In this document: piece by piece, positions 1-64,000 of the stretch
How the letters are laid out: each line of letters begins with the position of its first letter
How positions within the stretch are numbered: the first letter of the stretch is position 1
DNA from: Arcuatula senhousia
Taxonomy: Eukaryota; Mollusca; Bivalvia; Mytilida; Mytilidae
DNA: 64,000 nt
Direction of reading: 5' to 3'
Assembly: GCA_963971305.1 (NCBI GenBank)
Contig: OZ020316.1
Span: 15,332,745 to 15,396,744, forward strand
The notes under the pieces: model-generated
Seen by the model: only the letters and a program-made list of their open reading frames with translations
Databases searched by the model: none
Told to the model about the DNA's origin: nothing
Made by a program: the position numbers and the translations under genes

Positions 1-140
1 TACTTTATACGTTCTCAGTTAATGAAACTTTGTATGCTTATACATCAGTGCTTATTCTTTACAGTTGCATCCTCCTCTTTTGACCTTGAACATGGAATTT
101 GAGTTGAGTAACTGATAGTTTTCAGTGGTACTTTTAGTAA
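1..140 (+). repeat. Dispersed repeat fragment, family of 9,900-10,200
   Basis: The stretch reads like the units at about 9,950-10,070 and 10,110-10,215: 'atgaaactt.gtatgc.tat', then 'cagttgcatcc', 'ttttgaccttga', 'gttgagt.actga' and 'ttttca.t.ggta' in the same order and spacing. It is cut by the window edge. No coding potential is visible. Confidence 0.6.
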
Positions 141-147
141 TGTTGGT

Positions 148-345
148 TTTTATTAGCTGGATCTCATGGAGTGAAAATACAGATCATAAAATGGTGAATG
201 TCAGGTGGGCAGGGAAATGATTTTTTTAACAGTTTTCTCAGCAACCTCTACTCACAGCTCATTGATATTTTGTATGCAGCATTAGCATGGGTCTCAAACC
301 ATGGGATTCCATTTCCTTTTTAAAGAAATCCAGCCATTTTGTAAT
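148..345 (+). repeat. Truncated copy of a ~220-bp TIR element (family R1)
   Basis: It shares with the intact copy at 37,503-37,720 (opposite orientation) the ordered blocks 'ggat.tca.ggagtgaa', 'ataaaatggtgaatgtcagg', 'aacagttttctcagcaac' and the terminal 'gaaatccagccattttt'. Other copies lie at 17,640-18,970 and 25,055-25,275. Non-coding. Confidence 0.6.
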
Positions 346-785
346 TTATGAAAGTATAGAATTTTTTACCTGCCCAAGGTCAATAGTTTCCTCTGGATAT
401 TGCGGTTTTCTCCACCATTAAAAGTGACCGCCTTGTATAGCCCAGGTGCGTCGAAAGGGTGTTAAACACCAACACACACACTAAACATATGTTTGATGAA
501 TCTGAGAGCTGACTCAGCTGAGATATTCTTGTAGTAACATATGTTATGTCATTAATGCAAAAACCTAGTATGAAAAGGTTCGAGTGAAGTGATTTAAAAA
601 AATCTGGTTATTTTTTTTTGCTACATCTACTAAAAGTTTGTCTGCCTGTCTTTCCGTTGGTCCATCCCTTCTTCCATCCAAAATGAGGTTTACCTTCAGG
701 TTTAAATCTTTCAGCCAGTTTTAAAATCCCAAACTGAAAGGATTGTTTTTTAATTTGTATGCTTTATAAACAATGTTTTTTTTTT
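346..785. other. No gene seen
   Basis: AT-rich sequence with a short 'cacacacac' run near 470 and a 'gtctgcctgtctttccgttggtcc' stretch near 640 that recalls the 'gtccgtccgt' heads of other repeats in the window. No ORF or splice-flanked exon stands out. Confidence 0.5.
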
Positions 786-1185
786 TTAGAATAGAAAATA
801 ATAAGATGTGGAATAAGTGTACGCGACAAAGACCACAATCAAGCAGCAATTCAGAAAAACCACATTGGACAACAGCCAACAGCCTTCAACGAGGCCAGTA
901 GGCGCTGCTCGCGGTTCTACAATTGGCCCATGGTCTAAATAAAATGCATTTAATTCAAATCCAGTCCTGAAATAGTCACAGATAGACCCCCTTCTTAAAC
1001 AAGGAACAGAAAACATTAAAAAGACAAGTACAAACGAAAGCTTTGTCAAAGATTCCTGGCTTAGGACAGGCACATATAATATGTGGCGGGGTTAAACTAT
1101 TTTTGGGCCCAACATTCCACCTATCAATATTCCTAGACAAAGCACAAAAACTAAACACACAATAAAAAAAAAAAAGATTTTTCTT
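786..1185 (-). repeat. Dispersed repeat family R2
   Basis: This ~400-bp sequence ('gatgtggaataagtgtacgc', 'caattggcccatggtctaaa', 'tcctggcttaggacaggcac', 'ggcggggttaaact.tttt.ggcccaac') recurs at 25,420-25,565, 41,700-41,945, 46,915-47,136 with 48,238-48,370, 53,280-53,465 and 62,740-62,890, in both orientations. The small ORFs in it are therefore repeat-derived. The parent element type is unknown to me; it could be part of a retroelement. Confidence 0.75.
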
Positions 1186-1456
1186 GATGGCCTTGTTTCA
1201 ATATTTTGTAATAAGTTCATTTTCTATGAAAGAAATTTATGATCAGGCATTTCATTGTCAGAAATCCAAGGCTGGTCGCACTTCGCCTCGGTTACGCTTA
1301 CCACGTATCATAAACGTAGTGAGCAGTACATGCAATTGACCCTGGGATTCCAAGGTTTCAGGCATTCGAGCAGAGAAAATTCTTTATGAACATGTTGCAA
1401 GTTGGAGTTACTTTCCTTAATTTGAACATAAAGTTCAATTAGACAGGTAATTTATT
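1186..1456. other. No gene seen
   Basis: Short spacer with a 'gctggtcgcacttcgcctcgg' stretch recalling the tail of the tandem family at 7,410-9,330. No coding signal. Confidence 0.4.
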
Positions 1457-2314
1457 TATACAATGAATGCAATATTTTTGAGTTTTATTGGTGTGTAAAA
1501 GCGTGGACCTAAGCACATTTTTAATTAAGCGCGGTAGCGCTTCATGTTGAAAATGTGTGCCAAGGTCCACGCTTTTACACACCAATAAAACTCAAAAATA
1601 TTGCATTCATTGTATATAATTACATTCCAATCAAATATATTAAATATTTGCACGAAAAAAATACACGAAATGCATGGTTTATGTTTTTTAAATTACTCCG
1701 CGCAAGTCGTTGTCAAGGAAGCACGTGCTGTTGAGTTTTATACAGAAATAAAACTCAACTATTAACCAATTAAAATCCTCGTTATAAACAAGAATGTAAT
1801 TATGTACAGGTAAATCCTTCAGGTAAGATTAGTTATTTTTAGCACCTTAAAACCTGTTCTGTAGTAGTGCATGCTTTTTTGATGGAGAAGCACATGGTTT
1901 ATTTGAAGTCTTATATTTTTAATGGATTATATATTCTCATGATTAAGGTAATTATTTTATTTTTAAATAATTACATTCTTGTTTATAACGAGGATTTTAA
2001 TTGGTTAATAGTTGAGTTTTATTTCTGTATAAAACTCAACAGCACGTGCTTCCTTGACAACGACTTGCGCGGAGTAATTTAAAAAACATAAACCATGCAT
2101 TTCGTGTATTTTTTTCGTGCAAATATTTAATATATTTGATTGGAATGTAATTATATACAATGAATGCAATATTTTTGAGTTTTATTGGTGTGTAAAAGCG
2201 TGGACCTTGGCACACATTTTCAACATGAAGCGCTACCGCGCTTCATTAAAAATGTGCTTAGGTCCACGCTTTTACACACCAATAAAACTCAAAAATATTG
2301 CATTCATTGTATAA
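1457..2314. mobile_element. Nested foldback (palindromic) element
   Basis: Two ~350-bp arms in inverted orientation (1,457-1,804 and 1,967-2,314) flank a ~160-bp loop. Each outer part is itself a hairpin of about 160 bp: 'caatgaatgcaatattttt' reads outward on both sides of a small loop 'gaagcgc.gtagcgcttc'. A single-arm copy lies at 10,517-10,858. The ORFs read here are by-products of the palindrome. Class (foldback/MITE) is inferred from structure alone. Confidence 0.85.
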
Positions 2315-2319
2315 TTATG

Positions 2320-3380
2320 TGTTTCAATTAACCCAAAAAATTCAAAAAATCTCATTTTTTTTTCTTCATGAAAAATATAGTTCATTTAATACTAAATACC
2401 ATCAAATTAGCTATATAGTGCAAATGAACTATTACACCCAACCTGTCTAAAACAAATCAAAGCTTTTTTTTTCTTTTTTTACAAACAGCACCGTTATTAG
2501 TATTGTCTCAGTAATGACAAAAAATCAAGTTTTGGGGGCCACGTTTCTTAAGAAATTATAATGTTGTTTTTAAATAACCCTGTTTTTTTTCTGTATTTTG
2601 GACTTAATTTTTTCAAAATGCTCATTTTCCTTCCGAAACACATGTTTGATAAAAACTTAATGTTTGATATTTATTTAATCTCCTTTATGACTCACATGCA
2701 TTGGGCACTTTGAGATAAATGTGATTTTTTGGGGGCATTTTCATAAAGTGATGGATTTTTGTGAATCTTGTAAATTGCACTTAAAACAGACTTTTCAGCA
2801 GTTTCTCTCTTTTAAAAACCATGTCGATAAAACATGTATGAAATAGGAATTTGTAATAATAACAGTTTTGTTTTAAGGTAATTTCAAGAAAAATGACATT
2901 TTACTGAAAAAATCCTATTTTTCAAAAAACTAAAATGTGATAAAAAGTATGGTGGAAAACAAGGCCATTTACCTCTAGCAATGATAAGTTGGTTTTAAAA
3001 TATTCTGCAAAACTTTTGAGCCATTAAGTTCAAATTCTGTCAAGAAAATTGTGATTTTCTGTTTTTTGCTGAAAATTTCATATTGTCTCCCTTTTTCTCT
3101 TGCATGTCTTACAATTGATTGTTCTCCTGTCTTTCTTTTTTACAATAATCCCCTTCCCAGTATGTTAAATTACTGGATATTTGATCTTCTGTTGGAATGA
3201 GTTAGTTAAAATGTACAACAACAAAAATTCCTTGGAAAGTTTTCTTCAGGATGGTGTACTTGTAGCTTGCCTTGAGTTTGCATTTCAATGTGGCTGACCA
3301 TAAATTGCTCAAACATTTTGATGCAACATGAAAAACATTTTTAAAGATGTAACTTTAAAATTTGGTTCTTTTTGTCCCCT
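2320..3380. other. No gene seen
   Basis: About 1 kb of AT-rich sequence with many T-runs. No open frame, splice-flanked exon, tandem array or inverted repeat was recognised. It could be intronic. Confidence 0.5.
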
Positions 3381-4330
3381 GTCTCAACACGGAGCGGGGA
3401 CATAAAAATGTGGGCTGTCCGTCCGTTACACGAATTTTCATAACAGTTTTCTCAGCAACTATCAATTAGTCACTCATGCATCTACTTCCTGTTAAACAAG
3501 CCGACTTTGATTTTTCCCACCCAACAGGCGGGGGACCCAGAATCTGTTCTTGTTCATGTGGGGTTTGTACGAAGGTTTAACTGTTAAAAACTAGACTTAA
3601 AAAAATATATAGGGAAGTACTCAATTTTGTTCAGAATGTATATATTGGATACAAAAATGGAGGATAAATTTCTGTTTTAAAATTTATGTCTTCCCTTCCT
3701 TGAAGGAGAACCCATTTGTTTTTGTGTCAGTTCTTCATATTCTGATACCAAGCAGGCCATAACTTGTTAAGCCGTTGTCCTTGACATTTCACATGTGAAT
3801 GTATATACATGATACGACGTATTCTGCAACAGAATGATCTTTATATGATATTGATCTTTGACCATGAGGTGGTCAAAATAATGCTAATTTTTCATGCAAA
3901 TTATATGTCTTTATCCTTTGACATAGGTTTGATATTTAGCATGTTTATGTATCTCCATGAGATGATGTGCCAAGGACCTGAATAACCTTGATTTGACCTT
4001 TGAACAATGTATCACATACCAGAATGACCTTGTCCTTTGACCTGAAGGTGAAATAAATGATGCTGTTGCATGCATAGCCTGTTTTGGACATCACATTTTT
4101 ATGTTTCATATGTTGAGGTTGTTTCAGCATCAAGTGATGTGATGTGATACATCAATGACTCTGACCTTTGGCCTCAAGGTCAAATTAAAGATAATTTTAC
4201 ATGCAGAGAGTGCCTGGTGGGCCGTAACTTTTTTATCCTTCTTAAGGCTTTGAATTAAATCATGTGGATGTATCATCATGAAAATCAGTGTCCATGACCT
4301 TGTCCTTTGACCCAAGAGCACATTAATGCT
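3380..4330. repeat. Degenerate tandem repeat with TGACCT/AGGTCA motifs
   Basis: It starts at a 'gagcggggacataaaaatgt...gtccgtccgtt' head. The stretch then repeats, at loose ~145-bp spacing, blocks such as 'gaccttgtcctttgacc' and 'gacctttg.cctcaaggtcaa'. Similar blocks recur at 6,990-7,300. The small ORFs on the minus strand are repeat-derived. Confidence 0.55.
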
Positions 4331-4799
4331 ATTTTTATGCCCCGCCAACTTTGTTGGGGGGCATATATTTTTCGGTCTGTTCGTCTGTCCATCCTTCTGT
4401 CTGTCACACTTAAGTTTTCTGCACTTTTTTCCACATCCTTGCATATATATCAATTATGTTCTTTTCCTCTATATATGTACAACTCTCCTTGCTCCCAGTG
4501 GGCTCCTGATTGGAAATAAAAGATATGTAATGTTATGTTATGTTATATTCAAAAGATTTTTGTTATGTGAGTCTACCATGATGAGTTACATGTCAAGTTT
4601 GAGTTTCGTTCCAGTCCACTGATTTTGACCTAAATTACGGCCCTTGAAATTAGCAAATGTTGTAAAAATGAAAGAACCTTAGTGAGCACGCTCACATACC
4701 CCATTCTTCAACATAATGGACAGAGAATATCTATTTCAAGTTATATAAAAGTCAGAGTTGTTGTCTTTCCAAGTCGGCTCGTTAGACAGAAAAAAAATG

Positions 4800-5560
4800 A
4801 GTGACAGACCTGAAAATGTATCCCACCATATGGGACTCCTACCTAAAGCTATGTACAAAATATCAAAAGCCTAAGATTAATAGTTGCTGAGAAATCTGTG
4901 ACGAAAATTTTCAACCCTGAAAATTAAGTGAAAAAAAATATAAGTCGGCTGATCGACAGACCTGAAAATGTATCCCACTATATGGGACCCCTACTTGATG
5001 CTACATACCAAATATTAAAAGCTTACAATTAACAGTTGCTGAGAAATCTGTGAACAAAATTTCAACCCTGAAAATTAAGTGAAAAAAATCTAAGTCGGCT
5101 CGTTTAAAAGGAAGTAGCTGATCAATGGACCTGAAAATGTATCCCACCATATTGGACCCCTACCTGAAGCTACATACCAAATATCAAAAGCCTTCAAGTA
5201 ATAGTTGTTGAAAAATCTGTGACGAAAATTTTCAAACCTGAAAATTTAGTGAAAAAAGTCTAAGTCAGCTCTTTAAACAGGAAGTTAATGATCGACAGAC
5301 CTGAAAACAAATCCCACCATATGGGACCCCTACCCAAAGCTATATACCAAATATCAAATACCTACAATTAATAGTTGCTGAGAAATCTGTGACGAAAATT
5401 TACTGAGAAAAGTGTAAGTCGGCTCGTTAGACAGGAAGTAGATGATCAACAGACCTGAAAACGTATCCCACCATATGGGACCCCCAACTGAAGCTACATA
5501 CCAGATATCAAAAGCCTAGGATTAATAATAGCTGAGATATCTGTTACGAAAATTTTGATC
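4800..5560. repeat. 150-170-bp tandem repeat, five units
   Basis: Units begin at the 'ctgaaaatgtatcccacc' block at about 4,810, 4,962, 5,131, 5,301 and 5,454 (spacing 152, 169, 170, 153). They contain 'agctacataccaaatatcaaaa' and 'gttgctgagaaatctgtgacg'. Short units lack the 'cgtttaaacaggaagt' part. Related arrays lie at 42,495-43,160 and 45,030-45,440. Confidence 0.85.
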
Positions 5561-5839
5561 ACGGAAGGACGGACTGACAGACGGACCAGTCAAAATCATT
5601 ATACCCTTCGCAACTTCGTTGCGTGGGGTATAATAACAGTTTTCCACACTTTATTTCGACATCCTTGCATATATTCAAAAGATTTTTGCATGCGAGTCTA
5701 CTATGATGAGTTACAGGTCAAGTTTGAGTTTAGTTCCGTTCCACTGATTTTGACCTAAATTACGGCCTTACTGAATCATAGGAATCTGAGAATTTTTATG
5801 GCCCGACCACGTATGCGGATCGGACATATAGTTTTACCC

Positions 5840-6830
5840 TTGTCCGTCCGTCCGTCCGTACGTATGTCCGTCCGTAACACTTTGATTAAGTTCTTGGTTA
5901 AGGTCCATTACTCAGATACTAGATGTTGGGGGTCAACGATATTTCACCACCAGATGGGTCTTGGGTAGGGCTACACCACCCACTAGAAATTAGGTCACTG
6001 TGACCTATATTTTATGCATGAATGACTTCGGTTAAGTTCTTGGTTAAGGTCCATAACTTGGATACTAGATGTTGGGGGTCAATGATATTTCACTACTAGA
6101 TATGTCTTAGGTAAGGTGACACCACCCACTAGAAATTAGGTCACTGTGACCTATATTTTATGCATGAATGACTTCGGTTAAGTTCTTGTTTAAGGTCCAT
6201 AACTTGGATACTAGATGTTGGGGGTCAATGATATTTCACTACTAGATGTGTTTTAGGTAAGTTGACTCCACCCACTAGAAATTAGGTCACTGTGACCTAT
6301 ATTTTACGCATGAATGAACTTGGTTAAGTTCTTGGTTAAGGTCCATATCTCAGATACTACATGTTGATGGTTAATGGTATTTCACCACTAGATGTGTCTT
6401 GGGTAACATGACACCACCCAATAAAAATTAGGTCACTGTGATCTATATTTTATGCATGAACGACTTCGGTTAAGTTCTTGGTTAAGGTCCATAACTTAGA
6501 TACTAGATGTTGGGAAATGATATTTCACCACTAGATGTGTCTTGGGTAAAGTGACACCATCCACTGGAAATGAAGTCACTGTGACCTATATTTTACGCAT
6601 GAATGACTTTGGTTAAGTTCTTGGTTAAGGTCCATATCTTGAATACTACATGTTAGGGGTCAATAATATTTCACTTCTCGATGAGTCTTGGTACATGGCA
6701 CCACCCATCAGAAATAAGGTCACAGCGACCTATATTTTACACATGAACACTTTTGATCAATTTTTTGGTAAAGGTCCATATCCCAGGTAATACACATTGA
6801 GGGTCAATGATATTTCAAGAACGGGAGGGC
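5840..6830. repeat. 146-bp tandem repeat, about seven units
   Basis: The 'ttaagttcttggttaaggtcc' block starts at about 5,886, 6,032, 6,178, 6,324, 6,470, 6,613 and 6,758, so the period is 143-146 bp. Each unit carries 'aggtcactgtgacctatatt'. A 'gtccgtccgtccgt' head precedes the array at 5,838-5,880. Confidence 0.9.
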
Positions 6831-6989
6831 CATCCTGTGGCTCATAGACACATTATCTAGTTGTACATTTATTTTATTTGCCAGCGGGGCATGAGTGTGT
6901 CCTTGACACATTTCCTTGTTTACATACAAATTAAGCATTTTGTTTTATCTATCCTTTAAAATAGCGCTTTGATGTTTGACACAAAAATT

Positions 6990-7300
6990 TGTGTGTAGTG
7001 TACCCAAATGACTTTAATCTTTGACCTCAAGGTCAAATAAATGCTAAATTTTCATGGAAAGCTGTGTCTGTGCCATAACTTTTATCCTCTGACATAAAGC
7101 TTTCATATTTGACATGAGGATGAACATGTATCACAATTAGTACAAGTATGACTTCATAGGACCTTGACCTTTGACTTCAAGGTCAACTTGACTTACTTTT
7201 TTTTAAGTTTGATACAGGGCATTGATTATACTCATAAGAAAAGGTGTCAAGTACCAGTGTGACCTCATTTGACCTTGACAGTTGATATCATTTATATTAA
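6990..7300. repeat. Degenerate repeat with everted TGACCT-AGGTCA blocks
   Basis: The block 'tttgacctcaaggtcaa' occurs near 7,020 and 'tttgacttcaaggtcaac' near 7,170. They are spaced like the units at 3,700-4,330. No gene. Confidence 0.45.
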
Positions 7301-7409
7301 TGTTAATGAACTTTGAACTAAAGGTTCAACTTGTTACTTTGGCAATGAGGGAAGGGGGACATCAGTTTTAGCTGAAACATTTTTTACTTGTTTTTTTTTC
7401 AATTTTTTA

Positions 7410-9330
7410 TACGACTGCAAAAAATTTGCGGTCGTATTATGGTATGATGCTGTCGTCGTTTGTCGTTGTCGTCGTTGTTGTCTGTTAACTTTTTAGTGTT
7501 TCCACAATAACTTTAGTTCCAGTTATCCGATTGCTATGAAACATGACAATGATGTTCCTTACCATTAAAGGATGAATGGGATTGATTTTGGGGGTCCCCC
7601 CATTTTTTGTTTAGAAATTAGGGACCAAAAAAGGGCCAAAAATACTACTATTTGTTTGTTTCAACAATAACTTTAGTTCTAGTTATCCGATTGCTATGAA
7701 ATTTGACAGTGATGTTCCTTATCATACAAGGATGAATGGGATTGATTTTTGGGTCTCCATTTTTTTGTTTCGAAATCAGGGGCCTAAAAGGGGCAAAAAA
7801 TTCAAATATTTTATTTGTTTCCACCATAACTTTGGTCCTAGTTGGCCTATTGCTGTGAAATTTGTCAAGAATGTTTCTTACAACAAAAGAATGAACCTGA
7901 TAAATTTTTGCGCCCCCTTTTTCCCCGTTGTGTAATTTGGGGCCAAAAGGGGCCAAAATAATAACTTTTTTATTTGTGGTCCGATTTTGAAAATTTTTTT
8001 TGCATGTTTGTTCTTGTCAAATAGAGGATACAAAATTAAGAATTAATTTTTGCGACCCCCCCCCCTTTTCCCTAATTAGGGGCCAAATGGAGCCAAAATC
8101 GAACCTTTTTTATTAATGGTCCAATTTTGAAAAAAAATTTTGCAAGTTTATTCTTGTCAGGTAGCAAATCCAAATTTGAGAATGAATTTTTGCGACCATC
8201 CTATTTTTCTCTTGTTTTGTAATTAGGGGCCAAAAGGGGCCGTAATCAAAACTTTTTTATTTCTGGTTTGTTTTTGAAAATCTGTTTTGCAAGTTCATTT
8301 TTGTCAAGAAGTGAATCCAAAGGAGAAGATATGACAAGTGCTAAATTTGGCCCCCTAATTTACCATTTTTTTAAAAAAAATTAACTAAGGTTGAATTATT
8401 CTAGATCAGTTCTTAGATAAACAAGGTATAGTAAAATATAACATTAATTTTGACTAAATCTTGTTTATAACGTCACAGTGACGTCATCAAATTATGTGAA
8501 ATGACATTTTTGTGAAAAAGTGTTAAAATCATGCAAATTTTGAGTAGTTTTTGGTAAATTTAACTATGAGCCACACGGAGTACCAAAAAGATACATTTGT
8601 GGTTTGTTTCTATATTAAAAATGATAATCTACATAAATTATTGTAGTGGTACTCTGTGTGGTTCAAAGTTAAATTTGCTGAAAACCACTTCAAAATTGCA
8701 GGTTTTTTTCAGTTTTTCATCAAATCAGGATTTTACAGCCACTTTGGATAACTATTTTTACATCATAATGGATCACTTTAAACAAAATAATGCTGATATA
8801 GTAAAGTTAAACTAATTTAAAGTATACATCACATACTTTTAGCTCATTTTAATAATTTCAAAATTGAGGGGCAAAATTGGGCTCTTATCATATCTTTTCC
8901 TTTGAGAATTTATTTTTGAGACCCCACCCCCTTTTCACCTGTTATTGAATAAGGGGCCAAAAGGGGCCGAAATTGAAACTTTTTTAATTCTTGTCCGATT
9001 TTGACAATTTTTTTGCAAGTTTATTCTTGTCAAGTAGCAGATATATTTTTGTGTCCCCTTTTTTAACTGTTTTGTTATTAGGGACCAAAAGGGGCCAAAA
9101 TTGTAACTTTTTTATTTCTGGTCCGATTGAAAAAAATTTTTTACAAGTTTTTTACAAGTTCATCCTTGCCAAGTAGTGATTCTAAATTTAAGAATAGATT
9201 TTTGTGCCCCCCCCCACCTTTTTTTCCCTTATTACCTACCGTAATGGGCTGTAATCATAATTAAAAAAAATTTCTGGCTGCACTCGGCGAAGCTTTTTAT
9301 TGTTAGATACATGCATATGGAATATTTTTA
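7410..9330. repeat. Degenerate ~150-bp tandem repeat array
   Basis: Units share 'agttatccgattgctatgaa', 'gatgttccttaccat', 'aggggccaaaaggggcc' and 'ttgtcaagtag.gaatcc'. The array opens with 'gcggtcgtattatggtatg' and closes with 'ctgcactcggcgaagc'. It is split by the element at 8,318-8,904. Related fragments occur at 29,940-30,000, 37,740-37,870 and 52,220-52,960. ORFs on both strands are repeat-derived. Confidence 0.8.
8318..8904. mobile_element. Non-autonomous TIR element inserted in the tandem array
   Basis: The left end reads GGAGAAGATATGACAAG; the right end reverse-complemented reads GGAAAAGATATGATAAG. Inverted similarity continues to about 45 bp ('gctaaatttggccccctaattt' against 'gggcaaaattgggctc'). 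A second inner inverted pair lies near 8,560 and 8,690 ('tttaactatgagccacac.gagtacc'). Neighbouring array units show the uninterrupted site 'aatccaaatttgagaa'. No protein frame remains. Confidence 0.75.
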
Positions 9331-9744
9331 TTTTTAATTCTAAATATTCATTTTAGTGGGTTGCATTTTGAATTCCAACATAGCATGCTAGTGTTAAAAC
9401 CTAATACCCATCAATATTGGGCACAGCATGTACAAGGTTCAACATTTGCCATGTGAGGCAGGGCCATATATGCAGACATTGATCTGTCAGTCTTGAACCT
9501 TCTGCTGGCATTGCCTTCCTGAGAGACTATTAGACTAAGGTTACAAGAAAGTATGTCTCATATGGTGGAGGAATTCAAAATTATATGTAACATTTATAGT
9601 GATTGTTTTGATTAGTGTTTGTTTTTCATCATGATATGTATGATCTAAGGCTTGTGCATTCAAATTGGTATGGTATAATACTATAACAAAAATGTATTTT
9701 ATTTTTTCAAATTTATAGTTCTGTCAGATGTAGTCTAGTTTTTG
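9331..9744. other. No gene seen; part resembles 52,990-53,120
   Basis: The 'aaggttcaacatttgccatg.gaggcagggcca' block near 9,430 matches one near 53,080, so this is partly a dispersed repeat. No coding signal. Confidence 0.45.
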
Positions 9745-10360
9745 TCTCGCCTGCGAAGCAGAGCGGGACATAGGTGTTACTTTACCTTCGACGACAGCGG
9801 CGGCAGTGGCGGCAGCGTTAACTTTTTGGGAAATTTAAAATGAGCACCTCCATATCTCAAGAACTATAGGTCCTGGGTTGATGAAACTTATAATTTCAAT
9901 ACATATAATAGTAGCAATGGAAAAGTTTTGTGAGCACCTCCATATGTCCAAGAATGATGAAACTTGGTATGCATATGCCCCAGTAGAAATTTAGCACAGT
10001 TGCATCCCAATATTTTGACCTTGACCTTGATTTTCCGGTTGAGTGACTGACAATTTTCAATAGGTAATAGCAATGATAAGGTTTTGCTAACACCTCCATA
10101 TCTCATAATATTGGCCCTAGGTGGATAAAATTTGGTACGCATTTGCCCTAGTAATAGCTTAGCACAGTTGCATTCCCATCTTTTGACCTTCACCTTGATT
10201 TTCTGGTTGAGTGACTTTGATTATTTTTATTGCATATATTAGCAATGTTTAAGTTCTATAAACATCTTTTGATCTCAGAAACTGAAAATCCATGTAACTT
10301 CAAAATATAAGTAAAAAAGAATAATTGTTCTGATGGTTCCGGCAGGCAAGACATACTTTA
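9745..10360. repeat. ~150-bp tandem repeat with GC-rich head
   Basis: A head with 'gcctgcgaagcagagcgggac' and a 'gcggcggcagtggcggcagc' stretch is followed by about three units carrying 'cacctccatatctca', 'cagttgcatccc' and 'ttgaccttgaccttgattt'. The family also opens the window at 1-140. Minus-strand ORFs here are repeat-derived. Confidence 0.75.
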
Positions 10361-10516
10361 GATATTAATACTGATGTCATCCATGATAATGATAGAAAAG
10401 GTGCAATATTATATTTGTAATAAAGTTATCAAAATTAAGTTTTAATTATTTTTTTACAAGAACTTTATATAAGACATTAGACATGTATGACATATTTTGT
10501 CCTCAGATTGTATGCA

Positions 10517-10858
10517 TATTATTATACATTGAATGCAATATTTTTTAGTTTTATTGGTGTGTAAAAGCGTGGACCTAAGCACATTTTTAATGAAGCGCTA
10601 CGAAAATGTGCGCAAAGGTCCACGCTTTTACACACCAATAAAACTCAAAAATATTGCATTCAATGTATATAATTACATTCCGATAAAATATATTAAATGT
10701 TTGCACAGAAAATTGCACGAAATGCATGGTTTATCTCTTTTAAATTACTTCGCGCAAGTCGTTGTTAAGGTGGCACGTGCTAGTGAGTTTCATCGAGAAA
10801 TAAAACTGCATTATTAACCAATCGGAATTGTCGTTATAAATTAGAATGTAATTATTAA
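10517..10858 (+). mobile_element. Single-arm copy of the 1,457-2,314 foldback element
   Basis: It opens with the hairpin 'attgaatgcaatatttttt...aaaaatattgcattcaat', followed by the inner arm ('aaatgcatggttta', 'cgcaagtcgttgt.aagg', 'gcacgtgct') and ends at 'gaatgtaattatt'. This is one half of the palindrome seen at 1,457-2,314. Confidence 0.8.
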
Positions 10859-11206
10859 ACAATATTAACTATAATGAATATATAACCATTTAAAACATAT
10901 GTACAGCAAAGACAATATCTGAAGTCAATAATATGTGTCAATCAAAACACTAACACTTTAAAGTTGAAAATATTAAAATAATACTGGTACTGGTATTGTG
11001 ATCACCAAGTACAGGAGATTCAAGTTAACTACCCCCTTTTCTACCAATACACATAAAGTTGAGAAGATTAATTGAGCATTTTGATAAAAAGGTGTGAAAA
11101 TGGCCTTAGGTATTGATCTTAAAGTTAGTATGAAGTTAATTAGACACAATTTTGGAACAAAAGAAATCTGTAATACAAATGGTTGGTTTGAAGAAAAAGT
11201 ACTCAC

Positions 11207-11404
11207 TGAAAGCTTAGCCTTGAGCATGGAAAATTTTTTCATTCCCTTTACACCTGATAGATCACTTGACTTTGTGTTTGTGGTTTTCATTGGATATTTG
11301 TTTGTTAGCTTTTCAGTGATTGGATGGTGTTCAGTGACCTGTGAAAATTTTAACTGTCTCAAGTGTTCATTCCAGAACTGAGCTTCAACCTGTGAGAAGG
11401 CCAT
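11207..11404 (-). CDS. Candidate first coding exon of an unrecognised gene
   Basis: From an ATG in good context (caaaATGG) at 11,404, 66 codons run to a strong donor, TCA|GTGAGTAC, leaving a phase-0 end. The peptide starts MAFSQVEAQFWNEHLRQLKF and continues with a mixed, Lys-rich soluble composition ending ..KKFSMLKAKLS. It has no low-complexity, signal or membrane character, which is unlike the repeat-derived ORFs around it. No family was recognised. Further exons would lie at lower coordinates; none was found up to the window start. The plus-strand ORF across it is a shadow. It could be a chance ORF, since one exon without homology is weak evidence. Confidence 0.4.
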
Positions 11405-11464
11405 TTTGATAGTCTCTAGCAGCTGAAGTTAAAACGGTCAAGTATTTTGTTATATTTATAAATT

Positions 11465-13018
11465 ATGTCAGCACTATTTGTTATTATGGGTATCTTGATG
11501 GGTATGCTTTGCCTATCCATCAACTGCCTCATTGTAATGAATATGCTGTTGCTTTGTTGGATAAAGGCCACCCTGGTGTTTATTCAACAAAGCTGGCCCC
11601 TGGTGTATTCTTTGTCAAAGAACTTCGGTTCTCATGGCAAACAATACACTATTTCACTGCTTTGTTTGATCAACATCACATTGATCTTGGTTAAACAGAC
11701 CAGTTCCCTGGTTCATTCTTCATTGGTCTTTGTGCAGCAGTCTTTTGGGTTTAGTATGTCTGGTCCTTTTGCTGAGGTGATGTCTGTGCTTGTTGATATG
11801 TTTGGTCCTTCTCCCCAGGTGATTTTGGTTGATGTGTCTTGTCCTCCCTCTCCCCAGGTGATTTTGGTTGATGTGCCTTTTCCTCCGTCTCCCCAGGTGA
11901 TTTTGGTTGATGTGCCTTGTCCTCCCTCTCCCCAGGTGATTTTGGTTGATGTGCCTTGTCCTCCCTCTCCCCAGGTGATTTTGGTTGATGTGCCTTGTCC
12001 TCCGTCTCCCCAGGTGATTTTGGTTGATGTGCCTTGTCCTCCCTCTCCCCAGGTGATTTCAGTTGATGTGCCTTGTCCTCCCTCTCCCCAGGTGATTTTG
12101 GTTGATGTGCCTTGTCCTCCCTCTCCCCAGGTGATTTTGGTTGATGTGCCTTGTCCTCAGTCTCCCCAGGTGATTTTGGTTGATGTGCCTTGTCCTCCGT
12201 CTCCCCAAGTGATTTTGGTTGATGTGCCTTGTCCTTCCTCTCCCCAGGTGATTTTGGTTGATGTGCCTTGTCCTCCTTCTCCCCAGGTGATTTTGGTTGA
12301 TGTGCCTTGTCCTCAGTCTCCCCAGGTGATTTTGGTTGATGTGCCTTGTCCTCCCTCTCCCCAGGTGATTTTGGTTGATGTGCCTTGTCCTTCCTCTCCC
12401 CAGGTGATTTTGGTTGATGTGCCTTGTCCTCCCTCTCCCCAGGTGATTTTGGTTGATGTGCCTTGTCCTCCCTCTCCCCAGGTGATTTTGGTTGATGTGC
12501 CTTGTCCTCCCTCTCCCCAGGTGATTTTGGCTGATGTGCCTTGTCCTCCGTCTCCCCAGGTGATTTTGGTTGATGTACTTTGTCCTCAGTCTCCCCAGGT
12601 GATTTTGTTTGATGTGCCTTGTCCTCCCTCTCCCCAGGTGATTTTGGTTGATGTGCCTTGTCCTCCCTCTCCCCAGGTGATTTTGGTTGATGTGCCTTGT
12701 CCTCAGTCTCCCAAGAAGATTTTGGTTGATGTGCCTTGTCCTCCCTCTCCCCAGGTGATTTTGGTTGATGTGCCTTGTCCTCAGTTTCCCCAGGTGATTT
12801 CGGTTGATGTGCCTTGTCCTCCTTCTCCCCAGGTGATTTTGGTTGTTTATTTGTTTGGTCTTCTTTTAAAGGTGCTCTCTCTAGGTTGTTTTAGCTCCAT
12901 CCCCGTTCAACAGGTGCTGTTTTTAGGTTTGTTTCCAATTTTTCAGCAGGTGATGTCATTTGGTGTAATGCGTTTAGGGCACCCGCCTCGACCCCATGAC
13001 CCAGGTGGTTTTTGGTAG
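11465..13018 (+). repeat. 39-bp minisatellite keeping a 517-codon ORF open
   Basis: About 28 units of 39 bp fill 11,800-12,850, each encoding 13 residues, consensus PSPQVILVDVPCP. Because 39 is a multiple of three, one frame stays open from an ATG at 11,465 to 13,018. Variation is concentrated at one Pro codon (P/Q/S). The 5' part before the array is hydrophobic but resembles no known protein. Each unit also contains 'tctccccag|gtgatttt', which looks like back-to-back splice sites. Degenerate units continue to about 12,960. I regard this as a minisatellite first and a gene only if transcript data show it. Confidence 0.8.
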
Positions 13019-13180
13019 TGTGTTACTCCCCCCTTTCCCCTCCCCATCTCTCTCTTTTCTCTTCCCATCCCCCTCTGCTCTCTCTTTTTCTCCTGACCCC
13101 TGCTCTTTTCTCCCCACCCCATCTCTCCCCATCCCTTCTCTTCTCTCCCCAACCCCTCTCTTCTCTCTCCACCCCTATCT
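13015..13180. repeat. Pyrimidine-rich (CT) low-complexity tract
   Basis: About 160 bp of almost pure C/T ('ccccatctctctc', 'ttctccccacccc'). The ORFs on both strands here have low-complexity composition and are not genes. Confidence 0.8.
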
Positions 13181-13249
13181 TGGCATTGTTTTTGTATTGT
13201 GTATTCCCTGTTAAGTGAAATGTGTCTGTTTGGTGCCCCGGATGTTTTT

Positions 13250-14536
13250 TTAGGTGGTCTTTGAGTTGCACAAATGGTCTAATGATACATGAATCACCAT
13301 GCTGTCTCTAAAATGCTTTGAAATTTTTTGTTAAATAGTTTGAACTTGTTTAATTTGTTTATTTATTTTTTTGTAAATGTTTTCTCTTTTTTCTAATGAA
13401 ATACTAATTTCTTTTTTAAACTTAGTTTCAAGAATATTTTCCATGGATAAAAGTTTTTTTTCTCTTTAAAAAAAAAGATATATTTTTACTTTGAAAATTC
13501 ATACATATACCCCTTTTTCTTTGTTCACAACTTCTCATTTCTAGTCATTATGTTTTAGAAGATTTTTTAAATTTAACGCAAATTTATTTACTGGAGAATA
13601 AATTTTTGACAGTAATTAAATCTTTTGTAGAAGCAATAAATATCCAACAGTATTAAAAAAATATTCCATTTCATAAAAAAGTAAATGTAAAAATTTCAGA
13701 AAAAAAATTCTTGCAGTCAAGTGTGCTCCATCAATAGTTGGATGTTGATGAAACTTGGTATGTGTATGTGTACCATTGTAGTTTATTGAACATTTTTGAA
13801 TGGAGTGATCCTTTTATTGAATCTTAAGCACAGTTAGAAAAATCATAATAGGAGAACTAAAATAGATTGCTTTATATCTAAAACATATAATTTATTTTAA
13901 AAGCTTTGTTGAGAGCTACTTAAATCCCCGATAACTGTTGAAATATTCTAATTTCATTTTTAACTTAATTTTGCTGACTGGAAATTGACACTTTCACCTG
14001 CATATAATAACAAATACTAACTGCCCCCCCCCCCCTGCATGCACTCTTTCAAGTTAGCAAAAGTAGTCCCTGAGTTTGGCATACAATTTGGATACTCATT
14101 TATAAATGTCAAAATTATTTGAATTTTTTTTTCCAAAAAAGTTTTTAGGCATTTAAGATTATATTAAATGTATGCATACATTTTAGTTTTCCATTAATGG
14201 GTTTTCAGCTCTCCTTGAGGTTTGATAATAAGGATTAAACTCCATGAAGAATTGTTTAGTAAAATTACATTGTGCATATAAATATTACTCCAGTGTTTTT
14301 TTTACAAAAACTCTTTATTTTAATTTTTTTTTTTAATTTCTTTTTGGCCTTTATATTGCATTTAATTTTTATTGTCAGCGACTTAATGAGAAAGTAGTTT
14401 CTTTTCAAAATTATTTTTAAGGGGCAGTGTATTTTTGGATTTTTTGACAGCAAATAGAAACTTATGCTATGTATTAAACATAGATTGGTAACAACAGTCA
14501 TGTTATGATGTCAACATGAAAACAGGTAGTTTGTTT

Positions 14537-14583
<47 letters not shown>

Positions 14584-15190
14584 CACTGTATAGTTGTTCC
14601 TGCACTGCACAAATATATCTGACAAGAATATCTGAGTTCCATTAGTAATGTCCCAGTACTGTGGTACTTAGATGTCTTGTCTGTAACGCCCTAGACTGAA
14701 TAATGCTGTAACTTAAAAAATAATGTGGAATATAAATGTACATGTATATCAAGAAAAAGCAGCATATTAGATTTGGTTACAGTATACAGAGATATTGAAT
14801 AGAATGCATGAAACATTGGAAAAAATGCAAATTCAAGAAATACTACAGTATATGTATTTTTGTTCTTCACACTTAAAATATCAGACAATAACCCCACAAA
14901 AATTGACAAATAGAACAAACAATAAACTTTACATATGTACTAAAATCCTCAGTATAATTTCAGTTTAGACCTAAAGCATCCCTTTGAACCAACTGGCTCA
15001 ACCTTAGATGGCATTTCAGACAAGATGTGTTGTTGATCATGCCCCAGAGCAGGATGAATGTGGCTTAACCCTGGAAACCAACAAGATTCCAGATTAGCTG
15101 TTTAGTCATTCTCCAGAGCTGGTGTTAGGTGAAGACACAACAAAGGGATTTTAAGTATATTTAACTGATTATGTATGTAGGTCAAAGAAA
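13250..15190. other. No gene seen; contains a 40-bp poly(A) run
   Basis: AT-rich sequence. A 40-bp A run at 14,541-14,580 could be the tail of an old retroposed copy, but nothing recognisable precedes it. A C-run lies near 14,030. Small ORFs are AT-derived. Confidence 0.5.
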
Positions 15191-15264
15191 AAGCTATATT
15201 AACAAATTATACACTGATTGTACATGGAAGTCCAAGAAAGATACATGTATGAACAAATAAAAAA

Positions 15265-15450
15265 AGTACCTGCAGTGCATGGAGATGGAATAAATGTACA
15301 AAACATAATAATCCCAATGTACATGCAGTATGGAGATGGAATAAATGTACAAAGCATAATAATCCCAATGTACATGCAGTATGGAGATGGAATAAATGTA
15401 CAAAACAATAGTCCCAATGTACTTGCACTATTGAGATGGAATAAATGTAC
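15265..15450. repeat. 51-bp minisatellite, about 3.5 units
   Basis: The block 'ggagatggaataaatgtaca' starts at about 15,281, 15,332, 15,383 and (as 'tgagatgg') about 15,432. ORFs in several frames here simply read the array. Confidence 0.9.
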
Positions 15451-16329
15451 AAATCACAAAAATCAAAATGGATAAATATACATACATTGTAACAAAATAT
15501 TTCCTTTGAACAATTGTAAGTCAATAAAATTTCATTGAAAAGGTAATAAAGGTTTAATTTTTGCTTTTCTGAAGATACTTTTCTCTTTAAGTTTTTTTAA
15601 TATTTTTTAAAGAATTTCCTTCCTTTTTTGTATTAGTAGTTTTTCTTTCAATGTTAATTCTCCCTTTTCTAGGACTTGACATGCATTTTGTTGTATGTGG
15701 TTTGCAGTTAAGAAAACATGTTCCTTAAGTTGGTCCTCAGGTAATCTGTAAAGTTCTAGTAAAACCTGGGTCAGTTACTTGACCTATGAGACATTTAAAT
15801 ATTCTTGTTGCTATTTTGATGTTAATGGCAATCAGTTGTGCACAAAAGAAAGGATGTGCAAATATCAGTCTCACTATCCTTATGAAGTTATTGTACTTTG
15901 ATATTCCATCGACTGTCCCCCTTTTCTAGAGTCAGATCTTAATCATACATGTATAGTAGTGATATTGAGACTATGAATCCTTGTTTACAATTTATTGTAT
16001 TGTTGGCTTGGATATTTCTGCTTAGCTGTAATTCATGGTTATGATTTGCACATTAGCAGACTTGAGTTACTTTCTCTACATGACTTGAGGTTTAGCATCT
16101 TGATGTTTTTGTTGGTGTCTGTTCAGATAATAATTCCTTGAAGAGTTTTTGTAAAACAATACATGTGAATAATATGTAGGTGCTAAAGTTAAAGCAATAA
16201 AAATCTTTGAAAATATCACTTTTAGTCTCCTAGTCTTCTAAAAGATATACATTTAGATTCTTTTTACACTTTACTGTTACATCACCCATTTTAACCAATT
16301 TTGTTAAAGACTAGGATTATGCCAACTTT

Positions 16330-16440
16330 AAATAAATAAATATAAAATAAAAATAAATAAATAAATAAATGAATTAATAATATAAATAAAAATAAATAAA
16401 TTAGAACGAAAGGGAGAGAGAGAGAGAGAAAAGAAAAAAT
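16330..16440. repeat. AAAT-type microsatellite with GA tract (unit 1)
   Basis: 'aaataaataaataaat' followed by 'gagagagagagagaga'. The homologous tracts of units 2 and 3 lie at 23,370-23,525 and 28,120-28,275, where the GA run is longest (28,231-28,272). Confidence 0.9.
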
Positions 16441-17460
16441 GAATGATTATGAATTAAAAAACTAAAATAAAATAAAGTTGGCATTTCAAAAATATTAAAT
16501 GAAATAAACCTCCTGAAAACTTCATAATGTTCACACATGTTGTTTTTCATGAAATCTGAAGGAAGAAAAATCTTGAATTAGACACTGATATTGATATTAA
16601 GTTTTGGACCCCAGGTTCATGATATGGAATAAAGACCTCTTTGTCTACCATAATAGGAGAAATAGAAATTAAGGAGTTGCAGAGCACCCATATTGGGGTA
16701 AAAGTTACTGACATTTGAAGAACAGACTGACAATCTGAGGGACTGAAATGAATTATTGTTATAGTTCTTGTGAAAAATAGTTTGTTTCATCAAACAAAAT
16801 GTATGTTCATACATGTATGTACACATACTTTTGAAGTTCTTTTGAATGCTGCGTATACCATTGAAATACAACAAAGAGTTGGATAAATGGTCCTCCCCCC
16901 TGCAAAATTTTACTAGAATTATTTGATTGCTTGGAAAACTAGGTTTTGTATTCTCAATTGTGAACAACTCCACATTGTGTTTGGCTAGTTCTTAGATATC
17001 TTGATTTCTGTTTAAAGTGTTATTTATTTGTCTTTTAAATTTGTGAATTTTTGTTTTTCTAAATTTTATTTAATGTAAACATTCAGAGATTACATGTTTT
17101 ACTGCAAAAGCTTCATTTTCTGTCATTTTGTAAATATTTATACCTTTTTCAATGTTTTGTTACACTACTTTTTGCTTTATCTTAACTATTTTCTATTTTT
17201 GTGAAATTTATTTTGAATCATTTTTTTTTCAAATTGCTTTTTGAAATGGAATTTATTTTTCATTTTGGTATAAACTGAAAATTACTTTTTATTTTGGCCA
17301 GTTTTATCCTTCAGTTTGGCTTTTGAAGGCAAAATTGTTTTGTTAATTTTTTTCAAGAATAAGTTTGGCTATTTAAAGTTTTTTCTTTGGCTGTTCTTTT
17401 TGTTAAAGATGTTTGTTCTAAAAGCTATTTTGTTTTTTTTCCTGGAATGTCTGGACATGA

Positions 17461-17610
17461 CTGTTCAGAGGGTCATCCCACAGACCAACCAGGCGCGTCC
17501 CCAGGTGGCGGATAGGGGATACCTTTGATCACTTCAAAGGTTGTCAGGCCATATATTGAAAACCTGACCGCGGACCAAAGTGGGACATATAATGACACCA
17601 TTATATGTAG
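17461..17610 (+). other. Conserved structured block, copy 1
   Basis: This block is much better conserved between the three segmental units than its surroundings. It forms three simple hairpins: CCTTTGA/TCAAAGG (17,522-17,540), GTCAGG/CCTGAC (17,543-17,568) and a perfect ACATATAATG/CATTATATGT with a 4-nt loop (17,585-17,608). Copies lie at 24,595-24,737 and 29,300-29,450. No frame stays open in all copies (copy 2 lacks 4 nt), so an RNA or DNA role is more likely than a protein. The family is unknown. Confidence 0.6.
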
Positions 17611-17675
17611 AGTAACTATTCTATGACTTTATTCTTTACTTATTATTTTTGGCTGGATGTTGGGCTGGCAGCTGG

Positions 17676-17887
17676 GGCTTGTTTAGGGGGTATCAATATC
17701 CCATATCCCCATAAATTTTTCATCAAATATCCTGTATCCCAAAAAGTGTTTTTCCAGTATCCCATATCCCTGTAAATAAAATTGACAAGAATATCCCATA
17801 TCCCAATAAGTTTTGCCTCAAATATCCCGTATCCCACTAAAAAAATGTGTGAATATCCCATATCCCAATATACCCTAAACAAGCCTC
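17676..17887. mobile_element. Short hAT-like element with 8-bp target duplication
   Basis: The ends 'ggcttgtttagg' and 'cctaaacaagcc' are inverted repeats. The 8-bp direct repeat GCAGCTGG flanks the element at 17,668-17,675 and 17,888-17,895. The interior is a minisatellite of 'atatcccatatccc'. An 8-bp duplication is typical of hAT transposases; the element is non-autonomous. Confidence 0.7.
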
Positions 17888-17962
17888 GCAGCTGGCAGGC
17901 AGGGTAGAAATTTTCTTAACAGTTTTCTCAGCATCTACTTATTACAGTCACTTGATACTGTG

Positions 17963-18885
17963 GATTCATTTATTTGGTGGGTACTATTTTTCGGGATTTG
18001 ATAAAAAAATGACCACTTCATGGATTCTTAAAGTCGTGGTTCTGAAGTCTGCAGCACGCAGATAAGTGTTATTTTTTCTTTTTGTGGGATATGTATGTAT
18101 GCAAGTAATTCCCTCCTCTGTCAGGAGCACCCTCATTGAATGAGGTAAAGAGGGAATCTGGGCATTCCTTTCATGGATTGCTGTGGTGTCCATATTAGTC
18201 GGACCCCCCTGGGCCTAGCGTCTGGTCTAACAGCTACAAAAGGGCGGCAACAAAGCCAACATGAAGGAGAGACTCAACTTACATGTATAATGACAAAAAC
18301 ATGCAGGAACTACTTACAAGTGCAGGAAATATGTACAAAAAGGGAAAAGGGAGTGGGAATAAATCAACCACAAGCGCCAAGAGCAAGCCAAACATAAAAG
18401 GCTCCGTAACGGGGAATACCGACATGGACAACTAGCTATCCAGTCGAGTAGACCCAGACATCCAACTGTATTGAGATGGAGGAAAGCCGAAAATCCTATG
18501 AAAAGATCTCGGAAAGAAACCATCAGACTATCAGGGGAACAGTCAAAACCCACAGACATCTAAAGAGCGGTCTGCAAAACTTCCCAAAAGGGACGTTTTC
18601 TGATAGCACCTCGAACTTCCATGTCAATGGCACAAACATGAATCCAGGAGAAAAATTAGTCCATTACTACAAAGGATGGTCATATCCAAATACATAATAC
18701 AATTTCTGAAGATGGATGACACTGTTTGCCAAAGATGTAGATGGATTTTCTCCTGATTCCAAAACACGACCACTCGTCATCGCCATTGACCGGGATATCA
18801 ATTTGTGTGGGTCAAGACCATGCACCCACCAAACCCACAAAAATTGATACCTCACAAATAATAAGGAAACCACATTATTTGGTAT
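17963..18885. mobile_element. Non-autonomous element inserted in R1
   Basis: The ends read 'tgtggattcatttatttgg.tgggtac' and, reverse-complemented, 'tgtggtttccttattatttgtgaggtatc', an imperfect ~30-bp inverted repeat. The interior ORFs (18,000-18,870, both strands) show no recognisable domain. Unit 2 provides the empty site. Confidence 0.55.
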
Positions 18886-19756
18886 ATAGCATCAGGGGGG
18901 GGGGTCCCTCAATGTAGGATTCATTTCAGGTCTGTTTAATGAAATCCAGCCATTTTTTACTTTGATAAATATTTTGATACAAAGTGGCTACGATTACCTG
19001 GATTTACCTGGAAAAGTAACAATAAGAAAAAAATTATTGTTACCTGACGCCGGAAGTCAAAGTAAAATATTAACCGGTCCACGGATGCGGACCTATTTTT
19101 ATTAAAGTAACAGGTATAAAACCACTAATTCCGAGTCCCATTGTTTTCTATGTTAAATTGGACATTTCTAAAATGCTGTAGATTTTTTGTCTAAAGTTCA
19201 AATAAAGTGTCAATAGTCTTATTTCAATGCAAAATGATTTGGCTCACTCCAGTTCAAAAACTAGCACATCTTACATTGAATAACGGGAAAAACTGGTTGC
19301 CGGTTTAAATCATCCTGAACGTCAGGTACTTTCTAGTCATGTTTCTGGCAAGAATGAGACCCCAAGTAAAGGTAATCCTAAAAATTGACACTTAACATAT
19401 ATATGAACAAACATGGGCTGAAATTGTTTCTAAGATGTTCATCTTTCAAATAAAAGCTCATTGAATGACTTGCATGCAATAGTTTTAGCTGGGTCAATAC
19501 TTAAATGGAACTATATTGTCTCAAAATAGGAACTATATTCAGGTTCGTCCTCTACCGGATTGCGAATTAGTGGTTTTATACCTATAACAATAAGAAATTT
19601 TTTTATTGTTACCGCTCGTTATTTTTAACTGAAAATGTGTTTACTTACAACGAAATTCTTGTTTATTATTTATAAGCTTATTTTAATACACATGATACGG
19701 TCACATGAAAACAATAATAAAATTTGAATTAGGATGAATTTAAGTGCCAAGTTATT

Positions 19757-19935
19757 TCATTTTTGGTAACATTTCCTACACATCCAGTAGGTTGCTTTGG
19801 GTGGATTTTTAAGTCCGACACATGACAGATGATGCCGTTCCAGGCAACCATTACAAACAATGCCGGTGAATGGAGGCCCGAATATGGACATCATGACTTC
19901 TGTGCCTGTCTTTGAGTTTTCTAATTTACTCGAAC
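19757..19935 (-). pseudogene. PHD-finger-like zinc-binding fragment
   Basis: One minus-strand frame ending at a TGA at 19,757 reads ..IVCNGCLERHHLSCVGL.. and ..YWMCRKCYQK, i.e. C-x2-C...H-x2-C...C-x2-C in the order of a PHD finger. The upstream frame is closed by a stop, and no start or splice context is clear. PHD-like fingers are found in proteins of some retroelements, so this is probably element-derived. Confidence 0.5.
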
Positions 19936-20149
19936 TTCTTTTATAAATTTTACCAAATTTGGTTTCTTAGACGAATTTAACTTCTGTTCAAATTCAATAA
20001 GTGAATTGAATTTTTCTCCAATTGAAAAAAATACCACCGGTATCTCGGAAGGCATTTTGATGTGTACAAGCCCTGGCATATCGAATTAGTTGTGAAATAT
20101 AGACAGGTGACGTTGGTATGTTACTTTCCAGGTTAGGAAAATTAATAAT

Positions 20150-20470
20150 TTTAAAATTAAATCGTCTATTTTATCGTAAATTTTTGTACTGAATGATGTA
20201 AAGCAAGTGGATTCTGTGGTTTCTTTAATTTCTAGTTCTGGAGGATATATTGAAAGAATTCATCTGCAAAACGACGAGTTGTTGACAGAGAGGACGTCAT
20301 CAATATGTCTGAAGTGAGATTAAATGACATTGCCTCTTTCATCTTCTTGTTCTTTACAAATTCCTGAAGAAATTCAGACTCGTAAGAGTATAAAAACAGA
20401 CCAAATGAATTAACCTGGGCGATATTAAAGAAAAGACGGTGTTTCATTATATGGATTTTCATGACCACAG
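20150..20470 (-). pseudogene. Frameshifted reverse-transcriptase fragment
   Basis: Minus-strand frames give ..FGLFLYSYESEFLQEFVKNK.., then after a +1 shift FRHIDDVLSVNNSSF, then YPPELEIKETTES. The [YF]xDD-like IDD box followed by LSxNN is the RT catalytic palm motif. At least one frameshift and an in-frame TGA mark it as dead. The RT subclass cannot be fixed from this fragment. Confidence 0.7.
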
Positions 20471-21036
20471 TTCAAGTCACCGGTGATTTTATAAGTTAAA
20501 ATAAATAATTGTTTATTTCAAGTTTTCAATTACAACAACATTATATCATATGATAAAGAAATGTAGATATTGTTAATAATATTCTGAAATACAAGAATAT
20601 TCAAATTCAAATAATCAGGTAACAATAACGCCAGGTAACAATAAAAAATAATACTTATTGTTACTTAAAACAGGTCCGCGTCCGTTACACGGTTTTCCGT
20701 TAGTCCGTCCTTCCGGTGTCAGGTAACAATAATTTTTTCTTATTGTTACTTTTCCAGGTAACCGTATCCAGTGCCTTTTTGATAATATAGTTGAAATTAA
20801 TAGTTAAAAGTACATCTTCTATGTCAATTTTGCATAATTTCTTTTTCTAATACTATTTGTTCATGTGATATTTTGTAGAATGTATTTTTCAGTACAAAAC
20901 CAACTGATTGGAGAAAAAACTTGCATACCTTTCTGATAACTGTTTGTATGTCATGTTCATGTTAGATTATGACGTACTCTGAGTTGTTGGGTAGATTGCA
21001 AATTATACGTCCTTGAGTAGAAGTGATTGTGTACAG

Positions 21037-21127
21037 AACTAGATTCTTGGTTGAACAGATTGGACTATAAGAAGCTGGAAGATGTTTCTGGTTTCCCTGA
21101 AGGGCCTATCTTAAGGAGTTATATAAG
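21037..21127 (+). other. Exon-like block E1, unit 1
   Basis: 91 nt between acceptor 'gtgtacag|' and donor '|gtaagaaa'. One frame is open here (..LDSWLNRLDYKK.. to ..GPILRSYI). The homologous 91-nt block in unit 2 (25,851-25,941) keeps both splice sites but has an in-frame TAA at codon 4, and the third copy near 29,752 has TAG. So it is either coding only in unit 1 or a non-coding exon. Confidence 0.45.
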
Positions 21128-21502
21128 GTAAGAAATTTTTGTTGATATATATAGCAGTTGAAATCAAACCATTAAATTCAGAAAACACTTACTTCTCAAG
21201 AAACATGAATAAGAATTATTTATCAAAACGTTATCTTGTAAGGCCAATATAGAAGATATCTTAGATTCTCAACTCCTTCCACCCTGATTTTTTCAGCAAC
21301 CTAAAAAAAATGAAATTTTTGGGGGGCAAATAATAATGATTTTGGGCCAATTTTTCCAAAAAAGATAAAAAATAAAAAAACAAAATTTGTCTGCCTGTCC
21401 CATATTTCATGAATCTAAGATGAGAATCTAAGAATTAATTTATTCTTGCCTAATTTATAAACATTTCAGGGCTTGTAAAACTATTGTCGCTAGTTTGCAC
21501 AG

Positions 21503-21585
21503 AAAGGACTAATAGCTGCATAACCAACTTGGAGTAGTTCACAAGAGATAAACAGAAACATAGAGTTCACCAATAGTTGGTTTGG
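21503..21585 (+). other. Exon-like block E2, unit 1
   Basis: 83 nt between 'tttgcacag|' and '|gtaagtca'. The unit 2 homologue (26,303-26,382, 80 nt) keeps both sites. No frame is open in both copies, which favours an untranslated or long non-coding RNA exon. Confidence 0.4.
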
Positions 21586-21893
21586 GTAAGTCATTTAACT
21601 GGAAAATGTTTGGTCTGGTTTAAGAAAGAAGTAAATAAGTTTGAATAATTCTGTGGTAAAATAATCATATAAAACACACAAATCTACCAAAACAACTGTT
21701 AAGAAAAGTTGTCTTATACAAAATGGAAAACCATTTATGTGATCATTTATTTGATTTTAAAGTTTTAACTTGATTGACAAAATAGTATTGAAACTAAAAT
21801 AAATTGACTGAAATCCAGCTTTTAATTTTCACTTTTAATGCATCTTGTTTTATTTGATCAGCAATGTTATTCATATAGAATTTTAAAACCAAA

Positions 21894-22071
21894 GAGAGAG
21901 GTGAATGAAGTCTAAGTCGGGCAGTGTTTGGGGTTCACTGCATCAAATCATTGGCACTCGATAATGGTTTGACACGTCCCCCATTCACCTTCTCTCTGTA
22001 GGTTTAGAGCATCTGCAGCATTGCAGTTTGTCTCGAAAACTTGCAGAGAAAGGTGATGAACGTATGAGGCG
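21894..22071 (+). other. Exon-like block E3 with intronic stem, unit 1
   Basis: A 70-nt block at 22,002-22,071 lies between acceptor 'ccttctctctgtag|' and donor 'G|GTGCGT'. Its single open plus frame reads ..LEHLQHCSLSRKLAEKGDER.. (phase 1 start, phase 2 end). The unit 2 copy (26,789-26,858) is identical across the 70 nt; the one difference is in the donor (GTACGT). Upstream, GAGAGAGGTGAATG (21,894-21,907) can pair with the polypyrimidine tract CATTCACC(T)TCTCTC (21,982-21,996). The minus strand also stays open, so coding status is uncertain. Confidence 0.5.
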
Positions 22072-24594
22072 GTGCGTTCTTTACAAACTTTAAACTTCAA
22101 TTAAAAAGCTTAGATCATCAACATTTCATCACTACATTAAACCAGATGAAGTTACAGACGAACAAATAACGTACAAACATACAGACCAACAATAGGGAGA
22201 CTTGACTTTGGACAAATACCCTATAAAAAGATGGCATCATAAGATATTGGATGATCAAATGAAATAAAACTTGGTATGAAAGCATTGTATTTTATTAGCA
22301 TTTTTGAGGAGTGATTTGAAAATGTTCAATGAAATAATTTGACCCAGAGTTTACAGCAAAACACAAGTATGCATGCATGTATGTTAAAGTCTTTAATTGA
22401 AAGACTTCAGAAATGGTAAAAGTCTAGCTATGATCAAAAGACTTCAAAAAGATACAAATAAAAAAATATATAACCCCAAGCCAAGGGGGTCAGCTTCTCT
22501 TTAGCTGTAAGTCCATCCACATACACATCCACACATCAGACACCAACACACAAAAAAGGAATTCATCCATGCAACAAATAAAAAAGATTACATCAACCTT
22601 TTTTTCTCTTTTTTTATATTAAAAAAAATCTAAATTATTTTCCAGTGATTATAAAGCTTTTGCGTGGTTTAAAGTTTCAAAATAAAGGCAATTTTATTTT
22701 TTGGGAAAAAAATTCATTTACTTTTTTATTACTTTTATTAGTGTGGTGTGGTCTGCAGTTCAGAAAACATGTTCCTATAGTTGGTCCTCAGGTAATCTGT
22801 GTAGCTCTAGTAAAACCCGGGTCAGTTAATTGACCACTGACAGTGTTAAGATTTTTGTTGCTATTTTTGATATTCAATGGCAATAAGCTGTGCACAAGAG
22901 AAAGGACTTGGAAATATCAGTCTCACTATCCTTATGAAGTTCTTGTACATTGATTTTTCCATTGACTGTCCCCCTTTTCTAGATTCCCATGTTAAGCATA
23001 CATGTATAGTAGTGATAATGAGACTATGAATCCTTACTAACAGTTCATAGTATTGTTGACTTGGATAAAATTGTGTTCTCAGGTGTCATGTACATCTGCA
23101 GACTGAGTTACTTTCTCTACGTGGCTTGAAGTTTAACATCTTGATGTTTTTGATAGTGTCTATTCAGATAATAATTCCTTGAAGAGTTTTTGTAAAGCAA
23201 TACATGTGAACATTATGTAGGTGCTAAAGTTAAAGCAATAAAAAATCTTTAAAAAATATCACTTTTAGTTTCCTAGTCTTTTGAAAGATATACATTTAGA
23301 TTCTTTTTACACTTTACTGTTACGTCACCCTTTTTAACCAATTTTGTTAAAGACTAGGATTATGCCAACTTTCAATAAATAATCAAATAAATAAATTTAA
23401 TAAATAGATTTAATAAATAAATTTAATAAACTTAATAAATAAATAAATTAATTAGATATATAAATAAATTTGATAAATGAATAACTAAATATAAAGATAA
23501 AACAGAAGAGAGAGAGAGACAAAGAGAAGAAGAAAATGAATGAAAGAATTAATGTATGAGTGAAATGAAAGATAAAATACAGTTGGCATATTATATTTCA
23601 AAAATATTGAAATAAATCAAACCTCCTAAAACTTCATACTGTTCACACATGTTGTTTTTCTTGAAATCTGGAGGAAGAAAAATCTTGAATTAGACACTGA
23701 TGCTGATATTAAGCTTTGGACCTCAGGTTCATGTGATGGTACAGACTCTGTTGTCTACCATGATTGGAAAAACAGAAATGAAGGAGTTGTAAATCACCCA
23801 TATTTGGGTAAAAGTTACTGACATTCGAAGAACAGACTGACAATCTGAATGACTTAAATGAATTATTGTTATAGTTCTTGTGTTTCTTTCTGAGCCAATC
23901 ATCAAACAAAATGTTCATACATGTATGTACACATACTTTTGAAGGTCATTCAAAAGCTATGTATACCATTGAAATACAGCAAAGAATTGGATCAATGGTT
24001 CCCCATTCCCCTTCAAAATTTTACTAGAATTATGTGACTTCTTGAGGAAAAACTAGGTTTTGTATTCTTTATTGCTAACAACTCCACATGGTGTTTGGCT
24101 AGTTCTAAGATATTTTGATTTCTGTTTAAATTGGTTTTTTTTTGTCTTTTTCAAAAATTTAGGAAAAGTCTTTCTTTTTTCAATTTTTTTTTTGCTTTAT
24201 CTTGAAAATGTTTCCATTTAGTGAAATTTCTTTTCAGTCATTTTTTTTCTCTCTAATTGCTTTTTCACTGGAATTTATCTAAAAGATATCAATTTATTCT
24301 GTAATATTTTCTAAATTTTATATTTTTTCTTTTCCTGTAGTTTGGCTTTTAAGTTTCTTTTCCAAGTTAGACAATCTTCATTTTGGCATAAATTTTCACT
24401 TTTTATTTTGGCCAGCCTCATCCTTCAGTTTGGCTTTTTGAAGGCAAAAATGTTTTGTTTTGTTTTTATTTCTAAAATTCACTGTTTGGCATTTTTTTCT
24501 TTGGCTGTACGTTTTTCTTTAAAGATGTTTTTTTCTAAAAGCTTTTTTGTTTTTGTTTTTTTCCTGGAATTTCTGGACATGACTGTGTTCAGAG

Positions 24595-24737
24595 GGTCAT
24601 CCCACAGACCAACCAGGCGCGTCCCCAGGTGGCGGATAGGGGATACCTTTGATTACTTCAAGGGTTGTCAGGCCATTGAAAACCTGACCGCGGACCAAAG
24701 TGGGACATATAATGACACCATTATATGTAGAGTAACT
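24595..24737 (+). other. Conserved structured block, copy 2
   Basis: Same order of hairpins as copy 1 at 17,461. In the first stem the right arm is TCAAGGG, which keeps pairing through a G-U wobble. Loop 2 is shortened by 4 nt. The third hairpin is unchanged. Confidence 0.6.
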
Positions 24738-24765
24738 ATTCTATGGCTATATTCTTTACTTATTA

Positions 24766-25051
24766 CAGGGTTCCCACACCATCTTTGAATTCAAGGAAAC
24801 CTGGAAAAGTCCTTGAATTTCATTTCAATGCTCAAAAAGCTGGAAAAATCCTTGAATTTTATCAAATATCCTTGAAAAACCCTGGAATTTTGTAATATGC
24901 AGATTTGTTGACCGTTAGATGAAAAAAAGGCCGAAAAATATTGGATTTTTAAATTTTTTGCGGACTAATTTATCCTTGAAAATGACCTCAATACCCTTAA
25001 AATGTCCTGGAAAAACCCTTGAATTTTGTGTAAAAAAAAGTGGGAACCCTG
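24766..25051. mobile_element. hAT-type MITE, CAGGGTTCCCAC ends
   Basis: 286 bp with perfect terminal inverted repeats CAGGGTTCCCAC/GTGGGAACCCTG, flanked by a TTATTA duplication (24,760-24,765 and 25,052-25,057). Segmental unit 1 shows the empty site 'ctttacttattatttttgg', so the boundaries are certain. The interior is made of repeated 'ccttgaatttt' and 'tggaaaa.tcc' blocks; no coding capacity. Confidence 0.85.
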
Positions 25052-25054
25052 TTA

Positions 25055-25275
25055 TTATTTTTGGCTGGATTTCAGAGTGAGCAATCTGGGTAATAAAATG
25101 GTGAATATCAGGCCGGCAGGGGGTGAGGAAGAAATTTTCTTAACAGTCACTTATCACAGCCACTTGATACTACAAAGTATTTGGTATACATCATCAGGGT
25201 GGTGGGGTCCCATAAGATAGGATACGATTTCAGGTCTGTCACTCACCAACCTCTTGTTTTATGAAATTCAGCCAT
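25055..25275 (+). repeat. R1 element copy, unit 2
   Basis: Runs from 'tttttggctggatttcagag' through 'aataaaatggtgaatatcagg' to 'tgaaattcagccatttttg'. It is continuous where the unit 1 copy is interrupted. R1 is absent from unit 3. Confidence 0.7.
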
Positions 25276-25419
25276 TTTTGACTTTGTCAAATCCTTGACA
25301 GGAATCCTTGTCAAACCTTTTGTTTTTCCTGTCAACTATCTGTTTTTTGTTCTATTGGCCAGAAATGGGTCTTTCATTGATAATTTTGGGATTAGTTTGA
25401 ATCTTATGTATTGTATTTT

Positions 25420-25565
25420 TAGTCTTGGGCCAATGCAAGACAGTATGCAGTGACCTCTGGTCATGTTGAAGACTGCTGGCTGTTTTCCATTGTGCTTCTT
25501 TAAATTGCCATTTCATTATGTTGGCTGTGTCACGTATACTTATTTCACATCTGTTTATCGTCTAT
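25420..25565 (+). repeat. R2 fragment
   Basis: 'agtcttgggccaatgcaaga', 'gctggctgttttccattgtg' and 'atgttggctgtgtcacgta' match the R2 copies at 46,915-47,060 (inverted) and 62,740-62,890. Absent from segmental units 1 and 3. Confidence 0.7.
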
Positions 25566-25850
25566 TTGACAGATTTTTTGATAATATAATTAAAATTACT
25601 ATGTAAAAGTATGTCATTCATGTATATATTTTTTTTCTAATACAATTTGTACATGTATAAGTAATAAGATATTTTGTAGAATGTATTTTTCAGAACAAAA
25701 CCAACTAAACTGTAAAATTTTTTGGGAAAAAAACTTGCATACCTTTCTGATAACTGTTTGTATGTCATGTTCATGTTAGATTATGACGTACTCTCAGTTG
25801 TTGGGTAGATTGCAAATTATACATCCTTGAGTAGAAGTGATTGTGTACAG

Positions 25851-25941
25851 AACTAGATTCTTAATTGACCAGATGGGACTATATGAAGCTGGAAGTTGTT
25901 GATGGTTTGCCTGAAGGGCCTATCTTAAGGAGTTATTTAAG
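25851..25941 (+). other. Exon-like block E1, unit 2
   Basis: Same length (91 nt) and same flanking splice sites as E1 of unit 1 (21,037-21,127). The open frame of unit 1 is broken here by TAA at its fourth codon. Confidence 0.45.
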
Positions 25942-26680
25942 GTAAGAATTTTTTGTTGATAGTTTCAATAACAGTTGGTTGAAATCAAACTATTCAATTC
26001 AGAAAATGCTTACTTAACAAGAAACGTGAATAAGAATTATTTATCAAAACGTTATCTTGTATTAGGCCAATATGAAAGATATCGTAGATTCTTATCCCCT
26101 TCCATCCTGATTTTTTTTTCAGCAACCAAAAAAAAGTTTTGGGGCAAATTATAATAATTTTGGGCCAATTTTCTTGAAAATGGCAGATAGATGAAAAAAA
26201 ATGCCTGCCCATATTTTCATGAATTAGGAATTATCATTTATTCTTGCCTAAGTTATAAATGTTTCAGGAACTAATGAAACTAATGTTGCTAATTTTGCAC
26301 AGAAAGGACCCACAGCTGGATAACCAAAATTGAGGAGTTCACACACAAAACAAACCATTGAGTGTACCAAAAGTTGGTTTGGGTAAGTCATTTAACTGGA
26401 AAATGTTTGGTCGGTTCAAGAAAGCAGTAAAATAGTTTGAATAATTCTGTGGTTAAATTATCATATAAAACACACATCTACCAAAACAACTATTATGATA
26501 AATTGCCTTATACAAATTGGAAAACCATTTATATGATCATTTATTTCACTTTACAGTTTTAACTTTATCAACAATTTAGCATAACTAAAATAAATTGAAT
26601 GAAATCCGGCTTTAAATTTTCACTTTTAATGCATCTTTTTTTTATTGACAATGTTATTCATATAGAATTTTAAAACCATA

Positions 26681-26858
26681 GAGAGAGGTGAATGAAGTTT
26701 AAGTCAGGCAGTGTTTGGGGTTCACTGCATCAAATCATTGGCACTCGATAATGGTTTGACACGTTCCCCATTCACCTTCTCTCTGTAGGTTTAGAGCATC
26801 TGCAGCATTGCAGTTTGTCTCGAAAACTTGCAGAGAAAGGTGATGAACGTATGAGGCG
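26681..26858 (+). other. Exon-like block E3 with intronic stem, unit 2
   Basis: Same structure as 21,894-22,071: GAGAGAGGTGAATG at 26,681-26,694, polypyrimidine partner at 26,769-26,783, acceptor AG at 26,787-26,788, 70-nt block 26,789-26,858 and donor GTACGT. Very few differences occur over ~190 bp, against strong divergence and indels just outside. Confidence 0.5.
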
Positions 26859-28228
26859 GTACGTTCTTTACAAACTACAAACTTGAAACATCAAATAAAA
26901 AGCTTAGATCATCAACATTCCATCACTACATTAAACCAGATGAAGTTACAGACGAACAAATAACATACAAACATACAGACCAACAATAGGGAGACTTGAC
27001 TTTGGACAAATACCCTATAAAAAGATGGCATCATAAGATATTGGATGATCAATTGAAATATACAAAACTTGTTATGAAAGCATTTTTTATTAGCATTTTT
27101 GAGAGGTGATTTGAAAATGTTCAATAAGATAATTTGACCCAGAATTTACAGCAAAACACAAGTATGCATGCATGTGTGTAACAGTCTTTAATTGAAAGAC
27201 TTCAGAAAGATACAAATAAAAAACATATAACCCCAAGCCAAGGGGGTCAGCTTCTCTTAAGCTGCAAGTCCATCCACATACACATCCACACATCAGACAC
27301 CAACACACACAAAAGGAATGTCATCCATGCATCAAATAAAAAATAATGCATCAACCTTTTTTTCTTACTTTTTATTTAAAAAAATCTAAATTATTTTTCC
27401 AGTGATTATAAAGCTTTGACATGTTTTAAAGTTTAAAATTAAAAGCATTTTCTTTTTATAGGAAATTTTTGTCATTGACTTTTTTTTACTTATTAGTGAG
27501 GTGTGGTCTGCAGTTCAGAAAACATGTTCATATAGTTGGTCCTCAGGTAATCCGTGTAGCTCTAGTAAAACCCAGGTCAGTTAATTGACCACTGACAGTG
27601 TTAAGATTTTTATTGCTATTTTTTATATTGAATGGCAATCAGCTGTGCACAAGAGAAAGGACTTGCATATATCAGTCTCACTATCCTTATGAAGTTCTTG
27701 TACATTGATATTTCCATTGACAGTCCCCCTTTTCTAGATTCCCATGTTGAGCATACATGTATAGTAATAATGATACAGACTGACAGTTCATAGTACTGTT
27801 GACTTGGATGATTGTGTTCTCAGGTGTTCTGTACATCTGGTGACCAAGCTACTTTCTCTACATGACTTGAAGTTTAACATCTTGATGTTTTTGTTGGTGT
27901 CTGTTCAGATAATAATGCCTTGACGAGTTCTTGTAAAACAATACATGTGAACATTATGTAGGTGCTAAATTTAAAGCAATAAAAATCTTTGAAAATATCA
28001 CTTTTAGTCTCCTAGTCTTCTATGAAAAGATATACAATTTAGATTCTTTTCACACTTTACTGTTACAAAATTCACCCATTTTAACAATTTTGGAAAAGAC
28101 TAGGATTATGCCAACTTTCAATAAATAATTAAATAAATAAATTATTAAATTTAATAAAAAAAAATAATAAATTTTAATAGATAAATAAATAAATTTAATA
28201 AATTAATAAATAAATAAAGATTAAACAG

Positions 28229-28274
<46 letters not shown>

Positions 28275-29299
28275 AAGAGAAGAAGAAAATGAATGAATGA
28301 ATGAAATGAAAGATGAAATACAAGTTGGCATATTTCAAAAATATTTAAATAAATTAAACCCCCTAAAACTTCATACTGTTCACACATGTTGTTTTTCATG
28401 ACATCTGAAGGAAGAGAAATCTTGAATTAGACACTGATGCTGATATTAAGTTTTGAACCTCAAGTTCATGTGATGGTACAAAGACTCTGTTGTCTACCAT
28501 GATAGGAGAAACAGAAATTAAGGAGTTGTAAATCACTCATATATTTGGGTAAAAGTTACTGACATTTGAAAAACAGATTGACAATCTGAGGATTATTGTT
28601 ATAGTTCTTGCGTTTGTTTCTGAGCCAATCATCAAACAAAATATGCATACATGTATGTACAATGTACAAATACTTTTGAAGTTCTTTTAAAAGCTATGTA
28701 TACCATTGAAATGCAGCAAAGAGTTGGATCAATGGCCCCCCTTCCCCTTCAAAATTTTACTAGAATTATAATGTGACTTCTTGGGGAAAAACTAGGTTTT
28801 GTATTCTTTATTGCTAACAACTCCCTATTGTGTTTGGCTAGTTCTTAAATATTTAGATTTCTGTTTAAACTTTTATTTGTTTGTCTTTTAAATTTTTGAA
28901 TTTTAGTTTTGCAAAAAAAATTTTCTTTTAACTGTCTCCATTTGGTGAAATTTCCTTTGAGTCATTGTTTTTCTCTCAAATTGCTTTTTCACTGGAATCT
29001 ATCTAAAAGATATCAATTTATTCTGTAATATTTTCAAAATTTTATATATATTTTTTTTCTTTTCTTGTAGTTTGGCTTTTAAGTTTTGTTTTTCAATTAC
29101 TTTTTATTTTGGCCAGTCTCATCCTTCAGTTTGGCTTTTTGAAGGCAAAATTGTTTTGTTTTTGTTTTTTATTATTTCTAAAATTCACTGTTTAGGGAAT
29201 TTTTTCTTTGGCTGTACTTTTTTTTTAAGATGTTTGTTCTAAAAGCTTTTTTGTTTTTGTGTAGTTTTTTTCCTGGAATTTCTGGACATGACTGTATTC

Positions 29300-29450
29300 G
29301 GAGGGTCATCCCACAGACCAACCAGGCGCGTCCCCAGGTGGCGGATAGGGGATACCTTTGACTACTTCAGGGGTTGTCAGGCCATATATTGAAAACCTGA
29401 CCGCGGACCAAAGTGGGACATATAATGACACCATTATATGTAGAGTAACT
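29300..29450 (+). other. Conserved structured block, copy 3
   Basis: Third copy of the 17,461 block. The first stem's right arm is TCAGGGG, pairing with CCTTTGA through two G-U wobbles. The other two hairpins are unchanged. The minus-strand ORF here is a shadow. Confidence 0.6.
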
Positions 29451-29830
29451 ATTCTATGGCTATATTCTTTACTTATCGTGATTATCATTTCTTAATAACA
29501 TTATTGAAATTACTATGTAAATGTATGTCATTCTTGTATAGCTTCTTTTTTCCTAATACTGTTTGTTTTTGTTCATATTGCAGAATGTACTTTTCAGGAA
29601 AAATCAACTGAACAGCAAACTTTAAAAAAAAACTTGCATACCTTTCTGGCAACTGTTTGTATGTCATGTTCATGTTAAATTATGGGTACTCTGAAGTTGT
29701 TGGGTAGATTGCAAATTATTATACATCCTTGAGTAGAAGTGATTGTGTACAGAACTAGATTCTTAGTTGACCCATGCATGCAGCTTGCAGATGTTTCTGG
29801 TTTGCTTGAAGGACCAGTCTTCATGTTAGA

Positions 29831-30621
29831 ATGATTTATTGGTCCAATTGCAGTTAGAATTAAAATAATTTTAAAGTTTACTTAAGGTTACCTCAAAATG
29901 GCTTAATTTGAGATCGATGTTTCAGTATATGTACAGCAAAGACTGTATATAGCTCCGCCGAACGCAGCATGATACGACCGCAACATGTTGAATACTTATA
30001 CATTTTAGCCCAATATGGATAGTCACTTGCTCCGGACACATAATTGACAAATTATTTTGCACACATGCAGCCTTTGGTGGACTTTCCTCCCACATTGACT
30101 TTATATACTTAAGATATTGGGTACTGCATTCCCAACAAAGAGAAAAAATAAACAAAATAAGGAAATACTTCCAAAATGATTGCGTTAATTCAACATTGTA
30201 AAAATAAGGAGGAAATATGTCATTCTATATTGATTTTTGCAACATTTTCTCCCCATTATCGGCAGCCCCCACACCCCTGCCTTCTATATTTCCTGTCCCT
30301 AGTTACGGCCCTGACCAATGAATTACAGGAATATGTAATATTATATACTCATATAAAAATCTTTATTGTGATTCGCTCAGACATGGTCACGTGGCATGTG
30401 ATATTTCGCTGGGTCAACCGGCAATCGTTGGGTCGCATGGTAAGGTCACCCTCTCGTGAGATTTTGCACGTGAACCCCATGTCTTTTCTTCAACATTGTA
30501 TGGGCTGTATTTTTCAATGGAAAAGGGTTAAAATGTCCCAAACATGTTTCAAAATTTAATATTGAAATTGTTTCATTTAAATATTCGATATAATATAACA
30601 GTTATCACCCTAGATGATATG
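29831..30621. other. No gene seen; short repeat pieces
   Basis: Holds a 'gctccgccgaacgcagcatgatacgaccgcaa' remnant of the 7,410-9,330 family near 29,950 and a 'gggtcaaccggcaat...taaggtcaccctctcgtgag' piece near 30,410 related to the hairpin at 30,622. The 127-codon plus ORF at 30,176 has no recognisable domain and overlaps these repeats. Confidence 0.45.
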
Positions 30622-30718
30622 TGACCCGGCATTTCTTTCCCCTCCAAAAGTAAGGTCAACCTCGGGGCAAGCCCTCGGGTGACCTTACTTTCTCGGGGAA
30701 AGAAACCACCGGGTCACA
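30622..30718. repeat. ~97-bp GC-rich inverted repeat
   Basis: 'gtgacccggcatttctttcccc...aagtaaggtcaacctcgggg' is followed by its reverse complement 'cctcgggtgaccttactt...ggggaaagaaaccaccgggtcac'. The small loop is near 'caagc'. The composition contrasts with the AT-rich surroundings. A miniature hairpin element is likely. Confidence 0.7.
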
Positions 30719-31039
30719 AACCAGCTAGGTAAAGTGCACGAACCAATCGAGTAATGATGAATAATCCATAAAATAGTTCATTTTGCAAATTGCAAAGAAA
30801 AATAAACTTGTTGTCGGTCGTATTATAAAATAAAGATATATAAAACTTGTATCTAATTTTAACATATTTGACCATAAGTTATATAAAATATAGGGAATAT
30901 AGCAGACAGGTTACTCCTTTTAGATTTGACTAACGTTTAAACCACCTTAAGTTTACTTAAACTTTAAAGGCTGTTCTCAATCTCTTGTTGAAATAGAAGA
31001 ATATATTTTTCCTTATAAAAGAGATAATATATATCTTAC

Positions 31040-31076
31040 CTTTTGTGGGCATAAAGGTCATCATTAACACTAGAAA
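31040..31076 (-). pseudogene. Truncated paralogue of the Gly/Trp-peptide signal exon
   Basis: On the minus strand the 37 nt encode FLVLMMTFMPTK plus one base and end at a donor |GTAAG. The intact gene at 36,615-36,690 has FLVLMVTFMPTD with the same phase and donor. Intron similarity continues to about 30,985 ('ata..ttcttctatttcaa.aag'). Upstream of 31,076 similarity stops at unrelated sequence, so the start codon half is missing. No second exon was found below it. Confidence 0.65.
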
Positions 31077-31254
31077 CTAGATATCAGGGAGATGGCAGCC
31101 ATCTCTTAGGGCCCCGCTAGTTGAACCCTGTTCTTCAGGGACCAATATGGACTTGGTATTTCTCCTTATCAAATGTGGACTGGTCAATAAAGAATGGACT
31201 AAAAGACTTGTTTTTACAAGCATTTTGCGAGTATTGCAAAACAATGCAAAGTCC

Positions 31255-31860
31255 CTAACTGTTCACCTATTTCAATGTTCAAAGGGCCAAAACTCTCATA
31301 AAAATTTGCGGAAGGGAATATAACGTTAAATCAATCAGCCCAATTTCTGATAGGGTATGGAAAAAAGTCCGGAAAACTAAAATTTCAATGAATTTTCAAA
31401 GTTCAAAGGGCCATAACTCCCATGAAAATTTGCGGACGGTAGCAAAACATAAACTCTATCTGTAACTCATCATACTTGACTAACATACAAAATATCAGCC
31501 CAATATCTGATAGGGTATGGAACAAAGTCCAGAAAACTAAAATTTCAAGGAATTTTAAAAGTTCAAAGGGCCTTAACTCCTATAAAAATTTGCGGATGGG
31601 AGCGAAAAGAAACTCGATCTGTAACTCATCATACTTGACTCACATACAAAATACATGTATCAGCCCAATATCTGAAAGGTTATGGAAAAAAGTCCGGAAA
31701 ACTAAAATTTCAATGAATTTTCAAAGTTCCAAGGGCCATAACTCCCATGAAAATTTGCGAACGGGATTGAAACATAAATTCGATTTGTAACTCATCATAC
31801 TTGACTCACATACAAAATATCAGCCCAATATCTGAAAGCGTATGAAAAAAGTATGAAAAA
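31255..31860. repeat. ~160-bp tandem repeat, four units
   Basis: The block 'caaagggcc.taactcc.at.aaaatttgcgg' recurs at about 31,274, 31,405, 31,565 and 31,727, with 'aaatatcagcccaatatctga' and 'aaagtccggaaaactaaaat' in each. The plus ORF at 31,476 reads the array. Confidence 0.85.
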
Positions 31861-32399
31861 AGCATTTTCTGACCGAACTTTACCACATTCAGAATCATAT
31901 ATGGTGGAACTATGATAGATATGCCTTCGCCTCCAGGCTACCAGTAAGACCTTACTCTTATCTGGGTTACAATGCACGAACCACTTACTCTCCCGTTCCT
32001 TTAGAATGATGTAAATGAGGAATAAAAGGGGGCATGTGATGCTCATGACAGTTACTTATGATGGTTCTGACTTTTCAGCTGTTCCTTAAGCTTTAAGAGT
32101 CTCATCTATGAGCTATTTCCTTTACAAGGGGTCCTCTAAAAACTTCGAACCGATTGAGACTTTTGTACAATGCTATGACTTAAAGTGTAAACAAGCAATA
32201 GCTTTTCTCTATCTGCAATACTTTTCATAACACTATTTTTGAATGTGTTCAAATGAGCACGAAGAAAAATTGTCGTTGCTATCACTTGTTGTTAAAAACG
32301 GTTATCTTTACAAGAAATTAAGAAAAACAACTTTTGACATTTTATTAAAAAAAAGACACGTGGACTTTTGTGTGGTTTCGGATGGATACAGGCGCAAAT
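31861..32399. other. No gene seen; repeat remnants
   Basis: Near 32,100-32,230 the sequence matches the 'gtaaacaagcaatagcttttctctatctgcaat' family of 41,150-41,640 and 46,550-46,900. No supported exon. Confidence 0.45.
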
Positions 32400-32990
32400 G
32401 TTGGTTTGTTATTGTACCCCCGTTTGAAAAAGAGGGGGCATATAGTGATAGAGGTGTCCCTCCGTCCTTCCATTACACCTCATGGTCCTCATTTCTTATC
32501 TGCAACGCCACCTAAACCCCTTGATGGATTTTCATGAAACTTTCGCACAAACTTTCCACTTTTGACATAATGTAGATGTACACTTGCTATTTTAGAATCT
32601 GATTAGAATGATTTTTGCGGTTTCCCCATAGCATAACCATGGAGTATACCCATTGGGTACCCATCCCTTACTGAATCTTCTCATGTACCCCTCTATGGAT
32701 TTTCATAAAACTTTCGCACAATATTTGTCACATAATGTAGATGTGCACCTCCTATGTTAAATTTCCTCAGAGTTAATTTCTTCTGATTGATATTTGGGGG
32801 CGGGGGTATTATTTTTTTATAGCTGCTGCTCACAGTTTTTGTAGTATTTTATTATGTTTTCCTTTACAAGGTTTGACACACTGAATTGACCGCTAGCAAA
32901 GCGACGGGTGTATTGCAACAAGCAGGAACTGCCTACCCATCCGGAGCACTTGTGTTCGCTCTCGTTAGCGACCGTTCATCTAACTTGAAG
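32400..32990. repeat. Dispersed tandem-repeat fragment
   Basis: A 'tgtacccccgtttgaaaaagaggggg' head and 'tccctccgtccttcc' are followed by about two units with 'ggattttcat.aaactttcgcacaa' and 'cataatgtagatgt.cac'. The end is 'gctagcaaagcgacgggtgtattgcaa'. Non-coding. Confidence 0.65.
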
Positions 32991-33149
32991 GGGGAGGGGT
33001 ATCCTAAGAATTATTCTGATACTGAATGGTGATTATGCCCTAGTGGTGAAGATAAAAAATTCTGAAGAAGGATTTCTCTCATAAAAAAATGTTGATAATG
33101 AATATTCTGTGTTGAAGGTAAAAAAAAATAGAATAGATGATCTTTACGC

Positions 33150-33415
33150 ACTTTGCGAAAAATGCAAGCCCCACCCCACCCCATATTAAATGGTGGCCCT
33201 TTACAACTTGAGTTCGCGTTGTTGATTGCTATCCAGGTTCTTTTGTGTGTGTTTTGTTTTTATGTTATTTCTGTCTTGGTGATGTTCTCGTTAGTTGGTT
33301 CCCCGTTGGTACCTCTCTGGTTGCTTTATTTAGCCTACCACCACGTTGATACCTCTCTTCTTGCTTTATTTAGTCTACCACTATGTTACCTGTCCTTTTT
33401 CTGACAAGGAACAGG
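33150..33415 (+). repeat. Dispersed repeat, inverted copy of 39,060-39,290
   Basis: 'ttgagttcgcgttgttgattgc', 'tgtgtgttttgtttttatgtt' and 'ttggtgatgttctcgttagttgg' mirror the inverted sequence at 39,060-39,240. The 83-codon hydrophobic ORF is therefore repeat-derived. Confidence 0.6.
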
Positions 33416-34255
33416 TTTACAAACATGACAAAAAATAAACTTGTTTTAGATTTAGTGACGTTCAGTAGACAATAATTGTGATAAAGGAAAAACATCGAAA
33501 CGGTCAAAGTTTTAAGATTGAATGCTGGTTTCTGCTGCAAATAGTCAATTTCCAGTACTTTTGAACTGAATTTAGTTGTATAAAGGGATGGACAGACGAA
33601 GAAGTTAGAATGAGATAGATTAGCCTTTGGTCAGGTGAACCAAAAACTGACGCTTAATTAATTGTTTGGAAACTGATAAGACCAGCTCTCTGTTTTACCT
33701 GACTCTTTCCATGCACCGGATGAGTCTCAAATTCAGTAAGACCTTGATGTTTTCTGCATTCTATTGTAAATAATATGATTTAATCTTCAATAGATATTTC
33801 TAAGGCTTTGTCTCTTATTCATAGGTCAGAATCCATTCTGATTCAATGTGAAAATCTATTTTATTTAAGAAAATATATTTACAATCATCAACGATTTATA
33901 TCTTTACCAGTGAAGACAAATCTTCTAAACTACACGGAATCGGTCTAATATCTGAAAAATAAATCAGGAATCGATTACTAACTTTATCAATTGCATTCTT
34001 GTTTTGTAAGTTAGTTGCTTTTATAACAAAAACAATTTAAATAGAGCCTGTAAAAGCTGAACCGAAGCTTAAAATAACAGCTTAAATTTTGCTTTTGAAA
34101 CAAAAGGCTCCCAGGAGCCTGCATCGCTTTTTTTACATTGAAAGGGCTAAAAGTTTACTAAGGGGTCATCTTGACAATATCAACTGAATGCATATTGGTG
34201 TACACTTCAATTAGCTGGACATTTTATAACCAAAAACTGTTTATTATTTTCTCTT
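33416..34255. other. No gene seen
   Basis: AT-rich sequence without recognised exons. A 'ctcccaggagcctgcatcgc' block near 34,110 recurs near 41,055, which points to an old dispersed repeat. Confidence 0.45.
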
Positions 34256-35225
34256 TTGCCAGTTATATGCTTTAAACAGTTATTTTGACCTTAAGGAACC
34301 ATAACTTCTTTAAGGGGTCATTTAAAAATTCCTATTGAGTTTTTGTAGGGCTTGACCAACGAAGCAATATAGAAGTTAAAAATGAAAATGGAAAATTTTG
34401 ATGCTCTAAGGGGAATAACTCCTAAAAGTAAGGATCCTACAACTTTGACCCTATTACAGGTTTTGTAGATCCTTATGTGATTTTTTTTTTCATTTTTTCT
34501 CAAATATTTTTAATAGTTTTCGGCAAGTACAAAATTTGCAAAAAAAAATCAAGAAAAAGGCAACAACTCCTACATGGGTAGATGTATTTTCTTAAAATTT
34601 TCAGGACAGGTAGATATTGAGGTGCTGAACACTTTTGCTTCCGATCAGAAATATGATATCTGTCACCATTTTTGAGTTATTTGCAAAAAATATAGAATTT
34701 ACCCCTATGTTCTATTTTTAGCCATGGCTTTTGTTTTACAAATCAAAACTCCAAACAATAGTTTTGTAGCACAATATTATGACACGCATGCCAGGAAACA
34801 TCTATACCAAGTTTGGTTGCAATCAAACTTATGGTGTTGGAGGAGTTAACGATTTTAATACAATGAATGAAGACTGCAAAAATGGTCAATTTTGACGTTT
34901 TAATGGGGAATAAGTTTTTAAAAGGAACGAACCTACAACTTCGGACATGCAACAGATTTTGTATGATATCTGTTACCATTTTTGAGTTATTTGCAAAAAA
35001 CTGCAATTTACCCCTATGTTCTCTTTTTAGCCATGGCGGCCATGCTTTTTTACGAATCAAAAATCCAAACTAAATTTTTGTACCACTAATGCCAAAAGAC
35101 AAATGTACCAAGTTTGGTTGCAATTGGACTTATGGTGTCAGAGAATTTAACGCTTGAAAAAGCTAACGGACGGACGACGGACGCCAAGTGTTAGCTCACC
35201 TGACCCGAAGCTAAAAAGGGACTAA
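34256..35225. repeat. ~300-bp repeat ending in an AGCTCACCTGACC tail
   Basis: Two diverged units with 'gttatttgcaaaaaa.t..aattta', 'cccctatgttct.tttttagc', 'catggc.....ttttttacgaatcaa' and 'accaagtttggttgcaat'. The tail is 'cggacgacggacgccaagtg' followed by 'agctcacctgac'. The same tail closes the copy at 48,700-48,930. ORFs here are repeat-derived. Confidence 0.7.
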
Positions 35226-35459
35226 AATAAGCATAGATCACACGCTCTTGGTCCCTGCATTATGAGCTGGACTACAAAACATTTGAAAAATAATTTTTAA
35301 GCTGGAAAAAAATTCTGGGCTCGTGATTTGATGTCTTTAAAAATACTACGTTAAAAAAATGGTTTAAATGAAGTTGAAATTTTGTTATCATCGATATACA
35401 TTCATCATTACAGTGATACAAATTTGAAGGTAAAACAGTGATTTATATACCTCATCAGG

Positions 35460-35596
35460 CTAGTACCACCTCCGACCCCATCTTCTTCCCCATCTTCCGT
35501 GACCGCCTCCCCACCATCGGCGGCCGTGTCCCCATCGGCCACCTCCCCACCTCCTTCCCGGCCATCCTCCTCCCCCTCCATACCATTGACCTTCAA
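35460..35596 (-). CDS. Gly/Trp-peptide gene, exon 2 (mature peptide)
   Basis: Starts after the acceptor 'tgtgttttcag|' and runs to TAG at 35,460-35,462. Codons for Gly (GGA/GGG/GGC/GGT), Arg (AGG/AGA/CGA/CGC/CGG) and Trp alternate. The strand is therefore very G-rich, in contrast with the AT-rich flanks. Just after the stop, TGAG|GTATAT resembles a donor, so a 3'-UTR intron is possible. No AATAAA was seen close by. Confidence 0.8.
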
Positions 35597-36690
35597 CTGA
35601 AAACACAACGTGTAAATCAAATTTAGAATTGTCTCAAAGAATAATTTATATGATGTTTTCAATATTATAACAACAAATGTTTTGGGCAATAAACTAAGTA
35701 GCCTTTTAAAAAAAAAGATTATTATTGGGTAAACCTCTCGAAATACCGGTACAAACTTTTGAACACACACACTCAAAAATCTTTTTTCCCTCACGATAGA
35801 AGAGAAAAAGTCACTTTCTAACAACAATATTAAACCAATAAGCTGTTATTGTATTACCCCTTCGATATCATTGTTCGTCTCCTTTTTAAAATTTTGGCAT
35901 ATCAAACATGTTACTGTGGCCTTGTTTAATTTCATGTGTTTCGATGATGCACCCTGCAATGTGCTGGAAAACCCCTCTATGGGTGGTTCTACCGGTGCTA
36001 AAACCTTTTGTTATTTTCAAACTTAATTTATTTTACGATTTTTTTAAATAGCGTTGCATAAACTTTTACATCAAGTCTGCTTCTCGATGCTTTCGTAAAA
36101 GTTTTCTGGCATATTTTTTACCCTGTTTTATTGGGTGAAGATATGTTTCTTGTAGCTGCGAAGTTTTACGATGAACATTCACCCACTAGTCATTGAATGT
36201 CCATTTACATGTAAATAACCCTTGAAAATGAGATAACTGGTATATTTGAAATTTCCTTTAAAATTTATGATAAGGTATATTTCGTACGATCTAAGACGAT
36301 ATTTATCTAAATCAAGGCGAACATCGTTGTATGCTTGCCAATTTCAGCTATATTCTCGGTATAGAAGTATCAGTATTGGCCAAAAATAAAATTATTGTAT
36401 TTCGGATGGTGGATATGTAGAAAAATTCACAACGACAGATAAAACATCTAAAATGGGTTTAATGTCGCAAAACTGTTAGATATTAGAAAGCAATAAAATG
36501 CTAATTTAAAATGTAACAAATGTTTTACAAAATTTAAGAAATAGAATATGCTATATGTTTTCTTGAAATAGAGGGATATATCTAATATTAGAATGACATT
36601 ATTATTTCACTTACCATCTGTGGGCATGAAAGTCACCATTAACACAAGAAATAAAGCCAAAAAGGCAATAGACTTAAATAGTTTAGCCAT
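35460..36690 (-). CDS. Secreted Gly/Trp/Arg-rich cationic peptide precursor
   Basis: Two exons (36,615-36,690; 35,460-35,596) separated by a 1,018-bp GT-AG intron encode 70 residues. The start is fixed by cgccATGG just below a TATA box. Residues 1-28 form a signal peptide: a basic head (MAKLFK), a long Ala/Leu/Phe/Val core, and a likely cut after ..TDVEG. The predicted mature 42-mer starts QWYGGGGGWPGRRWGGGRWG and ends in GRRWGRRWY. It has 17 Gly, 10 Arg, 9 Trp, 2 His, 2 Tyr, 1 Pro, 1 Gln, no Cys and no acidic residue, so net charge is about +10. That composition fits a linear antimicrobial peptide. It also recalls, with Trp in place of Tyr, small Gly/Arg-rich mussel foot adhesive proteins of the fp-3 type. 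I recognise no named family; function is inferred. The acidic ORF read across exon 2 in another frame is a shadow. Confidence 0.8.
36615..36690 (-). CDS. Gly/Trp-peptide gene, exon 1 (signal peptide)
   Basis: 76 nt encode M1-D25 plus the first base of codon 26, ending at GATG|GTAAGTG (phase 1). A second, truncated version of this exon at 31,040-31,076 keeps the same phase and near-identical residues, which supports it as a real coding exon. Confidence 0.8.
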
Positions 36691-36725
36691 GGCGAAAGAT
36701 GCTTCAATGACTGGTAAAATCTTAT

Positions 36726-36738
36726 CCTTTTATATATA
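36726..36738 (-). promoter_or_regulatory. TATA box of the Gly/Trp-peptide gene
   Basis: The minus strand reads TATATATAAAAGG, a strong TATA match. Its upstream edge is 48 nt from the ATG at 36,690. Transcription would start near 36,705-36,710 (around 'ccagtcatt'), giving a 5' UTR of only about 15-20 nt. Confidence 0.65.
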
Positions 36739-37496
36739 ACCCAGAGATATCGGTTCGTCGCCGAATCTGAGGCACGTCATACATCGCTACATCTTGTTTG
36801 AGTGGCCGTCACCCTTGTGATGATTTGGCTTGAGGTTTTTTGGTGATTTGGTCATTTTTTCTGCCGAGTGACAGGCGCACGTACATGACTAAGCATGCAA
36901 AGATTGTTTATATTTACCAATCTCGTAAATCTAACTACATGACATGATGTATGAACATTGTTTGGTTTTGTTTTTCTACAAGAAGTAAACCCATTTGTCT
37001 ATTATTGAACATGCTCATAAAAGGTTCTTTATGTATAATTTTATGTCATCCAATGTTACTTAACTGAGGAATCCCCCTTTTGTTTTCAGGACAACAACAA
37101 TAAAATAAAAAATATTTTTAAAAAGGTAAACAGCACTTATGCTTGGTGTTGGTGCGTTAAACCTGAAGATGGTAAAATTTGATCTTGTAGAGGACCCATA
37201 AGTTAAATGCGACACCGTCGGAAATGATTTCAGAATAATTTAATACTGACCACCGGAAAAAAATAGAAATCAGGACAAAAATTGCAACGCTTGTTTTCAA
37301 TATAGACTCTTGCCATGTCATTTTTATTTTTAGAAGAAATCCTGGATCGAAAATGTTAAATATTTACAGAACGGATGAATACAGTATATTCAGATTTTCA
37401 CCAAACGAAAAACTAGGAGTATCAAAAACACTTTGCTTTATTTGGTCAACATTCAAAGCAACAGTTTTTGTCATTGCAAGATAAAAAATCTGTCAA
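36739..37496. other. Upstream region of the peptide gene; no other gene seen
   Basis: AT-rich; the first ~170 bp (to about 36,900) are less so ('cggttcgtcgccgaatctgagg', 'gagtggccgtcacc') and could hold upstream control sites. No further ORF or repeat was recognised. Confidence 0.4.
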
Positions 37497-37502
37497 AGTT
37501 AA

Positions 37503-37720
37503 AAATGGCCGGATTTCGTTAAACAGGAAGTAGGTGTGCGACATACCTGAAATCGTATCCCACGGTATGGGACCCCACCCTGATGCTGTATACCAAATAT
37601 CAAGTGGCTGTGATTAGTAGTTGCTGAGAAAACTGTTACGAAAATTTCTTCCCCGCCGGCCCGCCCGACATTCACCATTTTATAACCCGGATTTTTCACT
37701 CCGTGAAATCCGGCCAAAAA
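37503..37720 (-). mobile_element. Intact R1 element with TGGCCGGATTTC ends
   Basis: About 218 bp bounded by inverted repeats 'atggccggatttc' and 'gaaatccggccaaaaa'. Between them lie 'acaggaagtaggtgtg.gaca', 'gtatcccac.gtatgggacc' and 'gttgctgagaaaactgttacg'. The inner part resembles the units of the tandem arrays at 4,800-5,560 and 42,495-43,160, suggesting a shared origin. Confidence 0.7.
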
Positions 37721-37724
37721 TGTG

Positions 37725-38640
37725 GATAATCAACTGCTCTGGGCACATGACCAGAAATAAAAAAGTTGAATATTTTCCTTTCCAGCCCATTATCTCCAAA
37801 CGAAAAAAGGGACTCCAAAAAATAAATCCCATCCACCCTTTCTGATATGAAAAATCATGTTATATTTTACAGAAATCGAATAACAAGAACTATATTTATT
37901 GTGGAAACACTTCAGTTAACAGACAACATTGGGGAAGCTGAAATATCCAACTTTGAGTTAAAAAAGGTTAAGAGGGTATATATGATGGAACGAATCAATA
38001 GCTGTATTTTTTACGATTTTCTGATTAGAAAAAAATTGGTACAATTGATTTTCCATAGGCATGCACAGTTTCTTCTTTTCCATGAGAATACTAGTTTATA
38101 AGATAACACACGAAATTTACGGCCCTTGACACAAACATAAGACAAAGCACAAGGACCAACCATTTAATGTTATTTTACTTTACTTACGTATGCCATTCCG
38201 TTTTCATTGAAATTTTGTTAATACCGGTAGTATATAGGGAATACAAATATTTTACAGCGCCAAATGTTTTTAGGAGGCGATCGAACCCACTCATCATCTT
38301 ACAAGATTGAAAATAAGGTGCTTAAGGATATTTGATTTATTGGTCTTAAATAATATTCTGAAACAAGATATTATGAGCCACGATTATAAACAAATATCCT
38401 CATTGCAAATATTTCCCTCTCCCCACCTATAATTCTGATCAAAGTTGAAATAAAGATGTGTACATTTACATTAAAACATAGATTGTATGAAAGTTTCATG
38501 TAAATCCGATAGTGAGACGCGGAAAGGAAACCCCTTGTCATCCTTTTTTTTTTTTTTTTTTTGCTATGGGAAACTCCAGCAATAATCACTGTACTCCTGA
38601 AGAATTAATGGATAGAATGGTGAAAAAATAAAACATCTCA
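37725..38640. other. No supported gene; 7,410-type repeat piece and a T-run
   Basis: A piece of the 7,410-9,330 family lies at 37,740-37,900 ('aaacgaaaaaagggactcc', 'aatcgaataacaagaac'). A 21-bp T-run sits near 38,545. The small ORFs here have no recognisable content. Confidence 0.45.
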
Positions 38641-38643
38641 ATT

Positions 38644-38915
38644 TTATCTGCACATTCTTTTTACAGCATTGTAGAAGTTTGTGAAATCCATACTAAAAAT
38701 GAACAAAATACTAAGGATTAAAATCGTTGCCCCGGAAACACCAATGACACGCGAGCTGAATCTGTCATCCGGGGCACTAGTTAACTTTCGTTTATACAAT
38801 GAAGTATTTTTCTTGTCCACTTTTAGCTCTTTTATAATTTTGTCCAAACTTTCTTGGATTTCTTCTGTAGTTTGTGTTGTTTTGCATTCGCATGTACAGC
38901 CAGTTGCGGTGGTTC
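38644..38915 (-). CDS. Lectin receptor last exon G (membrane anchor)
   Basis: 272 nt from 'tttatttatag|' (phase 1 start) to TAA at 38,644-38,646. Encodes TTATGCTCECKTTQTTEEIQ.., a charged stretch (LDKIIKELKVDKKNTSLYKR), KLTSAPDDRFSSR, then the hydrophobic helix and a tail ending in KRMCR. The CxCxC-charged-LTSAPDDR-helix layout is a common C-terminus of bivalve receptor-like proteins. The plus ORF is antisense. Confidence 0.75.
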
Positions 38916-41900
38916 CTATAAATAAAGTAAGAATAATTTCATAATGAAAGTAATTTTTTTTAATAGCATATAAGAAGTATAATAACAGTCACAATTAAAT
39001 GCCAGGATTCGAAAACAAGCCCCTTTCGGGGCACCTCTGATCACGTCTATTTTGAATTGAATTCGCGTTGCCGATTGCAGGAAGTAAAGAGGTACCAATG
39101 TGGCAATCGAATGTCAAAAGTTCTAAAAGGCAAAAACCAATGAACACGAACAAAACAGCAGGAAGAACCAACATTTAAACACAAAAATGACTGACCAGCA
39201 ATCAACAACATGAACTCAAGTAGTGATCTCAGATGCTCCAGAAGAGTAAGCAGTTCCTTTAATAGCTTTTTGCTATAGCACACCCGTTGTGTTGCAAATG
39301 ATCTATATAGCGTTTCGAATCCGGTAAATTAAAAAAAAAACCTTATGAAAAATCATCATCTGCACTCATCTGAGGAATAGATGGACACAATTTGGTTGTT
39401 TTTTATACGTTTTTTCATTAATGATTTATCTGTTTTTGATAAAATGTTGCTGTTTGATGTGTCCACGGTTTTTGTTAATTGTTGTTTATTGAATTTGTAC
39501 GCCTTTTAATTTTGACAGTTATTACATGAAATAACATCATTTAAATTTGTTTTATTTTTTTATATAAACATTACGTTAACAATGTTTTCAAGTTGTTGCA
39601 GATATATCAATCTAAGGGAACGTGATGTGTGGTATTGTAAAATTAGTTAAAAATATTAAAAAAAAAAAAAAAAAAAATCACAGTATAAGAAATCGTATAC
39701 AAGTCGTCACAGCACCTAAAAGACAATGATGAATACAAAAAAAAATCAACACACAACCCAACCGAAGCATTTAAATGCAAATGACAAACGACAAGCAACC
39801 ACAAAGAAGAGATCATAGAACAAGAGAAAAGACAAACAGTCGGGGAGAAGCAAAAAATGCACCAGCTAGGGGCATTCGAATCTCAAAAATGTGTTTATAT
39901 ATAATGAATAAGATTAAAAATTCGTTACTTGTTTGAAATTGATTGATATGAGACTTGAACAAAATATATCTTTTTCATCATATTTCAGTTAAACAAAATT
40001 TTAAGGGGCTATAAACATGCTATCTTAAGTAATCACCGGTATTTGAAGTTGTAGGAATGTCATTGGTCATAGTCGTCATTTCTTCCTCTTTTGTCCACAA
40101 TGTTGTGGATGACTCTGTTGTTGGTACTTATTGGTTGACCATGCAAAAGAAAATGCCTAACACTTATTTTGAATATTACTGAGATTCACAGATAGTTCTA
40201 CGCAGCTCTTGGAACATATATAATTTCAAAGACTAAAATAATTAGTTTTCGACTTCAAGTACCAACATATATGATACATGTATGGTTAAATCTAAAATAC
40301 CCGATCGTGTTTGAATATTTTAAACATATCAAGCCGTACGATGTGAGACATTCTTACCATGGAACTATAAAACGCTAATTTGATACTCCCATGATCTGTC
40401 GTAAATGCAGTAGACTATAAAGCTGAGTAAAGTAAGATGATATTTAAATTAACATAAATAAGAATCGTCCAAGCTTTGACACATACCTGTAGTTTCTTCA
40501 TCTGTCTCACCTAAAAAAGGCTTAAGACTGTTTTATTTGTTATTTGTATTTTTAGGTTTACTGTAATCACTAATTATGAGCTTTCCTAATACATGGAATA
40601 TGGTCAAAAATTTTGCAAATGTTGATTTACTGCCACCTTAGTTATTTTTTTCATTGAATGCAACTCCAGTTGATAAGGCTTGTTACCAGTTATTGTAATC
40701 AATGCAATGCTAATAAGTCAGATTTTTTTCTACTTGCTATTTATCTTATACATTAAACAATCACAATGCACAAATGTACAAAATTTGGGAAATTATGTTT
40801 CTGTTCCAAGCAAAAGAGCTGTTTCAAAACATATTCCGTAGTTTTGCCCCAATCTTATATGGTGCCGATAACCGTTAAATGGTCCATTGTATTCATTGAA
40901 CTTAGCTTTTAATTACGAAATCACAACTTATTCGATATGCGAGTGTTATTTCATTTTTTTAAACATTTTTTTTTATCTGATGCCACACTCTCGATCCGTG
41001 GTCGTCTATATGACAAAGGTTTTAAGAAAATAGGTCTCATTCGATTCCTAAGCAAGAGGATCTCAGGAGCCTGAATCGCTCACATTGTCCTTTAGGCCAT
41101 AAGGGTTTCTTATATCAGGGATTGTTTGACAAATTCAACCCGATAGAGACTGTGGTAGGACTTGATAAGCATAAGGTTTAGACAAGCAACAATCTTTCTC
41201 TATCTACAATAGGTTTTATTCCATAGGGCAAATACAAAAAAAATAACCTATTTCTACATTAAAAACCGTAAAAGGAGCTAAACAAACAAAGGAGATCGAT
41301 TCTCGTTTGGCTTATTGGCTTTAACAAATATTGATAGAGGTGAGCAAGTCCCTGTGTTGAAGGTTCAAGCAAGCAACAACATCTTTCTATCTCTCTCTTT
41401 TTATTCTATCATATACAGTGCAAAAACATGAAAACGACCTTTAAAGATCCATAACCCCTTTAAGAAGGTAAAGTAAGCAACCGCTTTTTGTGCAAAATCA
41501 CGAATAAACGCTATTTCTACATAACCCCTATAAGAGGTCATCTGGAATCTTTTGTAGAGCTTTTGATTCTGAAGAGCCATTCGAAGATCATAAGAACTTT
41601 GTCTATTTGTTATGGTTGGTGAGTTATAAGTCATTAAAGATGACTGAACTCAATGTTTTATTTTAGCAACAGCGGTGATGTCTTTAATTTTTGTGCTTTG
41701 TCTGGGATTATTAATAGGGGGAAGGTTGGGCCCAAAATACTAGTTTAACCCCGTCACATTTTTTATGTACCTGTCCTAAGCCAGGAATCTTTGACAAAAC
41801 TTTTGTTTGTACTTGTCTTTTTGATGTTTTCTGTTCTTTGTTTAAGAATGGGGTCTATCTACGACTATTTCAAGACTGGATTCGAATTACATCCATTTTA

Positions 41901-44872
41901 TCTAGACCATGGGTCAACTGCAGAACACACAATGCATATGAAATAAAATCCGAATATTAGACCCAACGTCTATGATAAAGTATCTGAGACGTTGTATATC
42001 ATTGAACTTTTTAAACCGGTCAAACCTGTTGCTTTGTATGTGGGTGGAATATGTCTGACCAGTTTATGAACTTTTACACTTAAACCTGATAGAATTGTAC
42101 CTGTTGCAGGGAGTTCTGTTGTTAACCTTCTCATTTCACCTGAAAAAGTTTAGAACATCCAGTTCATAAAACTAAATATCAAATCAAATATGAGAAAACA
42201 GATTTTAGTACGCAAGATGTTTAACAGTAAGACGATGTATCAAAATATAGGAAAAGGTTTTCAACGGCAAGTTAATTTTTGAATTTAAAAATAAATCATT
42301 ATTGTTAATCTTTAAATTCTCTTATTATATTTCTCAAAACATCAAATAAATGTATGTACAGAATATCACTTTTGTTTAATAAAACCAAGAATCCCCAACT
42401 ACACAAACAAGAGGTTTACTCTGTAAGTAATTAAATTGCAAGCCTAACAAGGGGTTGCACTAAGTCGTGCTAAGCATACCCCCGCTCGACCATTCAGAAA
42501 ACAGGAAGTAGATGACCGACTGACCTGGAAAGGAGGGGCACGATACAAGTCATCATGCTTAAGCTGTATACCAAATTTGAAACCAATCCCTTCTATAGAA
42601 GCCGAGAAATCTGTTACGAAAAATTGTCTATTTTTGACCCATTAAAAGTCTAAGTTGGCTCGGAAAACAGGAAGTAGATGATGGACAGATCTGGAAAAGA
42701 GAAACACGGTATAACTAATCATGCTGAAGCTGTGTACCGAATTTGAAACCAATCCATCCAGTAGAAGCCGAGAAATCTGTTACAAAAATAATTCACATTT
42801 CATTTTTTTACCATAAAAAGTCTAAGTCGGCTCGGAAAACAGGAAGTAGATGATGGACAGACCTGGAAAGGAGAGGCATGGTGTAACTCATCATGCTGAA
42901 GCTGTGTACCAAATTTGAAACTAATCTATCCAGTAGAAGCCGAGAAATCTGTTACGAAAAATTTCACATTTCAAATTGTTTACCCTAAAAAGTCTAAGTC
43001 GGCTCGGAAAACAGGAAGTAGATGATGGACTGACCTGGAAAGGAGAGGCATGGTGTAACTCATCATGCTGAAGCTGTGTACCAAATTTGAAACTTATCCA
43101 TACAGTAGAAGCAGAGAAATTGAACCGGACGGACAGACGGACGGACAAAGGTATTGCAATATAGCCCCCTCTCTTACGAGTGGGGGTATAAAAACCAATT
43201 CATTTAACAAGGTCAGAGGATAATTCTCTTGATGTACTGTAAATGAAGAATTTATAACCTTCAAAACAGTTTTTGATATGTAGAGTGACACCAGCATATG
43301 CTCCTTGGTTGTCATAGCAATAGTCTGTCAATTTACTATGAAACATCCAACAGTCGTCTCCATTATATCCAGGCAGAAAGGCGTAGGCCCAACATTCTAC
43401 ATCCTGGTCATTGAGAGAAGCAAGACACGTGTCCTGACATTGTGTCTTTGTTATTTCCAGTGTGCTGAGAGATTCCGGTGGAATCAAATTGGCACTACTA
43501 CAGCCTGAGTTCTGTCCCCTGTCATCAAAAATACAGGTTCCTACAAAATTGGTAAAAATGGATACAAATGTAAATCTTATCTCAGAAAAATTATAAATAA
43601 ACCAATGAAATTTTCTTTTCTTCGTCGAATTAAATCGGTCACCAGCTAATTTTTGATAGCTGTTTTCAAATGAATAATCTCTCTTGTTCAATTTGAAAAA
43701 TTGTAATTGTTTATTTTTAAACACAATTGCATAGATTAAACCTTATTGAGGTATAATCTATGCAATTGTGTATAAAAGTATTTAATATAGCTTTAATATA
43801 TATACCCATTTTAAGATAACGGAAACTTACTTTAAAAAAAGTACCCATGAGGCGTAACATGAATCTTTCGTAACCATATAAAACATGTACTAGCATTTTA
43901 ATATCTCATATAAACATGAATCATTAATAACCATTTATAACTTGCCTTAAAATCTCTCACATACCAACATGAATCTTTCATAACCATTGAGTACTTGCCT
44001 ACAATTCTTTCACAAACAAACATGAATCTTCCATTACCATTTAGTACTTGCCTATAAATCTTTCACATACAGACATGTATCTTCCGTTACCATTTAGTAC
44101 TTGCCTACAATTCTTTCACATACAAACATGAATCGTTCGTTACAATTATCCTCTATCCATTCGCCGTTGGGTGGTTTAAGAGAGAAACAGATGTCCCCTT
44201 CAGTGGCAGTCGGCATTGATGGGGCGTACTGTGTCCACGCCGGATCTGTTCCGTCATACCATTCTTCGCCACCGGGTACGGATCTTTTTAATCCAATCCA
44301 TACATTGGTTATCCTGTATGGATACAGAAATGACGATATAATTTTGAGAATTCATACAGATGATTTGAAACACTTTTGAAATGAAAGTATTTTAAAATTT
44401 CTGCAATTTTAAAAGGATCCTTTTGCGTTCATAAGCTTTCCTCACTCTGAGACGATGTCATTGCTTTTAGAAAAAAAGTTTATTTAACTTTCGTCATCTT
44501 ATGGAAAACTGAACGTACTTAAATCTTTTTTTTTAAATGGGATTCTTTCAGTTGACCATTTAATTGGAAAAATTGAATTCATAAAAATTAATTTCAGTTG
44601 GCCGAGCTAGGAATGTTTTAATCAATTTTTAAAAAAAGTTAGCCGGTAGACTTTGAGGTAAAGAAACAAAACTTTAACTTAAAATGTGCTATAATAAAAC
44701 TACCAATTGGAAGATAAACTGGTGTCAAGCAGACTTCTTATGAAGTTGTTCTCTTGTAAGGTTTCAATCTTGACCAATGTTGATCCTATTCCGTTGCAGA
44801 CGACACTAGCTTCCTCCCATGATCTCGCCACATCAAAGAATGTAAATATCTCTTTGTCCTTTGTGGCTGTCG
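38644..44872 (-). CDS. C-type lectin / PAN-like membrane receptor, 5' end not found
   Basis: Seven exons with matching phases give 361 residues after a missing signal exon. In order: CTLD (about 1-127) with the four conserved Cys, WEEASVVC, WIGL, W.DG and FVCE landmarks; an eight-Cys PAN/apple-like module (128-221); a Thr/Ser/Glu stalk (222-277); a CxCxC motif (278-282); a charged juxtamembrane segment; one transmembrane helix (about 329-346, VIGVSGATILILSILFIF..) and a short basic tail. The EPN/QPD and WND sugar-binding motifs are absent (YAPSMPT and WIED instead), so classical Ca-dependent mannose or galactose binding is doubtful. Such CTLD-plus-membrane proteins are a large group in bivalves and may act in recognition or adhesion; ligand unknown. 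Introns contain repeats. Confidence 0.75.
39060..39290 (-). repeat. Dispersed repeat (inverted copy at 33,150; related to 49,735)
   Basis: 'gtaccaatgtggcaatcgaatgtcaaaag', 'caaaaaccaatgaacacgaac', 'tcagatgctccagaagagtaagc' and 'cacacccgttgtgttgc' are shared with 49,735-50,000. Lies in the intron of the lectin receptor gene. Confidence 0.65.
39291..40036. other. Intronic; no exon seen
   Basis: AT-rich, with a ~20-bp A-run near 39,660. Between the last two exons of the lectin receptor gene. Confidence 0.5.
40037..40126 (-). CDS. Lectin receptor exon F (Thr/Ser stalk)
   Basis: 90 nt, phase 1-1, between 'accaataag|' and ACCG|GTGATT. Encodes VPTTESSTTLWTKEEEMTTM.. to ..DIPTTSNT, a Thr-rich, probably O-glycosylated spacer between the extracellular domains and the membrane. 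Confidence 0.6.
40487..40510 (-). CDS. Lectin receptor mini-exon E (stalk)
   Basis: 24 nt, phase 1-1, between 'cttttttag|' and CTACAG|GTATGTG. Encodes GETDEETT. It starts with the same GTGA and ends with the same ACAG|GTA as mini-exon D, consistent with duplication of a stalk cassette. Confidence 0.5.
41090..41650. repeat. ~150-bp dispersed tandem family
   Basis: Units with 'agcaacaatctttctctatct', 'ggcaaatacaaaaaaaa' and 'catctgg.a.cttttgtagagctt' resemble 32,060-32,230 and 46,550-46,910. Intronic to the lectin receptor gene. Confidence 0.6.
41700..41945 (+). repeat. R2 fragment, intronic
   Basis: Inverted relative to 786-1,185: 'attattaatagggggaaggttgggccc', 'tcctaagccaggaatctttg', 'gtctatctacgactatttcaagactgg' and 'tctagaccatggg'. 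Confidence 0.7.
42101..42139 (-). CDS. Lectin receptor mini-exon D (stalk)
   Basis: 39 nt, phase 1-1, between 'actttttcag|' and CAACAG|GTACAA. Encodes GEMRRLTTELPAT. It is symmetrical, so it could be skipped without a frame change. Short; supported mainly by phase and by position. Confidence 0.55.
42495..43160. repeat. 171-bp tandem repeat, four units
   Basis: 'aacaggaagtagatga' recurs at about 42,500, 42,667, 42,839 and 43,010, each followed by 'acctggaaaggagaggca', 'catcatgctgaagctgtgta' and 'agaagccgagaaatctgtta'. It ends 'ccggacggacagacggacgg' and lies in the intron between exons C and D. Same superfamily as 4,800-5,560. Confidence 0.9.
43259..43540 (-). CDS. Lectin receptor exon C (PAN/apple-like module)
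   Basis: 282 nt, phase 1 to phase 1, acceptor 'aattttgtag|', donor GAAG|GTTATA. Eight cysteines: TCIF, GCSS, QCQ, TCL, ECWAYAF, DCWMF, YCYD and NCFE. The spacing C-x3-C, then CWAYxF, ending in TLHIKNC, looks like a PAN/apple-type fold. The exact family assignment needs a profile search. Confidence 0.7.
43850..44140 (-). repeat. 53-bp tandem copies of the CTLD exon end plus donor
   Basis: Six units (period 53, once 57) begin at 'catgaatc' near 43,858, 43,915, 43,968, 44,021, 44,074 and 44,127. On the minus strand each reads the end of exon B (FMFVCER) and the GC donor (AG|GCAAGT) with decay increasing downstream. Only the first unit (44,105-44,140) joins the frame of the exon. Confidence 0.8.
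44105..44313 (-). CDS. Lectin receptor exon B (second half of CTLD)
   Basis: 209 nt from 'tccatacag|' (phase 2 start). Encodes W-ITNVWIGLKRSVPGGEEW.., ..EGDICFSLKPPNGEWIEDN.. and ERFMFVCERIVG. The only donor that keeps the frame into the next exon is a GC donor, GTAG|GCAAGT, which is the known consensus for GC-AG introns. The plus-strand ORF on top is antisense. Confidence 0.75.
44704..44872 (-). CDS. Lectin receptor exon A (first half of CTLD)
   Basis: 169 nt from 'actttcttag|' (phase 1 start) to AATTG|GTAGTT (phase 2 end). Encodes ..KDKEIFTFFDVARSWEEA.., VVCNGIGSTLVKIETLQENN. The WxxA..C..LVxI...EN order is the typical first half of a CTLD. A signal-peptide exon ending in phase 1 must lie upstream; none was found between 44,880 and about 49,000. 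Confidence 0.75.
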
Positions 44873-45029
44873 CTAAGAAAGTTAAAAAAATATATATCAA
44901 TATTACATGAGGTGTATGATCAGTATGAAGAGGGAGGTTTGGCGCCATATAACATTGTTCAACCGACCATTTCCCTGTACAGATTCATGACGATCTTCAA
45001 TTTCTCTTATATGTCTTTGCCTTGTTATA

Positions 45030-45480
45030 GCTTTCTCCTATAGGACCATATGGTGTATATTGATTTCATGCTCCTATGTCAACTACTTCCTGTTTACACA
45101 ATACTAATTTTTTTTACACATAGTATACAAGTCATATACATTCAAAATTTCCGTCACAGTTTTCTTAGCAACTACATGACGTAGAGGTCTGGTATTTTGC
45201 ATATAGCTTTCTCCTATAGTACCGTATGCTGTATACCGATTTCATGCTCCTAGGTCAACTACTTCTTGTTTACCGAATACTTTGAATCTTGCACATAGTG
45301 AACATGGATTCATGCAATATTTTCGTCAAAGTTTTCTCAGCAACTACAAGAGATAGAGGTCTGATATTTTGCATATAGCTTTATCCTATAGTCCCATATG
45401 GTGAATAGCGATTTAAAGTTCCTAGGTCAACTACTTCCTGTTTACAGAGTATTTACACTTGTATACATGGAATAGTTTGG
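45030..45480. repeat. ~155-bp tandem repeat, three units
   Basis: 'ataggaccatatggtgtatattgatttcatgctcctatgtcaactacttcctgtttac' type units recur near 45,041, 45,213 and 45,390 with 'tagcaactacatgacgtagaggtctg'. Upstream of the lectin receptor exons. Confidence 0.8.
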
Positions 45481-45798
45481 GGAGCGGGGTATCACTAGTG
45501 AGCATTAGCTCACAGATTTACTTGTTTTTTTCTTTTGTTCTTGGATATATGAGATTGATCATTCCAGTTCTGTAATTTTGATGTTACCTTTACTATTTTA
45601 AATGTCCAAGGAGTGAGGACCACAAAGTTTTTTTTTATTCGGTACGGGAATTAAAATTAAATAGTGGGTTGAAGCAACTTTCATAGTGTTAAGTGCACCT
45701 CCTTGCATTTCAAACTTTTGATCCAGAAGTAATACAAACTTTAAAAATCTAATACAAACATAAAAAAAACAATGAAAATTTGACCAACGTGGATCTCA

Positions 45799-46092
45799 TT
45801 ATCGCAACTCGAATAATCGCTTTACAAAATCAACAACCGTGGGCAAAACATCCATATTTGAGTTAAGTACCAAAATGGATTTATCAATGGCTTCAAGCTG
45901 GTTAAAATTAGCATATGTTGTTTGTATTAAGTCAATACATGTTCTTCTTATATTATTATTAATTTGACATTGAAAGAAGAAATGAGCTTCATCATCAATT
46001 ATTTTGGATAATTTACAAAGTCTTTGTTCTTGTATATTCTTGTATCTACCAAGTTCGATCTCTAGATTATGGTCACTAATACGTAGTTTTGG
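45799..46092 (-). pseudogene. LINE ORF2 C-terminal remnant
   Basis: An uninterrupted minus-strand frame ends in TAA at 45,799. It reads LRISDHNLEIELGRYKN, ERLCKL-like (QRLCKLSKIIDDEAHFFFQC), then NNNIRRTCIDL and DFVKRLFELR. The order 'LRxSxHxLxIExGRY..C..DxxHFxxxC' is the C-terminal region after the RT of many non-LTR retrotransposons. Upstream the frame decays. A non-autonomous 5'-truncated copy. Confidence 0.7.
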
Positions 46093-46549
46093 TAACTATT
46101 TTTCAACTATTAAAGTTTTGAAGGTTTAAGTAGTCTGAAACATTAACATCAGACTTTAACTTGCTGGAAAGGTATAATTTCGAGGAAGCATCAAAACTAG
46201 ATATTCTATTTATTATAAGTTAATCATATTTCTCTTTAATAGTTTTTTCTCTCTCTCCTTTTATGTGTAAACTTTTTTTATTTCCTTAAAACTTTTACTG
46301 TCATTCTCAAAATTTTCATAATCTATTTCAAATTCCGTTATAACAGATCTAACAATACCAAGTATACACACCAACTGTGATTTTTATGTAAATGGAGTGC
46401 TTCTTTAACAAGAGGGTTTATAACTATACAGTTTAGTCTAGAAATAAAGTAGCAAATAACTTGTGTTTTAAAAAAAGAATCTAGCGGAAATCTAACAATC
46501 AAACAATCAAGAAATAAAGCAAAAACATGAAAAAAAACTATTTTTTACC

Positions 46550-46912
46550 TTTCAAGTGCCGTAACCCCCATAAGGGGTCATCTGATAGCTTTGACCCAAC
46601 AAAGACTTTTGTATTGCACAATGAGCTGAAGGTTTATAAGCAAGCAACACCTTTTCTCTATCTGCAATTGTTTTCATTTTATAGGACAAAAACATGAAAA
46701 AATGCTATTTTTGACTTTTAAAGGGCCATAGCCTCTTTTAAGGGTCATCTGACAGCTTTTGCCTAATGGAGACTTTTGTAGATCTCAATGAGCTGAAGGT
46801 GTAAGCAAGCAACAGCTTTTCTATATCTACAATAGTTTTCATTCTATAAGGCAAATGAGTAACATGAAAAATCGCTATTTTTTACCTTTAAAGGACCTTA
46901 ACCCTATAATAA
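46550..46912. repeat. ~145-bp tandem repeat, about 2.5 units
   Basis: 'aaaaacatgaaaaaatgctattttt', 'aagggtcatctga.agcttt', 'gcaagcaaca.cttttctatatct' and 'ttcat.ctataaggcaaat' repeat in order. Related to 41,090-41,650. Confidence 0.8.
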
Positions 46913-46914
46913 AC

Positions 46915-47136
46915 GATAAAGAAATGTGGAATAAGTGTACGCGACACAACCAACATTAAAGAAACGGCAATTTAAAAAATCACAATGGAAAACAGCCAGC
47001 CGTCTTCAACATGACCAGAGGTCATTGCTCGCCGTCTTGCATTGGCCCAAGACTAAAAGTACAATACATAAGATTCAAACAAATCCCTAGAATATCAAAG
47101 AAAGACCCATTTCTGGACATAAAACAAAAAAAACCA
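46915..47136 (-). repeat. R2 copy, first part, split by the 397-bp array
   Basis: 'gtggaataagtgtacgcgac', 'caatggaaaacagccagccg' and 'ttgcattggcccaagacta' match R2. The copy breaks after 'catttctggacataaaac.aaaaaaaccagata' and resumes at 48,238-48,370 ('gacaaggacaaacaaaagctttgacaaggattcctgg'). Confidence 0.7.
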
Positions 47137-47231
47137 GATATTAAAAACGAAAGAATATGGAATATGTGCCAAAAAGACACGATCCACATATTGAAATGAT
47201 TTTAATAAATGTACAAAAGCAAAATTTCACT

Positions 47232-47273
47232 GCGTGTGAAGCGCTTTTCTGGATTAACCTTCATCAGACACGC
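47232..47273 (-). ncRNA. Hammerhead ribozyme candidate, array unit 1
   Basis: Minus strand, 5' to 3': stem I strand GCGUGU, core CUGAUGA, short stem II region AGGUUAAUCCA, core GAAA, stem III AAGCGCUU, cleavage base C17, then ACACGC, which pairs perfectly with GCGUGU. The predicted cut is between 47,238 and 47,237 after UUC. Weak point: stem II has only GG/CC pairs and lacks the usual G10.1-C11.1 pair. Confidence 0.65.
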
Positions 47274-47628
47274 TAGGAGTAGAAAACTTGGAAAACCGGT
47301 AGAATATTAGATTTGATTAAAAAAAAATGCCCCAAAAAATATTACAACAATGACCAAACAGATAAATTTATCAATTTCTAAAGAAACAGCCAAACGTTGT
47401 CAAATTTTGGAAATATGTAAACTATGTCTTTCCAACACATATTCCAGTACTCGAGAATATATAAGAGCATACAACTGAAGCACGGGGAAGCTTTCTACGA
47501 CCTCCACATGGCACTAAAGCCAAACTCTGAAATAATATTAAAAACGAAATAATATGGAATATGTGCCAAAAAGACACGATCCACATATTGAAATGATTTT
47601 AATGAATGTACAAAAGCAAAATTTCACT

Positions 47629-47670
47629 GCGTGTAAAGCGCTTTTCTGGATTAACCTTCATCAGACACGC
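47629..47670 (-). ncRNA. Hammerhead ribozyme candidate, array unit 2
   Basis: Same as unit 1 except that position 17 is U instead of C (47,635). The NUH cleavage rule allows U but not G, so the change keeps activity possible. Stem I, cores and stem III are unchanged. Confidence 0.65.
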
Positions 47671-48025
47671 TAGGAGTAGGAAACTTGGAAAACCGGTAGA
47701 ATATTAGATTTGATTAAAAAAAAATGCCCCAAAAAATATTACAACAATGAACAAACAGATAAATTTATCAATTTCTAAAGAAACAGCCAAACGTTGTCAA
47801 ATTTTGGAAATATGTAAACTATGTCTTTCCAACACATATTCCAGTACTCGAAAATATATAAGAGCATACAACTGAAGCACGGGGAAGCTTTCTACGACCT
47901 CCACACGGCACTAAAGCCAAACTCTGAAATAATATTAAAAACGAAAGAATATGGAATATGTGCCAAAAAGACACGATCCACATATTGAAATGATTTTAAT
48001 AAATGTACAAAAGCAAAATTTCACT

Positions 48026-48067
48026 GCGTGTGAAGCGCTTTTCTGGATTAACCTTCATCAGACACGC
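48026..48067 (-). ncRNA. Hammerhead ribozyme candidate, array unit 3
   Basis: Identical core, stem I and stem III to unit 1, with C17. Just outside stem I the unit has 'ctatagg' instead of 'ctagg', a 2-bp insertion that leaves the fold intact. Confidence 0.65.
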
Positions 48068-48237
48068 TATAGGAGTAGAAAACTTGGAAAACCGGTAGAA
48101 TATTAGATTTGATTAAAAAAATGCCCAAAAAAATATTACAACAATGACCAAACAGATAAATTTATCAATTTCTAAAGAAACAGCCAAACGTTGTCAAATT
48201 TTGGAAATATGTAAACTATGTCTTTCCAACACATAGT

Positions 48238-48370
48238 AGACAAGGACAAACAAAAGCTTTGACAAGGATTCCTGGCTTAGGACAGGCACATATAAAATGT
48301 GGCGGGGTTAAACTAGTTTTTTGGCCCAACCTTCCCCCTATTGTTTATCTTGTACAAAGCACAAAAAATA
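48238..48370 (-). repeat. R2 copy, second part
   Basis: Continues the R2 copy of 46,915-47,136: 'aagctttgacaaggattcctggcttaggacaggcacatata' and 'ggcggggttaaactagttttttggcccaac'. Confidence 0.7.
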
Positions 48371-48699
48371 ACACACTTTAAAAATCAAATCGATAAAAGT
48401 TCAATTCACCAAGAGAGAACCTGAGACAAGAGTACTATACGAGAACAACGAAACGTAAAGGAACTCCCTTGAGAACACTCGCAGTTACTGACAGCTAGCT
48501 AAGAAGCATTTATCGATTGATGTAAAAAAATCAAACATATCGATTCTAAATCCAACGTAACACTTCAAACAACAAATGATTTACTATTATATCATCATAC
48601 AAAACCGACACATTTGATCGCTGTAATGCTTCGAAAGAATACAATAGTCAAAAAGTAAAAAGAGGTCATCTGTCATGACCACAGTAGTCTGACCCCTGG
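48371..48699. other. No gene seen
   Basis: AT-rich spacer between repeats; no exon or repeat recognised with confidence. Confidence 0.4.
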
Positions 48700-48930
48700 T
48701 CTATTTTTAGCAATGGCGGCCATGTTTTTTTGACGAATCAAATATCGAAACACAACTTTTGTGCAGGATACCCTAAGGATCAATTATACCAAGTTTCATT
48801 AAATTCTGTGCAGTAGTTTCATAGGAGAAGATTTTTGAAAAATTGTTAACGGACGACAGACGACGACAACGGTGGACGCCAAGTGATGACAAAAGCTCAC
48901 CTTGACCTTCAGTCCAGGTGAGCTAAAAAT
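48700..48930. repeat. Dispersed repeat ending 'ccaggtgagctaaaaa'
   Basis: 'agcaatggcggccatgttttttt.acgaatcaa', 'taccaagttt.attaaat' and 'cggacgacagacgacgac...ggacgccaagtgatgac' are shared with 34,256-35,225. The closing 'ccaggtgagctaaaaa' marks the 3' end of the family. Confidence 0.7.
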
Positions 48931-49734
48931 GAATTACTAGTATCTGATTTTAATAATCTTTAAATGAAAGTTTTTAAAAAAATCGTTAGTGTCGAAGTAA
49001 AATGTATCTGCACTCTCTAGTGTTTGATAAGTTTAATATTTTTGATTACTGTCTATTATAGAATATTGTTTCTACTACCTAGAGTAACATTAGTTCATTT
49101 ATTCAAATTGTAAGATCATAAATGTCATGATAATTGAAATACTGTTAATTGGTTTTTTAAAGTGTAGTAAAATATTGGAAAAATTTAATTGTTTTAAAAC
49201 ATAAAGCCTTGGCGGTCTTTCTGAAAGCCCTTGAAGTCCAATTTTAACAAATAGTGGTGTTTTAGGACATTTTCTTTGAAGGTCGATTTTTTCTAATAAT
49301 CTTGTAAAAAAAAAACAGTTGTGATCATGTCGTGTATTCAGCTTTGATGAGTGAAATCTTGAAGCGTTTCAAGTTGTATAAATCTATGAAACCTTATCTT
49401 TCTTTTTATCTTTCCATAACAAAGCAGTTCTGGTTCCTGCTTAAAACTCAGTGGATTTTTGTTTACCTTTTTTCATGTTTCGTGACAAAAAATATTAAAA
49501 AATATTTTTTTGTGAAAATTTGAATTGGCTGTAGAGATAAATCTTAATCCCCTTCTTCTTAAAAATAATGTTTTATCCTTGATGAAGAACGTGAAAACAA
49601 AATAATTTTGCTTCTCGTCTTCAGACATGAAACGAATATATATTATAAGTGCGTTTAATACAATGCGAAACAAAATGTCTAAATTTAAGGACATTAAGCA
49701 TGATTAAGTTCCAGAAATATTTTGTCTTTGTCAT
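48931..49734. other. No gene seen
   Basis: AT-rich, with short overlapping ORFs on both strands near 49,330-49,690. None has recognisable content or splice support. Confidence 0.45.
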
Positions 49735-50010
49735 TTAATTGTGATAAGTGGGTGAAAGAAGCAGAGGTACCCATGGGCATCCGAATGTCAAAGTCCGAAA
49801 GGGCAGAGACAAAACCAGTAAACATTAACAAGGACAGGATGAAAAACAGACAACATATAAACCACGGAAACACAAAAACCACTGAATATCAATTGATAAC
49901 GCGAACTCTAGTCATGAGAGTGGCCTCGGGTGCTCCGGAAGAGAATGCGGTTCCTGCCTGCCACAGCACACCCGTCGTGCTGTTTTTTCCAATTCAGTGT
50001 GTCAAATCCG
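49735..50010 (+). repeat. Dispersed repeat related to 39,060-39,290
   Basis: 'gaggtacccatgggcatccgaatgtcaaag', 'acaaaaccagtaaacattaac', 'gggtgctccggaagagaatgcggttcctgcc' and 'cacacccgtcgtgctg'. ORFs on both strands follow the repeat. Confidence 0.65.
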
Positions 50011-52215
50011 GCAAAGGAAGACAAAATAAAACCAAACACTCATCTGAGAGATGGATTTTTTTGCCAATAATGACCATTTATTTTCGCGGAAATTCTGGAT
50101 GAGTGCCTTGTGTAAACTGGTCAAACCTGTAGTTCTGTACAGAGATCTACGTCCATTTGAACAGTTTGACCAGTTTATGCCTTGTGGATGTCCAAGGAGA
50201 ATCAAAGGAGTACGGTTAATTCAGATATTACAATTCTAAAAAAGCAAAGACAAAGATGACAAAACGGTCAGATAAAAAAAGGGAACATAAATAAACATTT
50301 TATGTTAAAGTTATAGAGCTAGTTTATAATCTTCCATTTAGTCAGGCTGAACAATTCTGTAAGAAATTTAGGATAACACACTTTTCTGCTCGTCAATAGT
50401 ACATTTATATAACAGATGGATTTGTCATATTTCAGATTTTCCTTTTACTTTGTTTTAAGTTAAAGTCTAGTTTTGTATGATAAGGCTGAGCAACATTTAT
50501 TGCCTGGATCTTTGTGTTAATTTCTATTTCTAACATCTGTAAATGTTAGCGCTGCTTACAGTGCATTTTTACTTCCCCGGGGTTGGTCCGCTCCAGCACA
50601 AAGACTGCTGTGTTGAAGACCGCTTCAAAGCTATGACATTGTTAATTGTCAGGAACCTCCTACACCTGTGTATTTTGATTTAGAAGAAACGCTCGTTGGC
50701 CCCCCCTTTTTTTTTTGCCTGGAACAGTCTTGTATTTTTTTTCTAATATCCGTAATTGTTAGCGCTGTTGGTGGAGGTTTAATTCCCAAAGGTTGGTCCG
50801 CTCCAGCATCAAAACTCTTGTGTTTTTGGTGAGTTTTTCATACCCGGCAGGTGTTTGTCGTTTTTGTTTTGTTTTGTTTTTGTTTTGTTTTTGGTTTGAT
50901 AGAATTTAATAATAAAATATCTGGGCATCTTACTTGGATCTTTTAGACCAACTGAATATTGAATTTTACTTTTGTAAAAGTATTTGATTACAAATAAGGG
51001 ATATAATTCACACTATAAATACGTACAGAATTCTTTAAATAACGCAAAAATAAAAAAAAATGATATTTTAAATTGCATATGTGACATTTTTCGATAAGAT
51101 CAGTTGAATATATCATGACAAAAAGCAAACAATATATAAGCAATTTTTGATTTTTAAATACACAGCATATGTTCATTCCCAGATATGGAGTGCAAGCTGT
51201 TTTAAAGTAATTTAAAAAAAAATCATTTATTCAATATAGTCCTATTTTTATAGCGAAATGACACGATGACACGCTACATATGTCGGCGGAGAAAAGAATT
51301 TAAACGGAATGGCACATTGAAAATAAAGAAGAAAGCTGAACCATAAATGAATATTTTAGAAAAAAATGAATAGATTATATCAAATTTTCTTACGCTTATA
51401 AATTTTAGTAATTATCCATAAAACTGGGATCTTCTTATAACAGTTTAGGCATTACAACCAAATACATTCTGAATTGACAAACCCATGACACAGTTATAAG
51501 ATTCATTCGAAAACCGGACCCAAGATTTACAAGAAAGATCCAAAACGAACAATTTAGACAAACTGCGAAAAAAACTGATTTTATCCAACCCATGCAAAAG
51601 AGTACTGTCAAATTTGAATGAAAATTTTATATATGTTTCAATTCAAAACCCGGATTCCTTTTATCCTTTGCACAATAAAACATATGGGAAGTAAGGGGGT
51701 GGGGGCTAAGCTTTCGGAGAACTTTCTACAATGAAACAAAGACAACCATCAAGGAATTCAACCATAACAGAAGAATTTTAACATCGTCATTGACTCAAGT
51801 TTTGCTTCTGTTTTAATGCAAAAAAATAGATTATGGATTTTCAAACAAGACATTAAGCTGGAAACGAACAATGCCTACAGTCTAATTTTCGGATTTTGCT
51901 CATTAAGCAGCTATTTCAGCGTGAAGTCCCAACTCATGTTAGGCTTATTATCTAATGAGAACATCAAGAAAAAACAATTAGACGTGACCTCCCAATTTAT
52001 TCTATTTCAATAATTTTACCATCATTTTTAATGTAAGCAGGCATTTAACTTCAGTTTTCATATGGAATTCAGAATTTCTAAAGCTTTATTTTCACCCAAA
52101 AAGGCTACATTAACTGGACTGATGCAGAAACCGACCATTTGATTTGATTTTCGGGGGGGGGGAGGGGCTGGGATTTTCACCCGAGCCGGGAATTTTTTTC
52201 GACCTCTGCGCGGGC
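50011..52215. other. No gene seen; small duplicated pieces
   Basis: Contains two copies of a 'ggttggtccgctccagca' block (50,583 and 50,790) with shared flanks ('gttagcgctg'), and a 'caaacctgtag..ctgtac...gaccagtttatg' piece (50,130) similar to 42,020-42,070. The rest is AT-rich without exons. Confidence 0.45.
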
Positions 52216-52219
52216 CAGC

Positions 52220-52960
52220 TTATTTTAACCTGCGTCGCCGAAGGCGAAAGCAGGTCTAGTAGTCGGGTCACTCCGTCCGTCCGTCTGTCTGTCCGTCCGT
52301 CCGTTGCGTTAAGGGGTGCCTGTCTTGTGTAATCTGAATCTCAAAAACCAAATACTTCTGGAATTTTACACAGTGATTACATATATAGTGAAGATGTGCC
52401 TCCCCTTTTTGGGCTCATTTTATCATTCCGTTTGGAAATTAGGGGCCCTAAAGGGGCCAATAAAGCAACTTTTTAAATTGTTTCCAAAATAGCTTTTGTT
52501 CTGGTTGACCAAATGCCATTAAACTTTATTTAAATGTTATTTACAATAAAGGGAAGGATGAATTTGGGTGTCCCTTCTTTTTCGTTTTGAAATTAGGGGC
52601 CAAAAATGGGCTAAAAAATGAAAGTTTTATTAGTTTTCCACAATAAGTTAAGTTCTGGTTGACTGATTGATATTTTTTTTCCAATAATGTTCATTACCAT
52701 TTAATAATTGATTGGCATGATTTTTTTAGATCCCCCCATTTTTGTTCACAAAAATTCAACTTTTTTATTTAAGGTCCAATTTTGAAAAAAAAAAATTGCA
52801 AGTTAATTTTTGTCATATATTGGATACAAAATGGAGGATAAATTTCTTCTGACCCTTCCTTTTCTGTTTAGCAAATAGGGATCAAAAGGGGGGAAATTGA
52901 AACTTCAATTTTTTTGTCTGGTTTTGTGTGTGTGTTTTTATATCCTTAGATATGAGGATC
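52220..52960. repeat. Degenerate repeat of the 7,410-9,330 type
   Basis: Opens 'cctgcgtcgccgaaggcgaaagcagg' and 'ccgtccgtctgtctgtccgtccgtccg'. Units follow with 'aattaggggcc..aaa.gggcc' and 'aataatgttcattaccatttaata'. Confidence 0.7.
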
Positions 52961-53279
52961 TTAAATATTTTTATTTCTAAATATCCATTATCAGTCTTTA
53001 AATTGGGTTGCATGTGACAAATATGTTTTCTCAGTCCACCACAAGAAACGATTTACTCTCCATATTGGGCTTAGAACATTAAGGGTTCAACGTTTTGCCA
53101 TGCGACGCAGGGCCAGACATCTATTGGTCTTGTTTTCCCATACACTCAATGCAAGAAAATTTTGTTCAGAAAATCTCTTTTTTCTATTTGCGCAAAATGA
53201 GGGCCAGATTATTTTTTTCGCCCTATAAGCTGGCCAAACTATTTTTTTGGCCAAAAATCAGAGCCAGAATATTGTTTTT

Positions 53280-53465
53280 CTTTGACAAAGCTTTTGTTTG
53301 TACTTGTCTTTTTGATGTTTTCTTTTCCATGTTATAAAGGGGTCTATCTATGACTATTTCAGGACTGGATTTTAATTATATGCATTTTATTTAGACCATG
53401 GGCCAATTGCAGAACCGCAGCGCCTTCTGGTGATGTGTTGCGTACACTTATTCCACATCTCATTA
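53280..53465 (+). repeat. R2 fragment
   Basis: 'gacaaagcttttgtttgtacttgtctttttgatgtttt', 'gtctatctatgactatttcaggactgg' and 'tttagaccatgggccaattgcagaaccgc', inverted relative to 786-1,185. Confidence 0.75.
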
Positions 53466-53539
53466 TTTTCTATTTGGTCGCCTTAATGTTCATCATAAGG
53501 CAGCTCGACAAAAAGTCATGGTGCGAAGATGTCAGAAAT

Positions 53540-54240
53540 CCCATCCTTAAAGGTAAAATGGTTTGTTTTTCAGGTGCAAAGTTGCTAGATATCCCACTTT
53601 TAAAGGTAAAATGGCTTGTTCTACAGGTGCGAAGTTGTCAGATATCCCATCCTTAAAGGTAAAATAGTTTGTTTGTCAGGTGCGAAGTTGTCAGATATCT
53701 CGTCCTTAAAGGTAAAATGGTATGTTTTTCACGTGCGAAGTTGTTAGATATCCCATCCTTAAAGGTAAAATGGTTTGTTTTCCAGGTGCAAAGTTGCTAG
53801 ATATCCCACCCTTAAAGGTAAAATGGTTTGTTTTCCAGGTGCAAAGTTGCTAGATATCCCATCCTTGAAGGTAAAATGTTTTGTTTTTCAGGTGCGAAAG
53901 GTAAAATGTTTTTTTTTTTTTCAGGTGCGAAGCAGATATCCCATTCTTAAAGGTAAAATGTTTTTTTGCAGGTGCGAAGTTGTTAGATGTCCCATCCTTG
54001 AAGGTAAAATGATTTGTTTTTCAGGTGCAAAGTTGATAGATGTCCCATCCTTGAAGGTAAAATGGTTTGTTTTTTTCAGGTGCAAAGTTGTTACATATCC
54101 CATCCTTGAAGGTAAAATGGTTTGTTTTTTCAGGTGCAAAGTTGTTACATATCCCATCCTTGAAGGTAAAATGTTTTGTTTTTTCAGGTGCAAAGTTGTT
54201 ACATATCCCATCCTTAAAGGTAAAATGGTTTGTTTTTTCA
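53540..54240 (+). repeat. ~53-bp minisatellite of exon/intron-like units
   Basis: About 14 units. Each reads 'ttttttcag|gtgcgaagttgttagatatcccatccttaaag|gtaaaatgg', i.e. a ~32-nt segment bounded by an acceptor-like and a donor-like site and separated by ~21 nt. The long ORFs on both strands (to 162 codons) simply read the array. Confidence 0.9.
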
Positions 54241-55020
54241 TGTCTCTTCATTGTTTGAAATGAAAATTATTGCTTTACCAAAGTGTAGTGAAAACCTTTA
54301 CTATACGTATCACGAGTTAAGCGACTCAGGGTCCCAGGTGTTTATGATTTAGTTTAAACATATTTATTTATCCTGGATTGGACAACAAGCTTAGTGTTTA
54401 TGTGAATCCCTTTCCAGCTAGCAGATTGTGAGTCAAAAATGATGAACATGCGCTAAATGAATAACACGTAAAAAAGACGACCAACATAAAATGGGTATTA
54501 TTTGATGGATAACATAATCAACAGCTAAAAAGGTGTATCAGATTGACGAGCCTTATAGTTTTTCGGGATGATTAACCTCAAAATTGACTTTTTTTAGTCA
54601 TGCATACCGACATTTCAGTATTTTCATAGATGTTGTAACCTTTTAAATGAATAATTATAAATTAACCAGTAAAATACCGTGTATATACATTTTTGTAATT
54701 CAGAATGCTAAAACAAATCGAAAATATATAAAAGATATAACCAGAAACTGATATTGACACTGTAGATAGATATATGAATAATTTAACAACAATTAGATTT
54801 TTAAAAATGTCTTTATACCATGCAGGGCTTGGAAACCGTACATGAGGATGTGAATGAAGGATACTCTGGTTCTTTATTCTCGAATTTTTATGCCATTTTA
54901 CTTTATTCTGTTAATTTTTGCCTTATTCGGTAAAATAATGTTCGAACTTTATTTCTCATTAAATAAATTTGAAATATGTGTACATGTATAAACTAAGTAG
55001 GCTTCATGTCATATTGCCTA
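54241..55020. other. No gene seen
   Basis: AT-rich sequence without recognised exons or repeats. Confidence 0.45.
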
Positions 55021-55029
55021 AATAGCAGG

Positions 55030-55190
55030 CATTGGGTGAATTACATTGCAATGTAATGCATTGAATTACCATTACTTTGAGAAAACTTGCATTGAATTAC
55101 CATTACCATTACAAGGATTTTGAAAAGAAATGCATTGAATTACCATTACTTTAGCTAAGTAATGCATTGAATTACCATTACATTATCAAC
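55030..55190. repeat. Short tandem repeat 'aatgcattgaattaccattac'
   Basis: Four to five degenerate units of 21-50 bp, preceded by the palindrome 'attacattgcaatgtaat'. Possibly a miniature element with an internal repeat. Confidence 0.7.
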
Positions 55191-55463
55191 CTTTTTTAAC
55201 ATAATCTATCCTGCCATTAAACCTGAATCTTTATGTTTAGATGGAAGTTTATAAAACCTATCATTTAGAACTTTTGTGTGCTGACTTGTCTTGCTATGAA
55301 CCAAGACAAATGTGTGCTAACCAGAAATCTTTCTTTCAGTTCGTTTGTAGGTTTAGTTTATGTCAGTTTGTTACCCAATGAAAATAGGAGTTTTAAAATA
55401 ATTACCCCATGCCTGCTAAATAGTATCACTCAAGGTAGAAACATACGCCAAAATGTCCTTTGC

Positions 55464-55636
55464 CTACTTGTTCGAACGTTTTGGTTTTGAGTACTTTTTG
55501 TTTTCAACAGTTTGGGAATTTAACCTTCCAATGTTTTGATTCAATGCTACTGATGAGAGGTTGCTCCTTGAAATATCGATATATAGCATATATCCAAATA
55601 AACCGTTCATATCCGCGTTTTGGTATTTGTAATTTT
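55464..55636 (+). mobile_element. Unit-length retrozyme-like element, copy 1
   Basis: About 171 bp shared with 62,475-62,643 from 'cttgttcgaacgttttggtt' to 'ttttggtatttgtaat'. It interrupts a minisatellite unit: 'tcctttg' is on the left and 'ttcaccctgtccc' on the right, which are adjacent in other units. The insertion boundaries therefore coincide with the limits of shared sequence, meaning one monomer was inserted. It has no coding capacity and carries one type I hammerhead motif. Confidence 0.75.
55544..55589 (+). ncRNA. Type I hammerhead ribozyme candidate, copy 1
   Basis: Stem I AUGCUA / UAGCAU (55,544-55,549 with 55,584-55,589); core CUGAUGA (55,550-55,556); stem II GAGG-UUGCU-CCUU; core GAAA (55,570-55,573); stem III AUAUCGAUAU; cleavage triplet AUA with the cut predicted after 55,583. 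The short stem III with a minimal loop is typical of animal retrozyme ribozymes. All invariant core bases are present. Confidence 0.8.
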
Positions 55637-55999
55637 TCACCCTGTCCCATGTGTTCACTCAAGGTAAAAACCTACGTCAAAATTCCCTTTGTTCATCCTG
55701 TCCTAAGTTGTTCACTAAAGGGTAAACACCTACGCCAAAATTTCCTTTGTTCCCCCTGTCCCAGGTCGTTCACTCAAGGTTAAAACCTATGCCAAAACTT
55801 TCTTTGTTCACCCTGACCAAGGTTGTTCACAAAAGGTAAAAACCTACGCTATTAAAACTTCCTTTGTTCATCCTGTCCCAGGTTGTTCACTCAAGGTAAA
55901 AACCTACGCCAGAATGTACTTTGTTTACCATGATCCAGGTTGTTTTGTGTAAAGGTCCGTAAAAATGAAGTTCATTTGCATTTTAAATGGCACCACCAC

Positions 56000-57150
56000 A
56001 CTTATAGCTATTTATAAGGCAAGGAAAAACTGTGAAATACGACTTTTCTGTATTCTGTTAAATTATGTATTTCAATCTGTATTCAGTTATATGTTTTCCA
56101 TTTCTTTATATTTTTTTTAGATAAGTCCTTAAATTTTACAGGGCCATATTATTCTCTATTTGTTAAATATTTTAAACATTATTCTTTATCTGTTAACTTC
56201 TTTTGCCATTATTCTCTATTCTGTAAACCCCAGTTACACTTTCATACATGGGAATAATTTGAAATTTGGCAGGCCTTTGTTCCACGAGTCAATATGACAA
56301 ATAAAGTCTGATAAGTGTTGCGGTGACATACATAGCACACACACACAAAAACTGTCTGAATTGTAGTAGCCCATCAAAATGATAAATCTTGATTTTATAA
56401 TAGTATAAACAAATCAAATCATGCAATATTAAACAAAAGGTTTAGAAAGGAACATGGCTCGAAGTCCCCGCCTGGGGAAAACTTGTGACCTTGACCTTTA
56501 ACCTTTTGATACCAATATTATTAAAAATAGGACTCTTTCTATTAAAACTCAAAGATTTATAAACAGTGTGTTATTTAGCTAAATGAAATCCCTCCACGAT
56601 AAACAACAGAATACAGCATTGGAATGAGAAAAAAAAATATTGAAATATACATTTTTTAGAAATGCACCAACCCCTTTAAATTGCTGAAAGATGAATACAT
56701 CAAATAAAAAAATACATTCATATATCATATTATAATACCGTGGTTCAAAAAAGTGAATTATTAGATCTAGAAGACGAAATTACTTCTCGTTACCGTAATA
56801 TTGCAATCCCAAAACCAACATACACCTAACAGCCTTGAAACAACTGAAAAGAGATTATATTGATGAGTTCTGGATAAAATGTGTCAAAGAATTTTAACCG
56901 TTAGAAATAGAAACATAACATAGCATCCATTAAACAGTTAATGGCAATATGACAATTCAAAATCCCATTAGCTTCGCACAAAAAGTTCCTATCACAATTA
57001 AATCATACGGAAGTAGTTTCATATTCAAAAATGTTTTTCAAAATATCCTTCTAATGGAGATAAAGTGTGGAGAAATTAAAAAGCACGAGCTTAATAAAGT
57101 GCTTCACTGAAGATAATCATTGGTCTTTTTGTTTCTTTTTTGTAGAATGT
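56000..57150. other. No gene seen
   Basis: AT-rich. A short 'acacacacac' run near 56,340 and a 'gtgaccttgacctttaacc' motif near 56,485 are the only recognisable items. Confidence 0.45.
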
Positions 57151-57162
57151 TTTCTGCTAATA

Positions 57163-58735
57163 CTTATACCGTCGTTTCTCAAAGCTGATACTTATACCGT
57201 CGTTTCTCACAGCTGATACTTATACCGTCGTTTCTCAAAGCTGTTTCTCAAAGCTGATACTTGTACCGTCGTTTCTCAAAGCTGTTTCTCAAAGCTGATA
57301 CTTATATCGTCGTTTCTCAAAGCTGATACTTATACCGTCGTTTCTCAAAGCTGATACTTATACCGTCGTTTCTCAAAGCTGTTTCTCAAAGCTGATACTT
57401 GTACCGTCGTTTCTCAAAGCTGTTTCTCAAAGCTGATACTTATATCGTCGTTTCTCAAAGCTGATACTTATACCGTCGTTTCTCAAAGCTGATACTTATA
57501 CCGTCGTTTCTCAAAGCTGTTTCTCAAAGCTGATACTTATACCGTCGTTTCTCAAAGCTGTTTCTCAAAGCTGATACCTATACCGTCGTTTCTCAAAGCT
57601 GATACTTATACCGTCGTTTCTCAAAGCTGATACTTATACCGTCGTTTCTCACAGCTGATACTTATACCGTCGTTTCTCAAAGCTGTTTCTCAAAGCTGAT
57701 ACTTGTACCGTCGTTTCTCAAAGCTGTTTCTCAAAGCTGATACTTATATCGTCGTTTCTCAAAGCTGATACTTATACCGTCGTTTCTCAAAGCTGATACT
57801 TATACCGTCGTTTCTCAAAGCTGTTTCTCAAAGCTGATACTTGTACCGTCGTTTCTCAAAGCTGTTTCTCAAAGCTGATACTTATATCGTCGTTTCTCAA
57901 AGCTGATACTTATACCGTCGTTTCTCAAAGCTGATACTTATACCGTCGTTTCTCAAAGCTGTTTCTCAAAGCTGATACTTATACCGTCGTTTCTCAAAGC
58001 TGTTTCTCAAAGCTGATACTTATACCGTCGTTTCTCAAAGCTGTTTCTCAAAGCTGATACTTATATCGTCGTTTCTCAAAGCTGATACTTATACCGTCGT
58101 TGTTCAAAGCTGATACTTATACCGTCGTTTCTCAAAGCTGTTTCTCAAAGCTGATACTTGTACCGTCGTTTCTCAAAGCTGTTTCTCAAAGCTGATACTT
58201 ATATCGTCGTTTCTCAAAGCTGATACTTATACCGTCGTTTCTCAAAGCTGATACTTATACCGTCGTTTCTCAAAGCTGTTTCTCAAAGCTGATACTTATA
58301 CCGTCGTTTCTCAAAGCTGTTTCTCAAAGCTGATACTTATACCGTCGTTTCTCAAAGCTGTTTCTCAAAGCTGATACTTATATCGTCGGTTCTCAAAGCT
58401 GATACTTATACCGTCGTTTCTCAAAAGCTGATACTTATACCGTCGTTTCTCAAAGCTGATACTTATACCGTCGTTTCTCAAAAGCTGATACTTATACCGT
58501 CGGTTCTCAAAGCTGATACTTATACCGTCGTTTCTCAAAAGCTGATACTTATATCGTCGGTTCTCAAAGCTGATACTTATACCGTCGTTTCTCAAAAGCT
58601 GATACTTATACCGTCGGTTCTCAAAGCTGATACTTATACCGTCGTTTCTCAAAAGCTGATACTTATATCGTCGGTTCTCAAAGCTGATACTTATACCGTC
58701 GTTTCTCAAAGCTGATGCTTATAATGTCGTTTATA
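57163..58735. repeat. 28-bp satellite with 13-bp inserts and higher-order pattern
   Basis: The basic unit is 'aaagctgatacttataccgtcgtttctc' type (28 bp). A 13-bp 'aaagctgtttctc' is added after some units (41-bp variants). Variants such as 'ctcacagc' recur about 443 bp apart (57,206 and 57,649), showing higher-order amplification. After 58,380 a 28/29-bp alternation with 'gtcggttctc' takes over. The 114-codon minus ORF only reads the array. Confidence 0.95.
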
Positions 58736-58739
58736 ATTG

Positions 58740-60060
58740 ATAGTAAATAAAAAAAATCTCTTGGTGATAAACCTGTTGTTCACAAAGAAATATTTATTCG
58801 AGTGGCTGATAAAGCTTTGACGTCATCTCCGAGGCTGATAAAGCTTTTATCACACTCGCTTCCGGTAACTTATCACTCCCCTTTCCGTCACTCCTTGGAG
58901 AATTGACTTTATTCTTGAAATTCCGTAAGGATGCTGCTTTTATGATGTAATTGTGAAATAGACACCGATTTTGGATGCAACAAGATGGGCCTTCTCCTGT
59001 GAATTAGAACATACGTGTAAACTTCTTTCCCGGTTTTCAAAAACGACCATATTTGTTTTCTACTAGTCCAATATCGAAGAACATATTTGATAAATACATA
59101 ATTGCATGGTTCCCTTTATCAGCCTTCGATCGTTTCTCAAATCTGATACTTAGGAACCGATTATTTAACTACTTAAAAAATATTCTGAAGAAAATTTTCT
59201 GCCAAATAAAATAATGCTAATAATGTAGAAAATATTCTGTCGCGACGCCTTAACAAAATGTTGGGAAAAAATTTTCTGGCCAAAACAAAAAACCAAGCCC
59301 CCCGCACCTTTCAAGTAAAATGGTTCGTCCCTTATAACGTCGTTTTTCAAATTTTGATAAACGACGTTAATTTGAGATACGACGTTTTAAGTATCAGCAG
59401 CAGTATCTACGTTTTAGAAAAAAAACGTTTAAAGTCTCAGCAGCAATATCTACATCAGTTTCAGAAAAAAACAGTTTAAGTATCAGCAGTGTTCTAATTC
59501 TAAGTTAGAAAACACACCCCCGTTATGGGCACAGATTTGAAGGAAAAAGACTTTTAAAAATGGTCAACGAATTGTTTTATGTCTTGAAAATTAGACCTAA
59601 TGCATAAAGTGCATAAACCTCTCCATATAAATTAATACCGAGAAATCATTAAAAAAACAGAGTAGGCAGCGTTCGTTTAGGCCTAATTAGAATAAGTTAA
59701 GCGTAATTTTTGAAATCATGCTGATTTAATTAGTTCTAGGTAACTAAGACACAAAGTTTGTGTGGAGCTGAATACAAATTAAGTACTTAGTAAAAAATTA
59801 TATTTCAAATATAGAAGTAGAACTTATGCTTCATATAAATAATTAACACGAAAGATGAATTAAGTCAATTTGAGGCTCCCAAGGGGAAGTAAGTCTTAAC
59901 CAGTCTCAAGAAACGTCAAATACTACAGATATGCATTTGAGAAATTGCGATATCAAACTTGATGGCTCTGAACTTTAGACAATTTTTGCAATTATGGTTT
60001 TACAATACAGATGCAGAAAAAATCTGCCGGTGATATTGGTTTAAACAAAGTCAAAAGACT
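58740..60060. other. No gene seen; satellite-like scraps
   Basis: 'gtttctcaaatctgatacttag' at 59,130 and 'taagtatcagcagcagtatctacg' near 59,390 echo the adjacent satellite. Near 58,805 and 58,840 'ggctgataaagctttgacg'/'ggctgataaagctttta' is a small duplication. No exons. Confidence 0.45.
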
Positions 60061-62474
60061 GTACATAAGGGACCGGTCATTATTTATCTCCAGGGGGGGG
60101 GGGGCGGCAAAAAAGTAGGGGGGGTCATCAAAATTTAGCTGACTATTTGAGGGTGAGTCACTATTTTTTTAATAATTGAACAAGGGGGGGGTCATGATTT
60201 TTTAATACAATATTTTCAACTAAAAAAAAATTATCTAGCCTCGCTTCGCTCGGCAGGTACATAACAAAAATATTATTAATGTTCTGAATTTCACAGAAAT
60301 GAAATCTGGTTATATAGTGAGATGGGTGGAGTGGGGTGGGGTGTGATTTTCAATAAACAATTTCTCAGGAACTATTAATGAAAAGCTTTTGAAATTTCCA
60401 ATGCAGATTCCAGTGAGTGGTTTTAATATGGTACTTTGAATAAGATTCCTTTTCAGGTCTGTCTGACATATACTTCCTGTTCAACGAAATTTGTGTATAT
60501 TATGGTCTTTGACCTTTAATTTAAGTATAGAATGATATGATCACAACTGTTCAAGTTTGTAGAATTTATTTATTCTGAAAACTTGTGGTGGTTTAGAAAC
60601 AAAAACATGACCAATACAGATAAATTTCTCAATCGAATATTATCATGATTATTTATACTGTATGACAGTATGGCGAGTTGCATTTAAATATCTTTATCAT
60701 TAGAATAATATGTAACTGTAACATTGAGTAAAAATATAATGTAAATTAACATGAAATAAAATTTTAAACTGGACAACAACTGACTAGACAATAATAATAC
60801 TGAATATTAAAATAAAATATATGACAGTGACTATTAAAATAATGAAAAAAAAAAACAATTTGTAAAAGTTTACTACAAATAACCTCCATTTTACATGTGA
60901 AGTATTTATAAAGGTTCACTAGGTCTTCAACAAGCACGGTTCCACAAGCATGAACCTTATGCAAGACCCACCAAAGTATAAAGTCCCCACTCAAATTTAA
61001 AAGCAATGGTTTTGGTGTGACTCAATTATTAAAAAATGTTAAAAGTAAATTTTTGTGGAACTGTGTTTAATGAACATGTGTCATGTACCTTTTCTTAAAT
61101 ACTTCAAAGGTAAAATATGGAGGGGGGGGGGGTTAAAAAACAATATACTTTGAAACTTAAAAACATATGACTAGATAATAACAGACAAGGTTTTTTTACA
61201 CTTCAAACTGAGAAAAAGTTCATTTAATGAATATTACATACATGTAAAGGTGCATGACAATATTGATTAAACATTTAAAACTAGATAAAGCTGTACATAA
61301 TTCCTTTTGGTGTCTTCATCCTTTAGATCCTAGTTTGTTTGAAGTCTTCCGTTAATATTGTTAACAATAATTCTAAAGAATATCCCTTACCACATATGAG
61401 CCATCCCTGGCTTGGGATAAAAACCCCTACCTACTTTGCCCTGTTTAAAAAGTCTAATGTCTGAGAACCAATTTTGCATTACCTATAAATAGTTTGATTC
61501 GCTAATGTTTCAATTTTTATCCTTGAAAATTTACTCCAAACTATAATATATCAGTGATGCATGTTATAAATGCATTTTTTTATACAATATATTGATATAA
61601 AGTTGTATATTCTTTTGTGATACATGTACTCCAATTCTGTTTTAAAAATCTCAATTTGTTAACTATTTTATGAAAATTAACTCCAAATTATATATCATTG
61701 ATGCATGTTAGAAATGCATTTATTTTTATACAATACAAGTGTGGACTCTAATGCATATTGCCTAGCAAGCCGCTATGGACACAAAAAGCAAAGGTCTGCT
61801 TTAGTAACATAAAAAAATACTTTATTATTTCTAGGTCCTGCTAAGGTTTATTGTTGAATTCTATAAGTAGCCTTTGTTGTACACATACTATAAAATCAAT
61901 CTAAAATTAAGCCATTTTAAGATAAACATGTTGATGAATCTAAGTCATGTAAGCGTTTATCCTAAACATTATTTGTTTTTAGATCAAGTACATTGTACAT
62001 GTAGGTTTATTATCTCCTATTTAGTTTAAAATAACTGCATCAAAGTTTGGTTATGTTAGTGGATGAAATAGGAAACTATTGCAGATAGAGAAAAGCTGTT
62101 GCTTGCTTAAACCTTCAGCTCTTCGAGCTCTACAAAAGTCTACATTGGATCATAGATGTCACAGTCTGTTGTTTATAGGTCTTGATATATACTTATAAAT
62201 CAGCTTAATGTTTAAGTTTAAAAAAGTTTCAATCTTCAAATTATTCTGAGAACAAAAGCTACCAACGGGATTCTGGGAATACCGAAGACGAAAATCAAAC
62301 ATTTATTTTTTGCCTAGAATTTTTTACAATTTTCGTTTTATAATATTACTATTTTCAACATTTAGTTGCATTCCAAGCATGCGAAATTTCCGATAGTTAA
62401 ATTCAAAATTGATGAAAACACCAGGTTTCTTTCCTTGTAATGCACATGGTCGATATCCTCGGTGCTGGATTTGG
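60061..62474. other. No gene seen; G-runs and scattered repeats
   Basis: Poly-G runs lie near 60,093, 60,186 and 61,121. A 4,800-type repeat piece lies at 60,300-60,500 ('tttctcaggaactattaatg', 'aggtctgtctgacatatacttcctgtt'). 61,490-61,740 contains two diverged copies of 'tatatcattgatgcatgtta.aaatgcattt'. No supported exon. Confidence 0.45.
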
Positions 62475-62643
62475 CCTCCTTGTTCGAACGTTTTGGTTTT
62501 GAGTACTTTTCGTTTTCAACTGTTTGGGATTTTGACCTTCCAATGTTTTGGTTTAAATGCTACTGATGAGAGGTTACTCCTTGAAATATCGATATATAGC
62601 ATATCCAAATTAACCGTTTATACCCACGTTTTGGTATTTGTAA
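62475..62643 (+). mobile_element. Unit-length retrozyme-like element, copy 2
   Basis: 169 bp, similar throughout to 55,464-55,636, but in unrelated flanks ('gatttggcct' before, 'gcgaagatg' after). Independent flanks show the 171-bp unit is mobile rather than part of a larger duplication. Confidence 0.75.
62557..62602 (+). ncRNA. Type I hammerhead ribozyme candidate, copy 2
   Basis: Stem I AUGCUA/UAGCAU, core CUGAUGA (62,563-62,569), stem II GAGG-UUACU-CCUU (one change from copy 1, in the loop), core GAAA (62,583-62,586), stem III AUAUCGAUAU, cut predicted after A62,596. Beyond an internal loop, GGUU (62,550-62,553) can pair with AACC (62,612-62,615), extending stem I. Confidence 0.8.
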
Positions 62644-62739
62644 TGCGAAGATGTAAAAAAAAATCGTACATTGTTATTTTGACTTTTTTCTAAGTGTGAC
62701 CAAAAGGCAAACTGGACTCATCCTTTTTTTTATTTTTAG

Positions 62740-62890
62740 TCTTGGGCCAATGCAAGACGGCGAGCAGCGACTTATGGTCATGCTGAAGACTGCTGGCTGT
62801 TTTCCATTGTGATTTTTTAAATTCCCGTTTTTTTATGTTGGTTGTGTCACGTACAATTATTCCACATCTATTTATCGTCTACTTAAATGG
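62740..62890 (+). repeat. R2 fragment
   Basis: 'agtcttgggccaatgcaagacgg', 'gctggctgttttccattgtg' and 'atgttggttgtgtcacgtac' match 25,420-25,565. Confidence 0.75.
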
Positions 62891-64000
62891 TTATCATTTG
62901 TCAGATCAGCCTATGATTTTGAAGTATATAATATTATATGAAATAAGTTTAAACCCAATGTAGATCTCTTTATGAAAATTTGCAATGTACATGTATGCCT
63001 TTAGATTTTTTACGTTTAATAGCAATAAATTATATTATAACTCAAACAGGGCCAGATCCAGAATTTTTTGAAAGGGGTTGGTCCACAGAAAGTCCGCTGT
63101 GGACGAATGACGAAAAGGGGGTGGTTCCAGACAAATTTTGCAGAATACCTGCACGTTACTTGCGAAATTTTTGGCGGAAAGGAGGAAAATTCCAACCTCG
63201 GAACCCCTCCCCCCCCACATCCGCAACTGCTCAAATATTTTTAATTGTCACCTATTCAAAGATTGTCCCTCCTTTATGATAGAGACTAAAGCAAACTTAT
63301 ACAGGAACGTTGCAATCCATGTTCCGCACACAGGGGGTTGGATTCTCGTCATTTATATTGACTTAAAAAAAAATCGACCCCCTACTCTATAATCCAAGCC
63401 CCTGTGGTTCCGCACAGTTAAAATTATTTTCTGACATGTTTGTAAGACTAGTGTGGCGACTTTGGTCTCTGTGTGGTGAATCGACAAAATTGTCAAGCAA
63501 TGATAACATTTTCGAACAACCAATAACTTGTGACAAATAAGTTTATTTTTCCGGATCCCGCAATAGCTATGTGAGAAATACATAAAATTATTCATCCTTA
63601 TTAAAATGACCTAGATCAAGACAGACGAATGACCCAATGTGGCTATTTTGTCATTTTCTAAAAATCAATAAAATGCTTGAATTGTGTGTGTCTGATTGAC
63701 CTATATTTCTGTCTGTGATAATCACGTGGTGATAATAATAAACTATCTTCAATGAATAAACATTTTGCAGTCAAAAATTTATAAAGAAAGTACGCTTAAA
63801 CATGTGCACAACCTGATAAAGTACGCTACATGATGTAGTTGAATCGCATTGTTGCTTTAAAACACCACCAAATAAAAGCATGAAATACGAAGATGCTGTG
63901 TACAACTTTTTTGCATGATTAACTTATTTTTGGTGTCCGATTAGTATTTTTGTCCTTTAAAACTTTATTCAATTAAGTAAATTTTCGCAATCCAAAATCA
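62891..64000. other. No gene seen; one low-copy repeat-like stretch
   Basis: 63,045-63,235 is GC-richer ('gggccagatccagaattttttgaaaggggttggtccac', 'cccctccccccccacatccgc'), of the kind seen at ends of dispersed elements. Its ORFs on both strands have no recognisable domain. The rest is AT-rich. Confidence 0.45.

Follow-up and report, generated by a model that had tools for sequence, protein, structure and literature searches.

The window, a stretch of 64,000 nucleotides from the mytilid bivalve Arcuatula senhousia, contains a two-exon gene on its minus strand whose predicted product is a short, secreted and cationic peptide, free of Cys and dominated by Gly, Trp and Arg. That this is a real gene appears well supported by tests of its coding pattern and by a duplicated piece of its first exon. 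We see an even chance that it is a compact, probably working gene whose linear cationic product acts as an antimicrobial effector; the function was deduced from chemistry, because no homologue or Pfam domain was found.

Gene structure and predicted product

The gene and its mature product were assigned as follows, in the order of transcription.

36726-36738, minus strand: TATA box TATATATAAAAGG, 48 nt 5' of the ATG
36615-36690, minus strand: coding exon 1, with the ATG (start context GCCATGG) and most of the signal peptide
35597-36614, minus strand: intron of 1018 nt, phase 1, GTAAGTG...TTTTCAG
35460-35596, minus strand: coding exon 2, with the last signal-peptide residues, the mature peptide and the TAG stop
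35463-35588, minus strand: mature peptide of 42 residues, beginning QW, with four GRRW units and no Cys, Asp or Glu
35442-35447, minus strand: TATAAA, a non-canonical poly(A)-signal-like hexamer, the sole such hexamer near the stop

Splicing of 36615 to 35596 gives a product of 70 residues (28 + 42). A preliminary description of this locus had given the same coordinates, junction, product length, division into signal and mature parts, and composition, all of which were reproduced exactly. The TATA box, favourable start context and splice sites that it listed are also present, and from the position of the TATA box transcription would be expected to start at approximately 36708. The TATA box and the start context are weak evidence alone, because both strands of the window together hold 122 matches to TATAWAR and 12 to RCCATGG. 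In a simple weight matrix the donor ranks 26th among the 6770 GT dinucleotides of the window (top 0.4%) and the acceptor 406th among 6466 AG dinucleotides. Eleven poly(A)-signal hexamers were sought in the 660 nt 3' of the stop; AATAAA is absent from this stretch, and the hexamers present are TATAAA at 12 nt and ATTAAA at 555 and 600 nt. Upstream, approximately 340 nt from the TATA box, a match to GGGRNNYYCC (NF-kB-like) lies at 37077 on the minus strand; it was set aside as evidence, since both strands of the window together contain nine such matches, some of them overlapping.

The first 28 residues resemble a signal peptide, with two Lys, a hydrophobic core of about 15 residues and VEG before the predicted cut; these features were read by eye, and the VEG/QW cleavage site was placed by the -3,-1 rule. 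The mature peptide comprises 17 Gly (40%), 10 Arg (24%), 9 Trp (21%), 2 Tyr, 2 His, 1 Gln and 1 Pro, with no Cys, Asp, Glu or Lys. The phrase 'Gly/Trp/Arg-only' in the preliminary description thus holds for 36 of the 42 residues, the other six being Tyr, His, Gln and Pro. The peptide starts with QWYGG and ends in a basic-aromatic RRWY, and each of its four RR pairs lies between Gly and Trp, forming GRRW. The precursor matched no Pfam family at E values up to 1. AlphaFold2, run on the mature part alone as a single sequence, returned a mean pLDDT of 60, a pTM of 0.15 and no DSSP assignment, a model too uncertain for use.

Coding pattern of the mature region

In principle, G-periodic DNA might produce a similar composition, since Gly, Arg and Trp are all encoded by NGN codons and these make up 36 of the 42 codons of the mature stretch. 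The open frame alone is no evidence of coding, because five of the six frames across the mature stretch lack stops. The coding and tract models are separated by the third base, which is free in GGN and CGN codons, whereas only G keeps Trp in TGN codons. Third-base G was found in 9 of 9 TGN codons versus 2 of 21 GGN and CGN codons (Fisher p = 3.8e-6); for the AGN codons alone, a purine at the third base in 6 of 6 versus 14 of 21 is not significant (p = 0.13). When the third bases were permuted among the 36 NGN codons, a mean of 6.7 Cys, Ser or stop codons arose, and zero was never reached in 200,000 trials.

The amino-acid entropy of the coding frame, 2.17 bits, compares with 3.26 +/- 0.15 bits in 5000 dinucleotide shuffles, none of which was as low. 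It is the lowest of the six frames, with two antisense frames near it at 2.31 and 2.34 bits, the latter containing a stop. The GRRW units are written with four codon spellings (GGAAGGAGGTGG, GGCCGCCGATGG, GGAAGAAGATGG and GGTCGGAGGTGG), and four GRRW were reached in none of 100,000 shuffles of the peptide. Selection acting on the peptide would be expected to leave such a codon pattern, together with the varied spelling of GRRW.

At best, 42 stop-free codons of the window hold 37 Gly, Arg and Trp, whereas none of 2173 fourth-order Markov simulations went above 19. These simulations understate real low-complexity DNA, because the window still reaches 26 when 35401-36700 is left out, and the codon-position pattern is the stronger evidence. 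A chance G-rich tract was rejected on the third-position test, with the simulations as weaker support.

A decayed duplicate and an intron repeat

Two further features bear on the history of the locus.

30985-31076, minus strand: decayed copy of exon 1 (its 3' part), the donor and the beginning of the intron, 75% identical over 93 columns
35914-36133, minus strand: decayed fragment of a tandem repeat family (unit of about 638 bp) within the intron, with identity of about 80% across the aligned bases

The duplicate (blastn E 7e-10 within the window) lies 5.6 kb from the gene on the same strand, with identity at 31 of the 37 columns of the exon, as we counted them in the alignment. It is immediately preceded by an in-frame stop, and a second exon 2 was found neither in the window nor in the 100 kb to each side; the piece at 31076-30985 was therefore read as a decayed partial duplicate, and it would record one past partial duplication of the gene.

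The intron fragment matches the repeat locus L003 at 168 of 209 aligned bases, with 25 gap positions set aside. The tandem repeat of about 638 bp (loci L002-L008) has 81 other listed matches, on contigs C1-C11 and C14 and on several small ones. In neutral simulations, which use substitution only and assume that the divergence of the repeat arose inside the intron, 172 of 5000 sequences keep the start and frame at 20% divergence, as in the intron fragment, and 1834 of 5000 do so at 5%.

Other features of the window

A 39-bp repeat of approximately 27 copies (94% matches) occupies 11462-13015 and carries an open frame of 518 codons on the plus strand, encoding SPQVILVDVPCPP repeats. Long frames are found on the opposite strand too, and since 39 is a multiple of three, the open frames may stem from the repeat alone. 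A larger array, with a 28-bp unit in about 57 copies and higher-order periods, spans 57156-58732.

Outside the three repeat arrays of the window there are 105 ORFs of at least 70 codons, 58 of which were scanned for domains. One of these has a C-type lectin match (E 8.5e-5), and there are single weaker matches to BetaGal_gal-bd and OAF_C. An ORF at 43203-43742 on the minus strand matches PAN_2 weakly (E 0.00065), scoring 20.2 bits where the cutoff is 21.1, and is perhaps an exon of an apple-domain protein. No Rfam match at the gathering score was obtained in the window.

Searches for relatives

A protein database search with the precursor gave eight word-sharing candidates, none at E <= 10. 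The PAN-domain ORF of the window, used as a control, gave 20 candidates, none at E <= 0.001, so proteins of this lineage may be poorly represented in the database. A word-based protein search of the whole 1.036-Gb assembly (1803 contigs) revealed no other credible copy. It yielded six candidates and three matches at E <= 10. Two of these matches are the exons of the gene itself, and the other, L031 (E 0.4), was discarded, as it sits in an ORF that we take, by eye, to be arylsulfatase-like. The known exon-1 relict was missed by this search, which is accordingly not exhaustive, and distant copies may escape detection. The flanking 100 kb on each side gave weak matches, none of them credible (best protein E 0.6, best DNA E 0.11). 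Literature searches found nothing for the N-terminal string MAKLFKS and no Gly-rich antimicrobial peptide (AMP) of bivalves, with few subscription journals covered.

The preliminary description had proposed a new effector family. The lack of any match fits this proposal, but such absences are weak evidence, because the control ORF was unmatched and the exon-1 relict was missed. What does appear well supported by the sequence is that the locus encodes a Gly-rich peptide, predicted to be secreted, that lacks Cys and is high in Trp and Arg.

Comparison with known peptides

Of the linear AMPs already described, the myticalins are among those closest to this peptide. The myticalins and modiocalins described from Mytilus and Modiolus are likewise secreted, Cys-free, Arg-rich and linear, and of similar length (PMC5577615, PMC12294457); myticalin lengths are given as 23-42 residues (PMC5577615, 2017), with up to 47 in subfamily D (PMC12294457, 2025), and a Trp-enriched D subtype is described with 12% Trp (PMC5577615, PMC12294457). 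As described, the myticalins are mostly Pro/Arg-rich, whereas the peptide reported here has one Pro and 40% Gly. Membership was rejected on three features. The acidic C-terminal extension that follows a dibasic site in myticalins has no counterpart in the mature part here, which lacks Asp and Glu. Myticalin genes are reported to have three exons, with exon 2 holding the whole signal and mature region and a phase-1 intron after the dibasic site (PMC5577615); the intron here is also of phase 1 but splits the signal-coding part. The reported signal consensus, MKGXXLLLLTIXXALCMIXECEG, does not fit MAKLFKSIAFLALFLVLMVTFMPTDVEG on comparison by eye, although the final EG is common to both.

The molluscidins, gill AMPs described from oyster, pen shell and abalone, are linear and highly cationic with repeated dibasic residues (PMC11767717), and in these respects resemble the present peptide, a comparison made by description only. 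Their precursors are reported to have neither a signal peptide nor a pro-region (PMC5577615), whereas the N-terminus here is signal-like by eye.

The epidermal AMPs of Caenorhabditis elegans of the NLP-29 and caenacin (CNC) types, again compared by description, are small, secreted and basic, rich in Gly and aromatic residues, and carry QWGYG after the signal (PMC11993903). The peptide here shares QW after its predicted signal but continues as QWYGG; the likeness probably reflects convergence, and no homology is claimed. High Gly content and cationic character, compared by description only, are likewise shared with the arthropod Gly-rich AMPs, of which the crustacean examples described are, unlike the present peptide, Cys-bearing or multi-domain (PMC11767717, PMC12466427).

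The adhesive protein fp-3 is small, secreted and aromatic and contains Gly and Arg, and the parallel that the preliminary description drew with it stands as a compositional one. It extends no further, since fp-3 is rich in Tyr/DOPA, whereas the mature part here has 2 Tyr among 42 residues, Trp instead, and no Lys.

Proposed function and alternative readings

With 17 Gly among 42 residues, 10 Arg and no acidic residue, the peptide falls, by composition only, into the class of Gly-rich AMPs (more than 25% Gly and cationic). Under the 25% criterion that the Antimicrobial Peptide Database (APD) applies to residue-rich AMPs (PMC9658076), it is Gly-rich only, and neither Trp-rich (21%) nor Arg-rich (24%). 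Of the 11 Trp-rich AMPs in the APD survey, 5 are Arg-rich as well, and Trp-rich AMPs are described as falling to baseline by about 30 residues (PMC9658076).

As an antimicrobial effector, the precursor would be cut by signal peptidase after VEG to release the 42-residue peptide, whose N-terminal Gln may cyclise to pyroglutamate. Flexible Gly linkers would space the Trp/Arg clusters (GRRW, RRWW), the ten Arg, uncountered by acidic residues, would bind anionic bacterial surfaces, and Trp would partition into the membrane interface, leading to disruption or entry. Direct membrane action of this kind is our best guess, with the chances for and against it about balanced. By composition, an antimicrobial role is not distinguished from an adhesive or a matrix one.

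Convertase cleavage with C-terminal amidation is usually signalled by a Gly followed by a dibasic site, and the context shared by all four RR pairs would suit a precursor of several short amidated signalling or antimicrobial peptides cut at GRR. Processing of this kind would release (p)QWYGGGGGWP-amide, WGGGRWGH-amide and WWGGGHGRW-amide. At least four GRR arose in 85 of 100,000 shuffles of the peptide, and a Gly before the dibasic site is taken as an amidation signal in the description of myticalins (PMC12294457). The three longer products nevertheless differ in sequence, the last two sites would yield no more than one free Trp and a WY dipeptide, GRRW may be a mere repeat unit, and the molluscidins are described as gill AMPs in which dibasic residues are themselves repeated (PMC11767717). 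We consider this reading unlikely. We are similarly doubtful of a small byssal adhesive or cuticle protein, an analogue of fp-3 in which Trp, possibly hydroxylated, would replace DOPA. Precedent for it comes from fp-3, small, flexible through Gly and containing hydroxyarginine, and from fp-1 of Perna viridis, which may use 7-hydroxytryptophan instead of DOPA (PMC4275877). It is countered by the paucity of Tyr and the absence of Lys in the mature part, and a literature search for a tryptophan-rich, glycine-rich mussel byssus protein found none.

A shell or periostracum matrix peptide, with a Gly-rich framework behind a signal-like N-terminus and a basic-aromatic C-terminus, would account for the RRWY end, which recalls the RKKKY-type ends of shematrins. 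The shematrins are much longer, however, and high Trp is unusual for a shell-matrix peptide, so that we regard this role as very improbable. The locus could also be no working gene at all but a G-rich tract or a decaying pseudogene behind a signal-like ORF; in keeping with this, no canonical poly(A) signal lies near the stop, the nearby exon-1 duplicate has decayed and most frames of the tract are open. The dependence of the third position on the encoded amino acid and the variation of synonymous codons across the repeats argue against it, as do the intact frame and the good donor and start. A dead gene is thus disfavoured by the codon pattern, and we consider it decidedly unlikely.

Gly-rich peptides are described as a major AMP type in arthropods and are stated to be absent from the known bivalve repertoire (PMC12294457, 2025). 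A bolder version of the antimicrobial reading, which we hold tentatively and think somewhat improbable, is that the peptide is the first Gly-rich defence peptide of a bivalve, born within the lineage and convergent with the QWGYG-bearing peptides of nematodes, and that its four GRR sites could yield both a long membrane-active peptide and short amidated ones. The peptide would be simple to synthesise and to test as a natural Gly-spaced Trp/Arg scaffold. If it proves active, a 42-residue peptide built of essentially three kinds of residue would add a Gly-rich class to the AMPs of bivalves.
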